A stretch of 64,000 nt of DNA, taken from contig NZ_CP019063.1 in NCBI RefSeq assembly GCF_002951615.1, positions 186,001 through 250,000 of the forward strand, read 5' to 3'. Source of the DNA: Rahnella sikkimica. Lineage in GTDB: Bacteria; Pseudomonadota; Gammaproteobacteria; Enterobacterales; Enterobacteriaceae. The first letter of the stretch is position 1. Each line of letters begins with the position of its first letter. The position numbers and the translations under genes were made by a program. A model generated the notes under the pieces. That model saw only the letters and a program-made list of their open reading frames with translations. It was not told where the DNA came from and did not search any database. Below, piece after piece: positions 1 to 64,000 of the stretch.

Positions 1-475
1 TTGAATGAGTGATACTTTCCATTTAGAAAATTATGTCAACTTTAGCGATAACTTTCCCCCATTACTGTTTTAAATAATTAAAATAACTTAGAGAGCCTAT
101 TAATGAATTATATAAAAATATGCGGAGGATTTTGTTCCTAAAAAATTTAAAAAACAAGTTATTTGTCAGGCGGTTTTATATTAAGGGATATTATTATTCA
201 CGCAATCAATGTGAATTAAAAATATATATATACAGCTAAATGAAACAAGCAATAAAACCCAGCACACCTCACAGATATAGTTTTTTCCCTCAACAGTGAA
301 TAAATCAGGGTGCAGGTTATATTTCGTGACTCAGGCTCTGTTTTTTTTAGAAAAAACATCCCCAATTGAAAATCGGACTCCAGCCCATTGTTGATGGCGC
401 GATGCTGTCTCATACTTCAACTAACGTTTTAAAGATCTGCAGGTTTTCTGAAAACAACACATTGACGTTAACGCA
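1..475. other. AT-rich gene-free stretch
   Basis: I see no convincing coding sequence here. A 65-codon reading frame on the minus strand (216-413) has no recognisable family and no good ribosome binding site. The strip probably holds the promoter of the SDR gene that follows and the tail of whatever lies to the left of the window. Confidence 0.5.
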
Positions 476-496
476 TTGAATATAAAAAGGATGAAT

Positions 497-1174
497 ATGA
501 CTGACTCTAAGAAAGCATTGATCATCGGCGCTTCACGTGGCATTGGTTTGGGTGTGGTGGATGTCCTGGCAAAACGCGGCTGGCAGGTGACGGCGACAAC
601 GCGGGCTGCCGTTCCGGCAAAAAGCCCCGCTTCAGTTGACTGGGTAAAACTGGATATAAATAAATCCGAAGCCAGGGAAGCCGTTAAAGATGCGCTTTCC
701 GAAAGCCGCTTTGATCTGATTTTTGTGAATGCAGGCGTGTTTGGCCCCGGCCATCAGGACATTAATCAGGCCACCGACGAAGAGATTATTCAGCTGTTTC
801 TGACCAACGCCATTTCTCCTGTCCGCACTGCGGCTGAATTTCTTCCCCTGCTGAAACACCGCACCGGCGTGCTGGCGCTAATGACCTCAGAACTGTCGAG
901 CCTCAATGAAAACGAAGTCGCCACCTATCCGCTGTATTCCGCCAGTAAAGCCGCACTGAATATGCTGACGCGCGGTTTGCAGGAAGCCACTGAAAAGCAG
1001 GAACTGACGCTGTTATCCGTTCATCCGGGTTGGGTGAAAACCGATATGGGCGGCGAAGATGCCACGCTGACCGTAGAAGAAAGCGCCACCGGGATTGTCG
1101 ATCAGTTCGACGCTTACCGTAGCAAAGGCGGTCACCACTTTGTGGAATATTCCGGCCGGAAACTTCGCTGGTAA
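497..1174 (+). CDS. Short-chain dehydrogenase/reductase (SDR)
   Basis: A cytosolic NAD(P)-dependent oxidoreductase of the classical SDR fold; the substrate cannot be told. The N-terminus carries the Rossmann motif GASRGIG. A VNAG-type strand (FVNAGVFG) follows, and the catalytic YxxxK is seen as YSASK. The length of about 225 residues is usual for the C-factor-like branch. I prefer the ATG at 497 because AAAAGG lies six bases upstream; the reading frame is open from a TTG at 476 and an ATG at 491, but those place the Shine-Dalgarno wrongly. It is a single gene closed by a hairpin terminator. Confidence 0.85.
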   Translation: MTDSKKALIIGASRGIGLGVVDVLAKRGWQVTATTRAAVPAKSPASVDWVKLDINKSEAREAVKDALSESRFDLIFVNAGVFGPGHQDINQATDEEIIQLFLTNAISPVRTAAEFLPLLKHRTGVLALMTSELSSLNENEVATYPLYSASKAALNMLTRGLQEATEKQELTLLSVHPGWVKTDMGGEDATLTVEESATGIVDQFDAYRSKGGHHFVEYSGRKLRW

Positions 1175-1196
1175 ATTTGCGGTTCACCGCACGCTG

Positions 1197-1220
1197 ACGG
1201 CCTCATGTGAGGCCGTTTTT
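1197..1220 (+). terminator. Rho-independent terminator of the SDR gene
   Basis: The stem ACGGCCTCA/TGAGGCCGT has almost no loop and is followed by five T. It lies 23 bases after the SDR stop codon. Confidence 0.8.
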
Positions 1221-1340
1221 ATTTCTGAAATACAGATGACCCCCCTTGCGCACGAACTCCATTCCTTCTTCACAATGTGAACGCAAAATGGCATTTAATG
1301 ACGGTTTGCTGAACTTTTTGTGATGCTTCCCTTTTGTGGT

Positions 1341-1360
1341 AAAACTAGACCGGTCGGTTG
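1341..1360. promoter_or_regulatory. TetR-type operator-like palindrome
   Basis: The sequence ACTAGACCGGTCGGTTGG contains the perfect palindrome GACCGGTC and resembles TAGACC-type operators of TetR-family efflux repressors. It lies about 100 bases before the MFS exporter. No TetR gene is adjacent, so the link is inference. Confidence 0.3.
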
Positions 1361-1458
1361 GTTGTTAATAATTTGTAGACACAATAATTGCCGGGCTAAC
1401 TTATCCCAAAATAAGACTCAGACGCGGCGCATAAACTTGCTTCCTTCAGGGATTTGTC

Positions 1459-2697
1459 ATGCCTTCATCCTCAGTGGATTCGGATTCGCTGTTACAACAT
1501 CGTTCGTTCGTCGCGTTCTGGATAGCCCGTGCGGCGTCCAGTTTTGGTTTCCAGATGCTTTCTATTGTGGTGAGCTGGCAAATCTATTCGATCACCGGAC
1601 GGGCGTTTGATCTCGGGTTGATCGGGCTGGTGCAGTTTTTCCCCTCGGTTGCGCTGGCGCTGGTCGCCGGGCACGTGGCCGACCAGTTTGATCGTCGCCG
1701 CGTTGTGTTACTCGGGCAGATGGTCGAGTGGCTGGCGATTGCTGCGCTGGCCTGGTTGTCGCTCACGCATCACGTCAATGAAGTGATCATACTCGGGCTG
1801 ATTTTCATCATCTCGACCGCGAAAGCCATGGAAGCGCCGTCGTTGCAGTCAATGCTCCCGGCGCTGGTTCCGCCGCATTTACTGGCGCGCGCGATGGCGG
1901 CAAACAGCGTATCCGGCCAGGCGGCGGCGATGGTCGGCCCGGCGCTGGGCGGTTTTCTGTATGTCGCCGGGGCGGGCGTGGCGTATTCGGTCTGCGCCGT
2001 GCTGTATCTGCTGTCAATCGTGATGGTCAGCCGGTTACGTTATGAACAGGCGCCACCGCGCCGTGTTCCGGCTACGTTCAAAACGCTGTTTGCCGGTATC
2101 AGTTTCATCCGCAACCGGCCGGACGTTCTGGGCGTCATTTCACTGGATTTATTTGCTGTACTGCTTGGCGGCGCGACGGCGTTGTTGCCGATTTTTGCCC
2201 ACGATATTCTGCACACCGGCCCGTGGGGTTTGGGATTACTACGCGGCGCGCCAGCGGTCGGCGGCTTAATCGTCGGGTTCTGGCTGAGCCATCGTGCGCT
2301 GAAACGTAACGTCGGGATGACCATGTTTACGGCAGTAGCCGGTTTCGGCGTCGCGACACTCGTTTTCGCGTTCTCGACCTCGTTATGGCTTTCGATGCTG
2401 GCACTGTTTGCGCTCGGCGGTTTCGACATGATCAGCATGGTCATTCGTGGCGCGCTGGTTCAGCTGGATACGCCCGACGATATGCGCGGCCGCGTCAGCG
2501 CCGTAAACTCAATCTTCATCAACACCTCCAATCAGCTCGGTGAATTTGAATCTGGCCTGATGGCCGCCTGGGTCGGCGCAGTGCCTGCCGCAGCGATTGG
2601 CGGCGTCGGCACGCTGATTGTGGTCGGCTTATGGATGATCGGGTTCCCGGCTTTGCGTAAACGCCAGAAACTTGAAAATGATGTGGTGACACCGTAA
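1459..2697 (+). CDS. MFS transporter, EntS-like (MFS_3) family
   Basis: An inner-membrane secondary transporter of about 12 transmembrane helices and 412 residues, probably an exporter of a small molecule. The start (LLQHRSFVAFWIARAASSFG) and the loop GHVADQFDRRRVV after helix 2 match the A-like motif of the EntS/MFS_3 group, which includes the enterobactin exporter. There are no siderophore genes nearby, so a drug or metabolite exporter is equally possible. It stands alone between the SDR gene and the ABC-F leader, with a TetR-like palindrome upstream that could make it inducible by its substrate. Confidence 0.8.
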   Translation: MPSSSVDSDSLLQHRSFVAFWIARAASSFGFQMLSIVVSWQIYSITGRAFDLGLIGLVQFFPSVALALVAGHVADQFDRRRVVLLGQMVEWLAIAALAWLSLTHHVNEVIILGLIFIISTAKAMEAPSLQSMLPALVPPHLLARAMAANSVSGQAAAMVGPALGGFLYVAGAGVAYSVCAVLYLLSIVMVSRLRYEQAPPRRVPATFKTLFAGISFIRNRPDVLGVISLDLFAVLLGGATALLPIFAHDILHTGPWGLGLLRGAPAVGGLIVGFWLSHRALKRNVGMTMFTAVAGFGVATLVFAFSTSLWLSMLALFALGGFDMISMVIRGALVQLDTPDDMRGRVSAVNSIFINTSNQLGEFESGLMAAWVGAVPAAAIGGVGTLIVVGLWMIGFPALRKRQKLENDVVTP

Positions 2698-2791
2698 CGT
2701 TTAACGGGGATATTTGACACTGGAACAATTCGAAAATCCCTAATATAATCAGCCCATTCATTCACCAACTGAATACATAAGGAGGATTGCC

Positions 2792-2875
2792 ATGCTGACA
2801 CGTGAAGTTTTTTTAATTTCACTCGTCCTTAGCGATCGTCACTGCTCAAGCGTTACCGGTATCGTGCTGCGATAA
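2792..2875 (+). CDS. Candidate 27-residue leader peptide before the ABC-F gene
   Basis: A small frame (begins MLTREVFLISLVLSDRH) with a near-perfect ribosome binding site, AAGGAGG, seven bases before the ATG. Its last codons run through the 5' arm of a long hairpin and its stop codon sits in the 3' arm, so a ribosome stalled or released here would decide which RNA structure forms. It resembles the upstream frames that control antibiotic-inducible ABC-F genes. The peptide itself is not one I recognise. Confidence 0.55.
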   Translation: MLTREVFLISLVLSDRHCSSVTGIVLR

Positions 2876-2934
2876 CCTGCTTGAGCGAAGCTAACTGACA
2901 ATCTGAGAACTTCCCTCCGGCTTACCGGTTATCG
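2844..2934 (+). promoter_or_regulatory. Putative ribosome-controlled attenuator with alternative hairpins
   Basis: GCTCAAGC (2844-2851) pairs perfectly with GCTTGAGC (2879-2886), and GGTATCG (2858-2864) pairs inside it with CGATAACC (2870-2877). The same CGATAACC is an exact complement of GGTTATCG (2927-2934) further on. The two pairings exclude each other. The leader stop codon lies inside CGATAACC. Confidence 0.55.
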
Positions 2935-2987
2935 TCGGCTTTATTGACGAAAGGCATTTGTTTGCCTGTAAAACTTGAGTAAGCGCC

Positions 2988-4745
2988 ATGACATTATTAT
3001 CTGCACAATCCTTATCCTTCGATAATTCCTTCGGTCCTTTGCTGACGGAGATTTCTTTTGGCCTGAAAAAAGGCGACCGCATCGGGCTTATCGGCCATAA
3101 CGGCTGCGGGAAAAGTACCCTTCTGAAAATCCTGAACGGCGAACTGGCGGCCACGTCCGGCACGCTGACGCTGGCGAATCAGTGCATTATGGCGACGGTG
3201 GAACAGCATCTTCCGGCGGCATTGCAGGATGCAACGCTGATTGACGCGGTGCAAAATCATTTGCCCGGCAGCCTTCATCAGCCGGAACGCTGGCAGGCCG
3301 AAGTCTTGCTCGCCTCACTTGGCTTTGAAGAAAAAACCTGGAGTCTGGTCGCCGGAACGCTCAGCGGCGGGCAACATACGCGGCTGATGCTGGCGCGGGC
3401 GTTGATCCGGCAACCGGATTTACTGCTGCTGGATGAGCCGAGTAACCATCTGGATCTGCCGACTTTGCTGTGGCTCGAGCAGTTCCTGCAAAACTGGGGC
3501 GGCAGTTTTGTACTGGTTTCCCACGACCGCAGCCTGCTGGACAATGTCACCAACTGCACCTGGATCCTGCGCGACAAAACGCTGCAATTCATCCGTCTCC
3601 CCTGCTCTTCGGCCCGTCAGGCGCTGGCCGAAAAAGATGCGGCGGACGCGTTGCGCAGAAGAGCCGAACAAAAGGAGATTGACCGGGTCACCCTGAGTGC
3701 TAAACGGCTGGCGGTCTGGGGCAGCGTATATGACAACGAAGGTCTGGCCCGCAAGGCCAAGCAAATGGAAAAGCAGATCGACCGGATGAAGGAAGATCAA
3801 ACCGACGTGACAGCGGGCAATCAGTGGCAACTGCGGCTGCGCGGTGAAGCCCTACCGGCGGATCGCGTGCTGGCGCTTTCTGCCTTACAGATCCGGCCTG
3901 CACCTGACGCGCCGGTCTTGTTTGAACTGGGCGAACTGCGGGTGAAAAGCGGCGACCGTATCGCGCTGGTCGGCCGCAACGGCTGCGGTAAATCATCGCT
4001 GCTGCATCATTTGTGGCAGGCTTTCAGTCAGCCGGAAACCGTTGCTGAGGGCGTGATTTTTCATCCCAAAGTTCGCGCAGGGTATTACGACCAAAGTCTG
4101 CGGCAGTTGCGGGATGAGGATTCGCTGTCTGATGCGCTGGCACACTTTGCGCCGCTGACCGAAGAACAGCGGAAAATGGCGCTGACCGAAGAACAGCGGA
4201 AAATGGCGCTGATCGGTGCCGGTTTTCCGTATCTTCGCCATCAGCAAAAAGTCAGTACGCTGAGCGGCGGCGAGCGTTCAAGGCTGCTGTTTATCGCGCT
4301 GACGCTGGCGAATTACTCACTGTTACTGCTCGATGAGCCGACCAACCATCTGGATATAGAAGGCAAAGAGGAGCTGGCGGAAACGCTGAAAACCTTCAGC
4401 GGCGCTGTCTTGCTGGTTTCTCACGACCGGACGCTCATCGGGCAAAGTTGTAATCGCTTCTGGCTTATTCATCAGCAACAGCTTGAGGAATGGCACAGTC
4501 TTGCGCCGGTCTACGCGATTCTGGCCCAGACGCCAGTACCCGATTCCCCGGCAGCAGTAAAACCACAGACGGCGACCTCTGCGGTTCCCGAAACCGAAGA
4601 AGAACACTGGCTGGCGACGCTGCTGGAGCTGGAAAGTAAACTGGAAGAAGATCTGGCGCGAAAACCCAGACATCAGAAACCAGAACTGCAACGCCAGTGG
4701 CAGCAGCAAATCACTGAACTCAGTGCCTTGCTGGATTTGACGTAG
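2988..4745 (+). CDS. ABC-F family ATPase (ribosome-associated)
   Basis: A soluble twin-ATPase protein of 585 residues with no membrane segments. ABC-F proteins act on the translating ribosome, either as translation factors (EttA, Uup, YbiT, YheS) or as ribosome-protecting antibiotic resistance factors. Domain 1 has Walker A GHNGCGKST (about residue 37), signature LSGGQ (about 125) and Walker B LLLLDEP. Domain 2 has GRNGCGKSS (about 329), LSGGE (about 424) and LLLLDEPTNHLD. A charged linker separates them, and the C-terminal tail looks coiled. It is not a clear orthologue of the four E. coli members. The leader peptide and switching hairpins upstream suggest antibiotic-induced expression. An odd nine-residue exact duplication lies near residues 390-407. 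Confidence 0.85.
   Translation: MTLLSAQSLSFDNSFGPLLTEISFGLKKGDRIGLIGHNGCGKSTLLKILNGELAATSGTLTLANQCIMATVEQHLPAALQDATLIDAVQNHLPGSLHQPERWQAEVLLASLGFEEKTWSLVAGTLSGGQHTRLMLARALIRQPDLLLLDEPSNHLDLPTLLWLEQFLQNWGGSFVLVSHDRSLLDNVTNCTWILRDKTLQFIRLPCSSARQALAEKDAADALRRRAEQKEIDRVTLSAKRLAVWGSVYDNEGLARKAKQMEKQIDRMKEDQTDVTAGNQWQLRLRGEALPADRVLALSALQIRPAPDAPVLFELGELRVKSGDRIALVGRNGCGKSSLLHHLWQAFSQPETVAEGVIFHPKVRAGYYDQSLRQLRDEDSLSDALAHFAPLTEEQRKMALTEEQRKMALIGAGFPYLRHQQKVSTLSGGERSRLLFIALTLANYSLLLLDEPTNHLDIEGKEELAETLKTFSGAVLLVSHDRTLIGQSCNRFWLIHQQQLEEWHSLAPVYAILAQTPVPDSPAAVKPQTATSAVPETEEEHWLATLLELESKLEEDLARKPRHQKPELQRQWQQQITELSALLDLT
4155..4208 (+). repeat. 27-bp perfect tandem duplication inside the ABC-F gene
   Basis: Two identical 27-base copies lie head to tail (4155-4181 and 4182-4208) and keep the frame. 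They duplicate the residues LTEEQRKMA between the second Walker A and the second signature motif. Perfect identity indicates a recent event or an active slippage site. Confidence 0.95.
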
Positions 4746-4766
4746 TACGTCTGAAAAACCCTTCGA

Positions 4767-4788
4767 GGCCGCAGAAATGCGGCCTTTT
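4767..4788 (+). terminator. Terminator of the ABC-F gene
   Basis: The stem GGCCGCA/TGCGGCC with a four-base loop is followed by TTTT, 22 bases after the ABC-F stop. Confidence 0.8.
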
Positions 4789-4862
4789 ATCATGCCCGCC
4801 TGTCGCTTTCACCCGCGTCGAGTATGCTTAAAAAGCAGAAACATTTTTCCGGGGAACACAGC

Positions 4863-7802
4863 ATGAAAACCCGTATTAAAAAACTAAAAAATCGGTATCC
4901 GTTACACATCCAGATCACAGCCCTTTTTACGTTTTTAATTGTTTCGATCGGCTGCATTATTATTCTGTTCAGCCACACTCAGCTGACAAAACTGACCGAA
5001 GTCAGCACGCATCAGCAGTATCAGAAAACGGGTGAAGCCATCGCCAGTGAGCTGAATTCCGTGACACGTAATATGGCGACGTCGGTAGATATTCTGACAA
5101 AAATGCCCATCACCGCAGCGCTAACTGAAACAGAACGCATGGCGCGGGTGAGCACTTTCATTATGGTATTACAGCAGAATAATTATGCCAGTTCGGTCTA
5201 CTGCGCTTATTCCAACGGCGATTTCTTTATTCTCCGGCGCTTAACCAGTCAGAATCGCGCGTTATTTAATGCCCCGACCAGCGCGCAATGGCTTGCACAA
5301 AACTACCGGTTTGATTTAACGACACCTGAGAAAAAAGAGTTCTTTTTAGATAATCAGCAAAACGTGATTTCTTCGGGCACTGTGCCTTACGACAATTACG
5401 ATCCGCGTGGCAGAAAATGGTTCACGCTGGCCAGTGCAGAAAAAGGGCTGATTACGTCGCCCAATTATATTTTCAAAGGGACCGGCGAAACCGGTTTTAC
5501 CTACAGCCAGCAGGCTGATAATCAGCACGCAGTGATAGGACTCGACGTTTCCCTCGCTTCACTGTCCGCATTCTTGCAGCAACAGGGATTACCGCCGGGC
5601 AGCCAGGCGGCGATATTATCAGAGTCCGGCGAAATCATCGCCAGCGACCCCGAACAGAAACACGCAAATAACGGTGGCCTGATGGCAGGAAATCTGCCCG
5701 TTTTGCAACCACTGTTATCGCAGGGCAATGCCGGAAACAGCCGCCTTTTTCGCGCGGATAATCAAGACTGGTACGGTTCTGTCATCAATATTCGCAGCAT
5801 GGGAAACGACTATCGCCTGGCGATCGCCACGCCTTCGGCTTTTCTGACCGCAAATGCCAGTGCGATCAGTAACCGCTCCACGCTGATTGCTTTCTTATTG
5901 CTGTTACTCAGCCTGCCGGTTATCTGGTATTTTTCGCGTAAAATTTCCCGTCCGCTGGTCAGCCTGCGAAAAGATGCAGAAGCGATCAGCAATTTGCACT
6001 TCGAGACAGAAACCCATTCCATAAAAGGCTCTGTGATTGAGGAGGTGGATGATTTACATACCGCGATGGCAAAAATGAAACTCACGCTGACCAAATTCAT
6101 CTCTATGGGCCGTATGTTGACCGTTAAGAATAACTTTACTCAGCAAATGCAGGGGCTGTTAACGGAAACCACGGAAATAGCTGACATGACCGGAGGAATG
6201 GTCTTTCTTGCCAATCAGGACATGAATCTTTTCACACCCGTGGCATTCCGGTGGCGCGATGAAAATATTGAACTCGCCGGTATCTCGCCTCTCGAAGTGG
6301 ATAACGAACGTTGCAGTGAATTCTGGAAAATACTCAAAGGCCAGACCCTCAGCGGGATCCTCACGCAGGAAACCATTCCTGCGCCTTTACAGGCCTTCTT
6401 CCATCCGCATTTTCCCCTGCGCTACGTCGCGGTTCCAATGCAGACGCACGATAACCAGCTTCTGGGTTTTCTGTTACTTTTCAATACCACCACGCTCAGC
6501 GACAAGCAGGAAAACGCCAAAGTCCAGCTGATCAATTCGCTGGTCGGGATGTTATCCGTGGCGATTGAAGCGCAGCATCTGCTGGTGGAACAAAAAAATC
6601 TGATGAACGCCTTCATCAGGTTGATCGCCGGTGCCATCGATGAGAAAAGCGCGTATACCGGCGGCCACTGCCAGCGCGTGCCGGTCATCACCAAAATGCT
6701 GGCCAAAGCAGCCGTGGAAAGCCGTGCAGGGCCTTTCGCCAGTTTTACGCTTTCTGAAAACGAGTGGGAGGAATTGCATACTGCCTGCTGGCTGCATGAT
6801 TGCGGGAAGATCACCACGCCCGAAGCGGTGGTGGATAAAGCCACCAAACTGGAGCTGATTTACAACCGTATTCACGAGATCCGTATGCGCTTTGAGTTGC
6901 TGAAACGTGAGAAGGAAATTGAATTCTTACGCCAGTATTCTAGTCATCCCGCCGGGAGCGCAGAGGCGCTGACGCTGAAAGAGACGATACGTCAGCTCGA
7001 CGATGATTTCTATTTTATTGCCCGCTGTAATATCGGCAGCGAGTTTCTTTCCGATGAGGCACTGGCGCGAATCAATCAGATTGCCGGTTACCGCTGGACG
7101 CGCACGCTCGAAGATACGGCCGGTATTTCACGCGAAGAGCTAATGCGTAAAGAACGCCAGCCGCAACCGGCGTTGCCGGTTCAGGAACCGATGCTGGCGG
7201 ACAAAGAAGAACATATCGTCTATCGCGATGGGGCCAGCAAACAGGCCGACAGTTACCATTTCAAACTGAAAAAACCGGAATTGCAGTATAACTATGGCGA
7301 AATCTATAACCTGGCAATCCGCCGTGGCACCCTGAACGACGAGGAACGTTACAAAATCAACGAACACATTATGCAGACCATTATTATGCTCGAAAATCTG
7401 CCGTTCCCGCGCACCATGTCCAATGTGCCGGTGATTGCGGGCGGGCATCATGAGCGCGTCGACGGCAAAGGCTATCCGTTTCAGCTTAATTACACGCAGA
7501 TGAGTATTCAGGTCAGGATGATGGCGATTGCGGATGTTTTCGAGGCGCTGACCGCCGCCGACCGGCCTTACAAACCAGGAAAACTGCTCTCGGAAGCCCT
7601 GAATATCATGGTCAGTATGGTGAACGAACATCATCTGGACAGGGATTTGTTCATCCTGTTCCTGCAATCGGGTATCTGGCGCGAATATGCCCAAACCTAT
7701 TTAGATCCAGAGAAAACCGGTAGCGTCGATATCGCTGCTCTGCTGGCAAAAATCGGCCCGCAATACATTGAAGATATCCCTCGTGAAGAAAGCCCGGCGT
7801 GA
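4863..7802 (+). CDS. Membrane HD-GYP protein with Cache, HAMP and GAF regions (predicted c-di-GMP phosphodiesterase)
   Basis: A 979-residue inner-membrane sensor likely to hydrolyse cyclic di-GMP. The order is TM1 (about 17-38), a periplasmic Cache-like sensor region, TM2 (about 337-357), HAMP, a GAF-like region (about 420-570), then the catalytic domain. The latter shows GGHCQRVP (about 600), the metal-binding HDCGK (about 645) and the diagnostic HHERVDGKGYP (about 862). More than 200 residues separate HD from HHE, much more than in a minimal HD-GYP domain, and the insert is charged and helical. I start at 4863 because GGGGAA precedes it at proper spacing; the frame also opens at 4824. It is monocistronic. 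Confidence 0.85.
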   Translation: MKTRIKKLKNRYPLHIQITALFTFLIVSIGCIIILFSHTQLTKLTEVSTHQQYQKTGEAIASELNSVTRNMATSVDILTKMPITAALTETERMARVSTFIMVLQQNNYASSVYCAYSNGDFFILRRLTSQNRALFNAPTSAQWLAQNYRFDLTTPEKKEFFLDNQQNVISSGTVPYDNYDPRGRKWFTLASAEKGLITSPNYIFKGTGETGFTYSQQADNQHAVIGLDVSLASLSAFLQQQGLPPGSQAAILSESGEIIASDPEQKHANNGGLMAGNLPVLQPLLSQGNAGNSRLFRADNQDWYGSVINIRSMGNDYRLAIATPSAFLTANASAISNRSTLIAFLLLLLSLPVIWYFSRKISRPLVSLRKDAEAISNLHFETETHSIKGSVIEEVDDLHTAMAKMKLTLTKFISMGRMLTVKNNFTQQMQGLLTETTEIADMTGGMVFLANQDMNLFTPVAFRWRDENIELAGISPLEVDNERCSEFWKILKGQTLSGILTQETIPAPLQAFFHPHFPLRYVAVPMQTHDNQLLGFLLLFNTTTLSDKQENAKVQLINSLVGMLSVAIEAQHLLVEQKNLMNAFIRLIAGAIDEKSAYTGGHCQRVPVITKMLAKAAVESRAGPFASFTLSENEWEELHTACWLHDCGKITTPEAVVDKATKLELIYNRIHEIRMRFELLKREKEIEFLRQYSSHPAGSAEALTLKETIRQLDDDFYFIARCNIGSEFLSDEALARINQIAGYRWTRTLEDTAGISREELMRKERQPQPALPVQEPMLADKEEHIVYRDGASKQADSYHFKLKKPELQYNYGEIYNLAIRRGTLNDEERYKINEHIMQTIIMLENLPFPRTMSNVPVIAGGHHERVDGKGYPFQLNYTQMSIQVRMMAIADVFEALTAADRPYKPGKLLSEALNIMVSMVNEHHLDRDLFILFLQSGIWREYAQTYLDPEKTGSVDIAALLAKIGPQYIEDIPREESPA

Positions 7803-7893
7803 GCTAACGCCCTGTGATTAACAAAAAGATCACGCCCTCTCCGCCGCCTTGGTAGACTGGCCAGAGACCCAAAAATGAGCTGCCGGAGAAAAC

Positions 7894-8643
7894 ATGTTTA
7901 ACGTATTACGTGCTGAACCTAAAACGACTTTCGAATATGGCCCGTTCCGGATCCGGCGCATGCGTCCGGGGCAGATCCTGCCCGAGCGCGGTGACGATGC
8001 GTTCGGCCCGCTGAGTGTCATCGACCACGCGAATCTCGAGCAGGGAACTCTGGTGAAAATGCATGAGCATAATAACGACGAGATCCTCAGTTATCTGTGG
8101 CGCGGCTCGATGGTTCATGAAGATTCCACCGGTCACCGCGTTTCCCTGTCGCCGAAAAAACTGATGATGATGAATGCCGGGGAAAGCTTCTGGCATGAAG
8201 AATCCACGCCACTGGTTTCGGCTGAAATGCTGCAAATATTCATTCGCCCGCGCAAAGCGAATCTCGAGGGCCGCGTACAGTTTATGGACAGGCCGGAGGG
8301 CGTGAAGCAAAACAAGTGGACGCTGATTGCTGCGCCGGAAGGCATAGAGTCTCCGCTGGAAATCTGTCAGGCAATCTACATTTACGATACCCGTCTGGAG
8401 GCGAACGCGACCCTGGAGATCCCTTCGCACAAGGATTTTGCGCAATGGCTGTATGTTATGGACGGCGAAATCACCCTCGGCGGTCACACACTGGCTAAAG
8501 GTGATGCGATCAGCGATGAAGCCAGCGCGCTGACGCCAGCAACGGCCACGACAGATACCACGCTGGTCTGTTTTCTGGTGTATCTGGACGCGGAAGCGGT
8601 TCTGGAAGGTACCATCAGCGGTAAGTTTGGTAACGTGAAATAA
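7894..8643 (+). CDS. Pirin family protein (bicupin)
   Basis: A cytosolic bicupin of 249 residues. The N-terminal cupin carries the pirin metal-site pattern HEHNNDEILSYLWRG followed by a conserved HED, and the second half is a degenerate cupin. Some family members (for example E. coli YhhW) act as quercetin dioxygenases, whereas others are regulators, so the substrate here is unknown. A GGAG ribosome binding site lies five bases before the ATG. A terminator hairpin follows about 50 bases downstream. Confidence 0.8.
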   Translation: MFNVLRAEPKTTFEYGPFRIRRMRPGQILPERGDDAFGPLSVIDHANLEQGTLVKMHEHNNDEILSYLWRGSMVHEDSTGHRVSLSPKKLMMMNAGESFWHEESTPLVSAEMLQIFIRPRKANLEGRVQFMDRPEGVKQNKWTLIAAPEGIESPLEICQAIYIYDTRLEANATLEIPSHKDFAQWLYVMDGEITLGGHTLAKGDAISDEASALTPATATTDTTLVCFLVYLDAEAVLEGTISGKFGNVK

Positions 8644-8695
8644 GACTGCGGGTTAGCGCTACGAATAATCCGAGTTATTACAGCGTGATAAATGA

Positions 8696-8727
8696 AAAAG
8701 CCCCAGCAAGTTATTGCCAGGGCTTTT
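8696..8727. terminator. Bidirectional terminator
   Basis: AAAAGCCC pairs with GGGCTTTT, and inner GCAA/TTGC pairs extend the stem. T tracts run out on both strands, and the minus-strand tract is longer. It ends the pirin transcript and could also end a leftward transcript from the gene-free stretch to the right. Confidence 0.7.
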
Positions 8728-9440
8728 AAGGGACTATCAAGTTAGTATTAAACATTCATCAACTTAATTACAGATACTTACTTCTAAAGATGTACATCGT
8801 TTCACAGGATATATTTTTGAAGCTGGGTAACGCTATCCTCCTACAATTTTGTGGAATAACATCGTTATCCTGTTCATTTCATTCCCCTGATTTTTCAGGT
8901 CAGGATAAATGAGTACATCACCCTCGCGATATAGACTCTTTGATGCGTGACCTTACTCTCTTCGCGATATTCTCGATTTCAGACTTACGTACCCAAATCG
9001 CGAACATTACTCTTAATTACAAGGCGTTACATCATCGCGCTTTCGTCCACATGATGCGATTACACAGATTTACTGCGTGGCCTTAAAGCATCATCTCACA
9101 GACTTCAGAATGTCGCCTGATATTGAATCACCCAAACAAAAATACTTCGTAGCCTTTATCGCATCTCATAACTGACAAGTTTATCAACTTGTTAAATGCA
9201 CCGGGAAATAAAATCTTACTTTCATTTCTCTGCGGGGCTGAGTTCTAATCTACTCGTTATAAACAGTGTGTCAACACTGTATTTAAGTACAGGTTTTTCA
9301 TCTCTTTTTTGATAAGAAATAATAATAAAAAATGTGATCTGCACCCGAAAATCCGGTAAGAGCATTAACCTAAAAAATCCAAAATTTTCATCCTTCAGAA
9401 ACATTTCGATGAGCGCATAACCCGGCATCCGTATCAGTCG
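8728..9440. other. About 700 bp without a recognisable gene
   Basis: I find no frame with protein-like composition on either strand. The stretch has several TCGCGA-type words (near 8917-9060), a perfect palindrome ACAAGTT-TATC-AACTTGT at 9175-9192, and an imperfect GGAATAAC/GTTATCC hairpin near 8850-8870. With the strong leftward terminator at 8696-8727 it could encode a non-coding transcript on the minus strand, but nothing here proves that. Confidence 0.4.
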
Positions 9441-9458
9441 GTAGTTTTGTACCAGCAA

Positions 9459-9500
9459 ACTAGTTCAGCAGTGTACATCTGGCGCAATATGCACTATATT
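9459..9500 (+). promoter_or_regulatory. Putative mtr promoter with TrpR-operator-like site
   Basis: ACTAGTTCAGCAGT (9459-9472) matches a full half of the TrpR operator and part of the other half. It abuts a promoter made of TGTACA (9472-9477), 17 bases and TATATT (9495-9500). E. coli mtr is known to be repressed by TrpR and activated by TyrR. Confidence 0.5.
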
Positions 9501-9618
9501 GCGGCGCGTAAGGCCAATAAGGCAGGATAAAAACGTGTTTTATGGCTATTTCCCCCATCAATTCTTTTACAGCAATTCTTGAACGAATCGTGATAAAAGC
9601 CACGCGAGGAACCGCACT

Positions 9619-10863
9619 ATGGCGACGCTTTCCGTGACCACCCCACAACGCTCTGTGCTGGGTGGCGCAATGATTATCGGAGGAACCATTATTGGAGCCG
9701 GGATGTTTTCTCTGCCGGTGGTGATGTCCGGTGCCTGGTTTTTCTGGTCAGTCGCGGCGCTGATTTTTACCTGGTTCTGCATGCTGCATTCCGGCCTGAT
9801 GATTCTGGAAGCTAATCTGAATTATCCGGTGGGTTCGAGCTTCAACACAGTGACCGGCGATTTGCTGGGCAAAAACTGGAACCGGCTAAACGGCGTAACC
9901 ATCGCATTCGTGCTGTATATCCTGACGTATGCCTATATCTCGGCCAGCGGCTCCGTGATCACGCATACGATGCGCGAAATGTCGGTGAGCTTCTCCCCGC
10001 GTCTGGGCGGGCTGCTGACGGCGCTTGCCGTGGCGTTTATTGTCTGGCTGAGCACGCGCGCGGTGAGCCGCATGACGGCTATCGTTCTGGGTGCAAAAAT
10101 CATCGCGTTCTTCCTGACCTTCGGCAGCCTGCTGTGGCACATCAAGCCGGTGAATTTACTGAACAGCGCCGAAATCAACCCGAGTTACATGCCGTATGTA
10201 CTGGCGACGCTGCCCTTCTGTCTCGCGTCCTTCGGCTATCACGGCAATGTGCCCAGCCTGATGAAGTATTACGGCAAGAATCCGCAGATCATAAAAAAAT
10301 GCCTGCTTTTAGGCACGCTGATGGCGCTGGGGTTGTACATCATCTGGATGCTGGGGACGATGGGAAATATTCCTCGCCCTGAGTTTGTCGGGATTGCAGC
10401 CCGTGGCGGCAACATCGACGTGCTGGTGCAGTCGCTGAGCCAGATTTTGAACAGCGAAGGATTAGATCTGCTGCTGACTATCTTCTCAAACTTTGCCGTG
10501 GCCTGTTCATTCCTCGGCGTAACGCTCGGGCTGTTCGACTATCTGGCGGATCTCTTTGGGTTTAATGACAGCCGCACAGGACGCTTTAAAACGGCGCTGG
10601 TGACCTTTATTCCGCCTATCATTGGCGGTGTGATTTACCCGGACGGCTTTATCTACGCCATCGGCTTTGCGGGCCTGGCGGCCACCGTCTGGGCAGTGAT
10701 TGTTCCGGCGCTGATGGCTCGCGCGTCACGTGAGCGCTTCGGCAGCCCGCTGTACCGCGTATGGGGCGGAAATAAAATGATTGTGCTGGTATTGCTGTTT
10801 GGTGTGCTCAATGCGGGCGTACATATTCTGTCCAGTTTGAATCTGTTGCCCGTTTATCACTGA
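9619..10863 (+). CDS. mtr: Tryptophan-specific permease Mtr
   Basis: A high-affinity tryptophan:H+ symporter of the aromatic amino-acid permease family, in the inner membrane, 414 residues with 11 helices. The N-terminal segment [20 protein letters not shown] and the block [16 protein letters not shown] match E. coli Mtr almost residue for residue, and so does the C-terminus [13 protein letters not shown]. Length equals the E. coli protein. The region upstream carries a TrpR-like operator at the promoter, in keeping with repression when tryptophan is plentiful. It is monocistronic, with a strong terminator. Confidence 0.95.
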
Positions 10864-10882
10864 AAGGCATAATACCGTTTCG

Positions 10883-10910
10883 AGCCATGTCTTCCGGCAT
10901 GGCTTTTTTT
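10883..10910 (+). terminator. mtr terminator
   Basis: The stem AGCCATG/CATGGCT with an eight-base loop is followed by a run of seven T, 20 bases after mtr. Confidence 0.9.
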
Positions 10911-11042
10911 GTTTTACATCACAAACTCCCGTCTTAAATAAATTCCCCCTACAGACAGTCATTTATTTGCCGATTATATATTGTAATAATCAATTCAAAT
11001 GCCAAATATAACCCTTCGACCGTATTCAAAATCAGGAAAAAA

Positions 11043-11693
11043 ATGCTGGAAATTTTCGATGTGAGTTACAACGACCTGACAGGCAAACGTTCGGATGATC
11101 TCTACAAACTGAGGAAAAAAACGTTCAAAGACCGTCTGGACTGGGCCGTTCAATGTACCAATGGTATGGAATTTGATGAGTTTGATAATGCCGATACGCG
11201 CTACATGCTGGGTATTTTCGACAATCAGTTGGTGTGCAGCGTCCGTTTCGTTGATTTACGCCTGCCCAATATGATCACCCATACTTTTAACCGGCTGTTC
11301 GATGATGTGGAATTACCGGAAGGTGATTATATCGAATCGAGCCGATTTTTCGTGGATAAGAACCGCGCAAAGGAATTACTCGGCAACCGTTTTCCCATCA
11401 GCCATGTTCTGTTTCTTTCCATGATTAACTACGCCCGCCATCACGGACACACCGGTATTTATACAATAGTCAGCCGGGCAATGTTAACCATCGCAAAACG
11501 CTCCGGCTGGAAAATTGAGGTGATCAAAGAAGGTTTTGTCAGCGAAAATGAGCCTATTTATCTTCTTCGCCTTCCGATTGATTTGCATAATCAGGGCATC
11601 CTTGCCAAACGTATCAGCGAGCAGTCTGAAGCGTCGCTGGATGCGTTATGCGAATGGCCTATGTCTTTGCCTGTGACACCAGTACAGGTTTGA
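11043..11693 (+). CDS. LuxI-family acyl-homoserine lactone synthase (EsaI/ExpI type)
   Basis: Makes an N-acyl-homoserine lactone signal from S-adenosylmethionine and acyl-ACP. The family's invariant residues are all present: R24, F28, W34, D45, D48, R68, E98, S99 and R101. T141, in the segment YTIVSR, matches the threonine of EsaI linked to 3-oxo-acyl selectivity, so a 3-oxo-AHL product is likely. The 216-residue length is normal. The gene is convergent with the luxR gene and the two overlap by 35 bases, the arrangement seen in esaI/esaR and expI/expR. No lux box is evident before luxI itself. Confidence 0.92.
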   Translation: MLEIFDVSYNDLTGKRSDDLYKLRKKTFKDRLDWAVQCTNGMEFDEFDNADTRYMLGIFDNQLVCSVRFVDLRLPNMITHTFNRLFDDVELPEGDYIESSRFFVDKNRAKELLGNRFPISHVLFLSMINYARHHGHTGIYTIVSRAMLTIAKRSGWKIEVIKEGFVSENEPIYLLRLPIDLHNQGILAKRISEQSEASLDALCEWPMSLPVTPVQV

Positions 11694-12420
11694 TAAGCTC
11701 CAGCTCAACGCCAAGCCGGATTGCCTGTTTGGCGTTGATAACCCCCAGTTTTTTCACCACGTTCCCCATATGATATTTCACGGTACGCGTCGTGATATTA
11801 ATAATTTTTGAAATTTCATCATAGGTTTTCCCCATGCTTGCCCAGTGCAACACTTCATTTTCGCGGGGTGAAAAAATCGGTTTATCACCGCTACTCAGCG
11901 AGGGTGAAATATGCGAGGAACGCGCTGCGCTCTGATTGAGCATCAGCATTTTCTCATGGGTTTTGATCAGCAGACATTGCAGCTTATCCATGTCCTGCGC
12001 CACCCTATTTTCCGGCCCTTTCTCCGCGCCCGTTTCCATTATCAGCGACAACATACCCAGATTATTCATGTGGTCATGCAGCACGAAAGTGAAACCATTC
12101 ACGATATTATATTTCTTCGAGAGTGAGAAAATTTTGGATGATTTTAAATCAGAAAGCACGGTAAGATTTTCATCCCACGCGAACGGCGAAACACGCTTGA
12201 GCGCGGTCAGAACAACCGGATCGATATGCTGGTAATTATGGGATTTATAGATATCAGCCCATTCGTCCGGATAGCTGGTGACCACAAAAATATCCACCGG
12301 ATTTCTTTTATTGATCACCAGATAGGTGTATTTCAGATTACCGTAAGAAACTAGTTTCCTTTCGAGATAATCACGTAACGTATCGATAATCTTTTCATCA
12401 TTTCTTACACGAGAATGCAT
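11659..12420 (-). CDS. LuxR-family quorum-sensing regulator (EsaR/ExpR type)
   Basis: A 253-residue transcription factor with an N-terminal autoinducer-binding domain. It contains the ligand-contacting W54, Y58, D67 with P68, and W82. A C-terminal LuxR helix-turn-helix follows (SPRENEVLHWASMGKTYDEI, then TVKYHMGNVVKKL). The convergent overlapping arrangement and the sequence style fit the EsaR/ExpR clade, whose members usually bind DNA without the signal and are released by it. A lux-box-like element sits in its own upstream region, in keeping with autorepression. Start ATG 12420 follows AGAAGGG. Confidence 0.92.
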   Translation of the reverse strand: MHSRVRNDEKIIDTLRDYLERKLVSYGNLKYTYLVINKRNPVDIFVVTSYPDEWADIYKSHNYQHIDPVVLTALKRVSPFAWDENLTVLSDLKSSKIFSLSKKYNIVNGFTFVLHDHMNNLGMLSLIMETGAEKGPENRVAQDMDKLQCLLIKTHEKMLMLNQSAARSSHISPSLSSGDKPIFSPRENEVLHWASMGKTYDEISKIINITTRTVKYHMGNVVKKLGVINAKQAIRLGVELELIKPVLVSQAKT

Positions 12421-12486
12421 TACCCTTCTCCCCCTGCTGACGCGGCTTCCCTGTTGATTTTGGTGGTCTTTCTGTCACAAAGTACA

Positions 12487-12512
12487 GTGTAATATTACAC
12501 CTTAGTACAGCT
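12487..12512 (-). promoter_or_regulatory. lux (esa)-box-like element upstream of luxR
   Basis: On the minus strand, 12512-12493 reads AGCTGTACTAAGGTGTAATA, agreeing with the published esaR box at about 13 of 20 places by eye. It overlaps the perfect inverted repeat GTGTAATATTACAC (12487-12500). It lies 70-90 bases before the luxR start, a position suited to autoregulation. Confidence 0.5.
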
Positions 12513-12561
12513 ATCGGGTTGCGTCACCCCCCGTATAATCACCGCATAATAATTAATTAGC

Positions 12562-12700
12562 AAAAAAAAACCTGACCGTTAGAGTCAGGTAGCAACATTA
12601 GCCCACACCAGGGAAATCTTTAAAAAGAAGTTATACCTAAAATGCTACAGAAGCGGACAGATTTCAACCGTTGCCGCTTCAGTAGCATTTATTATTTCCG
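12562..12700 (-). ncRNA. Candidate small RNA (leftward)
   Basis: Read on the minus strand, a 16-bp stem interrupted by a single A.A mismatch (AAATGCTAC-GAAGCGG arms, 12640-12656 with 12674-12690) is followed by an unstructured stretch. A classic terminator comes next: ACCTGAC/GTCAGGT (12570-12590) then eight or more U. No gene precedes it on that strand within range, so a stand-alone regulatory RNA is plausible. The 5' end is a guess. It could instead be the 3' end of a longer transcript. Confidence 0.4.
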
Positions 12701-13030
12701 TGCATCGAAATAGTTTGCTTAAATATCCACCAGAGCCATTCTCTCCTCTCCGATAATATTCACATTTTCATTGCCAATCGCTTCCCCAGTCGGTTTAGAC
12801 TCCCGCCCTCCATTTCCAGCACTCTCGCCGCCGCAGACCCGTTCATCTCATTTTACTGCGAGATTTTTGATATGACGATTTGAGATGAAAATAACTGGCA
12901 CGATGCGGATAAAACGCCAGCGTTTTGTGAGGTGTGCAAGAGATATTAACGGAGGGGAAATCAGAAGAGAACGTCATCACGCAGCCTGCTTTGCATGTGA
13001 GACAACAGGCCGCGATCTTCGGTCAGGCGG

Positions 13031-13216
13031 TTAGCCTTTTGCTTTATTCACTGAAACAATTTCTTTGATGAAAGTGAAGTTTGAATCGCCGTGATCAGTT
13101 TTGATCGTCGGGTAGATTCTTTCGCCTTTCTTCACAAAGCCAGTGACTTCGTGGGTTGAGCCGTTCTTGACGGTAAAGCTGTCGCCAATACTCATCGAAC
13201 TTTCGATTTCGCTCAT
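13031..13216 (-). CDS. Small hypothetical protein, 61 residues
   Basis: Not a family I recognise. It is a soluble, beta-rich-looking protein (SIGDSFTVKNGSTHEVTGFV, then KGERIYPTIKTD), with the feel of a small SH3-like or KOW-like barrel. The ribosome binding site AAGGA is six bases before the ATG. It has no cysteines or signal peptide and stands alone between the luxR region and the flavin reductase. Reality of the gene rests on the good start site and protein-like composition. Confidence 0.55.
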   Translation of the reverse strand: MSEIESSMSIGDSFTVKNGSTHEVTGFVKKGERIYPTIKTDHGDSNFTFIKEIVSVNKAKG

Positions 13217-13357
13217 AACAATCCTTAACGCTTCGTACAGGAAACTTCAAAAAACCAGGGTACGGCTAAAACTCTTGTTGCCGGTCGATGGTAGGCCTTT
13301 ATGCGTCAGGTAGCCAGTTCCCATTCTTTTGGCGAAAAATACGCCCCGTCAGAAAAA

Positions 13358-13945
13358 TCAGTTTATCTCCGTATTGGCGTTCAGTGCTTCGCCCGTGGCA
13401 TAGAACTGACCGCCCGCGATGTAGTGCAAACTGCGCAGGGATGGATCGGCGTCTTCGAAATGCCAGTGGCCGTTGCTGAATACGCGGGTATCCGCCCAGG
13501 CACCGACAATTTCGCCGATAAACAGATCATGCGCCTGCTGGTTATGCGGCTCAGGGATCAGCTTACACGCCAGCCACGCGGAGCAACCGGCGACAAACGG
13601 CAGGTCGCCGTGCCCTTCCATGCGAAACAGCTCTGCGCCGCAGTGCTGCAATTTATCCGGATCGTTACGCAGCGTTCTGTTGCCCAGATCATAGGTCATC
13701 TGCAATTGCGCCACCGTCGGCACCTGAATCACGAAATAACCGCTTTGCTCAATCAGCTCACGGGTACGGGCGATTTTATCGATAACCACCGTCAGTTTTG
13801 CCGGTTTGAAATCCAGCCCGCACACCCAGGATGCTGACATCACATTGTCAACGCCCGCATGATGGGCGGAAACCAACGCGGTGGTTCCGTGGTTGATCAG
13901 GCGGTACGCTTTTTCCAGTTCGACGGGCGAAAATTGTGGGGTCAT
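13358..13945 (-). CDS. Flavin reductase family protein
   Basis: A 195-residue FMN-binding split-barrel protein of the flavin reductase/flavoredoxin (DIM6/NTAB) group, which supplies reduced flavin or handles redox reactions in the cytosol. Typical elements are ALVSAHHAGVDNVMSASWVCG near the N-terminus (phosphate-binding region), SGYFVIQVP, and HDLFIGEIVGAWAD late in the protein. No partner monooxygenase is next to it. It lies just downstream of sitD on the same strand (58 bases), so weak co-transcription with the manganese operon is possible. Confidence 0.75.
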   Translation of the reverse strand: MTPQFSPVELEKAYRLINHGTTALVSAHHAGVDNVMSASWVCGLDFKPAKLTVVIDKIARTRELIEQSGYFVIQVPTVAQLQMTYDLGNRTLRNDPDKLQHCGAELFRMEGHGDLPFVAGCSAWLACKLIPEPHNQQAHDLFIGEIVGAWADTRVFSNGHWHFEDADPSLRSLHYIAGGQFYATGEALNANTEIN

Positions 13946-14003
13946 CAGATTCTCTCAGCAAAAAAATGTCAGACAACAGCATGGCAAATCAGCCCGGCCA
14001 GCA

Positions 14004-14861
14004 CTACGCAATCGGTGCGGACTGTCGCGGTTTTATGGATTTTTGCAGTAAATTAGCCGTCAGCGCCAGCAGGAAAAAAAGCGCCTGAATCAGCACAATC
14101 GTCGGCCCCGTCGCGGCATCAATATAAAAGCTGATAAAGGTTCCGCTGACGGCTGCCAAAAGTGACACTGTCACTGCAATCGTCACCATTTTCGGTAACG
14201 TCTTGCATAACAGGAAGGCGGTAATGCCCGGCGTGATCAGCATCGCCACCACCAGCACCACGCCGACGGCCTGAAGCGCCGCGACAATGGTCATCGCCAG
14301 CATACACAGCAACGCGTAGTGGTAAAAACGCACCGGTAACCCGATGACTTTGGCCTGAACCGGATCAAAGCAAAAGAGCACTAAATCCTTAAATCTTAAC
14401 AGGATAGCCAGTGTCACCACTGCCGCGATAATCAGCGTTTGCAGCATTTCGCTGTCCGTCACGCCGAGCACGTTACCAAACAAAATATGGCTGAGATGCT
14501 GTTCAGTGTTCACCCGTGAGAAAAGCACCAGACCGGCGGCAAACATCCCTGAGAACACAATGCCCATCACTGAATCTTCTTTTACGCGGCAATGCTCTTT
14601 AATAAATCCGGTGGCGACGGCGCAGAAAAGCCCGGAACCAAACGCCCCGATAGCCAGCGGGATGCCCGCCAGATAGGCCAGCACAACGCCCGGTAACACG
14701 GCGTGAGAAATGGCGTCGCCCATCAGCGACCAGCCTTTCAGCACCAGAAAACAGGAAAAAATCGCGCAGACGATACTGGTCGCCGCTGCGGTCAGCAGCG
14801 CGCGCTGCATAAACGCGAAGCCCATCGGCTCAAGCAAAACATCCAGCCAGCTCATCATCAT
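14004..14861 (-). CDS. sitD: Manganese/iron ABC transporter permease SitD
   Basis: An integral membrane subunit of the ABC-3 family (285 residues, about 8 helices) that with SitC forms the channel for Mn2+/Fe2+ import. The typical stretch [20 protein letters not shown] lies near residues 40-60. The start overlaps the sitC stop by four bases, indicating translational coupling. Its sequence resembles SitD/YfeD and it is the last gene of sitABCD. Confidence 0.9.
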   Translation of the reverse strand: MMMSWLDVLLEPMGFAFMQRALLTAAATSIVCAIFSCFLVLKGWSLMGDAISHAVLPGVVLAYLAGIPLAIGAFGSGLFCAVATGFIKEHCRVKEDSVMGIVFSGMFAAGLVLFSRVNTEQHLSHILFGNVLGVTDSEMLQTLIIAAVVTLAILLRFKDLVLFCFDPVQAKVIGLPVRFYHYALLCMLAMTIVAALQAVGVVLVVAMLITPGITAFLLCKTLPKMVTIAVTVSLLAAVSGTFISFYIDAATGPTIVLIQALFFLLALTANLLQKSIKPRQSAPIA

Positions 14862-15709
14862 GCGCGGCTCCTGCGGATACGGAAGTGATTAACCAGCCAG
14901 CCGTGTTTCGGTGCAAACAGAAACGCCAGGAGGAAGACGAAGGTTTGCAGGCAGACGATAACGCCACCGGTCGCGCCATCCAGGTAATAACTCAGCCACG
15001 CGCCAACTGCGCTGGTGACCGCGCCGATAATCACCGAGAGAATCAATAAATGCGAGAAGCGGTCAGACAGCAGATACGCCGTAGCGCCGGGGGTGATCAC
15101 CATCGCGATGACCAGAATCGCGCCGACGGTTTGCAATGCCGCTACGCTGCACGCGCTGAAAATGGTGAAAAAAATGATTTTCAGTTTCAGCGGGGAAAGC
15201 CCGACCGACACGGCGTGCGCTTCATCAAAGAAGACCGCCAGCAGATCCCGCCAGATCACACACAACACTACCAGCGAAACGCCGACGATGATTTGCACCT
15301 GCAAAATATCCGCGTCGTCTATGCCTAGAATGTTGCCGAACAGGATCGACTGCACGTTGACCGACGTTGGGTTAAGCGACACCAGCAGCAGCCCGAGCGC
15401 AAAGAATGTGGAGAACACGAAGCCAATAATCGCGTCTTCACGCAGTTTGGTGAAATGGCGTAACAGCGTCATCGAAAGCGCCGCAAGAATGCCGGTGCCG
15501 AACGCACCAACGGCATACGGGAAACCGAGCGCATAAGCCCCCGCCACGCCGGGAACCACCGAGTGAGATAAGGCATCGCCCATCAGCGACCAGCCTTTGA
15601 GCATCAGATACGCCGATAAAAATGCACACACCGCGCCCACGCCCGCGCTGACCCAGATGGCTTTGACCATATAATTGTACTGAAATGGCTCAAGCAGCAG
15701 TTCGGTCAT
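14858..15709 (-). CDS. sitC: Manganese/iron ABC transporter permease SitC
   Basis: The second ABC-3 permease, 283 residues, with [21 protein letters not shown] near the N-terminus, a segment shared with SitD. It forms a heterodimeric membrane channel with SitD. Four-base overlaps join it to sitB upstream and sitD downstream. It corresponds to SitC/YfeC. Confidence 0.9.
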
Positions 15710-16530
15710 ACCACCCGCCTTACCGTTGTCTCCGGCACGCTCTCTTTCTGCACGTTCTCTTTTTGCACAGTCTCTTTTTGGACTAAATAGCCGATATTGC
15801 GCAGTGCACCGCCAAAGGTGTTTTCCAGATTCTGATGCGTGAACGTGGCTGACAGCTCACCGGCGGCCATGACCGTCCGGTTGATTAACACCACGCGATC
15901 GCAGAAATCCGGCACGCTGGCAATATTGTGCGTGGACACCAGAATCAGATGCCCTTCCTCTCGCAGCTGGCGCAGAAGTTCGATAATGGCGTTTTCCGTT
16001 TTGATATCCACTCCGGTAAAAGGCTCATCAAGCAGCAATACGCGCCCCTGCTGCGCCAGAGAACGTGCCAGGAACACACGTTTTTTCTGACCGCCCGACA
16101 ACTCACCAATCTGACGATGTGCAAGATCGGTCAGCCCGACACGCGCCAACGCCGACGCGACCTGATTTCTATCTTCCTGCGAGGGAATACGCAGAAACGA
16201 CATTTTGCCGTAACGCCCCATCATCACCACGTCGCGAACCAGCACGGGAAAATTCCAGTCCACTTCTTCGGACTGCGGCACATAAGCGATCAGATTCTGC
16301 TTGAGGGCTTTGGCGACGTTCAGGCCATCCAGCGTCACGCTACCGTGCGTCGGGCGAATAATGCCCATAATGGTTTTGAATAATGTGGATTTGCCGCTGC
16401 CGTTAACGCCCAGCAGTGCGCAAATCGAACCGCCGTGCAGCGTAAAACTCGCGTTTTCAATGGCGGTATGACCGTTGTTGTAAGTCACGGTGACATCGTC
16501 AACCCTGAGGTGAAGCCGCGAGTCATTCAT
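15706..16530 (-). CDS. sitB: Manganese/iron ABC transporter ATPase SitB
   Basis: The cytoplasmic ATPase that powers import. It has Walker [10 protein letters not shown], signature LSGGQKKR and Walker [13 protein letters not shown], then the switch histidine in VSTHN. The C-terminal tail carries short repeats of the type VQKEXV (three in a row), an unusual low-complexity end encoded by near-repeated DNA at 15745-15785. Four-base overlaps join it to sitA and sitC. Confidence 0.92.
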
Positions 16531-17468
16531 TGCCCGAACCCTTGCGCAATCGTGCCAACGGTCACTTTCAGCAAATCAATATACGTAGGCACCGGGCCGT
16601 CCGCGGCGGACAGCGAATCGACATACAACACGCCGCCGTATTTCGCGCCGGTTTCCTTGCTGACCTGTTTGGCCGGTTTATCCGAAATCGTGCTTTCGCT
16701 GAACACTACCGGGATATTTTGCTGACGAACAAGATCAATCAGCTTTTTCACCTGCTGCGGCGTGCCCTGCTCTTCGGCGTTGATCGGCCACAGATAGGCT
16801 TCTTTCAGATCGTAATCTTTCGCCAGATAACTGAACGCGCCCTCACTGGTCACCAGCCAGCGCTGACCGGCCGGGATTTTCGCCAGACGTTCGCGCAGCG
16901 GCGCATCCAGCTGCATGATTTTCTGCGAATAATCTTTCGCATTGCGGTCATAGGTTGCGGCGTTTTCAGGATCATATTTCACCAGCGCGGCGCGGATATT
17001 CTCGACGTAGACCAGTGCATTTTTCGCCGACATCCACGCGTGCGGATTCGGGTTGCCAACATACGGCCCTTCCTGAATCGGCATGGGCGAAATGCCGTTC
17101 GTGACCGTCGCCGACGGCACATCTTTGATATTGGCAAAGAAGCGTCCGAACCAGCGTTCGAGGTTAAAGCCGTTCCACAGAATCAGATCCGCAGACTGCG
17201 TTTTGACGATATCGCGCGGTGTCGGCTGATAATCGTGGATCTCAGCGCCCGGCTTGGTGATCGACTCGACAGTCGCCGCATCACCGGCGACGTTCTGCGC
17301 GATGTCCTGGATCACCGTGAAGGTCGTCACCACTTTAAACTTTTTTTTGTCCTTATCCGCTGCCGTCGCGTTTCCGGTGATCAGCGCAACAATCATACCG
17401 ATCAGCATCAGACGTAAACGAAACGGTGAATAACTGAATAATTTTAAGAGACTTTGTCCATTTCCCAT
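16527..17468 (-). CDS. sitA: Manganese/iron-binding periplasmic protein SitA
   Basis: A cluster A-I (ZnuA/SitA type) solute-binding protein that delivers Mn2+ or Fe2+ to SitCD in the periplasm. An N-terminal signal region ([20 protein letters not shown]) is followed by [18 protein letters not shown], the metal-ligand regions EIHDYQPTP and [11 protein letters not shown], and a late [12 protein letters not shown] block. I start at ATG 17468, which has AGGAGAACG upstream; the frame stays open 19 codons further without a suitable site. An MntR box lies 50-66 bases before the start, so it should be repressed when manganese is plentiful. Confidence 0.92.
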
Positions 17469-17516
17469 CAACGTTCTCCTGTGAAACACCACAACAATCG
17501 GCGGTTTATTATTCAG

Positions 17517-17534
17517 GTATAGCACAGGCTATAC
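17517..17534. promoter_or_regulatory. MntR box of the sit operon
   Basis: The perfect inverted repeat GTATAGC-ACAG-GCTATAC agrees with the ATAGC-N4-GCTAT core of MntR operators. It lies between divergent sitA and mntR, close to sitA, and would serve for repression of manganese uptake. Confidence 0.8.
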
Positions 17535-17688
17535 TCCATAGCCAAGGCAAAGTTTTCAGAAATTGGTAGATGTGTGCACTTGGTTTACAATGCACGGATT
17601 GCTGCGGTGAGCGCGGCTGCGGTGAAAAACCGTTGAGCAAGAAAGAGGCAGGTGTAGTGAAAGAAAAAAAATAAATCCATTACTGGAT

Positions 17689-18102
17689 GTGGAAGAACAC
17701 GCTCAGGGTTTTTTACAGGTGCGCGAGGCGCATCGCCGGGAATTAATGGACGATTACGTTGAGCTGATTTCAGACTTAATTCATGAATTTGGCGAAGCAC
17801 GGCAGGTCGATCTGGCCGCCCGTTTGGGCGTTTCACAGCCGACCGTGGCGAAAACGCTGAAACGTCTGGCCAACGCCGGGCTGGTTCATCAGTTGCCCTA
17901 TCGCGGCACTTTCCTCACGCCGGAAGGCGAAAAACTGGCAGCGGAAAATCGCGAACGTCATAACGTGGTTGAAGCGTTTTTCATTGCGCTGGGCATCAGT
18001 GCCGAAACCGCCCGTCTTGATGCAGAAGGGGTGGAACATCACGTCAGCGACGAAACGCTGGCCGCTTTCCGGCGCTTTACGGCGCAAAAAAACGCGCTCT
18101 AG
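17689..18102 (+). CDS. mntR: Manganese-responsive regulator MntR
   Basis: A DtxR-family dimeric repressor/activator that binds Mn2+. It matches E. coli MntR along its length: [18 protein letters not shown], a winged helix with [17 protein letters not shown], and the metal/dimer segment [14 protein letters not shown]. The only in-frame start is GTG 17689, with no Shine-Dalgarno. A much better GTG at 17657 (GAGG eight bases upstream) is out of frame. It would read into this protein if the A8 run at 17664-17671 had nine A, giving an N-terminus like that of other MntR proteins. Thus the gene may be expressed by slippage, by the weak start, or the tract may be miscalled. Confidence 0.85.
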
Positions 18103-18207
18103 CACCGGAAATACCGCCGAAATGATCCGGCGGTATCAATACCCGCTGAGGGTATTTTAATGCAACGGAGCGATTATCGTCGAAAAGATGCCTGAGCGCT
18201 TTGTTGT

Positions 18208-18684
18208 TTATTCATTACCGGCACCCGCTACGGGCAGCCTCGCCAGTGCATCCGTCCAGCTCAATGCCAGTTCGTCCCGCCTGATAACAAACCGTTGCAC
18301 CGTAAATTCATTGACCAGCGTCGATGTCAGCTTCATGGCATCACGGTGTGCAGAACTTCCGCCAAACGCATCGCGCGCTTGCGCGGAGCGCCATACGGTC
18401 ATCGTCCACTCCTGTGTACCAAAAATTTCACGACGTAATGAATAAGTGATAAGCCCCGGCTGGTTGGGGAGTGTCTTCACGACTCGGGACGCCACCTGAT
18501 CAAAGGTCGAACGCCTTTCCGGCTTAATGTTGGCCCTTGTCACCACCACATAAACCGGATCTTCGCCCTTTTCTCCCGCGGCCAGCGGGGGCAGCCGCTG
18601 CGGCGTGGAAATAGCACACCCCGAAATCAGGCTGCTTAAGGCCAAAAGTATGACTCTGAAATAATTTGGGCGAAGCGGTTTCAT
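18208..18684 (-). CDS. Lipoprotein with ABM-type (antibiotic biosynthesis monooxygenase) domain
   Basis: A 158-residue predicted lipoprotein: signal peptide and lipobox LISGC at about residue 22. The body is one ferredoxin-like dimeric alpha-beta barrel domain (VYVVVTRANIKPERRSTFDQ, PGLITYSLRREIFGTQEWTM) of the ABM/YgiN superfamily. Such domains are usually cytosolic, so a lipid-anchored copy is unusual. It is divergent from the AraC regulator at 18836, across a region of repeated GAACG half-sites, which suggests control by that regulator. Confidence 0.65.
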   Translation of the reverse strand: MKPLRPNYFRVILLALSSLISGCAISTPQRLPPLAAGEKGEDPVYVVVTRANIKPERRSTFDQVASRVVKTLPNQPGLITYSLRREIFGTQEWTMTVWRSAQARDAFGGSSAHRDAMKLTSTLVNEFTVQRFVIRRDELALSWTDALARLPVAGAGNE

Positions 18685-18785
18685 CGGATAATTCCATTTT
18701 TAAGAAAGAAGACAATGCCCTGACTGGCAGTGCAAAAGCGATCAGCTCGCCTTTGTTATGTGCCTCACTATATGAAGAGAAGATG

Positions 18786-18832
18786 GAACGAACTATAATT
18801 GAACGTTCATATTTCTTATTCATTCGTTCAAT
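18786..18832. promoter_or_regulatory. Cluster of GAACG/CGTTC half-sites in a divergent promoter
   Basis: Four half-sites occur in 47 bases: GAACG (18786), the palindrome TGAACGTTCA (18800-18809) and CGTTC (18825). ATTGAACG (18798-18805) and CGTTCAAT (18825-18832) form an exact inverted repeat. A consensus TATAAT (18794-18799) on the plus strand lies among them. A likely regulator is the adjacent AraC protein. Confidence 0.45.
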
Positions 18833-18835
18833 TCT

Positions 18836-19774
18836 ATGGATCCGCTTTCTGAAATAATCCGGCTGTCCAGACCGCGCAGTTACCAGGTGGGTGCAACCGA
18901 TGTCGGAGGCGATATCGCCATCCGGTTTCCTGCCCACAGCGGTGCGTATTTCTATTCCGTTGCCTTCGGCGAATGCTGGGTTCAGGTCGATGGAGAACCA
19001 GAGCCGGTGCTTCTGATGCCCGGTGACTGTGTCGTACTGCCCAGCGGACGTCCTTTCACTCTGGCGAGCGATCTTAAACTTGACCCTATTGATGCGGCCC
19101 TGATGTTTAAAGGGCGTGAGAACGGTTCGATCGCCAGCTTCAATGGCGGCGGTAAATGCATGATGTTCGCCGCCCATTTCGAATTTGACGTTGGCTTCTC
19201 ACACTTTCTGGTCAGTGTGCTGGACGCTGTCGTTCAAATACAGGATCCGTCAGCCAGATCTTCGCTGCGCCGTGCCATTGAGGAGATGATTGTAGAACTC
19301 CAACAGGCCCGGCCTGGCTTCGAATCGGTAGTGGAGCATTTGGTGCAAATCACCTTGATCAAGGTTTTGCGGTTTCATTTATCCGAGATGGCATCGGGGC
19401 GTGTCGGCTGGCTATTCGCTTTAGCGGATCCCAAGATGACGTCTGCGATCGCCGCAATGCACGCGGCTCCGGCCCGGCGCTGGACGGTGGCTGCCCTGGC
19501 TGACGTCGCCGTGATGTCCCGTACGGCATTCGCCACGCGATTCACTGCAACGGTAGGAACGTCCCCCATGAACTACCTGACTGAACTGAGAATGCTGATG
19601 GCAGTAAAAAAACTGGCCGAAACAGGCGCGCGCGTTTCGGCGGTTGCGTTCAGCCTGGGCTATGAATCAGAAAGCGCTTTTTCTGCCGCTTTCAAGCGGG
19701 TCATGGGGGAACCACCGCGTCAATACATTGATTCGCAGGTTCTTAAAAGGCGTGTCGCTTCGCTTCGTCAATAA
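18836..19774 (+). CDS. AraC-family regulator with cupin_6 domain
   Basis: A 312-residue transcription factor. The N-terminal half is a cupin-like ligand domain (IAIRFPAHSGAYFYSVAFGE, MPGDCVVLPSGRPF), and the C-terminal 100 residues are the AraC double helix-turn-helix, ending with VSAVAFSLGYESESAFSAAFKR and the usual G-PPRQY. The ATG has no Shine-Dalgarno, and a TATAAT is about 37 bases upstream, so the mRNA leader may be short. It probably governs the divergent lipoprotein gene; the inducer is unknown. Confidence 0.8.
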   Translation: MDPLSEIIRLSRPRSYQVGATDVGGDIAIRFPAHSGAYFYSVAFGECWVQVDGEPEPVLLMPGDCVVLPSGRPFTLASDLKLDPIDAALMFKGRENGSIASFNGGGKCMMFAAHFEFDVGFSHFLVSVLDAVVQIQDPSARSSLRRAIEEMIVELQQARPGFESVVEHLVQITLIKVLRFHLSEMASGRVGWLFALADPKMTSAIAAMHAAPARRWTVAALADVAVMSRTAFATRFTATVGTSPMNYLTELRMLMAVKKLAETGARVSAVAFSLGYESESAFSAAFKRVMGEPPRQYIDSQVLKRRVASLRQ

Positions 19775-19936
19775 ACGTATCTCCCTGAATTCTTTATACA
19801 CAATTGCTGCCAATCTCCTGCCACATTCCCCCACTTCTGATGCCAACCTTTTACAGCGTGAAAGCGTATCTTTACCCTCAGGAGCGGTGTCTTTTGTGCC
19901 GCTCCGTGCATCCGGTCAATGTGCTTCGAGGTGGTT

Positions 19937-20287
19937 ATGAAAAGGCTGTTGTTGTTGATGCTTACCGCTGGCGCGCTGATGTCGGCCAGCTCTGCGTCGT
20001 TTGCCTATGGGTATTACGGTCACGGCTATTATGGTCATGGATATTACGGTCGCGGCTGGTATGGCGGCCCGCGTGTTGTTATCGGTATTCCCTGGGGGCC
20101 GCCGCCGCCGGTGTATTACGGGCCACCGCCGGTTGTCTATGTTACGCCTGCGCAGCCGCAGACCTACGTCGAGAAAACCCCTAATTATGCCTACTACTGC
20201 CAGAATCCGGCGGGATATTACCCGCAAGTGCAGCGCTGTGCGCGCGGCTGGATGAAGGTCGTCGTCGGTGATTCCGCTCCACGTTAA
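19937..20287 (+). CDS. Exported Tyr/Gly/Pro-rich small protein
   Basis: A 116-residue protein with a clear signal peptide (MKRLLLLMLTAGALMSASSA, cleavage after ASFA). A YYGHG/YYGRG repeat follows, then a PPPPVYYGPPPVVYV stretch, and a short C-terminal module with two cysteines (YYCQNPAGYYPQVQRCARGW). Proteins of this design are common in enterobacterial and pseudomonad envelopes and are of unknown function. GAGG precedes the chosen ATG. The gene is 14 bases ahead of a Gly-rich lipoprotein gene and probably shares its transcript. Confidence 0.75.
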   Translation: MKRLLLLMLTAGALMSASSASFAYGYYGHGYYGHGYYGRGWYGGPRVVIGIPWGPPPPVYYGPPPVVYVTPAQPQTYVEKTPNYAYYCQNPAGYYPQVQRCARGWMKVVVGDSAPR

Positions 20288-20301
20288 CAGGCGACAATGT
20301 C

Positions 20302-20841
20302 ATGAACAGGTTTACTCCGCTGGGGGTTATTGCTCTGGCCGCTGCGCTTTCCGGCTGCGTATCTCCCCCGACCCGCCCGGACGTGATGGTTTTACCGGGC
20401 ACGGGAAAGGATTATCAACAATTTCAGATGGATGAAATGTCCTGCCGGAATGCGGCTTACGGCAGTGTGAACGGCGGTGCGCAAACCGCCAATAATACGG
20501 CGGTGAATACGGCAGCGGCAGGCACGGTGGTTGGGGCTGCCGCAGGTGCGCTGCTGGGCGCGGCGTCACATCAGGCCGGAGCAGGCGCGCTGATTGGCGC
20601 AGGCAGCGGGCTGTTAATCGGCAGTGCGATGGGCAATAACAGCGCCGGTGCCAGCGGCGGCGATTTGCAGGATCAATACGACACGGTTTACACCCAGTGC
20701 ATGTACGCGAAAGGCAACAAAGTGCCGGTGGACGCCAGCTACAGCGACCGTCAGGACTCTGCGCCGCAAAGCCAGGTGCCGCCGGATTACTACCCGGCTC
20801 AGCCAGGGGACAATGGCGTTCCGCCTGATTACGATCAGTAA
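20302..20841 (+). CDS. Glycine-zipper (YMGG-like) lipoprotein
   Basis: A 179-residue envelope lipoprotein with lipobox LSGC. Residues about 65-115 form a hydrophobic Gly/Ala zipper (GTVVGAAAGALLGAASHQAG, GALIGAGSGLLIGSAMG) typical of membrane-inserting glycine-zipper proteins. A disordered Pro/Asp/Tyr-rich tail follows. Function in this group is not known. It lies directly downstream of the Tyr/Gly-rich exported protein and before a terminator, so the two form a two-gene operon. Confidence 0.75.
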   Translation: MNRFTPLGVIALAAALSGCVSPPTRPDVMVLPGTGKDYQQFQMDEMSCRNAAYGSVNGGAQTANNTAVNTAAAGTVVGAAAGALLGAASHQAGAGALIGAGSGLLIGSAMGNNSAGASGGDLQDQYDTVYTQCMYAKGNKVPVDASYSDRQDSAPQSQVPPDYYPAQPGDNGVPPDYDQ

Positions 20842-20858
20842 AACTAAGCAACAAAAAA

Positions 20859-20885
20859 GGCTGCCCTGATCTGCGGCAGCCTTTT
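20859..20885 (+). terminator. Terminator of the two-gene envelope operon
   Basis: The stem GGCTGCC/GGCAGCC is flanked by AAAA and TTTT and so may work on both strands, also ending ybjI from the right. Confidence 0.85.
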
Positions 20886-20918
20886 CGTTTTACCCGGTTT
20901 AACCCCGGTTAACGGCGT

Positions 20919-21731
20919 TCACGCAAACGGCGGACGACCGTTGAAAAAATCATCAATCACCTCAAGCACGCCCTCTTTTTCATGCGAAGGTGCACGGTAT
21001 TTCGCGGCGGCTTTTGCCGGTTCGGACGCATTCTCCATCGCAAAACCGTAGCCCGCGTAACGCAGCATTTCCAGGTCATTCCCGCTGTCACCAAAAGCCA
21101 GCACTTCATCATCGCGGATACCGTACCTCTGCTGGATTTTACTCAGCCCGCTGGCTTTGTGATTCCCGGCAATAATCAGATCGATGGATCCGTGGCCGCT
21201 GGTCACCGGCGCGACAATCCCGCCGAGCTGTTCTGTGATTTCCCCCATCAGCGGGTAAACGTCGTCTTCCACGTAACTCAGCGCGAACTTGAAAATCGTA
21301 TCGCTGATTTCTGCATAACTTTGCACTTTGTTCAGACGATGATAATAACGGCGCATCCGGCTGATAAACGCTTCCGGCGTGCCTTCGAGCACATACGCGC
21401 CCAGCCTGCCGCAGACAATGGTGTTAATCCCCGGCGTGCGGCTGATCCAGTCCAGCACCAACGTAACCTGTTCGGGTTCAAGTTTGCCGCAGTAGATTTC
21501 GCGTCTTTTGTCGACAACGTAACCGCCACCTTCTGCCACGTAAGCGATCTCTTCGTCGGTGTCATCAAAGAAGGATTTTAACTGGTAATACTGGTTGCCG
21601 CTGGCAACGACAAATTTGATGCCACGTTGCAGCATTTGATCGTACTGCCCGAGAAAACGGGCTTTATTAAATTCACCATCCTGATCCAGGAAAGTACCAT
21701 CCATGTCGACGGCAATAAGTTTTACGGCCAT
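20919..21731 (-). CDS. ybjI: Cof-type HAD phosphatase, YbjI-like
   Basis: A 270-residue HAD-IIB (Cof) phosphatase acting on small phosphorylated metabolites such as flavin mononucleotide or sugar phosphates. Motif I is DMDGTFLD, motif II is the serine in VVASGNQYYQL, motif III contains the HK of GNHKASGL, and motif IV is FGDSGNDLEML. The text, including the ending EGVLEVIDDFF, is closer to E. coli YbjI than to YbiV. As in E. coli it lies beside ybjJ, although here a terminator separates them. Confidence 0.75.
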   Translation of the reverse strand: MAVKLIAVDMDGTFLDQDGEFNKARFLGQYDQMLQRGIKFVVASGNQYYQLKSFFDDTDEEIAYVAEGGGYVVDKRREIYCGKLEPEQVTLVLDWISRTPGINTIVCGRLGAYVLEGTPEAFISRMRRYYHRLNKVQSYAEISDTIFKFALSYVEDDVYPLMGEITEQLGGIVAPVTSGHGSIDLIIAGNHKASGLSKIQQRYGIRDDEVLAFGDSGNDLEMLRYAGYGFAMENASEPAKAAAKYRAPSHEKEGVLEVIDDFFNGRPPFA

Positions 21732-21774
21732 TACAGCTCCTTACAGGGTCGGATTTAAAACAATCATCATAAAC

Positions 21775-21805
21775 AAAAAAAGCTGGCGGAGTTCGGCACA
21801 CCAGC
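21775..21805 (-). terminator. Terminator after ybjJ
   Basis: On the minus strand, GCTGG and CCAGC flank a 14-base loop and are followed by a run of seven T. It lies between ybjJ and ybjI, so ybjI probably has its own promoter or depends on read-through. Confidence 0.65.
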
Positions 21806-21836
21806 AGGCAAGATGCCACTCAGTTATAAACTTTTA

Positions 21837-23018
21837 TTAATCAGCCTGATATTTTAATTTGTACGCGCCTAACGTCACGATCAGGAATGCGGCGGCGACG
21901 GCGGAAAATGCCACGTACAAACTCGACAGGTGCGCGACAAAGCCAATCAGCGCCGGTCCGCCCAATATCCCGAGATAGCCGAGTGTCGCGACAAACGCCA
22001 CCGACATGTTCACCGGCATCACTTTTTCCTGACCTGCCAGCGTGATCAACACCGGCGCGATGTTCGCCGCACCAATCCCGACCAGCGCAAAACCGCAGAT
22101 CGGCAGGAACCAGCCCGGCAGCAGGATCACCATCAGATAACCGGCAATCCCGAGAATACCGCCAAACACCAGTACACGTTTACGACCCAGCGCGCTGACA
22201 ATCGCGTCGCCAGTCAGACGCATCAAGGACATCGCGATAGCGAACACCGCAAATCCCCAGCCCGCATGTTCAAGCGCCAGCCCGCGTTCACCGGTCAGGA
22301 AAACGCCGCCCCAGTCGAGCACCGCCCCTTCAGCCATAAAGCAAATCATCGCCATAATCGCCATCAGGATCAGGCGGAAATTCGGTCGCGCTTTGGTTTT
22401 GCCTTCGTGCGCACTTTCTTCATGCACCCCGAATGGCAGCAGGCTGCGCCACGAAAACGCGGTGCCCAGAATCACCAGTACGATGGCAAAAAATGTACTT
22501 CCCACCGGCGAGATACCGGCACTGAGCAGCAATGCACCGCCGCCCGCACCGGCAATCCCGCCGACGCTCCATAGACAGTGAAAACCGGACATCAGCGGTT
22601 TATCCGCCGCCTGTTCAACCATTGTTCCCTGCACATTCACCGCCACATCCGCCAGCCCGATGCCCATGCCGAAAATGAACAGGCTCAGCGCCATCAGCCG
22701 GATATCGCTGAACGTGGCCAGCAGCGGCATCATCAGGCAATACATCACCACGGCGGCAAGGATCACCGCGCGGCAACCAAACCGGCCAATAATCCGCCCG
22801 GAGCCCAGCATCGACAGCAACGATCCTGCACCGAGACACAGCAGCAGCATACCGAGCGCACCGGCTTCGGAATGCGTTCGCAACTGCGCGTAAGGGACCA
22901 GCGCGCCCCACAGCCCCATCGCCATGCCGGTGACAAAAAATATCATTCGCGTCGCAACACGCCTGCCCGGCGCGCCGACCCATTCAGCGGGTTTTTCTAA
23001 TTCAGGTGACAGTGACAA
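21837..23018 (-). CDS. ybjJ: MFS transporter, YbjJ-like
   Basis: An inner-membrane major facilitator transporter, 393 residues and 12 predicted helices. Features include GMAMGLWGALVPYAQLR in helix 1 and IGLADVAVNVQGTMVE in helix 4, a combination typical of the YbjJ/fucose-permease-like branch. The substrate is unknown. It follows the ROK regulator by 98 bases on the same strand, which suggests control of transport by a sugar-sensing repressor. Confidence 0.7.
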   Translation of the reverse strand: MSLSPELEKPAEWVGAPGRRVATRMIFFVTGMAMGLWGALVPYAQLRTHSEAGALGMLLLCLGAGSLLSMLGSGRIIGRFGCRAVILAAVVMYCLMMPLLATFSDIRLMALSLFIFGMGIGLADVAVNVQGTMVEQAADKPLMSGFHCLWSVGGIAGAGGGALLLSAGISPVGSTFFAIVLVILGTAFSWRSLLPFGVHEESAHEGKTKARPNFRLILMAIMAMICFMAEGAVLDWGGVFLTGERGLALEHAGWGFAVFAIAMSLMRLTGDAIVSALGRKRVLVFGGILGIAGYLMVILLPGWFLPICGFALVGIGAANIAPVLITLAGQEKVMPVNMSVAFVATLGYLGILGGPALIGFVAHLSSLYVAFSAVAAAFLIVTLGAYKLKYQAD

Positions 23019-23116
23019 AGTGCGCTCCTGTGCTGTATTGGATGGTTTTTAAAAGACTTTTAATAAGTGCGCAGTATATTGATCGTAACAAAGCAAAGTC
23101 AACGCGAGTGGCGCAT

Positions 23117-24115
23117 TTAGTTTCCGAAAGCGATATGCAGATTGTAGTTATTCAGGGTGAGTTCAGTGATGCCTTGCAGATAGTCCTGCCGCATCGACGG
23201 GCGGTAAATCAAAGCAGGCATGTGCTGCGCGGGAATATGCTCCTGACAGCGTAGGGCGAGTTCGGGGATCAGCGCATCGCTGATTTTCGGGCCGGAAAGC
23301 GCAATGGTCGCCGGGTTAATAATGGCGGTCAGCGAGACAATGACCTTAGCCATTTCTTCCGCCACAGGCAGCTTATCGAGATCGTTAAACGGCAGGTTCG
23401 ATACCTCGCCCGCGAACTGACTTGCGCCCTGCAACACCTGCCCGTTGATGACCATTCCGCACCCGAGGCAAGGCACGTCCGGCTTGAAGATATAGGCAAC
23501 CGGTGCCGTTTCCCCCGCGCAACTGCTGCGGTAAAAACCATAAGCGGTGTAGTTCATGTCGTTATCGGCCTGCACGTAAATACCGAATCTTTCGCGCAGC
23601 TGTTGTTCGACGTCCACACCGGCAAACGCGCTGATATCGCAGGTCGCCACGCGCCCTTTCACCACCACGCCCGGCAGGCCAATGCCGAGGGCTTTGATGT
23701 TCGGGTAATCCGCCAGCAACCCGCTAATTTGCGCATAAAACGTGTCCAGACTCAGCGGCAGAAAACGCACTTCGCCCTGCGCAAGACTCGCGCCTGTCGC
23801 GGAATTCACCGACCAGACGATCTGCGCCGCCGCATCGCTGCCCTGCGCATACAGACTCAGCACGGAGAAATAATCGGGGTTATACGCGTAACGCTGCGCT
23901 GGCCGTCCGCCGCGGGACTCGTCCAGTTCCAGCGCCAACACTTCACGCGTCAGACGTAATTCATTGAGCACCGCGCCGCACGTCGCAATGCTCAGCCCCG
24001 TTTGCGTCGCCACTTCCGCTTTGGTCGCCGAGCCCAGTGATTTCAACGCCTGAGTGACCAGCACCACGTTGTTAATCTTCATTTCGCGGGTTGTACGGTT
24101 TTGCGGGGTAATCAT
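23117..24115 (-). CDS. ROK-family transcriptional regulator
   Basis: A 332-residue protein with an N-terminal MarR-type winged helix (SATKAEVATQTGLSIATCGA) and a ROK sugar-kinase-like body (ALGIGLPGVV, DNDMNYTAYG, LGCGMVINGQVLQG). The zinc-binding CXCGXXGC cluster of classical NagC/Mlc proteins is only partly visible. Members usually bind sugars or sugar phosphates and repress nearby transporters; here ybjJ and ybjI are the obvious targets. Confidence 0.8.
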   Translation of the reverse strand: MITPQNRTTREMKINNVVLVTQALKSLGSATKAEVATQTGLSIATCGAVLNELRLTREVLALELDESRGGRPAQRYAYNPDYFSVLSLYAQGSDAAAQIVWSVNSATGASLAQGEVRFLPLSLDTFYAQISGLLADYPNIKALGIGLPGVVVKGRVATCDISAFAGVDVEQQLRERFGIYVQADNDMNYTAYGFYRSSCAGETAPVAYIFKPDVPCLGCGMVINGQVLQGASQFAGEVSNLPFNDLDKLPVAEEMAKVIVSLTAIINPATIALSGPKISDALIPELALRCQEHIPAQHMPALIYRPSMRQDYLQGITELTLNNYNLHIAFGN

Positions 24116-24250
24116 GGTGCCTCGGGATGCGGGGAATTTGAGGGTAATTTAGCACAAAATCAGGGTACGGACTTTTGCCGTTCAAACTCAAAAGGCGACA
24201 AATCACTTAATTACCGGCTATAAATGAGTTTCAGCAAATAAGGGGAAAAA

Positions 24251-24649
24251 ATGATTTCGCATATTCACCTGGGTGTTAACGACTTCGGACGGGCGTTCAC
24301 GTTTTATTCGAGTGTGATGGCCGAACTGGGGCATGTCCTGAAATTTTGTGATGCCGGTAAACCCTGGGCGGGATGGATGGCGGAAGGTGCGCCGCGCCCT
24401 TTGTTTATCGTCGGTAAACCTCATGATGGCGAAGCGGCCAGTGCGGGGAACGGGCAAATGGTGGCATTACTGGCCAATAGCCGTCAGACCGTAGACCGGG
24501 TTTATGCCTGTGCAATCGAACACGGCGCGAGTTGTGAAGGTGAGCCGGGCTTGCGCCCGCATTATCATCCTGATTACTACGGGGCTTACTTCAGGGATGC
24601 GGACGGGAATAAGCTTTGTATCTGCTGTCATCATCCGGAGGCTGAATAA
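24251..24649 (+). CDS. VOC-family (glyoxalase/dioxygenase fold) protein
   Basis: A 132-residue cytosolic protein with paired beta-alpha-beta-beta-beta units. ISHIHLGVNDFGRAFTFYSS supplies the first metal histidine, and YGAYFRDADGNKLCICCH places the second-site pattern near the end. The family is varied (isomerases, dioxygenases, thiol transferases), so no substrate can be named. The ribosome binding site AAGGGG is strong. It is convergent with the amino-acid ABC operon. Confidence 0.7.
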   Translation: MISHIHLGVNDFGRAFTFYSSVMAELGHVLKFCDAGKPWAGWMAEGAPRPLFIVGKPHDGEAASAGNGQMVALLANSRQTVDRVYACAIEHGASCEGEPGLRPHYHPDYYGAYFRDADGNKLCICCHHPEAE

Positions 24650-24666
24650 AACCTCCGGATAACGGA

Positions 24667-25389
24667 TTACAACACTTTGCTCAAAAACTCACGGGTACGC
24701 GGATTGGTCGGCGCGGTGAAAAGCTGCGCCGGTGGCCCTTCTTCCTGGATCACGCCCTGATCGATAAACACCACGCGATCGGCCACTTCGCGGGCAAAGC
24801 CCATTTCATGGGTCACGATCACCATCGTCATGCCTTCGAGCGCCAGTTGTTTCATGACCGCCAGCACTTCGCCGACCAGTTCCGGGTCGAGCGCCGACGT
24901 CGGTTCGTCGAACAAAATGATTGACGGTTCCATGGCCAGCGCGCGGGCGATCGCCACACGTTGCTGCTGACCACCGGAAAGGCTGGAAGGCCAGGCGTCG
25001 ATTTTGTCGATCAGCCCGACTTTTAGCAGCAGCTTTTCAGCGCGGGAAACCGCGTCGGCTTTCGACAACCCTTTCAGCGACATCGGGGCCATAGTCAGGT
25101 TTTCCAGCACCGTCATGTGCGGGAACAGATTAAAGCGCTGGAACACCATCCCGACGCCGGAACGCAGCGTATTCAGATTGGTTTTCGGATCATGGACCGC
25201 GAAACCGTTCACCACCACTTCACCGCCGTTCGGTTTTTCCAGCGCGTTCAGGCAGCGCAGAAAAGTACTTTTCCCCGAGCCGGACGGGCCGATGATGCAT
25301 ACCACTTCTTTCTCTGCGATATCACACGAGATGCCGCGCAAAACGTGGGTTTCACCGAACTGTTTCTGTAAATCCTTAACGTGAATCAC
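24667..25389 (-). CDS. Polar amino-acid ABC transporter ATPase (GlnQ-like)
   Basis: The cytoplasmic ATPase of a glutamine/polar amino-acid importer, 240 residues, the same length as E. coli GlnQ. Walker A is GPSGSGKST, signature LSGGQQQR, Walker [13 protein letters not shown], switch VTHE. I choose GTG 25389 because AGAGG lies about nine bases upstream and the protein then begins with the family-typical [16 protein letters not shown] nine bases earlier is too close to the ribosome binding site. The start overlaps the permease by 14 bases. Confidence 0.85.
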
Positions 25390-26140
25390 TTTTGCCAAGC
25401 CTCTTTTCCATGTGTTGAACCAGTAACGAAAGCAGGAAAGTCAGAACCCAGTACACCAGCGAAATCGTCAGGTAGGGTTCCCAGTAGGTGGCGTAAGCGC
25501 CGGAAACGGTACGCGCCGCGTAAGCCAGATCGGCCAGGCCGATGGCGGACGCCAGCGAGGAATCTTTCACAATCGCAATCGCGTTATTACCCAGCGGTGG
25601 CAGAATGCGGCGGAACGCCTGCGGCAAAATCACTTTGCGCATCGTTTTGCCCCAGCCCATGCCTAACGCACGCGACGCTTCCATCTGGCCGTTATCGATT
25701 GACTGGATCCCGGCGCGGAAAATCTCGGAAACGTAAGCGCCCGCGTTCAGGGTAATCGCCACCACGCAGGATAAAAACGCACCGTAATCGGAGCGTAATG
25801 CGCGGGCGAAATCGGAAGACATCAGGCCGTTGGTAACTAAAATCCCGTCACGCGGGTTGATGAACAGCGGAACCAGTGCGAAGTGAACCACCATGATCTG
25901 CACAAACAGCGGCGTGCCGCGAAATGCGCTCACGTAAATCCGCACCGGCCATTGCACCGCGAAACGCAGAACATATTTCCACGGGCCGTCGTCGGCGCGG
26001 GCCATGCGTCCGAGGCCGAGCAGCAGGCCCCAGGTAGTGCCTAAAATGACGCAAATGAGGGTGCATTTGATGGTCATCAGCGCGCCCTGCACAAACAGCG
26101 GCGCATATTCTGAGATTATCTCCCAGCGAAATCCGGTCAT
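25376..26140 (-). CDS. Polar amino-acid ABC transporter permease (HisM/GlnP family)
   Basis: An inner-membrane permease of 254 residues with about five helices. The EAA loop is [20 protein letters not shown], the ATPase contact. Family-typical ends ([31 protein letters not shown]) are present. A ribosome binding site AAGGACAGG precedes the ATG. It lies between the binding protein and the ATPase genes, so the three form a complete importer. Confidence 0.88.
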
Positions 26141-26200
26141 ACCTGTCCTTGTTCAGGGGCGCTTTCACGCCCCTGCATATCAATATTTATCTGGGGGGAT

Positions 26201-26968
26201 TTATTGCGCTGGCAGCGTTGGCACGTTCTTATCAAACCAGGTTTCGTAGATTTTTGCGTAGGTGCCGTCAGCCACGATTTTCTTCAGACCGGCGTTGATT
26301 TTACCCAACAGTTCCGTGTTGTCTTTGGCGACCGCTATACCGAAATACTGACGTTCGAACTTGCTGTCCGGCACCAGTTTCAGGGCTTTTTCAGGATGGG
26401 ATTTGATGTAGTACTTGACCACGCCGACGTCGCCAACCGCCGCGCCGATGCCGTCTTCCGCCAGTTCCTGCAACATCAGCGGCGTGTTATCAAAACGCTT
26501 GATGTCCGTGCTGTTTTTGCCCAGTGCGTCAGACACCACGATGTCGCCGGTGCTGGAGTTTACTACGCCCACTTTCAGGCCTTTCAGCGCGGCAACGGAA
26601 TTCACTTTAGAATCCGCTGGCACCACGATGGACTGCTCTGCCGGGAAATACGGCGCAGAGAAATCGACCATCGCTTTACGTTTGTCGGTAATGGTGATGC
26701 CGGAAATAATGATGTCACGATCACCGGAATTCAGGGTGGCGAAAATCCCTTCCCACGGCGTGTTAACCAGTTTGATGTCAAAGTTTTCCGCTTTGGCGAT
26801 GGCTTTGATGATGTCGATATCAAACCCTTCCAGCTGTTTCTGGCTGTTTTCATATTCGAAAGGACGATATGTACCGCCGGAACCCACCACGTAAGTGGTT
26901 TGCGCAGCGTAAGCGGAAGTGATTAACGAAGAAAGCAGACACCCGGTGAGAACTAAGGATTTGAACAT
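26201..26968 (-). CDS. Periplasmic amino-acid-binding protein (family 3)
   Basis: A 255-residue secreted solute-binding protein with an N-terminal signal peptide (cleavage near AYAAQ). Ligand-binding features of the glutamine/cystine type are GGTYRPFEYENSQKQLEGFD and ITDKRKAMVDFSAPYF. It is the first gene of the importer on the minus strand. I prefer ATG 26968, five bases after AGGAG; a GTG two codons earlier is possible. The exact ligand cannot be told. Confidence 0.88.
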   Translation of the reverse strand: MFKSLVLTGCLLSSLITSAYAAQTTYVVGSGGTYRPFEYENSQKQLEGFDIDIIKAIAKAENFDIKLVNTPWEGIFATLNSGDRDIIISGITITDKRKAMVDFSAPYFPAEQSIVVPADSKVNSVAALKGLKVGVVNSSTGDIVVSDALGKNSTDIKRFDNTPLMLQELAEDGIGAAVGDVGVVKYYIKSHPEKALKLVPDSKFERQYFGIAVAKDNTELLGKINAGLKKIVADGTYAKIYETWFDKNVPTLPAQ

Positions 26969-27175
26969 GTACACTCCTGTGTGTTTGTTATTTTATGCAG
27001 ATAATTTGCATAAAAATACACAAATTGACGAAGCGCTTCAACTTAAAGTTTGGTGAAGGTTACAGACTGAAAAGAAGAATCCTCCGAGTTCCCCGCGGTT
27101 ACATTCATCTCAATCCTCAGATCGGGTATATTGGAACGCAGATCACAAAAATCCCTTAAAGGAAGACGTCGCACT

Positions 27176-27970
27176 ATGAGTTATCGTTTCACCCTGGCCG
27201 CCATCGCGGCCGTTTTCGCACTGACAGGTTGCGCAAAAACGAAAACCGCCGAACAGCCGGCTTTCGATCTTGGCTCAACGCGGCTGACCGTCACCCACGT
27301 CCCGACGAAGACTGACGATGGTACCAAAATTTACGTCACCATTGATGGCAAGGATGCCGGTGCGCTGGGGCTCGGAGAGAGTGTCGAAGTACAACTTCCT
27401 GAAGGGAAACATAAAGTCGGCGGCTACGCCCGTTCACTGATTGGCCGTGTAACCATATCGCCTGTCGATGTGACAACGTCACGTAACGACATCAGCCATG
27501 TGACCTATTCCGTTGCGAACCTGAAGCCGACATTCCTGGTGCGCGCGACAACGCCAGTACCGAAACCTAAGTCAGAATCGGTGCCATTAGAACCGATCCC
27601 GGCCCTGCCAACACAAATTGAAGCACCGGCAACGGACGTGCAGGCACAAACAGCAACACCGGCGGCGACGGCGACAGCAACAACTGCCGCAGAAACCACA
27701 ACGCCAGCCGCGGCTGCAACCGCACCGGCAACCACAACGACGCCTGCCACCACCACCGCGCCCGCGACGGCGACAAAAACAGAAACCACGACAACACCGG
27801 CGGCGTCCGCGACGACTCCGGCGACCACAACGCAGACTGAAACCACAACGACACCTGCCACGACCACGACGCAATCTGTGCCCGTCACCACTTTGCAGTC
27901 GCAGACGGACACCACAACGTCATCGCCTCAGGCAGCAAACATTACCGAACTTGAGGATCCGCAGAGCTAA
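27176..27970 (+). CDS. Lipoprotein with long Thr/Ala/Pro low-complexity tail
   Basis: A 264-residue lipoprotein with lipobox LTGC at residue 19. A compact domain of about 120 residues follows (VYVTIDGKDAG, LPEGKHKVGGYARSL), resembling a beta-sandwich. About 130 residues of almost pure Thr, Ala and Pro with TTTPA-like units come next, ending in TELEDPQS. The tail could span the periplasm or be a glycosylation target. The start is MSYRF, which gives a normal lipoprotein signal; the best purine tract is rather far (about 12 bases). The low-complexity DNA is repeat-rich and may vary in length among strains. Confidence 0.7.
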   Translation: MSYRFTLAAIAAVFALTGCAKTKTAEQPAFDLGSTRLTVTHVPTKTDDGTKIYVTIDGKDAGALGLGESVEVQLPEGKHKVGGYARSLIGRVTISPVDVTTSRNDISHVTYSVANLKPTFLVRATTPVPKPKSESVPLEPIPALPTQIEAPATDVQAQTATPAATATATTAAETTTPAAAATAPATTTTPATTTAPATATKTETTTTPAASATTPATTTQTETTTTPATTTTQSVPVTTLQSQTDTTTSSPQAANITELEDPQS

Positions 27971-27987
27971 TCTGTTCTGCTTCCCGC

Positions 27988-28030
27988 ACGGCCCGGCTCT
28001 GGATATATTCCCCAGAACCGGGCCGTTTGT
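27988..28030. terminator. Bidirectional terminator between the lipoprotein and kup
   Basis: ACGGCCCGG pairs with CCGGGCCGT, with a further TCTGG/CCAGA inner stem. T-rich DNA follows on the right. The two convergent genes share it. Confidence 0.85.
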
Positions 28031-28032
28031 TT

Positions 28033-29907
28033 TCAGAATTTCACCACCGCACCCAGTTCAATCACCCGGTTTGGCGGAATATGATAGTGCTCCGGCGCAC
28101 GCAGCGAGTTGCGCTGCAATATCTGGAAAAGCTTGCCGCGCGCTTTTAAATACCACGGACGCGGATCGCCCAGCACGAACGTATCCCGCGACATAAAGAA
28201 CGACGTTTCATTCATCGTACACTTCAGCCCTTCCAGCCCGCACCGGTACAAAATATCGCTGACATTCGGTTTTTCCCGCCAGCCATAACTGGCAATCACC
28301 CGCCAGAACGTCGGCGAAAGTTGCTCAATCGTCACACGCCGGACATTGTGAACGTAAGGCACGTCTTCCGTCGCAACCGTCAGCAATATCACGCGCTCAT
28401 GCAATATCTTGTTATGTTTCAGATTATGCAGCAGCACCAGCGGCACTTCATATTGCCCGCGCGACATCACCACGGCGGTACCCGGTACGCGTTTTGGTGG
28501 CGCTTTTTCCAGTGATACGATCAGCGCCTCCAGCGCTTCCGGATCCTGACGCAAACGGCGCAGCAGACGGGAACGCTCGGTTTTCCAGGTCAGCATGATC
28601 ACCAGAATCGCGAGGCCAATCGCCACCGGCAGCCAGCCGCCGGAGAAAAGTTTGACCAGATTTGCGGCAAACAGCGGCACGTCAATCAGCAGCATAACGG
28701 CCATCATCAGACCGCCCGCCCAGCTTTTCCAGCCCCAGTTTTTCACCATCACAATACCTATCAGCAGCGAGGTAATGACCATCGTCCCCGTCACCACAAT
28801 GCCGTAGGCCGACGCCAGATTGCTGGAATGTTTGAAACTGAGGATGGCGATCAGCACCGCGAAATACAGCAGCCAGTTAACGACCGGAATATAGATCTGC
28901 CCCGACTCTTCATCCGAGGTATAGATGATGCGCATCGGCGGTAAATACCCCATCCGCACGGCCTGCCGCGTCAGGGAAAACACCCCTGAAATCACCGCCT
29001 GCGAAGCAATCACCGTCGCCAGCGTCGCCAGTATCAGTAACGGGATCAGCGCCCAGTCGGGGGCCAGCAGGAAAAACGGATTCTGGATGGCGTCAGGTTT
29101 GCTGAGTAACAACGCGCCCTGACCGAAATAATTCAACACCAGTGACGGCCCGACCAGAATAAACCACGCAATGCGGATCGGCTTTTTGCCGAAATGCCCC
29201 ATGTCAGCGTACAACGCTTCCCCGCCGGTCACGGACAGCACCACCATGCCGAGCGCGAAGAACGACACGGTTTTGTATTCCGCAAAAAAATGCACCGCCC
29301 AGTACGGATTCAGCGCCTGAAATACCTGCGGATTACGCAAAATGCCGCTCAGACCCATCAGACCAATCGTGACAAACCAGACAACCATCACCGGTGCGAA
29401 TATTTTCCCCACGCTGCCGGTCCCGTTTTTCTGAATGAAAAACAGCAGCGTCAGAACGGCAATCGAAAACGGGATGATAAAACGGTCGAGGGAAGGCTCG
29501 ATGATTTCCAGCCCTTCAATGGCGGAAAGCACCGAAATCGCCGGGGTAATAACGCCGTCGCCGTAGAAGAAACTGCCGCCCACCAGCCCGAGGAACATGA
29601 TGAGAGGCACCCAGCGCGGGCTCAGATTGCGCACAGCCAGCGACATCAGGGTAAGAATCCCCCCTTCGCCGTCGTTGTCGGCACGCATCACAAAACTGAT
29701 GTATTTGACTGAAACCACCAGCATCAGCAGCCAGAAGATCAGCGACAGAAAGCCGAACAGAGAACTTTGTGTCAGGGTAATGCCCGCCTGGCCGGTCAGG
29801 CATTCCCGCAGGGTATATAACGGGCTAGTACCGATGTCGCCATACACGACACCAATACAGGCCACCGTCACAGTCAGCAGCGATGATTTCTTTTTTATAT
29901 GTGTCAT
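28033..29907 (-). CDS. kup: Low-affinity potassium transporter Kup
   Basis: A K+/H+ symporter of the KUP/HAK/KT family in the inner membrane, 624 residues with about 12 helices and a C-terminal cytoplasmic domain. The hallmark [17 protein letters not shown] is near the N-terminus. The [16 protein letters not shown] block follows, and the C-terminal tail ([11 protein letters not shown]) is that of E. coli Kup. It needs no partner, and it is monocistronic and convergent with the Thr-rich lipoprotein. Confidence 0.95.
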
Positions 29908-30019
29908 AAGGGGCTTCGCGATGTCTCAGGACAACTTTTGTTGTCCCATTTTCAGAGTATAGCTGCTGTCACCTATTCGCTGCTTAAACGCCTCTGTTTT
30001 CTTTACATAAAAGAAACAT

Positions 30020-30889
30020 TTAACGAACAAAGCCTTTGGCGATCGCAATGAAATTATCGCGGACTGAATCGTCATAACGCGGATCCCACGCGATCCCCAC
30101 CTGCCAGCGGGTTGCCTCACCCGGAAGCGGCACTATATTCAGCCCCGGCGGCGCGATATGCACCACGCTTTGCGGCAACAGCGCCACACCAATACCGGCA
30201 ATAATCAGCGCGACAATCGTCTGGATATCTTCGACCTGCTGGGTTGATGCGGGGAAGATATGCTGATCGTGCAGGAACAGCGTCGTCTGGGTATTCAGGC
30301 CGCCGCCGCGTTCAGGATACAAACGCAGCAACGGGAATTGTTGCAGCCAGCTTTCGAGGTTCATTGCGGTATTTTCCGGCGTGACCAGCACCAGACGGTC
30401 TTCAAACAGGCTGTGATAACTGAGCGGTCTGGCGGGCGGGACGCGGACAAACCCGACCTGCAACGCCCCGCTTTGCAACATTTCGTATTGTTGCGCCGAG
30501 GGCAGATCTTCCAGCGTGATATCCACGCCGGGATACTGCGCCCGGAACCGCGCAATGCACTCGGGCGCAAAGTAAAAACTCGACAACCCAAAACCTGCCG
30601 CCAGAAAACCCTCGCGTCCCTTCGCTACCTGTTCCGCGTGATGCAGAAACAGCTCGGCCTGCGCGACGACTTTTTTCGCCTCCGGCAACAACCGTCGTCC
30701 GCCCGTCGTCAGCGCGGTGCCGTGGCGGCCACGCGTAAACAGCGCCAGACTGACTCTGGATTCCAGCAGATTGATTTGTTTGGTGAGCGCGGGTTGCGAT
30801 ATCGCCAGCGCTTCAGCCGCCAGCGCGTAATGTCCTTTTTCAGCCAGCACCACAAACGCTTTCAGCAGCCGGGTATTCATATTTTGCAT
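30020..30889 (-). CDS. LysR-family regulator divergent from a nitrilase gene
   Basis: A 289-residue LysR protein. The winged helix (LAEKGHYALAAEALAISQPA, then LTKQINLLESRV) starts the chain, followed by a substrate-binding-like effector domain. It is 105 bases from the divergent carbon-nitrogen hydrolase gene. That is the usual LysR arrangement, so it probably activates that gene in response to a nitrile, amide or carbamoyl compound. Confidence 0.85.
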   Translation of the reverse strand: MQNMNTRLLKAFVVLAEKGHYALAAEALAISQPALTKQINLLESRVSLALFTRGRHGTALTTGGRRLLPEAKKVVAQAELFLHHAEQVAKGREGFLAAGFGLSSFYFAPECIARFRAQYPGVDITLEDLPSAQQYEMLQSGALQVGFVRVPPARPLSYHSLFEDRLVLVTPENTAMNLESWLQQFPLLRLYPERGGGLNTQTTLFLHDQHIFPASTQQVEDIQTIVALIIAGIGVALLPQSVVHIAPPGLNIVPLPGEATRWQVGIAWDPRYDDSVRDNFIAIAKGFVR

Positions 30890-30994
30890 TCCCTTTGGTT
30901 ATCAAAAATGTAAAAAAATTCATTATAAAGTTATCAACCGGATTGCTGTAATACCAGTGAAAGTCACCCTTTGTGACCCTTACGGAGACCGGCG

Positions 30995-31999
30995 ATGAGC
31001 GAAGTAACTTCAGTAAAATCGATTAAAACGGCAGTGGTTCAGTTTCAGCATCAGGCCAGCAATAAGGCTTACAACCTGTTGATTATGGAGAAATACATTG
31101 AACAGGCCGCCGGACAGGGCGTGAAGATCCTGACCTTCCCGGAAATGTGCATCACCGGTTACTGGCATGTCCCTAATTTGTCGGCAGAAGAAGTAAATGC
31201 GCTGGCTGAACCGCTGGACACCAGCCCGTCGCTGACGCTTATCCGTGCGCTGGCGGCAAAAAATCAGATGCTGATTGGCGCGGGTCTTATCGAACGGGCG
31301 GCAGATGGTCAGATTTACAACACCTACGTGGCCTGTATGCCGGACGGTTCTTATCACGCGCACCGCAAATTGCACGCGTTTGAACATCCTGCCTTTAGCT
31401 GCGGCGAAGGTTTTACCGTGTTTGACACGCCGTGGGGCGTGAAGGTGGGGATCCTGATTTGCTGGGACAATAATCTGGTGGAAAACGTCCGCGCGACCAC
31501 GCTGCTCGGTGCGGATATCCTGCTGACACCGCATCAGACCGGGGGCACGCATTCGCGCAGCCCGCACGGAATGAAACCCATCCCGCTGGAATTGTGGGAA
31601 CAGCGTGCGGAAAGACAGGAAGAAATCACCGCTGCTTTCAAAGGCGAAAGCGGGCGCGGATGGATCCTGCGCTGGCTGCCGTCGCGCGCCCACGATAACG
31701 GGATATTCATTTTATTCAGCAACGGTGTCGGCGCAGATGCTGATGAAGTCCGCACCGGCAACGCGATGATCCTTGACCCTTATGGCCGGATCGTCAGCGA
31801 AACCTGGGCGGCCAGCGATGCGATGGTCAGCGCCGAACTCGATTTGACGCTGATCCCCATGAGTTCCGGCCGCCGCTGGATCTATGGCCGCCGCCCGGAA
31901 TTATATTCGATTCTGACGCAGCGCCAGGGCTACGAACGTGATGCTATCACCGCACGTTTTTCCGAAGAAGCGACGGGGCCGGCATCGCGTAAAGTGTAG
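30995..31999 (+). CDS. Nitrilase-superfamily carbon-nitrogen hydrolase
   Basis: A 334-residue cytosolic hydrolase with the Glu-Lys-Cys triad in place: E50 (FPEMC), K125 (HRKLHAF) and C156 (LICWDNN). It cleaves a C-N bond of an amide, carbamoyl or nitrile substrate, which cannot be named. An insertion around residues 190-225 (PHGMKPIPLELWEQRAERQE) is longer than in minimal members. It is under likely control of the divergent LysR gene. Confidence 0.85.
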   Translation: MSEVTSVKSIKTAVVQFQHQASNKAYNLLIMEKYIEQAAGQGVKILTFPEMCITGYWHVPNLSAEEVNALAEPLDTSPSLTLIRALAAKNQMLIGAGLIERAADGQIYNTYVACMPDGSYHAHRKLHAFEHPAFSCGEGFTVFDTPWGVKVGILICWDNNLVENVRATTLLGADILLTPHQTGGTHSRSPHGMKPIPLELWEQRAERQEEITAAFKGESGRGWILRWLPSRAHDNGIFILFSNGVGADADEVRTGNAMILDPYGRIVSETWAASDAMVSAELDLTLIPMSSGRRWIYGRRPELYSILTQRQGYERDAITARFSEEATGPASRKV

Positions 32000-32183
32000 A
32001 CATTCATAGCGTAATCATTACGGAAGCCGGTGATCTGCGATGACCGGCTCGTCCGCCCGCAGACTGCGCCTTAACCGCTGAGATTTACTGAATACCTCCC
32101 TCTGAACCTAACGGATTAGGATTACTGACTTTTTTGTCTCTCTGCGGGTGAATTTCAGGCCAAATGAAGCCTTTTCATACAAA
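32000..32183. other. Gene-free region before mntP with structured segments
   Basis: AGCCGGT/ACCGGCT (32031-32049) forms a hairpin that may end the nitrilase transcript. CCCGCAGA (32056-32063) is an exact complement of TCTGCGGG (32141-32148) and encloses CCTAA-cgga-TTAGG (32107-32120). These lie upstream of the MntR box. I see no reading frame, and the GGGGAGUAG core of the yybP-ykoY manganese riboswitch is missing. Confidence 0.4.
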
Positions 32184-32199
32184 TATAGCCAAGGCTAAC
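32184..32199. promoter_or_regulatory. MntR box upstream of mntP
   Basis: TATAGC-CAAG-GCTAAC has the same half-sites and four-base spacer as the box at 17517. A TATAAC (-10-like) lies at 32215-32220, so the box would straddle the -35 position, as fits MntR acting as an activator of the exporter. Confidence 0.65.
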
Positions 32200-32323
32200 A
32201 TTCTTAACCAATACTATAACTAATTGAATATTATGGTTTTTTTATTTTGTTTTTTGTGGCAGACTGCGCGCTTCTGATGATAACCCGCCTTTTTGTTACT
32301 AAAGGCCTGACCGGTCCGTTTTT

Positions 32324-32896
32324 ATGCAACTTTATACTATCCTCATTCTGGCTTTTGGTATGTCTATGGACGCTTTCGCGGCGGCTATCGGCAAAGGTGC
32401 CGCGTTGCACCGTCCCCCGCTGAAAGAGGCATTGCGTACCGGATTAATTTTTGGCGTGATTGAAGCCATTACCCCGGTGATCGGCTGGGCAATCGGTCTG
32501 GCGGCCAGCCAGTTTATTATGAGCTGGGATCACTGGGTGGCATTCACCCTGCTGCTGATTCTGGGCATTCGTATGATTGCGCAGGCGTTCAAAAACGATA
32601 AAACCGAAGAAACCGAAGCGCCGAACCGTCACGGTTTTTGGCTGCTGGTCACCACCGCGATCGCCACCAGTCTGGATGCGATGGCCGTGGGCGTCGGACT
32701 GGCGTTCCTGCAAGTGAATATTCTGGTGATGGCGCTGACGATTGGTGCCGCCACCACGATTATGGCAACCACCGGCATGTTGCTTGGCCGTTTTCTGGGT
32801 GCCGCCATCGGCAAATGGGCCGAAGTGCTGGGCGGTATCGTGCTGATTGGCATCGGCACGTCGATTCTGGTCGAGCATTTAGGTTTGCTGAGCTGA
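32324..32896 (+). CDS. mntP: Manganese exporter MntP
   Basis: A six-helix inner-membrane Mn2+ efflux protein, 190 residues, very close to E. coli MntP. It carries the conserved acidic motifs [14 protein letters not shown] in helix 1 and [20 protein letters not shown] in helix 4. MntP relieves manganese excess, the opposite role of SitABCD. Upstream is an MntR box, but the leader of about 100 bases from the presumed promoter seems too short for the riboswitch present in E. coli. The ATG has no clear Shine-Dalgarno. Confidence 0.93.
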
Positions 32897-32954
32897 TGCG
32901 AATTACGGTAGTTTGAGGAGAAATGGTTCAGCCCAATCCGACAGGAGCAACGTA

Positions 32955-33185
32955 ATGCCACATATTGATTTGAAATTTTATCCGCGCGGACTTTCTGAAG
33001 AAGCGACGCAGAAACTGGTCGATGACCTTTCCGCCGTGTTGATCAATCATCTGGGAACGACGGACAAAGCCATCTCCGTCATGCTGACCGAAGTTCAGCC
33101 GGATGCGTGGAAAAGCGATGTGTATGATCCGGTCATCAAACCGGCATTAGAACAGATGGCGAAAAAACCCGGTTATACCCTGTAA
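32955..33185 (+). CDS. pptA: 4-oxalocrotonate tautomerase family protein PptA
   Basis: A 76-residue tautomerase. After removal of Met the protein starts with the catalytic Pro1 (PHIDLKFYPRG), and the ending MAKKPGYTL matches E. coli PptA (YdcE). The start at 32955 follows ACAGGAG. It catalyses keto-enol tautomerisation of phenylpyruvate-like compounds, with no known physiological substrate. It follows mntP by 58 bases and shares its downstream terminator. Confidence 0.85.
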   Translation: MPHIDLKFYPRGLSEEATQKLVDDLSAVLINHLGTTDKAISVMLTEVQPDAWKSDVYDPVIKPALEQMAKKPGYTL

Positions 33186-33196
33186 CTCCCCCTCTT

Positions 33197-33231
33197 AAGC
33201 CCCGCTGGTATCTTGTCTGCGGGGCTTTTTT
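33197..33231 (+). terminator. Terminator after pptA
   Basis: The stem AAGCCCCGC/GCGGGGCTT with a 13-base loop runs into six T. Confidence 0.9.
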
Positions 33232-33246
33232 GTTTTAAAAAAGCGA

Positions 33247-33585
33247 TCAGGTAAACGTCATCGCCCAGGTGATCACCCCGGCGACAACGGTGGTGAAGGT
33301 CAGCGCGACCAGAAAAAGCACGTCGACAATTTTTTCCAGCTTATGATTACGTCCCACGCTTCGGGTTCGTAGCGCCCAGTAAGACAGAATGGTGCTCGCC
33401 AGATACAAAATGGCGTTCACCGCCAGCAAATCATCCCCCAGCGTCCCTTCCTTTCTTAGCGTCGTGATGACCTGAAAGATCCCGATAACCGTAATGCAGA
33501 CGCCAACCATCGCCGCTGAAGCCGTAAAAATATGGACACAGATATCCTCATCCAGTTTGACACTGCGGTTTTGTTTGAGCATCAC
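33247..33585 (-). CDS. Small membrane protein, three predicted helices
   Basis: 112 residues with an N-terminal cytosolic stretch (NRSVKLDEDICVHIFTAS). Hydrophobic segments follow at about 23-43 (AAMVGVCITVIGIFQVITTL), 50-70 and 85-110. It resembles small uncharacterised enterobacterial membrane proteins, but I cannot assign a family with confidence. It is monocistronic, convergent with pptA. Confidence 0.65.
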   Translation of the reverse strand: MMLKQNRSVKLDEDICVHIFTASAAMVGVCITVIGIFQVITTLRKEGTLGDDLLAVNAILYLASTILSYWALRTRSVGRNHKLEKIVDVLFLVALTFTTVVAGVITWAMTFT

Positions 33586-33702
33586 ACACTCCTTCAGGCA
33601 AGCGACATCCGTTTCGCAAAGGTTTCAGAACCCACGTTATCAGGCATTCCACTGAGTGTGGATCATGCTTTTGGGGGCTTCAATGTTACCGGTTAAAAAC
33701 TT

Positions 33703-34545
33703 TCACCTCTTTGCATAGGCGACGCGGTAACCGCCGGAAACGGTTTGAATGTGCGCAAAACCCGGCTCGCCGAAATGCATACCTGCTACGAGCAGGTTTT
33801 CATGCGCGGCCTGCGCCATGATCGTTTTACGGGTGTTTTCCGCCTGAACGGGATCGCAATCAAACGCGATGGAAACGCCAGGCTGCGCAGACTGAATGTG
33901 CGGGAAATGCACGATGTCGCCCCAAATCAGCAGGCTTTGATCGCCCGAATCAATGCGATATCCGCTGTGCCCCGGCGTATGGCCGGGCAGCCAGACGGAA
34001 CGAATGCCTTTCATAATCTCCGCGCCATCAAGAAACTTCAGCTTTGCCGCGTAAACCGTCAGCATCCGGCGCGCCAGCAAGAAATTTCGCTGCCGGTGCT
34101 CGGCGACCTGCATCATTTTACTGTCATCCCGCCAGTATTCAGCTTCGAGCGGGTGAAGGTGAATTTCCGCGTTGGGATAAACCGCCTGCCCTTCAGGGTC
34201 GAGCAAGCCGCCGATGTGATCCGGGTGCGCGTGCGTCAGAAGCACCGTATCGATATCTTCGGGAGCCACGCCCGCAGACCGCAGATTTTCACCGAGCTTT
34301 CCGCCCGCATTATTCAGTCCACCGGTACCGGAATCGACCAAAATCGTGCGCCCAGGCCCGCGGATCAGATAACAGTTGATATGAATATTGCCGGGCTCTG
34401 CCAGCCCGGCATCGCGTTGTATTTGTGCGGCATCTGCCGTCTCAATGCCGGACAACAGCTCCAGGCTGGCCGCCATGTTCCCATCGCTCAGGGCAGTCAC
34501 AGTAAAATCCCCAATCTGGCGGGATGCAAAAGACGAATTATTCAT
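33703..34545 (-). CDS. MBL-fold metallo-hydrolase
   Basis: A 280-residue metallo-beta-lactamase-fold hydrolase with the dinuclear metal motif THAHPDHIGG, a later LPGHTPGHSG histidine and WGDIVHFPH with a bridging aspartate. It resembles the group of lactonases and related hydrolases. No signal peptide is seen, so it is cytosolic. The start ATG 34545 follows GAGG; a GTG two codons earlier is less likely. Substrate unknown. AHL lactonase activity is possible given the luxI gene in this genome, but nothing specific supports it. Confidence 0.8.
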   Translation of the reverse strand: MNNSSFASRQIGDFTVTALSDGNMAASLELLSGIETADAAQIQRDAGLAEPGNIHINCYLIRGPGRTILVDSGTGGLNNAGGKLGENLRSAGVAPEDIDTVLLTHAHPDHIGGLLDPEGQAVYPNAEIHLHPLEAEYWRDDSKMMQVAEHRQRNFLLARRMLTVYAAKLKFLDGAEIMKGIRSVWLPGHTPGHSGYRIDSGDQSLLIWGDIVHFPHIQSAQPGVSIAFDCDPVQAENTRKTIMAQAAHENLLVAGMHFGEPGFAHIQTVSGGYRVAYAKR

Positions 34546-34598
34546 AAACACCTCAGGTTAATTACGTGCATGAGGCTGCAACATCGTGGTTTAGCGGC

Positions 34599-34814
34599 TC
34601 ATAAGCCTTTAATGTGTTTGATTGCCAGCTGGAGCGCCGAGTTCGGCTCACCGTGGAAATCCAGCGCTTCTTCCTGCGCACGTTCGAGACAAAAAACAAT
34701 GCGCCTGCGGCTGACTTCCTCACAGTTCTGAGCAAGCATCAAACAACATTCACCCACCATCCTGCAGGCCTCTTCAAAAATCTGACCGGACTCTCGCATA
34801 GCAAACTCCATCAC
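34599..34814 (-). CDS. Small Cys-containing helical protein, 71 residues
   Basis: Not a family I recognise. It has Cys at positions about 17, 23, 24, 31 and 42 and looks all-helical (EEACRMVGECCLMLAQNCEE, RRRIVFCLERAQEEAL). The AGG of the ribosome binding site lies in the 3' arm of an exact inverted repeat (34816-34841). Coding status rests on composition and the ribosome binding site; no homologue is known to me. Confidence 0.45.
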   Translation of the reverse strand: MMEFAMRESGQIFEEACRMVGECCLMLAQNCEEVSRRRIVFCLERAQEEALDFHGEPNSALQLAIKHIKGL

Positions 34815-34815
34815 G

Positions 34816-34841
34816 CCTGAAAATAAAACACTGTTTTCAGG
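34816..34841 (-). promoter_or_regulatory. Hairpin covering the ribosome binding site of the 71-residue gene
   Basis: CCTGAAAA (34841-34834) and TTTTCAGG (34823-34816) on the minus strand form an 8-bp AU-rich stem with a 10-base loop. The AGG of the Shine-Dalgarno is inside the stem, four bases before the ATG. Such a weak, AU-rich occlusion could be temperature-sensitive or protein-controlled. Confidence 0.35.
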
Positions 34842-34928
34842 TTAACGGCATAATTTGAGAAAAGTTTGTTTTTTTTACCGAACCTTTACTCAAATTTTCT
34901 GAGTTCGCGGACTGTGCGCAGGGCGAAG

Positions 34929-35082
34929 TCAGAACATCACCGGCAACCAGAGTCCGCGTTTTACCTGCACCAGCGTTTGTTGCGTCACGTTTTGCGCCTG
35001 TTCAGTCCCGTGGCGTAGCAACGCCAGCAACTGGGCTTTGTCCTGAATAAATTCATTTCTGCGAGTGCGGATGAAAATCGTT
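34929..35082 (-). pseudogene. C-terminal remnant of a tryptophanyl-tRNA synthetase
   Basis: The minus strand encodes about 48 residues ending at a TGA (34929-34931). IRTRRNEFIQDKAQLLALLR then GTEQAQNVTQQTLVQVKRGL closely matches the C-terminal helices of bacterial TrpRS. An in-frame stop lies just upstream and no start or catalytic part (HIGH, KMSKS) is present between 35082 and 35252. It is the residue of a second TrpRS, largely deleted. Confidence 0.65.
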
Positions 35083-35251
35083 TACGCGTGGCGAATTCGG
35101 ACCGGTGTACACGGCGCAGAATGCCTTAGCTGTGTTTTCTCACGGAGGGGACATTACGAAGGTATTGCCGGGAGGTTTGGACATTTGGCTTTGCCATCCC
35201 TGTCCAACAGACAGCCAGTTTACTTAGCACGAAAAGTAAATCACCAATCTT

Positions 35252-36157
35252 TTAAGGCAACGCTTTTCCCCGGCGTCTTTCGCTCAGCACGGCCAGTATT
35301 CCGGCGGCGGCAATCACCGATGCGCCGACCAGCGTTGAGGCCGTTGGCAGGCTGTCGAGGAACAGAAAACCAATCATCATCGACCAGACCATCGTGGTGT
35401 AATCGAACGGTGCAAGCAGCGACGCATCGGCATAGCGCAGGCTGAGCGTAATCAGGATCTGCGCCATTCCGCCAAAAAATCCGCAGCCGGTCAGCAGTAA
35501 AAGTTGTTTCGTATCGGGAATTTTCCAGCCGAAGAAAATCGTTGCCAGCCCGATCAGCATGGTCATCAGCGAGAAGTAGAAGACGATCGCGCCCGGCCTT
35601 TCAATGCCGTTCAGAAAGCGAATTTGTACCGACGACACCGCCGTACACATCGCCGCCAGCAGCGCCAGTATCACGCCGAGTCCGGCTGAAACCTGCGTAA
35701 ATCCGCCCGAAAGCAGCGAACCGCTGTCACGCAGATGCGCCCACAGCATCACCACAATGCCGGTAAAACCGACCACCACCGCCATCCAGCGGGCAGCATG
35801 AACATTTTCGCGCAACAAAATAGCGGCCATGATCACCGTAAACAGTGGCGCGGCGTAACTGATTGCCGTGGCGTCCGCCAGCGAGATATACACCAGCGCC
35901 AGATAGTTAAAATACATGCCGCCGGTGCCGGAAAATCCGCGAATTAAATGGCCGAAGATATTCTTCGTTTTAATTTGCGCAATCACCGGCCCCTGTAATT
36001 TCAGCCAGATCAGCAGCGGAAATAAGGCGACGAAAGAGCGAAAGAATATCACTTCTCCGGTAGGAATATTTCCGCCCAGCCCTTTCACGCAGGCCAGCAT
36101 GAGCGTGGCGCACAGGGCGGATAATATTTTTAGCGAAACACCCGTTCTGGCGTTCAT
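35252..36157 (-). CDS. DMT-superfamily (EamA) exporter
   Basis: A 301-residue inner-membrane protein with ten helices in two EamA repeats (PTGEVIFFRSFVALFPLLIW; second repeat SVQIRFLNGIERPGAIVFYF). Members of the group export amino acids, nucleobases or other metabolites; no substrate is clear. I start at ATG 36157, seven bases after AAGG; the frame extends 12 codons further. The truncated TrpRS relic lies on its downstream side. Confidence 0.8.
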   Translation of the reverse strand: MNARTGVSLKILSALCATLMLACVKGLGGNIPTGEVIFFRSFVALFPLLIWLKLQGPVIAQIKTKNIFGHLIRGFSGTGGMYFNYLALVYISLADATAISYAAPLFTVIMAAILLRENVHAARWMAVVVGFTGIVVMLWAHLRDSGSLLSGGFTQVSAGLGVILALLAAMCTAVSSVQIRFLNGIERPGAIVFYFSLMTMLIGLATIFFGWKIPDTKQLLLLTGCGFFGGMAQILITLSLRYADASLLAPFDYTTMVWSMMIGFLFLDSLPTASTLVGASVIAAAGILAVLSERRRGKALP

Positions 36158-36393
36158 GATTACCCTTGGTTCTTTGTGAACAGCGGTCTGCAACTGACGG
36201 CTATTCTGGCAGAGCGGCCTTTTTTGCGGTCATACAAAAAGCGTATCGCCATACAGGGTTTCCTTCTTATACAACGCCAGATTGAGCTTATATAGTCGGG
36301 TAGACCTCATAAGAAACCGCAGCCATTTTTGCTCACCGTGAGCCAGGGGAAGTTGTCGTCACACACCGCTAATTAAAAAGTCCCGGAGAATGA

Positions 36394-37236
36394 ATGATGA
36401 AACTCAAGTTACTGTCTTGCTCGTTGCTGGCATTGCCACTGATGGCGGCCTTTTCCTCTGCGAAAGCCGATGTTCTTTCTGATATTCAGGCGCGCGGCGC
36501 ACTTAACTGTGCCGTGTATTCCGATGTGCCGCCGTTCTCTTCGCCGGATCCGAAAACGCGCCAGCTGGCCGGGATGGACGTCGATTTATGCACGGCGTTA
36601 GCCAAACAGATGGGCGTAAAACTCAATCTGATGCCGACCTCTATTGAAGCGCGTATCGCGGTGATCGCCACCGGGCGCGCCGACGTGCTGATTGCCAATC
36701 TGGCGTACACCAAAACGCGCGGCCAGCAGATTCAGTTCAGCGACCCGTACTACGTGGCGAAAGAAGTGCTGGTGGTGAAAAAGCCGAACGTCGATAAAAC
36801 CCGTGCGGATTTTAAAGGCAAACGCATCAGCGCCACCAAAGGCACGACGTCTGAACAATCCATTTATCTGGCGGGCGCAAAAGCCGTGACCTTCCAGGAT
36901 GCCGCGTCGGCGTTTCTGGCGCTGGAACAGAATAAAGCCGTGGGCTTTGTCACCAACACCATGACCGCTATCAAGATGATTTCTCAGGCCGGAAAAGACG
37001 GCATCGAACTGGGGATGATCAAAGAACCGATGGCGCTGGAACCGATTGGCGTCGGCATGAAAAAGGACGAACCGGCGTTGCTGGCGAAAGTGAACAGCAG
37101 CCTGAAAACGATGGATGACGACGGCACCATCGACAAAATCTGGGCGACCTGGATCGGGCCCAATACCGAATACAAAATGGTGCGCGAGGACAAAGTCCAG
37201 CCGCTCTCCAGCCTCAAATTTGAACCTCTGGAATAG
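36394..37236 (+). CDS. Periplasmic substrate-binding protein (family 3), pxp locus
   Basis: A 280-residue secreted binding protein with a signal peptide to about residue 25 (SSAKAD) and a type 3 amino-acid-binding fold (LAGMDVDLCTALAKQMGV, RGQQIQFSDPYYVAKE). It begins a transcript with pxpB (3-base gap) and pxpC. No permease or ATPase is beside it; the likely partners are the two permeases and ATPase at 43.8-46.0 kb, which have no binding protein of their own. Its ligand is probably 5-oxoproline or a related amino acid. Confidence 0.8.
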   Translation: MMKLKLLSCSLLALPLMAAFSSAKADVLSDIQARGALNCAVYSDVPPFSSPDPKTRQLAGMDVDLCTALAKQMGVKLNLMPTSIEARIAVIATGRADVLIANLAYTKTRGQQIQFSDPYYVAKEVLVVKKPNVDKTRADFKGKRISATKGTTSEQSIYLAGAKAVTFQDAASAFLALEQNKAVGFVTNTMTAIKMISQAGKDGIELGMIKEPMALEPIGVGMKKDEPALLAKVNSSLKTMDDDGTIDKIWATWIGPNTEYKMVREDKVQPLSSLKFEPLE

Positions 37237-37239
37237 CCG

Positions 37240-37950
37240 ATGACCCTTGTGTCGCACGAGGCGCCTTCCCGCGCCTCTTTTATTCTTGCCAGTCAGGGCG
37301 ACAACGTCAAAATCTCCACCATCGGCAGCCGTGCGTGGCTGATTGAAGCGCCGGGGGATTTCGACCTGCCCGCGCAGCGCCGTATCTGGTCGCTGGCGGC
37401 CACGTTGCGCGCACGCGATGACGTCGAATCGCTGATCCCCGGCGTCACCAATTTGCTGGTGCTGTTTCGACAGACACCGGAAGATTACGACGCCACCTTC
37501 GCCCTCCTGGTCGCCGCGTGGGAACAGGCGCAGGCGGTTCATCCGCAAGGCAAACTGATTGAAATTCCGGTGATTTACGGCGGCGAACACGCCACGGATC
37601 TGGATGCCGTTTGTCAGCATACCGGGCTTTCGCCGCGCGAGGTCATCCGCCGCCACTCTCAGGGCAGCTACACGGTGTTTTCACTGGGCAGCGCGCCGGG
37701 TTTTGGCTATCTCCACGGGCTGGATCCGTCTCTCGCCACGCCGCGTAAAAAAGTCCCCTCGCTCAATATGCTCAAAGGCACCGTGACCATCGGCGGCGCG
37801 CAAACCGGCGTTTCCGCGCTCACCGGGCCAAACGGCTGGAACGCCATCGGATTCGCCGAACTGACGCTGTTTGACCCGCGTGCTGAAAATCCCGCGCTGA
37901 TGGCACCGGGTGACAGCGTGCGGTTTCTGCCAGAGAGGATAGAACTGTGA
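37240..37950 (+). CDS. pxpB: 5-oxoprolinase subunit PxpB
   Basis: The KipI/YbgJ-type subunit of the prokaryotic ATP-dependent 5-oxoprolinase PxpABC, 236 residues. The conserved GSAPGFGYLHGLDPSLATPR and GGAQTGVS stretches are present. It works with PxpC and PxpA to open 5-oxoproline to glutamate. Its stop overlaps the pxpC start by four bases. PxpA is coded 4 kb away, past an opposed aminotransferase gene and a LysR gene. Confidence 0.88.
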   Translation: MTLVSHEAPSRASFILASQGDNVKISTIGSRAWLIEAPGDFDLPAQRRIWSLAATLRARDDVESLIPGVTNLLVLFRQTPEDYDATFALLVAAWEQAQAVHPQGKLIEIPVIYGGEHATDLDAVCQHTGLSPREVIRRHSQGSYTVFSLGSAPGFGYLHGLDPSLATPRKKVPSLNMLKGTVTIGGAQTGVSALTGPNGWNAIGFAELTLFDPRAENPALMAPGDSVRFLPERIEL

Positions 37951-38948
37951 CCCAACAAGCTGTGATTGAAATAGTGAAAACCGGCCCGCTGAATACCGTT
38001 CAGGACGCGGGCCGCAGCGGTTTTCGGGATATCGGCGTGTCCGTCAGCGGGGTGATGGATCCGCTGGCGTTTCGCGCGGGCAATATCCTGCTGGGTAACG
38101 ACGAAAACGCCGCCTGCATAGAAGTGCAGATGTTCCCGTTTAAAGTCCGCTTTCTTGCCGATACCAGCATTGCCGTTACCGGCGCGGATTGCCGCACGAA
38201 GCTCGATGGCGCAGATCTTCCGCCCTGGTGGGCCTGTTCCGTCCGCGCCGGGCAGGAGCTGGAAATGCAGTTCCCGCGTTCCGGTGCGCGCAGCTATTTG
38301 TGCGTCGCGGGCGGCATTGACGTGCCGGTCGTCATGGGTTCGCGCAGCACCGCCCTGCGTGGCGGTTTCGGCGGAACAGACGGGCGACCGCTGGCGAAAA
38401 ACGATCGTCTTGCGGCGGGCGTAACTTTCGCATCGTCTTTGCCTGCGCAAGGCATGGGTATCGAGCCACCGGAGATCGCACTGGCCAACGTCTTCCCGAC
38501 CAGCACTGAAGGCCTGGTGCAGCTGCGCGCCATTCCTGCCGGTGAATATGCGCTGTTTGAGGCCGATCTGCCGCGCTTCTGGTCGCAGCCGTGGAAAGTT
38601 TCCCTGCACAGCAACCGCACCGGTTACCGCTTATCCGGCACGCCGGTTACGCCGTCGAAAGTCATCGAAATGCGCTCCTACGGATTAATTCCCGGCATCG
38701 TTCAGGTTCCGCCCGCGGGTGAGCCAATCATTCAGCTGGCAGACGCCAATACTGCCGGAGGCTATCCAAAAATCGCGGGCATTATCGAAGAGGATTTATG
38801 GCGTCTGGCGCAGGTTCAGCCCGGCCAGAGCATCCGGCTGGTCAAAAGCGATGCGCGGGAAGCCATTGCTGTCGCAAGCCAGATCAACCAGTGGTTCACC
38901 CGTCTGCGCGATAACGTGATGCCGGTGAAAACGGTAATGGGGTTTTAA
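37947..38948 (+). CDS. pxpC: 5-oxoprolinase subunit PxpC
   Basis: The KipA/YbgK-type subunit, 333 residues, of the biotin-dependent-carboxyltransferase-like domain family. Typical parts are GPLNTVQDAGRSGFRDIGVS near the N-terminus and YLCVAGGIDVPVVMGSRSTA in the middle, and QLADANTAGGYPKIAGI near the end. It couples ATP use to ring opening together with PxpB. It is closed by a strong terminator. Confidence 0.88.
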   Translation: MTQQAVIEIVKTGPLNTVQDAGRSGFRDIGVSVSGVMDPLAFRAGNILLGNDENAACIEVQMFPFKVRFLADTSIAVTGADCRTKLDGADLPPWWACSVRAGQELEMQFPRSGARSYLCVAGGIDVPVVMGSRSTALRGGFGGTDGRPLAKNDRLAAGVTFASSLPAQGMGIEPPEIALANVFPTSTEGLVQLRAIPAGEYALFEADLPRFWSQPWKVSLHSNRTGYRLSGTPVTPSKVIEMRSYGLIPGIVQVPPAGEPIIQLADANTAGGYPKIAGIIEEDLWRLAQVQPGQSIRLVKSDAREAIAVASQINQWFTRLRDNVMPVKTVMGF

Positions 38949-38987
38949 ATTCCCCTCCTCATGAAACAGAGAACGGATGAAACAGAA

Positions 38988-39015
38988 AACGGGCCCGAAA
39001 AAGGCCCGTTTTTTT
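38988..39015 (+). terminator. Terminator after pxpC
   Basis: The stem AACGGGCC/GGCCCGTT with a seven-base loop is followed by seven T. Confidence 0.9.
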
Positions 39016-39036
39016 ATCGTCTGAACTCAGATCTTG

Positions 39037-40239
39037 TTACTTCAGCCCTGCACAAAACTCCGCGATCCGGTCACAGCCGTCCTGCAAGATTTCCATGCTG
39101 GTGGCGTAGGAAAGGCGGAAGTACGGGCTCATCCCGTAGGCCGCGCCCTGTACGGTGACGACGTGTTTTTCTTCGATCAGCGCCAGCACAAAATCCGCAT
39201 CATTTTTGATGTAACGCCCGCCTGCGGTGGTCTTCCCGATACAGCCTTCGATGTTCACGAACAGATAAAACGCGCCCTGCGGCTTATGGCAGCGCAGTTC
39301 ATGCACGGAGGTTAAACGCTCCAGCACGTAATCGCGGCGCTGACGGTAAATTTCGGCGCGCTCTTTCAGTAAATCCTGCGGGCCATTCAGTACCGCGACC
39401 GCTGCCGCCTGCGTGAGCGTGGTGACGCCACCGCTGTTTTGCGTGTTCACGTTGCTCATGGCTTTAATCAGATCTTTCGGGCCGCCGCAAAAACCTAAAC
39501 GCCAGCCGGTCATGGAATAGGCTTTCGATACGCCGTTAACCGTCAGCACGCGATCGAGCAAACGCGGTTCCACTTCGGCCAGCGTGTAAAACGTCACGTC
39601 GTCATAAATCAGGTGTTCGTAGATATCATCCGTCAGGATCCACACCTCCGTATGGCGCAGCATCACTTCGCCAATCGCCTGCAATTCCTGGCGCGTTGCC
39701 ACGGAACCGGTCGGGTTGCTCGGGTAATTCAGCAGCAGCCATTTGGTTTTCGGGGTAATCGCCGCTTCGATGTCCTGCGGATACGGCTTGAAATTATTCT
39801 CTTCCGGGCAGGCCACCGGCACCGGAATACCGCCCGCAAATTTGACGATATCCGCATAGCTGATCCACGACGGCGTGGGGATCACCACTTCATCGCCCGG
39901 ATTGATCGTCGCCAGCATCGCGTTAAAGATAATTTGCTTCGCGCCACCTGCGGTAAGGATCTGGCTCACGTCGTAATCCAGATTGTTATCGCGCTGGAAT
40001 TTACGCGCGATGGCAGCACGCAGCGCCGGAGTTCCGTCGGTCGGCGGATAACGGGTATCGCCGCCGAGTGCGGCGGCATAGGCCGCTTCCGTGGCGTGCA
40101 GAGGCGTGGGGAAATCCGGTTCGCCGGTGGAAAGCGCGATGACGTTCACGCCTGCGGCGGCGAGGTCGCGGGCCTTTTGCGTCATGGTGACGGAGGCTGA
40201 AACAGAGACATTTTTTAAGCGATCGGCGATATCAGGCAT
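39037..40239 (-). CDS. Class I/II pyridoxal-phosphate aminotransferase
   Basis: A 400-residue fold-type I aminotransferase of the aspartate aminotransferase Ib kind. It has NYPSNPTGS, the PLP-binding lysine in VNGVSKAYSMTGWRLGF and the late RLSYATS arginine. It lies within the pxp locus in the opposite orientation, where it may use the glutamate released by 5-oxoprolinase. I start at ATG 40239 (MPDIADRLKN); the frame opens 42 codons earlier, but that extension has no aminotransferase-like sequence and would run into the divergent promoter. Confidence 0.85.
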   Translation of the reverse strand: MPDIADRLKNVSVSASVTMTQKARDLAAAGVNVIALSTGEPDFPTPLHATEAAYAAALGGDTRYPPTDGTPALRAAIARKFQRDNNLDYDVSQILTAGGAKQIIFNAMLATINPGDEVVIPTPSWISYADIVKFAGGIPVPVACPEENNFKPYPQDIEAAITPKTKWLLLNYPSNPTGSVATRQELQAIGEVMLRHTEVWILTDDIYEHLIYDDVTFYTLAEVEPRLLDRVLTVNGVSKAYSMTGWRLGFCGGPKDLIKAMSNVNTQNSGGVTTLTQAAAVAVLNGPQDLLKERAEIYRQRRDYVLERLTSVHELRCHKPQGAFYLFVNIEGCIGKTTAGGRYIKNDADFVLALIEEKHVVTVQGAAYGMSPYFRLSYATSMEILQDGCDRIAEFCAGLK

Positions 40240-40607
40240 GGTCCTGGGGTTCCAATGTTTTATCGAGCGTAAAAAGACGGACAGCGATGAGGCACTACAG
40301 GGGAAAGAGTAATGAGGAACGGGCCGCGCCGACCAATAGCGCTTTGTTGTGGTGACATAACACAAAGCAATGGCTGAACGCCCAAATCAGGCAATTTGCA
40401 CCGATGCGGTGCAGGCGGGGATTGGCATTATTCGGGGGGCGACGCAAACGCCGAAAATATCCGGCTACGCCGTGAGCAAACTGGCGCTGAAATCAGAGGA
40501 AAAAACGGCGTTCGGGCATAAATCAGCGGGTTAACGCGTGTTGGCACTCATCTTGCTTCATACACATTACTTATAACAGCACCTGTTTCCGTGATGAGGA
40601 TGCCATC

Positions 40608-41531
40608 GTGAATCTCCGCCGCCTTAAATATTTTATCAAGATTGTCGATGTGGGCAGCCTCACTCAGGCCGCAGATATCCTGCACATTGCGCAGCCTGCG
40701 CTCAGCCAGCAACTCGCCACGCTGGAAGGCGAAGTGAATCAGCAACTGCTGATCCGCACCAAACGCGGCGTGACGCCGACCGAAGCGGGCAAGATTTTGT
40801 ATATCCACGCGCAGGCCATTTTGCGCCAGTGCGATCAGGCGCAGAGCGCGATTGATGGCTCGGCGCTGGCGCTGTCGGGCAGCGTTTCCGTCGGGCTGGC
40901 ACCGGGCACCGCCGCACAACAGCTGGCGTTGCCGCTGATGGAAGAAGTCCACCGGCAATATCCGGGCATCGTATTGTATTTCAATGAGAACTTCGGCACT
41001 ACGTTGAGCGAACTCATCATGAATGGCCGGATGGATATGGCGGTGATTTACGGCAACCGCGAAATTCACGGGCTGCGCTTTATGCCGCTGATGAAAGAAG
41101 ATCTGTATTTCGTATGCCCGCATACGCTGAGTAAACCCCTGAAATCCGTCAGTCTGGCGCAGGTGGCGAAGTACGATCTGTTCCTGCCGCGCATTTATAA
41201 CATCATGCGCAAAGTCATCGACGACGCGTTTATCCATGAAGAAGTGACATACCGCGTGAAGTGCGAAATTGAATCACAAACTACCCTCAATGCCGCGCTG
41301 GCCGCAGGTTTAGGCTGCACGATCATGCCGGAATCTGCCGCCCGTGCGATGCTCAACGCCTCCGGTTCGTGGATGGCGAAAATCGATAAACCGAACATTC
41401 AGGCCGCATTATCATTTTGTATGTCCGACCATCTGCCGCTTTCCCAACCCGCCGAAGCGGTCAAAGCGATTTTGCTGTCGCTGATGGCCAGCCGCACGGT
41501 GGATAACCGGCCCCTGACGCTGGTCGGGTAA
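40608..41531 (+). CDS. LysR-family regulator of the pxp locus
   Basis: A 307-residue LysR protein close to the Nac/Cbl style (MNLRRLKYFIKIVDVGSLTQ, helix-turn-helix with LHIAQPALSQQLATLE). The GTG start follows GAGGA. It is divergent from the aminotransferase and ahead of the carrier-pxpA-SDR-permease genes, so it probably controls both. The region 40366-40607 between them is the shared regulatory stretch. Confidence 0.85.
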   Translation: MNLRRLKYFIKIVDVGSLTQAADILHIAQPALSQQLATLEGEVNQQLLIRTKRGVTPTEAGKILYIHAQAILRQCDQAQSAIDGSALALSGSVSVGLAPGTAAQQLALPLMEEVHRQYPGIVLYFNENFGTTLSELIMNGRMDMAVIYGNREIHGLRFMPLMKEDLYFVCPHTLSKPLKSVSLAQVAKYDLFLPRIYNIMRKVIDDAFIHEEVTYRVKCEIESQTTLNAALAAGLGCTIMPESAARAMLNASGSWMAKIDKPNIQAALSFCMSDHLPLSQPAEAVKAILLSLMASRTVDNRPLTLVG

Positions 41532-41664
41532 TAAGCACACCTTATTACCGCAAAGCGAAATCCTCTTTCCTGACGTCCGCAGTGACACGATAGAGTGCAT
41601 TTACCGCCCGCACAGCGGGTCGTTTGTCGTCGTTATTGCGCGGGGACACTCTCTCTTCGACGGG

Positions 41665-42111
41665 ATGGATATGGAAAAAAAAGCACCAGCACTCAGCGAG
41701 TTGCGCTCTGTCGCACAGAAGATGCGCAAGTCCGGCCTGAGCCAGATTGAACTGCGCGGAAACGGCTTCCGGGTCAGCATGAAATACGCACCAGTCTCCC
41801 CTGCTGTTTTGCCGGGCCGCGTGCCCGAAGCAACGCCTGCGCTTCCCGCGCTGACCGCTCCCGACGCGGTGTGCGCACCGTTCCCCGGCATCGTGCTGTT
41901 ACAGCATCCGCTCAGCAAAATTCCGTTCACTCAGCCCGGCGAAAAAGTCGGGAAAGACGCGCTGCTTGGCCTGCTGAAAGTCGGCGTGATTTACCTGCCG
42001 TTGCGCAGTCCGGTACAGGGCGTGGTGGAGTCCCTTTGCGTAAAAGACGGTGACTGCGTGGAATACGGCGCGGCGATTTTCACGTTACGCCGCGAGGAGC
42101 TGGCCGCATGA
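41665..42111 (+). CDS. Biotinyl/lipoyl-domain carrier-like protein lacking the biotin lysine
   Basis: A 148-residue protein resembling AccB (biotin carboxyl carrier). An N-terminal helix (LSELRSVAQKMRKSGLSQIE) is followed by a Pro/Ala linker and an 80-residue biotinyl-type fold (SPVQGVVESLCVKDGDCVEY). At the site of the usual EAMKM there is GLLKVGVIYLP, with no MKM, so biotinylation at the normal place is impossible. An AccC partner is not encoded here either. The last codons overlap the pxpA start by four bases, so it is coupled to 5-oxoprolinase and may be a structural or docking subunit. Confidence 0.7.
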   Translation: MDMEKKAPALSELRSVAQKMRKSGLSQIELRGNGFRVSMKYAPVSPAVLPGRVPEATPALPALTAPDAVCAPFPGIVLLQHPLSKIPFTQPGEKVGKDALLGLLKVGVIYLPLRSPVQGVVESLCVKDGDCVEYGAAIFTLRREELAA

Positions 42112-42905
42112 AATACATCGATTTAAACGCCGATATCGGCGAAGGCTTTGGCGATTACCTCATTGCCGACGACGCCGCGCTGATGCCGCTGATCACCTCC
42201 GCCAACGTGGCCTGCGGGTTTCACGCCGGGGACGCGGTGATTATGGCGAAAACCGTCGCGCTGGCGAAAAAGTATCAGGTGGATCTGGGCGCGCACGTCG
42301 GGTTCCCCGATTTGTCCGGGTTTGGCCGCCGCCGGATGCACATCGAACCGGAGGTCATGGCACATTACGTCACCTATCAGCTCGGCGCGCTTTCTGCGTT
42401 TGCCAGAGCGGCGGATTACCCGCTGACGCACATGAGTTTTCACGGCGCGCTGGGGAATATGGTCTCCGAAGACGCTCAGCTGGCGCGTGTGTTATTGCAG
42501 GCGGTGAAGGATTTCGATGCACAGATGATCATCAGCACAATGCCCGGCAACGCCGTCGAGCGTATGGCGCGGGAGCTGAATTTGCCGGTGATTTGCACGT
42601 TTCTCGCCGACCGCGCGTATGAAAGCAACGGGCTGCTGGTCAGCCGGGCGAAACCGGACGCGGTGATTCATGACAAAGAGCAGGTGCGCACACGCATCCG
42701 CCAGCTGCTGCGCGAAGGCACGGTGCAAAGTATTGATGGCGTGACGTTGCCGGTTGCCGCCACCTCGATTCTGGTTCACGGCGATACGCCGGAATCCCTC
42801 GAAATGGTGCATACGCTGCGGGAAATTATTGCCGAAATGGGCATCGCGCTGATGCCGCCAGGCCAGCAACGCCGCCTGCTGGCGCGGGAAAACGCGCTGT
42901 TATAA
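42108..42905 (+). CDS. pxpA: 5-oxoprolinase subunit PxpA (LamB/YcsF family)
   Basis: A 265-residue protein of the LamB/YcsF family with the invariant N-terminus DLNADIGEGFGDY, then VACGFHAGDAVIM, GAHVGFPDLSGFGRR and HGALGN, which build the active site. It is the third subunit of 5-oxoprolinase with PxpB and PxpC. It overlaps the carrier-like gene upstream by four bases and precedes an SDR gene. Confidence 0.92.
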   Translation: MKYIDLNADIGEGFGDYLIADDAALMPLITSANVACGFHAGDAVIMAKTVALAKKYQVDLGAHVGFPDLSGFGRRRMHIEPEVMAHYVTYQLGALSAFARAADYPLTHMSFHGALGNMVSEDAQLARVLLQAVKDFDAQMIISTMPGNAVERMARELNLPVICTFLADRAYESNGLLVSRAKPDAVIHDKEQVRTRIRQLLREGTVQSIDGVTLPVAATSILVHGDTPESLEMVHTLREIIAEMGIALMPPGQQRRLLARENALL

Positions 42906-43023
42906 GTCCCGCTTATCGCCTCACACGGTTTATGTCTTATACCGTCTGAGAATTACTGGATACAGTCAGAAAACACCCACCGGCAGAACATGACGGAGCC
43001 GGGGGTTTAACAGGAGAGTCGCA

Positions 43024-43773
43024 ATGCCATTTTCAGATTACAAAACCGCGCTGGTGACCGGCGCATCGGCCGGAATGGGTGAAGCCATTGTCGAACGTCT
43101 GTGTCAGGAAGGGATCACGGTTCACGCCGTCGCACGCCGCGCCGATCAGCTGGCCGCCCTCGCCGCCCGCACCGGCTGTATTCCGCACGCGCTCGACGTC
43201 AGCGATCTCGACGCCGTCACGCGCCTGTGCAGCGAAATCAGCGTGGACATTCTGGTGAACAACGCCGGTGTTTCGCGCCCCGGCTCGATCCTGAACGCCG
43301 ATGAAGAATCGGTGGATACGCAGGTGGACGTGAATCTGCGCGCCGTTTTGCATCTCTGCCGCCTGCTGGTGCCGGGCATGATGGAACGCGATCGCGGCCA
43401 CGTCATTAATATCACCTCGATTGCCGCGATTTATAACTTCGGCGGCAACTCGATTTATCACGCCACCAAAGCCGGGGTTCACGCCCTCTCGCGCCAGCTG
43501 CGCGTTGACTGCTACGGGAAACGTGTGCGCATTACCGAAATCTGCCCCGGCCGCGTGGCGACGGACATTTTCGGTAACGTTTCCGGCGATCACGAAGACG
43601 CCCGCCGCCGCTTCATTGACGGTTTTGAACTGCCGGAAGCCAAAGATATCGCCGACTGCGTGGCGTTTGCCGTGTCTGCGCCGATTGCCGTGAACATCGG
43701 CAACATCGAAATCACTCCGACGTTGCAGGTGCCCGGTGGCCTTTCCACCATGCGCCCCGGCGAGAGCCTGTGA
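43024..43773 (+). CDS. SDR oxidoreductase of the pxp locus
   Basis: A 249-residue classical SDR enzyme with TGASAGMG, NNAGVS and the catalytic YHATK. A long C-terminal region (EITPTLQVPGGL) is typical of YdfG-like hydroxy-acid dehydrogenases. AGGAGAG precedes the ATG. Its place between pxpA and the permeases suggests a role in modifying the imported compound, perhaps a hydroxy- or keto-derivative of the lactam. Confidence 0.8.
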   Translation: MPFSDYKTALVTGASAGMGEAIVERLCQEGITVHAVARRADQLAALAARTGCIPHALDVSDLDAVTRLCSEISVDILVNNAGVSRPGSILNADEESVDTQVDVNLRAVLHLCRLLVPGMMERDRGHVINITSIAAIYNFGGNSIYHATKAGVHALSRQLRVDCYGKRVRITEICPGRVATDIFGNVSGDHEDARRRFIDGFELPEAKDIADCVAFAVSAPIAVNIGNIEITPTLQVPGGLSTMRPGESL

Positions 43774-43823
43774 TCTTATCCTTATAAACCGACAGTTCAA
43801 CCATTCAGGAGGGTGAAAATACG

Positions 43824-44519
43824 ATGACGCTCGATTTCAGCAAAGTCCTGACCGGTCAGTTCGGACAGATGATCGTCGATGGAATGGTTGTCACCCTCAA
43901 GCTGGCGCTGGGGTCCTGGCTGCTGGCGATGTTTATTGCCCTGCTGCTGGTCGTCATCCGGCTGACGCACAAACGCGCCGCCGAATATTTTGTCCGCGCA
44001 TATGTGTCGTATCACCGCAATGTGCCGACGCTTATCCAGCTGATGATGTGGTATTTCGCCATTCCGACGCTGCTGCCGGAATCCGTGCAGATGTGGATTA
44101 ACGATTTCAACGCCGAGTTCCTGTTCTCGATGTTTGCGCTCGGATTGTGTCAGGCGGCGTACTTCTCCGAAGACATCCGCAGCGGTTTACGCGCTATTCC
44201 TGAAGGGCAAACCGAGGCATCACGCGCGCTGGGCATGAGTTACACCCGCTCCCTGCGTTCGGTGATTTTGCCGCAGGCCATCCGCAACGCGTTGCCGTCG
44301 CTGCTTAACCACACCGTTTTACTGTTCAAAAACACCAGTCTGGCGATGGTCATTGGCGTGGCTGAACTGACTTACGTGACCCGTGATATTGAAAACCAGA
44401 CGTTCCGCACTTTCGAATCGTATCTGGTGGCCTCTGCCGGTTATCTGTTCTTCTCTCTGCTGCTGATGGGTGCCGGTGCGTTGCTGGCCCGCCGGTTCCA
44501 GCGGGTTTACGCGAGGTAA
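43824..44519 (+). CDS. Amino-acid ABC transporter permease 1 (pxp locus)
   Basis: A 231-residue HisM-family permease. The EAA loop [20 protein letters not shown] is present. It has a strong ribosome binding site (AGGAGGGTG). The next gene, four bases downstream, codes for a second permease, so the two are expected to form a heterodimer. No binding protein is adjacent; the one at 36.4 kb is the candidate. Confidence 0.87.
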   Translation: MTLDFSKVLTGQFGQMIVDGMVVTLKLALGSWLLAMFIALLLVVIRLTHKRAAEYFVRAYVSYHRNVPTLIQLMMWYFAIPTLLPESVQMWINDFNAEFLFSMFALGLCQAAYFSEDIRSGLRAIPEGQTEASRALGMSYTRSLRSVILPQAIRNALPSLLNHTVLLFKNTSLAMVIGVAELTYVTRDIENQTFRTFESYLVASAGYLFFSLLLMGAGALLARRFQRVYAR

Positions 44520-44523
44520 TCCC

Positions 44524-45279
44524 ATGCTCGAAATGTTCACGATTTTGCACGACAACGGGATGCTGTTCCTGATGGGACAATACCCGCAGGGGCCGCTCGG
44601 CGGGATCCTCTGTACGCTGCTGATTTCCGTGCTGGCCGTGCTGTTTGCGCTGCCGGTGGGGGTCTTGCTCGGGCTGGCGCGTTTGTCGCCGTTCCGCTGG
44701 CTGAGCTGGCCTGCCGCCTGCTGGGTCTACGGTTTGCGCGGTATTCCGCTGCTGATGGTGGTGTTCTGGACGTACTTTTGCGTCCCGCTGTTAATCGGCC
44801 ACAACATCAGCGGATTCAGCACCATGCTGTGTACGCTGGTGATTTATGAAAGTGCCTATATCGCCGAGATTGTGCGCGGCGGCATTCAGGCGCTGCCGGG
44901 CGGCCAGTACGAGGCGGCACGCGCGTTGGGCATGAGTTATTTCAAAACGCTGCGCCTGATTATTCTGCCGCAGGCGTTGTACAACACGCTACCAAGCCTG
45001 GTCAGCCAGCTGGTTTCGATTATTAAAGACAGCACGCTCGGTTACGTGATTAACGTGCCGGAGCTGACCTTTGCCGCCAGTCAGGTGAACAACCAGCTGC
45101 TGACCAAGCCGTTTCAGGTTTTCGCGATTGTCGCGATGGGCTATTACCTGATCTGTTTCAGCCTGACGTGGCTCGCCAATAAGCTGGAAGCGCGCATTAC
45201 GCGCAAACGGCAGAACCGCGTGCCAGACGCGGACAATGTGGCGCAGGCGATGCTGCTGACCAAGACTCAATCACAATAA
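44524..45279 (+). CDS. Amino-acid ABC transporter permease 2 (pxp locus)
   Basis: A 251-residue HisM-family permease beginning MLEMFTILHDNG (ATG 44524). The EAA loop is EAARALGMSYFKTLRLIILP. It pairs with permease 1 and is followed nine bases later by the ATPase gene. A longer reading in the same frame would overlap permease 1 by 50 bases and has no Shine-Dalgarno. Confidence 0.87.
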   Translation: MLEMFTILHDNGMLFLMGQYPQGPLGGILCTLLISVLAVLFALPVGVLLGLARLSPFRWLSWPAACWVYGLRGIPLLMVVFWTYFCVPLLIGHNISGFSTMLCTLVIYESAYIAEIVRGGIQALPGGQYEAARALGMSYFKTLRLIILPQALYNTLPSLVSQLVSIIKDSTLGYVINVPELTFAASQVNNQLLTKPFQVFAIVAMGYYLICFSLTWLANKLEARITRKRQNRVPDADNVAQAMLLTKTQSQ

Positions 45280-45288
45280 GGAACGACG

Positions 45289-46026
45289 ATGCGACCGATG
45301 ATCTTATTTAATCAGGTCAATAAATGGTATGGCGAATACCAGGCGCTGACCGATCTGAGTGCAGAAGTTCGAAGCGGTGAAGTGGTGGTGGTGTGCGGGC
45401 CGTCCGGTTCGGGCAAATCAACGCTGATCCGCACCGTCAACCGGCTGGAGCCGATCGAAGAAGGCCAGATTTTGTTTGATGGCATGGACATTCACGGCAC
45501 CAGCACGCGCCTGAACCAGTTGCGCACGCGCATCGGGTTTGTGTTCCAGAACTTCAACCTTTTCCCGCACGTTTCAGTGCTGGAAAACATCATGATGTCG
45601 CCGGTGAAAGTGCTCGGCGTGAAGCGTCAGGACGCGCGTCAGCACGCGGGCGAACTGCTGGAACGCGTCGGGTTGTCGCACAAAGCCAATGCCTATCCGG
45701 CGCAGCTTTCCGGCGGACAACAGCAGCGCGTCGCCATTGCGCGTGCGTTAGCCATGAAGCCGCCGGTGATGTTGTTTGATGAACCGACGTCAGCGCTGGA
45801 TCCGGAAATGGTCGGTGAAGTGCTGAACGTGATGCGCGGTCTGGCGCGGGAAGGCATGACCATGATGTGCGTGACGCACGAAATGAATTTTGCCCGCGAA
45901 GTGGCGGACACGATCTGGTTTATGGATCAGGGGAAAATTCTGGAGAAATCCACGCCGGAGAACTTCTTCACGCGCCCGCAGCACGCCCGTGCGCAGAAGT
46001 TTTTGAGCGATTTGCATCACAACTGA
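45289..46026 (+). CDS. Amino-acid ABC transporter ATPase (pxp locus)
   Basis: A 245-residue GlnQ-type ATPase with [17 protein letters not shown] and [17 protein letters not shown] is six bases before the ATG. It completes the importer with the two preceding permeases. It is the last gene of the LysR-side transcript, closed by a 13-bp hairpin. Confidence 0.88.
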
Positions 46027-46032
46027 CGGGCT

Positions 46033-46072
46033 GGTCTTGCGCCTTTGCGGTAAAACGCCAAGGCGCAAGACC
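46033..46072. terminator. Long perfect hairpin after the pxp locus
   Basis: GGTCTTGCGCCTT and AAGGCGCAAGACC form a 13-bp perfect stem with a 14-base loop, followed on the plus strand by CCGCTTTA. It probably ends the importer transcript and the convergent GGDEF gene. Confidence 0.7.
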
Positions 46073-46077
46073 CCGCT

Positions 46078-47094
46078 TTATGAGGTTTTGGTTCTTCGCT
46101 GTTTCTTATCCAGATACATCGCCTGGTCGGCTTCATGCAGCGCCTGATCCGGATTCACCAGCGCAGGATTAATCGCGATAGCGCCGATACTCGGCCCCGC
46201 GTAATCCAGCGTACAGGAATGCAGTTTGTACTGGCCGGTCAGTAAATTGCGCAGACGGGTTTTAAACGCCTCCGCCGCAAGCTGCGCGTCGTCAAAGCCG
46301 GATGGCCCTTCTCCGGCCACGATAAATTCGTCACCGCCCACTCGTCCGAGAATTTCCCCTTCCGCCGCGCCCGCTTTCAGCCTTTGCCCGATGGCATACA
46401 GAAAATCATCGCCCGTTTCATGCCCGTAAACATCATTGATCTGTTTGAAATCATCTAAATCGGCAAAGGCCACCAGAACATAATTCGCCTTGTCAGCGGC
46501 ACGATCGAAAAGCGCTGGCAACGTTTCAAACACCGCGCGGCGGTTGGGTAATTCGGTGAGTTCATCGGTCAGGCTGACGGCGGTCAGCGCGGCATTCGCC
46601 TCTTGCAGCTTTTTCAGCAGTTGTTCGTTCTGAATCTGCTGGGCGATCAGTTGCGCGAAAAGCTGCAACACCTGTTCGCTGCGCTCGGACAGCTCGCGGT
46701 TTTCGGAACTGGCGGCGCACAGCGTGCCGTACAGCGAACCGTCCACCAGCGTCACCGGCGTGCTCACGTAAGTCATGATCCCCAGCGCTTTTGCCGCCTC
46801 GGAATCGCCCCAGATACTGGCGACATCGCAGGTATAACGGCGGCCTTCGTCGAGCGCGCGCTTGCACAGCGTATCGCCCCAAGGAACGGAAAGCCCTTCG
46901 GGAATTTGCATACTTTTCGTGTTGCGGGAGAACAGAATGTGCTGGAAGTCGCCTTCCGGTTCAATGCGGGTGAGATACGTCGATTCCATATTGGTCACCA
47001 GCTCAAGCATTTCGAGCAGTTGTCGAACGAGTCCTTCAAGCGTGTATTCAGATTCTAACGCACTCGAAATGCGCTCAATAAGATTGTCAGACAT
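46078..47094 (-). CDS. GAF-GGDEF diguanylate cyclase
   Basis: A 338-residue soluble protein: an N-terminal GAF sensor (about 20-150, SVPWGDTLCKRALDEGRRYT) followed by a GGDEF catalytic domain (LTDELTELPNRRAVFE, then GRVGGDEFIVAGEG near residue 253). It should make cyclic di-GMP from GTP. The inhibitory RxxD site just before the active site is not seen, so product inhibition may be missing. With the HD-GYP protein at 4.9 kb, it gives this window one maker and one breaker of cyclic di-GMP. Confidence 0.87.
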   Translation of the reverse strand: MSDNLIERISSALESEYTLEGLVRQLLEMLELVTNMESTYLTRIEPEGDFQHILFSRNTKSMQIPEGLSVPWGDTLCKRALDEGRRYTCDVASIWGDSEAAKALGIMTYVSTPVTLVDGSLYGTLCAASSENRELSERSEQVLQLFAQLIAQQIQNEQLLKKLQEANAALTAVSLTDELTELPNRRAVFETLPALFDRAADKANYVLVAFADLDDFKQINDVYGHETGDDFLYAIGQRLKAGAAEGEILGRVGGDEFIVAGEGPSGFDDAQLAAEAFKTRLRNLLTGQYKLHSCTLDYAGPSIGAIAINPALVNPDQALHEADQAMYLDKKQRRTKTS

Positions 47095-47224
47095 GACTCA
47101 GAATAAACCTTTCTTTTAATAATTGGCTTTGCTGGCGGGTGCCCCGGATCCGCGCATTTTAACATAGTTCCTGATGAAGTAATCCCCCTGCCACGGCGGC
47201 CATTGCCCGGCCGGTTTTAGGCAT

Positions 47225-47249
47225 AAAAAACCGCTCCAGAGAGCGGTTT
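47225..47249 (-). terminator. Terminator of the alpha/beta-hydrolase gene
   Basis: On the minus strand, AAACCGCTC/GAGCGGTTT with a four-base loop is followed by TTTTTTA, 22 bases after the hydrolase stop. Confidence 0.85.
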
Positions 47250-47270
47250 GCTGTGTAATACCCGATAGTT

Positions 47271-48299
47271 TTACTTCAGGTTCTCTTTAAAGAAAGAGGT
47301 CAGTTTGGCAAACGGGATCAGATCGGTACGGTCGTAGAGATCAACGTGACCGGCACCGGGAACGATGTAGAGCTCTTTCGGCTGGCCCGCACGTTTGTAG
47401 GCGTCTTCACTGAATTCCTTGGAGTGCGCCTGGTCGCCGGTGATGAACAGCATCGGGCGCGGTGAAATCGTTTCGATATCGTTGAACGGATAGAAATTCA
47501 TGAATTTCACGTTGCTGGTCAGCGTCGGGTGCGTGGTCAGCGCTGAGGTTGTTCCTTTTGGCGTAAACTCGCCGCGCGGCGTGCGGTAAAAATCATAAAA
47601 CTCTTTGGCAATTGGCGGGGAGTTTTCGTCAATTTTATCCGGCGTGCCGCTGGTGTACTGGGTTGCGCCACCGGTGAATTCGGTATAACGCTGTTCGGCG
47701 GCGTCGGCGATGATCTGCTTACGCTGCGCCAGCGTTAACGAATTATTCAGCGCGTGACGGTTGGCGGAACCCATGTCGTACATGCTCACCGTCGCAATCG
47801 CTTTCATGCGCGGATCGATTTTGGCCGCGCTGATCACAAAGCTGCCGCTGCCGCAAATCCCCAATACGCCGATGCGGTTTCTGTCGATAAACGGACGTGT
47901 CCCGAGGTAATCCACGGCGGCACTGAAATCTTCCGCATAGATATCCGGCGCAACGGCGTTACGCGGTTTGCCTTCGCTTTCACCCCAGAAAGAGATATCA
48001 ATCGCCAGCGTGACAAAACCCTGCTCGGCCAGTTTCTGCGCGTACAGATTCGAGCTTTGCTCTTTCACCGCGCCCATCGGATGACCGATAACAATCGCCG
48101 GATTTTTAGCGTTCTGATCCATGCCTTTGGGCATAAACAGGTTGCCGGTGACGTTCATCTGATACTGATTTTTAAACGTCACTTTTTGCTGGGTGACATT
48201 GTCACTTTTATAAAAATTATCCGCACCTTTTGACATGTCCGCAGCGGTTGCCGCGAACGAGCTGATGAACAGCCCCAGTAACATAGACAGCATTCTCAT
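47271..48299 (-). CDS. Secreted alpha/beta hydrolase (DLH/YcjY-like)
   Basis: A 342-residue protein with a signal peptide (MLSMLLGLFISSFAATAAD) and an alpha/beta-hydrolase fold. The nucleophile elbow reads GICGSGS, so a cysteine holds the place normally taken by serine, as in dienelactone hydrolases. PGAGHVDLYDR near the end carries the catalytic histidine, and LFITGDQAHS likely the acid. I start at ATG 48299, seven bases after AAGGA. It lies 77 bases after an MFS exporter gene on the same strand. Substrate unknown. Confidence 0.78.
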   Translation of the reverse strand: MRMLSMLLGLFISSFAATAADMSKGADNFYKSDNVTQQKVTFKNQYQMNVTGNLFMPKGMDQNAKNPAIVIGHPMGAVKEQSSNLYAQKLAEQGFVTLAIDISFWGESEGKPRNAVAPDIYAEDFSAAVDYLGTRPFIDRNRIGVLGICGSGSFVISAAKIDPRMKAIATVSMYDMGSANRHALNNSLTLAQRKQIIADAAEQRYTEFTGGATQYTSGTPDKIDENSPPIAKEFYDFYRTPRGEFTPKGTTSALTTHPTLTSNVKFMNFYPFNDIETISPRPMLFITGDQAHSKEFSEDAYKRAGQPKELYIVPGAGHVDLYDRTDLIPFAKLTSFFKENLK

Positions 48300-48376
48300 A
48301 GCGATATCCTTGATGGAGAGTGGCAAAAACAGGCGGCAGTTCGCCCGGTGAATCAGTGAATTACGTTTGTTGTGCG

Positions 48377-49570
48377 TTACGCCGCGTTATCCCGGCGGGA
48401 TGTCACCCATGCCAGGCAGGAAGCCAGCGCCAGCAGTGCGGCGCTGAGGGCAAAAGTGCTTTGCCAGCCGGTGTGGTCAAACGCCAGGCCGCCGGTGGTG
48501 GAGCCCAGCGCGATGCTGAGTTGCACGACGGCAACCATCAGCCCGCCCCCGGCTTCCGCGTTGTCGGGGAAGGTCTTCGCCACCCACGACCACCAGCCAA
48601 CGGGTGCCGCCGTGGCCACCAGGCCCCAGAGGCCCAGTAAGGTGAATACGAGCCAGAGAACATGGCCGGAGAGCATCAGCGTTACAGCTATCACGGCCAT
48701 CATCAGCGGGATCGCGATGAGCGTTAGGTAGAAGTTTTTCTTCAGGAACGTGCCGATCAGCAGCGTCCCGATAAACCCGGAAACACCGAGCGTCAGCAGA
48801 ATGAGAGACAAGGTTTCCACGTTGACGCGCGTGACCGTTTCAAGAAACGGGCGCAAATATGTGAACAGCGCAAACTGCCCCATGAAGAAAACACCGCAGG
48901 CCACCAGCCCTGTTGCCGCAAGCGGATTTTTCAACAACCGGAAGAGGTTTCCCGTGCCTTTTTCACGAACGCCAGGAGCCATCGACGGCAGGCTGATCAT
49001 CTGCCAGATAAAGGCGACGAGCGCGACCGGCACGAGGCAAAAGAATGCGCCACGCCAGCCCATCACGGAGCCGAGATAACTGCCCAGCGGTGCAGCCACC
49101 ACCGTCGCCAGCGCATTGCCGCCGTTGAAAATCGCCAGGGCGCGCGGCACTTTCTCCAGCGGCACCATCCGGATGGCCAGCGCGGCGGACATCGACCAGA
49201 ATCCGCCGATCACCACGCCAATCAGTGCGCGGCCCGCCATGTACGTCAGATAGTTGGGCGCAAAAGCAATCACCGCACCGGAAAACGCCATCAGCAGCGT
49301 CAGTCCTAAAAGCAGATGTTTGCGGTTGATATTCCCCGCCAGTCGCGGCAGCAGCAAACTGGTGATCACGGCCAGCGCGCCGGAGATGGCGATCCCCTGC
49401 CCGGCCAGCCCTTCGCTGACGCCCAGATCCTGTGAAACCGGTGACAGCAGGCTGACGGGCATAAACTCCGACGCCACCAGCGCAAAGGCGCACATCGTTA
49501 TCGCCCAGATGCCGTTCCAGTGCGCCACGGGCTGCCGGTTCGCTACAGGGTTCTCAATGATTGTCGTCAC
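48377..49570 (-). CDS. MFS transporter (DHA1/AraJ-like)
   Basis: A 397-residue inner-membrane drug:H+ antiporter-type exporter with 12 helices. Features are ALVASEFMPVSLLSPVSQDL in the first helix region and the motif AGRALIGVVIGGFWSM in helix 4. Its gene is divergent from a LysR regulator (246-bp shared region) and is followed by the secreted hydrolase, so the three probably form one regulated unit. Confidence 0.8.
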   Translation of the reverse strand: MTTIIENPVANRQPVAHWNGIWAITMCAFALVASEFMPVSLLSPVSQDLGVSEGLAGQGIAISGALAVITSLLLPRLAGNINRKHLLLGLTLLMAFSGAVIAFAPNYLTYMAGRALIGVVIGGFWSMSAALAIRMVPLEKVPRALAIFNGGNALATVVAAPLGSYLGSVMGWRGAFFCLVPVALVAFIWQMISLPSMAPGVREKGTGNLFRLLKNPLAATGLVACGVFFMGQFALFTYLRPFLETVTRVNVETLSLILLTLGVSGFIGTLLIGTFLKKNFYLTLIAIPLMMAVIAVTLMLSGHVLWLVFTLLGLWGLVATAAPVGWWSWVAKTFPDNAEAGGGLMVAVVQLSIALGSTTGGLAFDHTGWQSTFALSAALLALASCLAWVTSRRDNAA

Positions 49571-49816
49571 GCATTACCCTTTTTAATTTTTTGCAGGATG
49601 AATTTTTGGCAAGCCGGGACCGGTCTTTATTCACGGGAATAAAAACTGATAAAACATCACGTTAACCGGAGAATGCAGCAGAAAAATAATCCGCTGATTT
49701 TGTGTTTTGGCTTGCCTGAAATTCTACACGGCAGGTATATTCTGACTAGGTAATGAATCCTTAATAGGCTTATAAGCCCTGCTTATAAATAGTATGACCA
49801 AGAGGCGGAATGTTCG

Positions 49817-50707
49817 ATGAAACGTAATCTTAATGACCTGATGGCATTTGTGACCGTGGCCCGCGAAGGCAGTTTCACCCGTGCGGCGGCGCAACTGGGT
49901 ATCACGCAGCCGGCATTAAGCCAGACCATTACAGCGCTGGAAAATCGTATGGATATCCGCTTACTGACGCGCACCACGCGAAACGTGTCGCCGACGGCGG
50001 CGGGCGAGCGTTTATTGCTGGCAATTGGCAGCCGTTTTGATGAAATTGAGGCGGAGCTGGACATGCTGACGGAAATGCGCGAAAAACCTGCCGGGACGGT
50101 GCGCATCACCTGTGGCCCGAATATTCTCAGCGCGCTTTTGTTGCCGAAACTCGCACCGGTATTGCGAAAATACCCGGATGTCCGGCTGGAGTTTGATGCC
50201 AACCACGGGTTCCGCAATATCGTCGCTGACCGGTTTGATGCGGGCGTGCGTCTGGGCGATACGATTGATAAAGACATGATCGCCATGCCGATTACCGGGC
50301 CACTGCGTATGGCCGCCGTCGCCTCACCCGAGTATTTCGACCAGCATCCCAGGCCCGAAACGCCCCACGATTTGCTGCATCACAACTGCATGAATATGCG
50401 TCAGGCCACATCCGGCGGGCTTTACGTGTGGGAATTCGATAATGACGACGGGCCGGTCAACGTGCGGGTGAACGGACAACTGACGTTTAATACTTCCGCG
50501 CACATGGTGGAAGCCGCGCTGACCGGGCTGGGGATCGCCTTTTTGCCGGAGGAAGAATTCGAACCGCATATTGATGAAGGGCGTCTGATCCGCGTTCTGG
50601 AGACCTGGTGTTTACCGTTTCAGGGCTATTACCTTTACTACCCGAGCCGGAAACAGCATTCCCCGGCGTTTTCACTGGTGATGGACGCGCTGAAACTGGG
50701 CGGCTGA
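49817..50707 (+). CDS. LysR-family regulator divergent from the MFS gene
   Basis: A 296-residue LysR protein of the DsdC/CrgA-like branch (MKRNLNDLMAFVTVAREGSF; recognition region LGITQPALSQTITALE; effector domain ending PSRKQHSPAFSLVMDALKL). It is likely to control the MFS exporter and hydrolase on the opposite strand. The effector is unknown. Confidence 0.85.
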   Translation: MKRNLNDLMAFVTVAREGSFTRAAAQLGITQPALSQTITALENRMDIRLLTRTTRNVSPTAAGERLLLAIGSRFDEIEAELDMLTEMREKPAGTVRITCGPNILSALLLPKLAPVLRKYPDVRLEFDANHGFRNIVADRFDAGVRLGDTIDKDMIAMPITGPLRMAAVASPEYFDQHPRPETPHDLLHHNCMNMRQATSGGLYVWEFDNDDGPVNVRVNGQLTFNTSAHMVEAALTGLGIAFLPEEEFEPHIDEGRLIRVLETWCLPFQGYYLYYPSRKQHSPAFSLVMDALKLGG

Positions 50708-50716
50708 TCATGAAGA

Positions 50717-50744
50717 AAAGGTGGCCGAACACGCGGTCACCTTT
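50717..50744. terminator. Bidirectional terminator between LysR and the 107-residue gene
   Basis: AAAGGTG-gCCG and CGGt-CACCTTT form an 11-bp stem with one mismatch. A and T runs on either side let it serve both convergent genes. Confidence 0.7.
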
Positions 50745-50780
50745 CCCGTTAAAAGACACTGCACGCGATGATTAAACGCG

Positions 50781-51104
50781 TCACTGCACCTGGTCGTTTG
50801 CCACCAGCTTATTCATGTTTTCCAGAAGATTTGTCATCATTCCGAAGGCCATGTTGACACTGTTAATGCTGTAAAAAAGGACAATGTCATTTCGCATCAG
50901 ATAGTGTTCGAAGGAGGGTTCGGCCAATATCTTTTGCGCTTCCTGACTGCGCTGACTGAAATGCCGGCAATTATTGAGATACAGATCCAGCGAGTGATAT
51001 TCCCCCACCGCCAGCTGATTCACCAGCGCAATCATTTGCTCAAAAATGTCGATCAGAGCCTTATGTTTTATCAGATGCTCAGCCGGTTCTTGCGTAAGGT
51101 CCAT
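50781..51104 (-). CDS. Hypothetical helical protein, 107 residues, next to a chemoreceptor
   Basis: I do not recognise this family. It is all-helical in look, with no signal peptide (LIKHKALIDIFEQMIALVNQ, FSQRSQEAQKILAEPSFEHY, NMAFGMMTNLLENMNKLV), as in small four-helix or coiled-coil proteins. It lies 58 bases after the chemoreceptor gene, on the same strand, so it may be co-transcribed and take part in the same signalling. Confidence 0.6.
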   Translation of the reverse strand: MDLTQEPAEHLIKHKALIDIFEQMIALVNQLAVGEYHSLDLYLNNCRHFSQRSQEAQKILAEPSFEHYLMRNDIVLFYSINSVNMAFGMMTNLLENMNKLVANDQVQ

Positions 51105-51162
51105 CGGGATCCTCCCTCGTTAATGGCGGGTTCGCTTTGGGTCTGCCCGTTTTTACGCGGCA

Positions 51163-52815
51163 TTAAAAGCTTTCCCAGTTCGGGCCATCAGTGACAGATT
51201 TCAATGCTTTCGTTTCACCGTTCAGGCGTGGGATCTGCGCCTGCGGGGACTGCGCCGGAGAACGCGGCGCGGAGCCTTTGACTCTGAATTCACCCACCAG
51301 CTGCGCCAGACTGTTGGCCTGTTCCTGTAAAGATCGCGAAGCCGCGGAGGCTTCTTCAACCAGCGCGGCGTTTTGCTGCGTCACGTCATCCATCTGGTTA
51401 ACGGCCTGATGCACCTGTGAAATCCCCTGGCTTTGCTCGAGCGCGGCGGCCGCAATTTCGTTCACCAAATCCGTAACCTGCCGGATGGTAGTGCTCATAT
51501 TGTTCATGTTTTCCCCGACATCCCCCGCCTGATCGGCACCCGCTTCTATCTGATTATAGGAAATATCGAGCAGTTCTTTTATTTCCCGCGCCGCAAGGGT
51601 GGAACGCTGCGAAAGATTTCGGACTTCTCCCGCCACGACGGCGAATCCCTTGCCGTGTTCCCCGGCGCGTGCAGCTTCAACGGCGGCGTTCAAGGCCAGA
51701 ATGTTGGTCTGGAAAGCAATGCCTTCGATCAGGGTGATAATTTCGGTCACCTTGCGCGAACTACTGCGGATATCCCCCATCGTTCCGAGCATTTTCTCCA
51801 GTGATGACGCGCTCTTTTCCGACAGCGTACTCATGTTTCCGGCCAGCTGGCTGGCCTGACGGGTGTTATCTGCGGTCTGGCGCACCGTTTCACTGAGTTG
51901 CGTCATGCTGGCAGCGGTTTCTTCAAGGGAAGCGGCCTGTTGCTCGGTGCGGGAAGAGAGATCTTCATTGCCCGCCGCGATTTGTGCCGACGCACTGCTG
52001 ACAGACTGCGACGCGGCACCCACGGACAACAAGGCGGCAGAAACGCGTTGCATGAGATGGTTAAAGGCCTGCGCCATAGTGCCGATTTCATCGAGACGGC
52101 GGGTATCCGCGCTGACGGTCAGATCGAGATTATCACTGGCATTCTTCATGATATCGCCGATGGCGAGCAGGCTTTTGCGCACCCGTAAAATCGTCGTCAG
52201 CGCCAGCAAACCGAGCAGTAAAATGGTCAGCGTCACGCCGATCCCCATGCCCCACAGGGTTTCCTGGAAAATAGTACCGTTAGTCGCCCGCAGCGCTTCG
52301 CCAATCTCAATATTCAGCGTCAGTTGTTTCTGATAGTTCGTGACCATCTGGCGGATCGCTTCCCCGATGCCCTTGTCCCCTTCGATAAGCCCCAGCGTGA
52401 CATCATCTTCATGCGAGCGCGACGCGGCTAAAAACGCAGGCAGCTGTTCTTCAACTTTACGAATATTGTCAAACGCCACATGGGTCAGCCGCTCATCCTC
52501 ATCACTCGAGATGTCGTGCTCAAGGTAGTTTTTTGTCTGAGATTTAAGGGTTTCAATCTGCTGCTGAATAAGCGCCTCAACCGGCGGCATTTTGGTGTTG
52601 TCCGTCTGGCTCTGATGTTTGTAGAGCGTCAGCGAGAGTTGATTACTCTGTTCGATAAGTTTGCTGAGGTCTTTTATTGATGGGATGGCGTTGTCCTGAA
52701 CATATTCAAACCGGGACTGAAAACCCGAAATGAGCATGATGGCGGCAATGCCCAGCGCAATGAGCGCTGCCGAAAGCAGTGTAAACGTAAGCAAAAGACG
52801 TTGGGTTATGTTCAT
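51163..52815 (-). CDS. Methyl-accepting chemotaxis protein
   Basis: A 550-residue inner-membrane chemoreceptor. TM1 is at about 7-30, a periplasmic four-helix-bundle-like sensor spans 31-185, and TM2 lies at about 190-212. HAMP follows, then the signalling helices with the hairpin tip EAARAGEHGKGFAVVAGEVR. Methylation helices contain SSRTEQQAASLEETAASM. The C-terminus is NWESF, a CheR/CheB-tethering pentapeptide, marking it as a high-abundance Tar/Tsr-type receptor. The ligand is not evident. It is monocistronic or with the 107-residue gene. Confidence 0.93.
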   Translation of the reverse strand: MNITQRLLLTFTLLSAALIALGIAAIMLISGFQSRFEYVQDNAIPSIKDLSKLIEQSNQLSLTLYKHQSQTDNTKMPPVEALIQQQIETLKSQTKNYLEHDISSDEDERLTHVAFDNIRKVEEQLPAFLAASRSHEDDVTLGLIEGDKGIGEAIRQMVTNYQKQLTLNIEIGEALRATNGTIFQETLWGMGIGVTLTILLLGLLALTTILRVRKSLLAIGDIMKNASDNLDLTVSADTRRLDEIGTMAQAFNHLMQRVSAALLSVGAASQSVSSASAQIAAGNEDLSSRTEQQAASLEETAASMTQLSETVRQTADNTRQASQLAGNMSTLSEKSASSLEKMLGTMGDIRSSSRKVTEIITLIEGIAFQTNILALNAAVEAARAGEHGKGFAVVAGEVRNLSQRSTLAAREIKELLDISYNQIEAGADQAGDVGENMNNMSTTIRQVTDLVNEIAAAALEQSQGISQVHQAVNQMDDVTQQNAALVEEASAASRSLQEQANSLAQLVGEFRVKGSAPRSPAQSPQAQIPRLNGETKALKSVTDGPNWESF

Positions 52816-53210
52816 TTTATCTCCCTGAATTGTAAGTCCTGCTCAACTAAAAATGAGGCAGGGGGTAAAAGGAGAATATCGGCAAGCCTTACCCAAACAT
52901 TAATTAAAACGATCTAATTCAATAATTTACGTTAAATCAACTGAGGTTAAATTTTCAAAATGACGTAACTCATCAAGAAAATCTGCTCATTTAACCCTTT
53001 CTGAAATTAATCATTCATCTGCAAAAAATTGCGGGTTCTCACCGGACTCAGGCTGACGTGTTGTTCGTCAGGATCCGGCATCGCTTTACAGGATTGGGTT
53101 AGATTACGATCGCAGGAGACGCTTCGATTTCGTTCTAAAGAAAAAGCGCAAAATCCGGTCTGAAGGAAAGACTGAAAGATCCATAAGAAAAGTAAATGTA
53201 TTGTTAAACA
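52816..53210. other. Gene-free region before the chemoreceptor
   Basis: About 400 bases between the chemoreceptor start and the end of the bgl operon. I see no protein-like frame. The right part (53040-53150) is AT-poor and the left part is AT-rich and presumably carries the promoter of the chemoreceptor. A sigma-28-type promoter could be expected here but I could not place one with confidence. Confidence 0.4.
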
Positions 53211-53240
53211 AATGAGTCTGGATGTAATGCCAGACTCATT
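53211..53240 (-). terminator. Terminator-like hairpin after the bgl operon
   Basis: AATGAGTCTGG and CCAGACTCATT form an 11-bp perfect stem with an 8-base loop. On the minus strand it is followed by TTGTTT, 49 bases after the antiterminator stop. Confidence 0.65.
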
Positions 53241-53288
53241 GACAGAAAATTGAACGTTTTATGGAGGAATAAACGAAGGCAAAACCGC

Positions 53289-54140
53289 TCACTCGTCCTG
53301 ATCGGTAATGCGCGTCAGATGGATGACCAGGTACAGCAGTTCATCATTGGACATCTCCATTTCCAGCAGGTTTTTGATGTAATCGCGGATGAGCAAGGCG
53401 CAGCGGTAAACGTGCGGATACTCCCGGATCACCTGCGAAAAAATGAAGTCATCTTTTGACACCACCTGCTGTTTTTCTACCATCCGCTGGATGAAGAACT
53501 GCATGTGAACCAGAAAACGCGCGTAGTTCAGGGATTCCGTATTGATGGTGATGCGAAAGTGATACTGGATGATATTGAAAATATCCTTCAGCATTTTCAC
53601 CGCCAGCAGCGTGTGTTCCATGTTCTGCACATCGGTCTGACCGTTAACCAGATGAAACGCAATATTGCCCGCTTCTTCTTCAGGAAGCTGGATCTGCAAA
53701 CGCTGGTTGATGTACGCCAGAGCCTGCACCGCCACGGCGAATTCCTGCGGATAAAAGCGTTTCACTTCGAACAGCAGCCGGTTCTGAATGCTGATGCCTT
53801 TGTGATAACGCTCAATCGCAAAACTGATGTGATCGACCAGCGTGAAAAAAATCTGCTCGTTGATCCGCCCTTTCAGCCCGGCACTGGCCAGGCTGAGGAT
53901 CATCTGCACAATCTCAAGATGCACTTCCGGCGTGTCTTCGATCAGCCGCAGGTATTCACGGCCTTTCTGGTTATTTTGTACGGCATAGATTTTCTCAATG
54001 CTGGCCGGGTCGAGAACGTCACCCAGTTTGCTGCCAAAGCCAATACCTTTGCCCATGACGATAACTTCGTGGTTATCGTCATCCGTTGATAGCACCAGGC
54101 TATTATTGAGGACTTTAATGACCTTCATCTTCTCAGCCAT
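53289..54140 (-). CDS. BglG/LicT-family transcriptional antiterminator
   Basis: A 283-residue RNA-binding regulator: an N-terminal CAT domain (MKVIKVLNNSLVLSTDDDNH, MGKGIGFGSKLGD) that binds RAT RNA, then PRD1 and PRD2 with phosphorylation histidines in DHISFAIERYHKG and LVIHLTRI. PTS-dependent phosphorylation would switch it off without substrate. Unlike E. coli bglGFB, where bglG is first, it is the last gene of the operon and so lies downstream of the terminator it is expected to open. Confidence 0.9.
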   Translation of the reverse strand: MAEKMKVIKVLNNSLVLSTDDDNHEVIVMGKGIGFGSKLGDVLDPASIEKIYAVQNNQKGREYLRLIEDTPEVHLEIVQMILSLASAGLKGRINEQIFFTLVDHISFAIERYHKGISIQNRLLFEVKRFYPQEFAVAVQALAYINQRLQIQLPEEEAGNIAFHLVNGQTDVQNMEHTLLAVKMLKDIFNIIQYHFRITINTESLNYARFLVHMQFFIQRMVEKQQVVSKDDFIFSQVIREYPHVYRCALLIRDYIKNLLEMEMSNDELLYLVIHLTRITDQDE

Positions 54141-54149
54141 ACACCTTTT

Positions 54150-57430
<3,281 letters not shown>

Positions 57431-57454
57431 TGGTTTTCCCCGGTGAAAAATAGC

Positions 57455-57518
57455 AAAAAAAAAGACCAAAATGAAAATGCACCTCCCCTGAAGAGAAGTG
57501 CATTCTTATTTTGGTCTT
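57455..57518 (-). terminator. Leader terminator of the bgl operon
   Basis: On the minus strand AAGACCAAAAT (57518-57508) pairs with ATTTTGGTCTT (57472-57462), with an inner AATGCAC/GTGCATT stem, and is followed by nine U. It lies 25 bases before the EIIBCA start and would block transcription unless antitermination occurs. Confidence 0.9.
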
Positions 57519-57538
57519 GCCTGCCTGAGCAGTAACAC
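57509..57538 (-). promoter_or_regulatory. RAT (ribonucleic antiterminator) site
   Basis: On the minus strand the segment from 57538 down to 57509 has GTGTTACTGCT and GGCAGGCAAGACC, matching the conserved BglG/LicT RAT pattern (GGATTGTTACTG then GCAGGCAAAACC). It overlaps the 5' arm of the terminator, so binding of the antiterminator would prevent the terminator from folding. Confidence 0.9.
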
Positions 57539-57694
57539 GCCTCAATAAAAATGCGTCGCAACCGGTCGTAACCCGTTGCCAGCGGAGTATCGCCACAGGC
57601 CGGTGCCTGCGGCAAGCGCGGAAAATCCATTTTGGGAGAGACATCACGAATTTTTCAGCCATTACCGGGGGGATTTCTTACATCACTCTTTGAT

Positions 57695-57708
57695 GTCTAG
57701 TTTTGGAC
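57695..57708. promoter_or_regulatory. GTCYA-N4-TGGAC element upstream of the IprA-like gene
   Basis: GTCTAGTTTTGGAC has the same arms and spacing as the two elements before the autotransporters (58628 and 61137). It lies 90 bases before the regulator gene, in the region shared with bglF. Confidence 0.45.
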
Positions 57709-57797
57709 GTTCCCTCTCCTTGCCTCCGGTCACGTTTGTTTGAATAATGCGCACCGATATAAAATAAACACATAATCCTTTGGGTTATTAATAAAGA

Positions 57798-58508
57798 ATG
57801 GATGCTACCGAAATGACGTCACTTATTACTGCTGATTCAAGCCCTGCCCCGCTCCCCATGGAGAAACCGTTATTAATACTGGAAGAGCTTATTTCTCTTT
57901 TTCTCCCTTATGCAGAACCTCTGCAAGAAAAAAGAAGAGGCAACGGTAATCTGCACTTACACGAAAATAACTCTCTGGCAGTTGCGCTGGTCACTGAAGG
58001 GGAAGTCAACGTATACCACCGTTCAGATATGATGTTGCTTGCCACCGCGCGGGCACCTTTTATTCTTGGTTTTCAGGGTTCACTGTTTCAGTACAAGCTT
58101 TTTAAATTCGAACCTGCAAAGGGTTCAAAAATAAGTCTTCTCCCCCGTGAAAAAGCCCTGAAACTCGCCATTAAACATCACGTTTTCCCGCATGTTTTGA
58201 CCTATCAAACGTACCTCAGCGATTATCAGGCGAACCGCAATAACCTGCTGATTAACAGAACGTCACTGCATATTGTTTGCGGCTTACTCGAAGAACTTGG
58301 CACGCTCCCCCCCGAAGAACGCCTCAGCATCGGTGTTTCAAACTATATTCTTGCCCGCAGTAATCTGGCACGCAGCGGCATAATGCGGATCATCGCCACC
58401 CTGCGTGAAGAGGGATTTATCACCGTGGAAAATGGAAAATTGATTCAATTGGTTAAACCGCTTCCCGAGAATATACCGGCCAAATATCATAAAAGTCATG
58501 GCAGCTAA
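57798..58508 (+). CDS. IprA/YaiV-like winged-helix regulator (Crp-fold)
   Basis: A 236-residue protein with an N-terminal cyclic-nucleotide-binding-like beta-barrel (NSLAVALVTEGEVNVYHRSD) and a C-terminal winged helix (LGTLPPEERLSIGVSNYILA, SNLARSGIMRIIATLREEGF). Residues for cAMP binding are not visible, as in the IprA group, whose E. coli and Salmonella members affect oxidative stress response. It is divergent from the bgl PTS gene, with two autotransporter genes following on the same strand. A shared upstream element suggests it regulates itself and them. Confidence 0.75.
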   Translation: MDATEMTSLITADSSPAPLPMEKPLLILEELISLFLPYAEPLQEKRRGNGNLHLHENNSLAVALVTEGEVNVYHRSDMMLLATARAPFILGFQGSLFQYKLFKFEPAKGSKISLLPREKALKLAIKHHVFPHVLTYQTYLSDYQANRNNLLINRTSLHIVCGLLEELGTLPPEERLSIGVSNYILARSNLARSGIMRIIATLREEGFITVENGKLIQLVKPLPENIPAKYHKSHGS

Positions 58509-58627
58509 GCTTGCGTAATATGTTAAATAATCTAGCGAATCACTTCAATTAATTGTTATTTACATAACAACCACCAATATAAATATAAATTTCATTTCCA
58601 ACACCTATTTAAATATTTCCCAATTGT

Positions 58628-58641
58628 GTCCAAAAGTGGAC
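58628..58641. promoter_or_regulatory. GTCCA-N4-TGGAC element and conserved promoter, first autotransporter
   Basis: GTCCAAAAGTGGAC followed by GAGAAA recurs before the second autotransporter. Both copies are followed about 25 bases on by a GATAT word and later by GGGATTTAATTTC, so the whole upstream stretch is duplicated. The element is 150 bases before the start codon. Confidence 0.55.
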
Positions 58642-58791
58642 GAGAAAAACAAATACAAAATAGATATCCTGTCGCCATCTAATCCCAACAAGAACGGGAT
58701 TTAATTTCAACGCCAGCGCCCTTCCATTTATCACTTTTGAAATGATGATAGGAAAGATGCGCAATACATTCAACAAGGAAGGATTTCAGGA

Positions 58792-60992
58792 ATGAAAAAA
58801 AACACACCCTACACCTGTCACACCAAGAAACTGATGCTGGCTTCTTTAATATCCGTGGCAGTAACTAATCATGTGCAGGCGCAAGATTTAGATTACAGCA
58901 ATCAAACCTATCCTGATATGACCACAACATCAGTATCCGGCGATCTTAATTTTACTGCTGATAATAGCCAGTTTATAAGGGGGCTTAGTGTCACTGCATC
59001 AGATAATCTGGTTGCCGAATTGAATGGTACGACTGTCAGTGATGAAGCAGGATACAATAATGCCAGGATCAATCTAGCCGCAACGAATGGTGACCTTACA
59101 CTCACCCTTAACAACTATGATGTTTTGCCTGCAAATAAGAATCCCGGGGTTGGGTTGCGTATTGATGCATACAACGGTGATGTTAATGTTGATATGAGTA
59201 ATAACCAAAACCCACGGGGTTTTAATATCTATGGCGGCAATGCGACCATAAAAGTCACAGATACACTACTGGGTGCCACCGGTCAAATTTATCCTACAGG
59301 GACTATCACTGAAGTCGGCGCAATGTTTACTGGCGGAAAGGCTGAACTGGATATCTCTAATAGCCAGGTTTTGGGTAACGTTCTTGTTAGTATATATAAT
59401 ACTGGCGGCAGCACGATTCTTAACCTCAATGAAGATACTGTCATGAATGGTAATGCCACCATGACGGGGGGAATAACTCCGTAAATATAGACGGAGCAAC
59501 TTTGTCAGGAAATATTTCCCTCGGTTCTTACCAGGAAAAAGCTGGCGACACAGTAAACTCCACGGTAAATATCGCCAACACAGTTTATCGTGGGAATATC
59601 ACCTCGACAAACAGTAAAGCCGACGATTCTTTAACACTGAATATAAACAGCGGCGGGATTATCGGCGGTGAAGCCGTTGATACTTCTCAGCGAATTACCG
59701 GTTTTAACCGCGTCAGCACCAATATTAATTACGTGGACTCTTCACTGCTGAATACCGGAAAAGCGTCTTATTTCTTCTTCAATGAAGGCGAAGACGTTTT
59801 TATTGCCAATAAAGTCGGCACAAATTCTGTTCTGGATACGGTGCGCACCGGTTCTTACATCAATGACATGATTAATTATCAGATCACTGATGAAAGCGCC
59901 AAACAAGGGCTGGCGGATAAAGGCTATTACAGCATTGTATTTAGCGCCGATCCGATCCCGCCTGCGCCACCGGAACCAACACCGCCAGAGCCAACACCTC
60001 CGGCACCAACACCACCAGAGCCGACACCTCCGGCACCCAAACCTGAGCCAAGGATTGCTGCTGATTTACAGGCCGCTCAGGCAGGTCTGTTAGCCAGTGA
60101 CGATATGATCCACCGCATCGCCAACAGCATTACTCAGCATCTGGACGCCCGCCATATGGGCGAAAACGGCGCGCAAACGGCTGACAGTAATGTCTGGATC
60201 GACGGTATTTATTCCGGCGGCGACCGCACGGCGGGAACCACGGAATACAGCAACGATATCACCGGCTTCCAGCTGGGCGGCGGTACTGCATGGACGTTAT
60301 CTAACGGTGATGCCGTTTCCATTGGTGCCGGTCTGGGTTATCTGCACAACGATCTGGATGTGACCAGCAGCGACGGCAGCAATGACATCGACGGGAATTA
60401 CTACAGCCTTTACGCCAGCTGGACACAGCATCAGGACGAAGGCCAGAACTGGCACCTGTTTGCCGATACCACCGCGACTTACGGCGACATGAGCTATTCC
60501 GCATCTGGCAAAGACGGCACGCTCAATGCGGGGGGCGATTACGACGGTAACTCGTGGTTATGGCAGGCGCGCGTTGGTGCGCAGGTGAATCTGGCCGACG
60601 ACTGGTGGGTTCAGCCTTATACCGTTCTCGGTTACAGCCAGACCAAAACCGATGCGTATAACGACGGTTACAGCCAGGTGGCAGACGGCAAATTCAGCGC
60701 CGGTTTTGCCGGTGCAGGTGTTAAAGCGGGTAAATCCATCCAGCTTAAAGGTGGCCAGGTATTGCGTCCTTACATTGAAACGGCTTACGTCGGGCGTTTC
60801 TCCGAAGACACGAAGTTCAATACGTCAGATTACAACTTCGGCGGCCAGAATCTGAACGGCGGCAGTGTTGGCGCAGGGCTGAATGCACAACTGAGCAAAA
60901 ACTGGAGTACCACGGCTAAAGTGAATACCCTGATTGCCAGTGACGTGAGTAATGAAGTGCACGCGTATGTGGGTGCGGAATTTAAGTTCTGA
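58792..60992 (+). pseudogene. Autotransporter 1, frameshifted at a G6 run (possibly phase-off)
   Basis: A type Va autotransporter split in two frames. 58792-59484 encodes a signal peptide (LMLASLISVAVTNHVQAQ) and the first passenger half. The second frame encodes the rest of the passenger, a PPEPTPPAP linker and a full beta-barrel ending AEFKF. The break is at G6 (59466-59471). With seven G the frame joins as MTGGNNSVNIDGATLSGNIS, which continues smoothly and aligns with the intact paralogue, giving about 733 residues. Five G leads at once to a stop. As it stands only a barrel-less fragment is made. A frameshift in a G run within a surface protein is the usual form of phase variation, but decay cannot be excluded. 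Confidence 0.8.
59466..59471 (+). repeat. G6 homopolymer at the frame break
   Basis: Six G lie between codons ACG and the following A. One added G restores the downstream frame. It sits in the middle of the passenger-coding DNA, about 675 bases from the start. Confidence 0.9.
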
Positions 60993-61024
60993 TATTCATT
61001 TCATGATGTAACATTCAAAACTGT

Positions 61025-61048
61025 AAGGCCGCGAAAGCGGCCTTTTTT
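61025..61048 (+). terminator. Terminator of autotransporter 1
   Basis: The stem AAGGCCGC/GCGGCCTT with loop GAAA is followed by six T. Confidence 0.9.
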
Positions 61049-61347
61049 ATTTATTGCTTCAAACATGGAAATATAAACCTCATCAATACATTGTCATTAT
61101 TCAATACCCACCACATATTTAACCGCTTTTTATTATGTCCAAAAATGGACGAGAAATGAAAAACAAAAATCGATATTCTTGCGTCATGAAATCCCTGAGG
61201 AATGAGGGATTTAATTTCGGCGCCAATACCGCTTCGACCTGAAAATAAAGGCGAAAACGTGCGCAATTCCATTTCTGTTATTAATCGAACTTAATCCATC
61301 ACGATTCAAAGGATGGAGGATATCTTCGTGAAGGAAAATTTTACGCA
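61049..61347. other. Promoter region of autotransporter 2
   Basis: No gene. It repeats the features of the stretch before autotransporter 1: the GTCCA-N4-TGGAC element, a GATAT word, and GGGATTTAATTTC at about 61207-61219. The two upstream regions are therefore paralogous. GGATGGAGGATA lies some 20-30 bases before the ATG. Confidence 0.6.
61137..61150. promoter_or_regulatory. GTCCA-N4-TGGAC element, second autotransporter
   Basis: GTCCAAAAATGGAC followed by GAGAAA is nearly the same as the copy at 58628, and it lies 197 bases before the start codon. Confidence 0.55.
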
Positions 61348-63936
61348 ATGAAGAAAAGAATACGTTATTCATGTCATACGAAAAGAGTCGTTCTGGCGTC
61401 TTTAATCTCTCTGGCTATCGCAAATGGCGCTCATGCTGATATATCGTCCTTGAATTATGGCAACGAAACGGTCAACGATGCGGTTAATTTCTCTGGCCCC
61501 GATAACCTGCAACTCAGCGCGGATGACACCACGTTCAATAACACCCTCAATGTGACGTCAACCGGTGCAAATGCCGACGTTAGCCTGACCAATACCCACA
61601 TCAACGACAGTACGAAATCCGCCTCATCCTCCCTTAATGTTCAGGCCAATGGAGACAGCGGCACGGCAACATTCAATGCTGACAATTTGCAATTTCAGGG
61701 AAGAAGCGTTTCAGTCAACGGCTATACGACTGACGTGACAATTGCCGACAGCGATTTTGAAACAGAAAGTGGCTTCAATTCTCTGGCAATTGGGCAACAA
61801 GGTGATGGCCCCGGACTGGTGAGCCTGACCGGTTCGCATTTCAGCAATCAGGTTTCAGTTAACGCGGATGCAAATCTGTCGTTGTACGCCGATAACAACC
61901 AGTTTGATGGCGGTTTATCTGATGTCCAGAATGGCGATTATGATACCGAAATTAAAAACAGCACCTTTAAAGACAAGATTGATATTCAGTCACTTTATGG
62001 CTCAGCCACAGTGTCGCTCGACAATATTGACTCCATTACCCCGGATAAATCCTCATCTGTGCAAGTTTCCACAGCAACAGACAGTACGCTTACTATCAGC
62101 AATTCCCGGCTTTCGAATGCCGCTCAGATGTACATTTCTAATACCGGTATCGGTGCAACCGCAAATATAAATATTGCCGACAGCCAGATCGGTACCCCGG
62201 ACGGGAATGACCAACAGTTTATGGTTTTAGCGACCGCATTTTCATCCCAAATTGGTGCAACCGGCGCGGCACAACTTTATATCGCTAACAGCCAGATTAA
62301 CGGGGCTGTCGGCGCGATGAACATGAATAAAGGCAGCGCCGAAATAAACCTGACGAACGGTACCGTGGTCAATGGCAACGCCGACCTGATGGGTTCCACA
62401 ATGTTGCTCAATATTGAGGGTGCCCAACTGAACGGCAACATCAATGTCGACAGCGCCGGAGATACTGCCAGTGACGTAACGAATACCACCGTGAATATTT
62501 CTAACGCCACGTATCGCGGGAATATCACCTCTCTCGATAATGCGGCTGATGATTCGTTAACGCTGAACGTGAACGGCGGTGGTGTGATTGGCGGCGAAAA
62601 CCTCGATAACTCCCAGCGTATTACCGGTTTTAACCAGGTCAATGCCCATATTAATTATGTCGACCCGACGCTGGTCAATACCGGCAAATCGTCTTATTTC
62701 TTCTTCAACGAAGGCGAAGACGTCACGATTGCCAACAAGGTCGGCGCGAATTCCGTGCTGGATTCCGTGCGCAGCGGCTCTTACGTGCTGGATCATATTA
62801 ATTATCAGGTGACCGATGAAAGCAGCAAACAAGGGCTGACGGACAAAGGCTATTACAGCATCGCGTTCAGCACAGACACGATCCCGGATCCGAGCCCAAC
62901 GCCTGACCCAGCGCCAAATCCGACACCGGATCCCACCTCAGATCCCACACCAGTTCCAACACCAGAACCCGCTCCGTCACCTAAACCTGCCGAAACCGTC
63001 GCCGCTGATTTACAGGCCGCGCAGGCCGGTCTGTTAGCCAGCGACGATATGATTCATCTGATGGCCAACAGCATTACTCAGCATCTGGATGCCCGCCATA
63101 TGGGCGAAAACGGCCAGCCAAAAGCTGACAGCAATGTCTGGATGGACGGTATGTATTCCGGCGGTGACCGCACGGCGGGCGCAACCCAATACAGTAACGA
63201 TATTTCCGGGTTCCAGTTGGGTGGCGATACGTCACTGGCGCTGTCCAACGGTGACCTGCTGACGGTGGGTGTCGGTCTGGGTTATCTGCACAACGATCTG
63301 GATCTGACCAGCAGCAACGGCAGCAACGACATCGACGGCAATTACTACAGCCTTTACGCCAGCTGGACACAGCATCAGGCCGAAGGCCAGAACTGGCATC
63401 TGTTTGCTGATACCACTGCGACTTACGGCGACATGACCTATTCCGCGTCCGGCAAAGACGGCACGTTGAACGCAGGTGGCGATTACGACGGTAACTCGTG
63501 GTTATGGCAGGCGCGCGTGGGTGCGCAGGTGAATCTGGCCGATGACTGGTGGGTGCAGCCATATACCGTTTTAGGCTACAGCCAGACCAAAACCGATGCG
63601 TATAACGACGGCTACAGCCAGATTTCCAGCGGTAAATACAGCGGTGGTTTTGCCGGTGCAGGTGTGAAAGCGGGTAAAACCATCCAGCTTAAAGGCGGCC
63701 AGGTATTGCGTCCTTACATTGAAACGGCTTACGTCGGGCGTTTCTCTGAGGACACAAAGTTCGATACGTCAGATTATAACTTCGGCGGGCAGAACCTGAA
63801 CGGTGGAAACATCGGCGTCGGGCTGAACGCGACGCTCACTAAAAACTGGAGTACCACGGCCAAAGTGAATACCCTTATTGCCAGTGACGTGAGCAATGAA
63901 GTTCATGCGTATCTGGGCGCTGAGTACAAGTTTTAG
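61348..63936 (+). CDS. Autotransporter 2 (intact, type Va)
   Basis: An 862-residue outer-membrane autotransporter. It has a signal peptide to about residue 30 (LASLISLAIANGAHA). A passenger to about 510 follows, made of short beta-helix-like units (ITNSxx, ADSQIG, ANSQIN, NLTNGTVVNGNA). The Pro/Asp/Thr linker spans about 514-548, and a C-terminal 12-strand beta-barrel ends in AEYKF with the terminal Phe needed for BAM assembly. No protease triad is seen, so the passenger is probably an adhesin or aggregation factor. The last 310 residues are about nine-tenths the same as autotransporter 1, while the passengers differ. Confidence 0.9.
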   Translation: MKKRIRYSCHTKRVVLASLISLAIANGAHADISSLNYGNETVNDAVNFSGPDNLQLSADDTTFNNTLNVTSTGANADVSLTNTHINDSTKSASSSLNVQANGDSGTATFNADNLQFQGRSVSVNGYTTDVTIADSDFETESGFNSLAIGQQGDGPGLVSLTGSHFSNQVSVNADANLSLYADNNQFDGGLSDVQNGDYDTEIKNSTFKDKIDIQSLYGSATVSLDNIDSITPDKSSSVQVSTATDSTLTISNSRLSNAAQMYISNTGIGATANINIADSQIGTPDGNDQQFMVLATAFSSQIGATGAAQLYIANSQINGAVGAMNMNKGSAEINLTNGTVVNGNADLMGSTMLLNIEGAQLNGNINVDSAGDTASDVTNTTVNISNATYRGNITSLDNAADDSLTLNVNGGGVIGGENLDNSQRITGFNQVNAHINYVDPTLVNTGKSSYFFFNEGEDVTIANKVGANSVLDSVRSGSYVLDHINYQVTDESSKQGLTDKGYYSIAFSTDTIPDPSPTPDPAPNPTPDPTSDPTPVPTPEPAPSPKPAETVAADLQAAQAGLLASDDMIHLMANSITQHLDARHMGENGQPKADSNVWMDGMYSGGDRTAGATQYSNDISGFQLGGDTSLALSNGDLLTVGVGLGYLHNDLDLTSSNGSNDIDGNYYSLYASWTQHQAEGQNWHLFADTTATYGDMTYSASGKDGTLNAGGDYDGNSWLWQARVGAQVNLADDWWVQPYTVLGYSQTKTDAYNDGYSQISSGKYSGGFAGAGVKAGKTIQLKGGQVLRPYIETAYVGRFSEDTKFDTSDYNFGGQNLNGGNIGVGLNATLTKNWSTTAKVNTLIASDVSNEVHAYLGAEYKF

Positions 63937-63972
63937 TTAGCGAAACTTTAAATCATGCTCGCGTTCCGCAAA

Positions 63973-64000
63973 AGCCCCGGTCCTCTCAACAGCCGGGGCT
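63973..64000 (+). terminator. Terminator of autotransporter 2 (window edge)
   Basis: The stem AGCCCCGG/CCGGGGCT with a 12-base loop reaches the end of the window, so the expected T run cannot be seen. Confidence 0.7.

Follow-up and report, generated by a model that had tools for sequence, protein, structure and literature searches.

A putative leader-peptide translational attenuator upstream of an ABC-F gene in Rahnella sikkimica and related Gram-negative bacteria

INTRODUCTION

Leaders of ARE ABC-F genes have been described for MsrD (MsrDL), VmlR, VmlR2, CplR, and LsaA, and they are induced by ribosome-targeting drugs (PMC10314930, PMC10201436). A 64,000-nucleotide stretch of Rahnella sikkimica DNA (here called the window; positions 186001 to 250000 of the 549,463-base contig C2, in a genome of 5.5 Mb) carries a short open reading frame (ORF) ahead of an ABC-F gene. 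Does translation of this frame control the gene and, if so, by which pairings and at which ribosome position? The original prediction, made from the letters of the window, was an antibiotic-sensing attenuator in which a 27-codon frame ends inside CGATAACC, a segment able to pair with either of two partners, so that ribosome stalling in the frame would change the pairing. Here, we followed up this prediction by comparative sequence analysis and RNA folding.

RESULTS

The locus, on the forward strand, consists of an MFS gene (1459 to 2697), a −10 box, an AAGGAGG Shine-Dalgarno (SD) sequence, the leader, a 112-nt gap, and the ABC-F gene (2988 to 4745). The candidate leader promoter is marked by the −10 box TATAAT at 2744 to 2749, which was absent from the output of a consensus promoter scan and had no good −35 visible by eye. 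Among 107 distinct upstream regions, −10-like hexamers with at least 4 of 6 matches occurred in 95%, versus 49% after shuffling, and those with at least 5 of 6 in 43% versus 14%; the best match lay between −45 and −50 relative to the leader ATG in 86 regions, that of the window being at −48. The SD sequence, read at 2779 to 2785, precedes the 27-codon ORF at 2792 to 2875, which encodes MLTREVFLISLVLSDRHCSSVTGIVLR before its stop codon. Both the frame with its strong ribosome-binding site and CGATAACC (segment 2; 2870 to 2877, holding the leader TAA stop) with its two possible partners, GGTATCG at 2858 to 2864 and GGTTATCG at 2927 to 2934, are present as originally described, and all of them are conserved. 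That description had missed two pairings, namely, an outer stem of GCTCAAGC (2844 to 2851) with GCTTGAGC (2879 to 2886) and a pairing of leader codons 18 to 20 with the ABC-F SD region.

Pairing analysis thus delineated four segments. Segment 1, the GCTCAAGC arm formed by codons 18 to 20, can pair with the 3′ arm at 2879 to 2886 (stem 1:2, of which GGTATCG with segment 2 is the inner part, with 87.3% pairing across 142 sequences) or with the SD region of the ABC-F gene (1:SD), where CTCAAG at 2845 to 2850 is complementary to CTTGAG at 2974 to 2979; the CTTGAG within GCTTGAGC duplicates the latter. Segment 3, GGCTTACCGGTTATCGT at 2919 to 2935, includes GGTTATCG and can pair with segment 2 (2:3) or with GTAAGC at 2979 to 2984 (3:SD). 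Segment 4 is the ABC-F SD region itself, ACTTGAGTAAGC at 2973 to 2984, the target of segments 1 and 3. Two further hairpins lie in the gap: TCGTC...GACGA at 2932 to 2950 (89.4% paired over 142 sequences), which is mutually exclusive with 2:3, and GGCA...TGCC at 2953 to 2966, just 5′ of the ABC-F SD and noted for its double changes. A small hairpin inside the leader, GTGA at 2802 to 2805 with TCAC at 2819 to 2822, has four near-invariant pairs over 57 sequences with almost no covariation; as a possible structural element in the first half of the leader, it is suggestive only.

The MFS gene immediately upstream is EntS-like, with a weak likeness to Mef efflux proteins; among six annotated relatives, an MFS gene is upstream only in Pantoea sp. 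At-9b (L072), and an operon with this gene as the unit was rejected since five of the six neighborhoods have another upstream gene. Downstream, 4824 to 7802 encode a 992-amino-acid (aa) protein with a weak NCBIfam match, whose HHERVDGKGYP stretch presumably denotes an HD-GYP phosphodiesterase.

We then determined how widely the leader and the gene occur. A protein search (E ≤ 1e-110) recovered the ABC-F in 114 of 392 genomes of the family, representing 39 of 154 genera. When the upstream DNA of all 114 was taken, the leader was present in 111, a count into which the SD is partly built because the leader-finding scripts demanded an SD-like motif. Of these leaders, 108 have 27 codons, two have 28, and one is frameshifted to 35, leaving an intact frame of 27 to 28 codons in 110; the sole broken frame (L172, in G096) has lost one base near codon 24. 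The C-terminal residues are LR in 103, PR in four, VR in two, and MR in one, plus the frameshifted one. Three family genomes with a 42%-identical ABC-F, in which the script found no ABC-F 5′ end, had no comparable leader on reading by hand. A search with the leader DNA gave matches in 30 of 149 family genomes. Among named relatives, those closest to the ABC-F gene are from Rahnella, and all 29 named orthologues (three remote matches of the same search left out) have the leader; these come from Rahnella, Erwinia, Yersinia, Pantoea, Ewingella, Hafnia, Serratia, Yokenella, Morganella, Providencia, and Trabulsiella. In Rahnella laticis (L031), the leader stop is changed from TAA to CAA, and the frame extends by three codons (VLRQPA) to 30.

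At the level of the order, the protein occurred in 47 of 394 genomes (E ≤ 1e-100). Of the 28 genomes outside the family that carry the gene, 26 had a leader of 25 to 28 codons (25 ending in LR and one in LQ), and the other two, with 42% identity, had a divergent 22-codon leader, MKLSQLAFARYLSNLRPQSAVN, IQ replacing PQ in the second. The hairpin of these divergent leaders is unrelated, and their peptide core is similar. By eye, the two (L235 and L236, of the f189 branch) resemble the window leader in layout, differ from it in RNA sequence, and have a possible hairpin of their own, CAGTCCG with CGGGCTG or CGGACTG. In a plasmid collection, where some "plasmid" records are chromosome-sized, 58 records held a relative, and the leader was seen in 10 of 11 loci examined, from Klebsiella, Proteus, Vibrio (two), Photobacterium, Aeromonas, Pantoea (three), and Morganella; in the Rahnella records, the gene is on replicons of about 0.5 to 0.7 Mb. 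The Sinorhizobium locus (37% identity) has a different upstream ORF (uORF): in Sinorhizobium meliloti psymA (L071), a 24-codon GTG-start frame behind AAAGGAGG, ending in NALRMRLQG and located 247 nt 5′ of the ABC-F start, is possibly an independent leader of this remote ABC-F. A class-wide sample (E ≤ 1e-110, three candidates scored per genome) yielded the protein in one of 369 genomes, the window's own; the spread is therefore claimed for the order and not for the class. Neither leader nor gene had a blastn match among 20,395 records of E. coli.

The link of the leader to the gene was evaluated with a covariance model, R1, built from 31 sequences and searched in 384 genomes of the order under stricter filters, by which weak matches may be lost. 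It matched 43 genomes, once each, and in every case the distance to the ABC-F match was no more than 15 nt, in 42 cases no more than 3 nt. Some of these are model sequences or their close kin and match by construction, and what the search adds is that no site other than the ABC-F neighborhood matched. One gene-bearing genome (G1111, with leader L200), whose presence in the sample is uncertain, was not among the matches. Rfam yielded no family at the gathering threshold in the window and none at E ≤ 1 in 2700 to 3000. A generic feature of ABC-F genes was rejected, given the 42%-identical family genomes without a comparable leader and the single kind of site matched by R1. Altogether, the leader looks as if it travels with this ABC-F gene in many enterobacteria, vibrios, and aeromonads.

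Two constraints, one on peptide and one on RNA, are suggested within the leader. Its length varies by whole codons, most differences being N-terminal to the peptide core; between the leader stop and the ABC-F start, 30 different distances occur, ranging from 79 to 155 nt and falling in all three phases (70, 39, and 39 of 148). In 97 of 103 distinct 27-codon leaders, pN/pS in the leader's own frame was 0.77 at codons 3 to 9, versus 1.15 and 1.32 in the other frames, and 0.47, the lowest in the leader, at codons 10 to 16, versus 0.57 (frame +1) and 0.92; it rose to 2.06 at codons 18 to 20 and 1.79 at codons 21 to 25. This pattern suggests that the 3′ third of the leader is held as RNA, while codons 10 to 16 look peptide-like, with modest selection at the peptide level. 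These codons (2819 to 2839), conserved and lowest in pN/pS, encode SLVLSDR in the window, the proposed arrest motif; variants aligned by eye include SHxFGDR, ARFFSN, SQFFG, PRFYG, ARLFG, AYFFG, and ARYLSN. L220 keeps the segment 1 arm in another codon phase, where it encodes A-Q-D rather than S-S, in keeping with a role of the arm as RNA. The leader end, CGA/T-TAA, is almost invariant. Amino acid attenuation was rejected, as there is no run of a single amino acid and the conserved Ser-Ser codons are the hairpin arm.

Folding of 2753 to 3000 gave a z score of −2.64, with 4 of 200 shuffles folding as well, which is modest by itself; conservation takes the structure beyond chance. The CTCAAG-like arm begins 28 nt 5′ of the stop in 145 of 148 distinct sequences (52 nt, 26 nt, and not found in the others). 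In an alignment of 57 sequences, a state made up of 1:2, 3:SD, and the hairpins had 92.9% of cells paired, with 42 double-change cells versus 11.8 after shuffling, and 2:3 and 1:SD were 98.4% and 97.9% paired. Over 142 sequences, where the relatedness of the sequences by descent makes double-change cells overstate events, 1:SD had 39 such cells versus a shuffled mean of 7.3 and 19 in the best slid version. The corresponding numbers were 30, 5.7, and 33 for outer 1:2; 29, 7.7, and 28 for inner 1:2; 12, 2.2, and 10 for 2:3; 13, 3.2, and 17 for outer 3:SD; 30, 9.9, and 17 for inner 3:SD; 13, 2.6, and 17 for the hairpin at 2932 to 2950; and 76, 22, and 27 for that at 2953 to 2966. Slid alignments had at most 38 to 75% of cells paired, versus 86 to 98% in the true alignment. 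CGATAACC with GGTTATCG was 97.5% paired over the 142 sequences, so that the check in relatives called for by the original prediction has been run, with leader and complementary segments both kept.

The 142 sequences fall into four groups: 112 enterobacterial-type, 15 Aeromonas-type, 8 Vibrio campbellii-type, and 7 other. In this order, 1:SD was paired at 96, 98, 100, and 90%, outer 3:SD at 98, 55, 25, and 86%, outer 1:2 at 99, 75, 88, and 84%, and 2:3 at 98, 100, 89, and 98%. The Aeromonas-type group by itself accounts for 28 of the 39 double changes seen in 1:SD, so that independent events are few. The 1:SD duplex (−11.1 kcal/mol overall, versus −5.2 kcal/mol for mononucleotide shuffles) beats shuffles in each group and is weak in L220. 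For 3:SD, the median fraction of shuffles with an equally good duplex is 0.06 to 0.10 in three groups, a marginal result, and 0.63 in the Aeromonas-type group; 2:3 is no better than shuffles in the V. campbellii-type group (0.35), and 1:2 is weak in the Aeromonas-type group (0.12). Judging from these alignments, 1:SD is the sole SD-closing pairing kept across all four groups. The locus shares features with leader-peptide translational attenuators of the ermC kind: a conserved small frame, preceded by an SD of its own, lies ahead of the ABC-F gene, and the helices are mutually exclusive and covary, at least one of them predicted to occlude the ABC-F SD, although not every helix is kept in every group.

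To model which ribosome positions would open the SD region, we imposed a footprint of assumed size on the leaders during folding. Over 147 leaders, exposure of the SD region with a ribosome on the start codon equaled that in free RNA (0.38); it climbed from 14 codons before the stop, reached 0.47 to 0.49 at 13 to 8 codons, and returned to 0.37 to 0.39 in the last three positions. In 118 leaders with distinct peptides, a P site 13 to 8 codons before the stop raised expected 2:3 pairs from 12.9 to 17.5 to 19.9 and lowered 1:SD pairs from 4.9 to 0.3 or less; the SD was unpaired at 0.48 to 0.50, compared to 0.32 in free RNA and 0.29 with the ribosome at the stop codon, where 1:SD was highest. However, when the gap was shuffled, the SD opened almost equally (0.34 to 0.45 to 0.46), and expected 3:SD pairs barely moved on stalling (4.7 free, 4.6 to 5.3 stalled), even though those of the window's own leader fell from 7.6 to 2.6 to 5.5. 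The modeled opening thus appears to come chiefly from covering the anti-SD arm at codons 18 to 20, and the role of 2:3 and of 3:SD as a second lock is suggested by conservation and covariation. Codon 16, the last of the peptide core, is roughly the point at which the front of the ribosome would reach the arm. Because codons 18 to 20 can pair with the ABC-F SD region, the opening stall in these models falls at about codons 14 to 22. The proposal of a leader-peptide attenuator before the ABC-F gene is well supported by comparison, but its modeled switch point shifts away from the stop codon in CGATAACC.

Between leader and gene, T-rich stretches (at least 6 T in 8) occurred in 24 of 147 gaps; among 12 T-runs listed, 11 were in hairpin loops and one, in L119, had no visible preceding stem. 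The gap of the window had one terminator-like match, at 2925 to 2938, which is within chance (2 found and 3.2 expected in the region). With no evident intrinsic terminator in the T-runs of the gaps or in one consensus scan, we read the control as translational attenuation.

The regulated gene encodes a 585-aa protein, as read from its translation and profile searches, versus 573 to 577 aa in the nearest relatives listed; by eye, it contains a 27-bp tandem duplication at 4154 to 4207 (LTEEQRKMALTEEQRKMA). PF00005 matched in two stretches, and two Walker A and two LSGG motifs give the two ABC domains of the ABC-F architecture. The best NCBIfam model, "ribosomal protection-like ABC-F" (NF000355), scored 322.3 bits, below the cut-off of 380, and the protein was far under each cut-off of the Msr, Vga, Sal, Lsa, and OptrA resistance models. 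Its PDB relatives include Uup, YheS, EttA, Lmo0919, a lincosamide-streptogramin A resistance protein, and ExpZ, which we take to be VmlR. From Walker A to LSGG, it has 89 residues, versus 124 in the genome's EttA (L247) and 121 in L248, and by this spacing its Arm is reduced relative to that EttA. From SHDR, a motif not found in EttA, to the second Walker A, it has 151 residues versus 142 to 143 in three other ABC-F proteins of the genome (L248 to L250), so that its linker is only 8 to 9 residues longer. A reduced Arm and an extended linker are frequent, not universal, in AREs (PMC6723617).

The PAF1 subfamily was predicted as a new ARE by Murina et al. in 2019 and occurs in Vibrio, Enterobacter, Klebsiella, Serratia, and Citrobacter and not in Escherichia (PMC6723617). 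The present gene probably belongs to PAF1, the sole reason being that its taxonomic spread fits the published one (PMC6723617). Ribosome protection by its product is accordingly predicted at the level of the published PAF1 prediction (PMC6723617). The main text of that paper does not use the term uORF, whereas the present gene has a leader (PMC6723617). The literature searched gave no resistance phenotype for this ABC-F.

DISCUSSION

We propose that a leader-peptide translational attenuator controls the ABC-F gene, a reading to which we give a probability of roughly two in three. The leader, its geometry and pairings, its link to the gene, and the lack of an evident terminator can be read from the sequences themselves. 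In the resting RNA, leader codons 18 to 20 would close the ABC-F SD region through 1:SD, which is compatible with 2:3. In an alternative lock, supported in enterobacterial-type leaders, hairpin 1:2 would form and segment 3 would close the SD. If a ribosome stalled on the peptide core, its P site lying near codons 14 to 22 according to the models, it would cover segment 1 and block both 1:SD and 1:2; segment 2, now free, would pair with segment 3, leaving the SD open and the ABC-F gene translated. With the ribosome at the start codon or the stop codon instead, the SD would stay closed. From this arrangement, we infer the stall and its site, the sensing of drugs or antibiotics, the direction of switching, and resistance: expression is probably switched on by a block in translation, such as a drug causes, the likeliest trigger being a drug that acts at the peptidyl-transferase center or in the exit tunnel, and the stalled ribosomes would be the target of the ABC-F product. 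Translational control may then be followed by Rho action, as proposed for topAI.

More tentatively, and with somewhat less than even confidence, we suggest that drug-responsive arrest peptides with a core of (small)-(basic)-x-(aromatic)-(Gly/Ser) guard a ribosome-protecting ABC-F of Gram-negative bacteria ranging from Rahnella to Vibrio and Aeromonas, their codons acting as an anti-Shine-Dalgarno and segment 3 as a second lock. Only context-specific inhibitors of the elongation stage, not those acting at the start codon, would then induce the gene.

What stalls the ribosome, and where, bears on several other readings. It is rather unlikely that the stall is intrinsic, with a drug-free arrest peptide released by the ABC-F protein so that the leader gauges ABC-F capacity and not antibiotics. 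The similar peptide core in the 42%-identical f189 branch despite its different hairpin sequence, the occurrence of the leader with the ABC-F gene only in the covariance model search, and the suppression of induction by MsrD via its own leader (PMC10314930) agree with such feedback; nonetheless, feedback and drug sensing can coexist, as in MsrD (PMC10314930), and a conditional role would agree with a gene present in just 114 of the 392 family genomes. Induction by ribosomes that stall on the stop codon of the leader (UAA, following I-V-L-R), as in MsrDL, which stalls at UAA (PMC10314930), and as proposed for toiL with erythromycin, which probably stalls at its end (PMC12121999), is quite unlikely. 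Ribosomes queued behind such a stall could cover the arm, and the leader end is nearly invariant; however, the segment 2 pairings explain this invariance, and with the footprint modeled at the stop, the arm is not covered and the SD stays closed (0.29). Finally, the RNA alone might be conserved and bind a protein or metabolite, the ORF being incidental, as the RNA-like evolution of codons 18 to 25 (pN/pS, 1.8 to 2.1) and the altered codon phase of the arm in L220 would allow. This is most improbable, given that 110 of 111 family leaders preserve the start, the SD, lengths that differ by whole codons, and the stop, that the f189 leader retains the peptide core, and that Rfam matched no family at E ≤ 1 in 2700 to 3000.

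The remaining readings concern how the gene is shut off. Attenuators of the ermC type have a four-segment arrangement, and to our knowledge a pairing of leader codons with the SD is not part of that model. A classical attenuator of this type, with a ground state of 1:2 plus 3:SD, an induced state of 2:3, and no role for leader codons at the SD, is unlikely here: its two states are well paired over the 57 sequences, the ground state with covariation, and outer 3:SD is 98% paired in the 112 enterobacterial-type sequences, but 1:SD alone closes the SD in all four groups, and 3:SD fails in two. Transcription attenuation coupled to leader translation, whether intrinsic or Rho-dependent, is very unlikely. 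Premature termination is typical of Gram-positive ABC-F leaders (PMC10201436), and in topAI, Rho-dependent loss follows translational repression (PMC12121999); on the other hand, the T-runs listed lie in hairpin loops or, in L119, lack a visible stem, and the one terminator-like match of the window's gap is within chance.

The translational attenuator that we favor has its closest mechanistic counterpart in toiL, the uORF of E. coli topAI-yjhQ, whose sequence occludes the downstream ribosome-binding site until stalled ribosomes open it (PMC12121999). As proposed for the present leader, a Gram-negative uORF there pairs its own coding sequence with that site and control is at the translational level, while the target of toiL is a toxin-antitoxin gene and not an ABC-F gene (PMC12121999). 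The authors of that work propose pairing of the whole ORF, with stalls anywhere, including the start codon, inducing (PMC12121999); the present leader, compared with toiL by description, has a modeled opening at about codons 14 to 22 only and possibly a second lock. With ermC-type attenuators, it shares a leader peptide, mutually exclusive stems, and a stall that would expose the SD of a gene acting on the ribosome, although the ermC-type gene encodes a methyltransferase (PMC10219788). The ARE ABC-F leaders likewise place a uORF upstream of an ABC-F gene, and CplR also uses translational attenuation (PMC10314930, PMC10201436). Those with a sequence given have 3 to 6 codons (MRI, MIN, MK[L/Q], MAGN, and MYLIFM), are found in Gram-positive hosts, and include terminators in MsrD and CplR (PMC10314930, PMC10201436), whereas the present leader has 25 to 28 codons, no evident terminator, and Gram-negative hosts. 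No description of it was found in the literature searched, in which subscription journals and bioRxiv were thinly covered.

If this reading is true, a Gram-negative ABC-F subfamily that is a predicted resistance factor has a dedicated translation-stress leader, seen before the gene in records of Rahnella, Serratia, Yersinia, Hafnia, Klebsiella, Proteus, Providencia, Morganella, Pantoea, Vibrio, Photobacterium, and Aeromonas. It would extend the toiL principle, in which uORF codons serve as an anti-SD, to a leader that several families of a single order have retained, and it would provide a new arrest-peptide core to study. Ribosome stalling would then be the condition under which the gene is used, making the resistance prediction directly testable.
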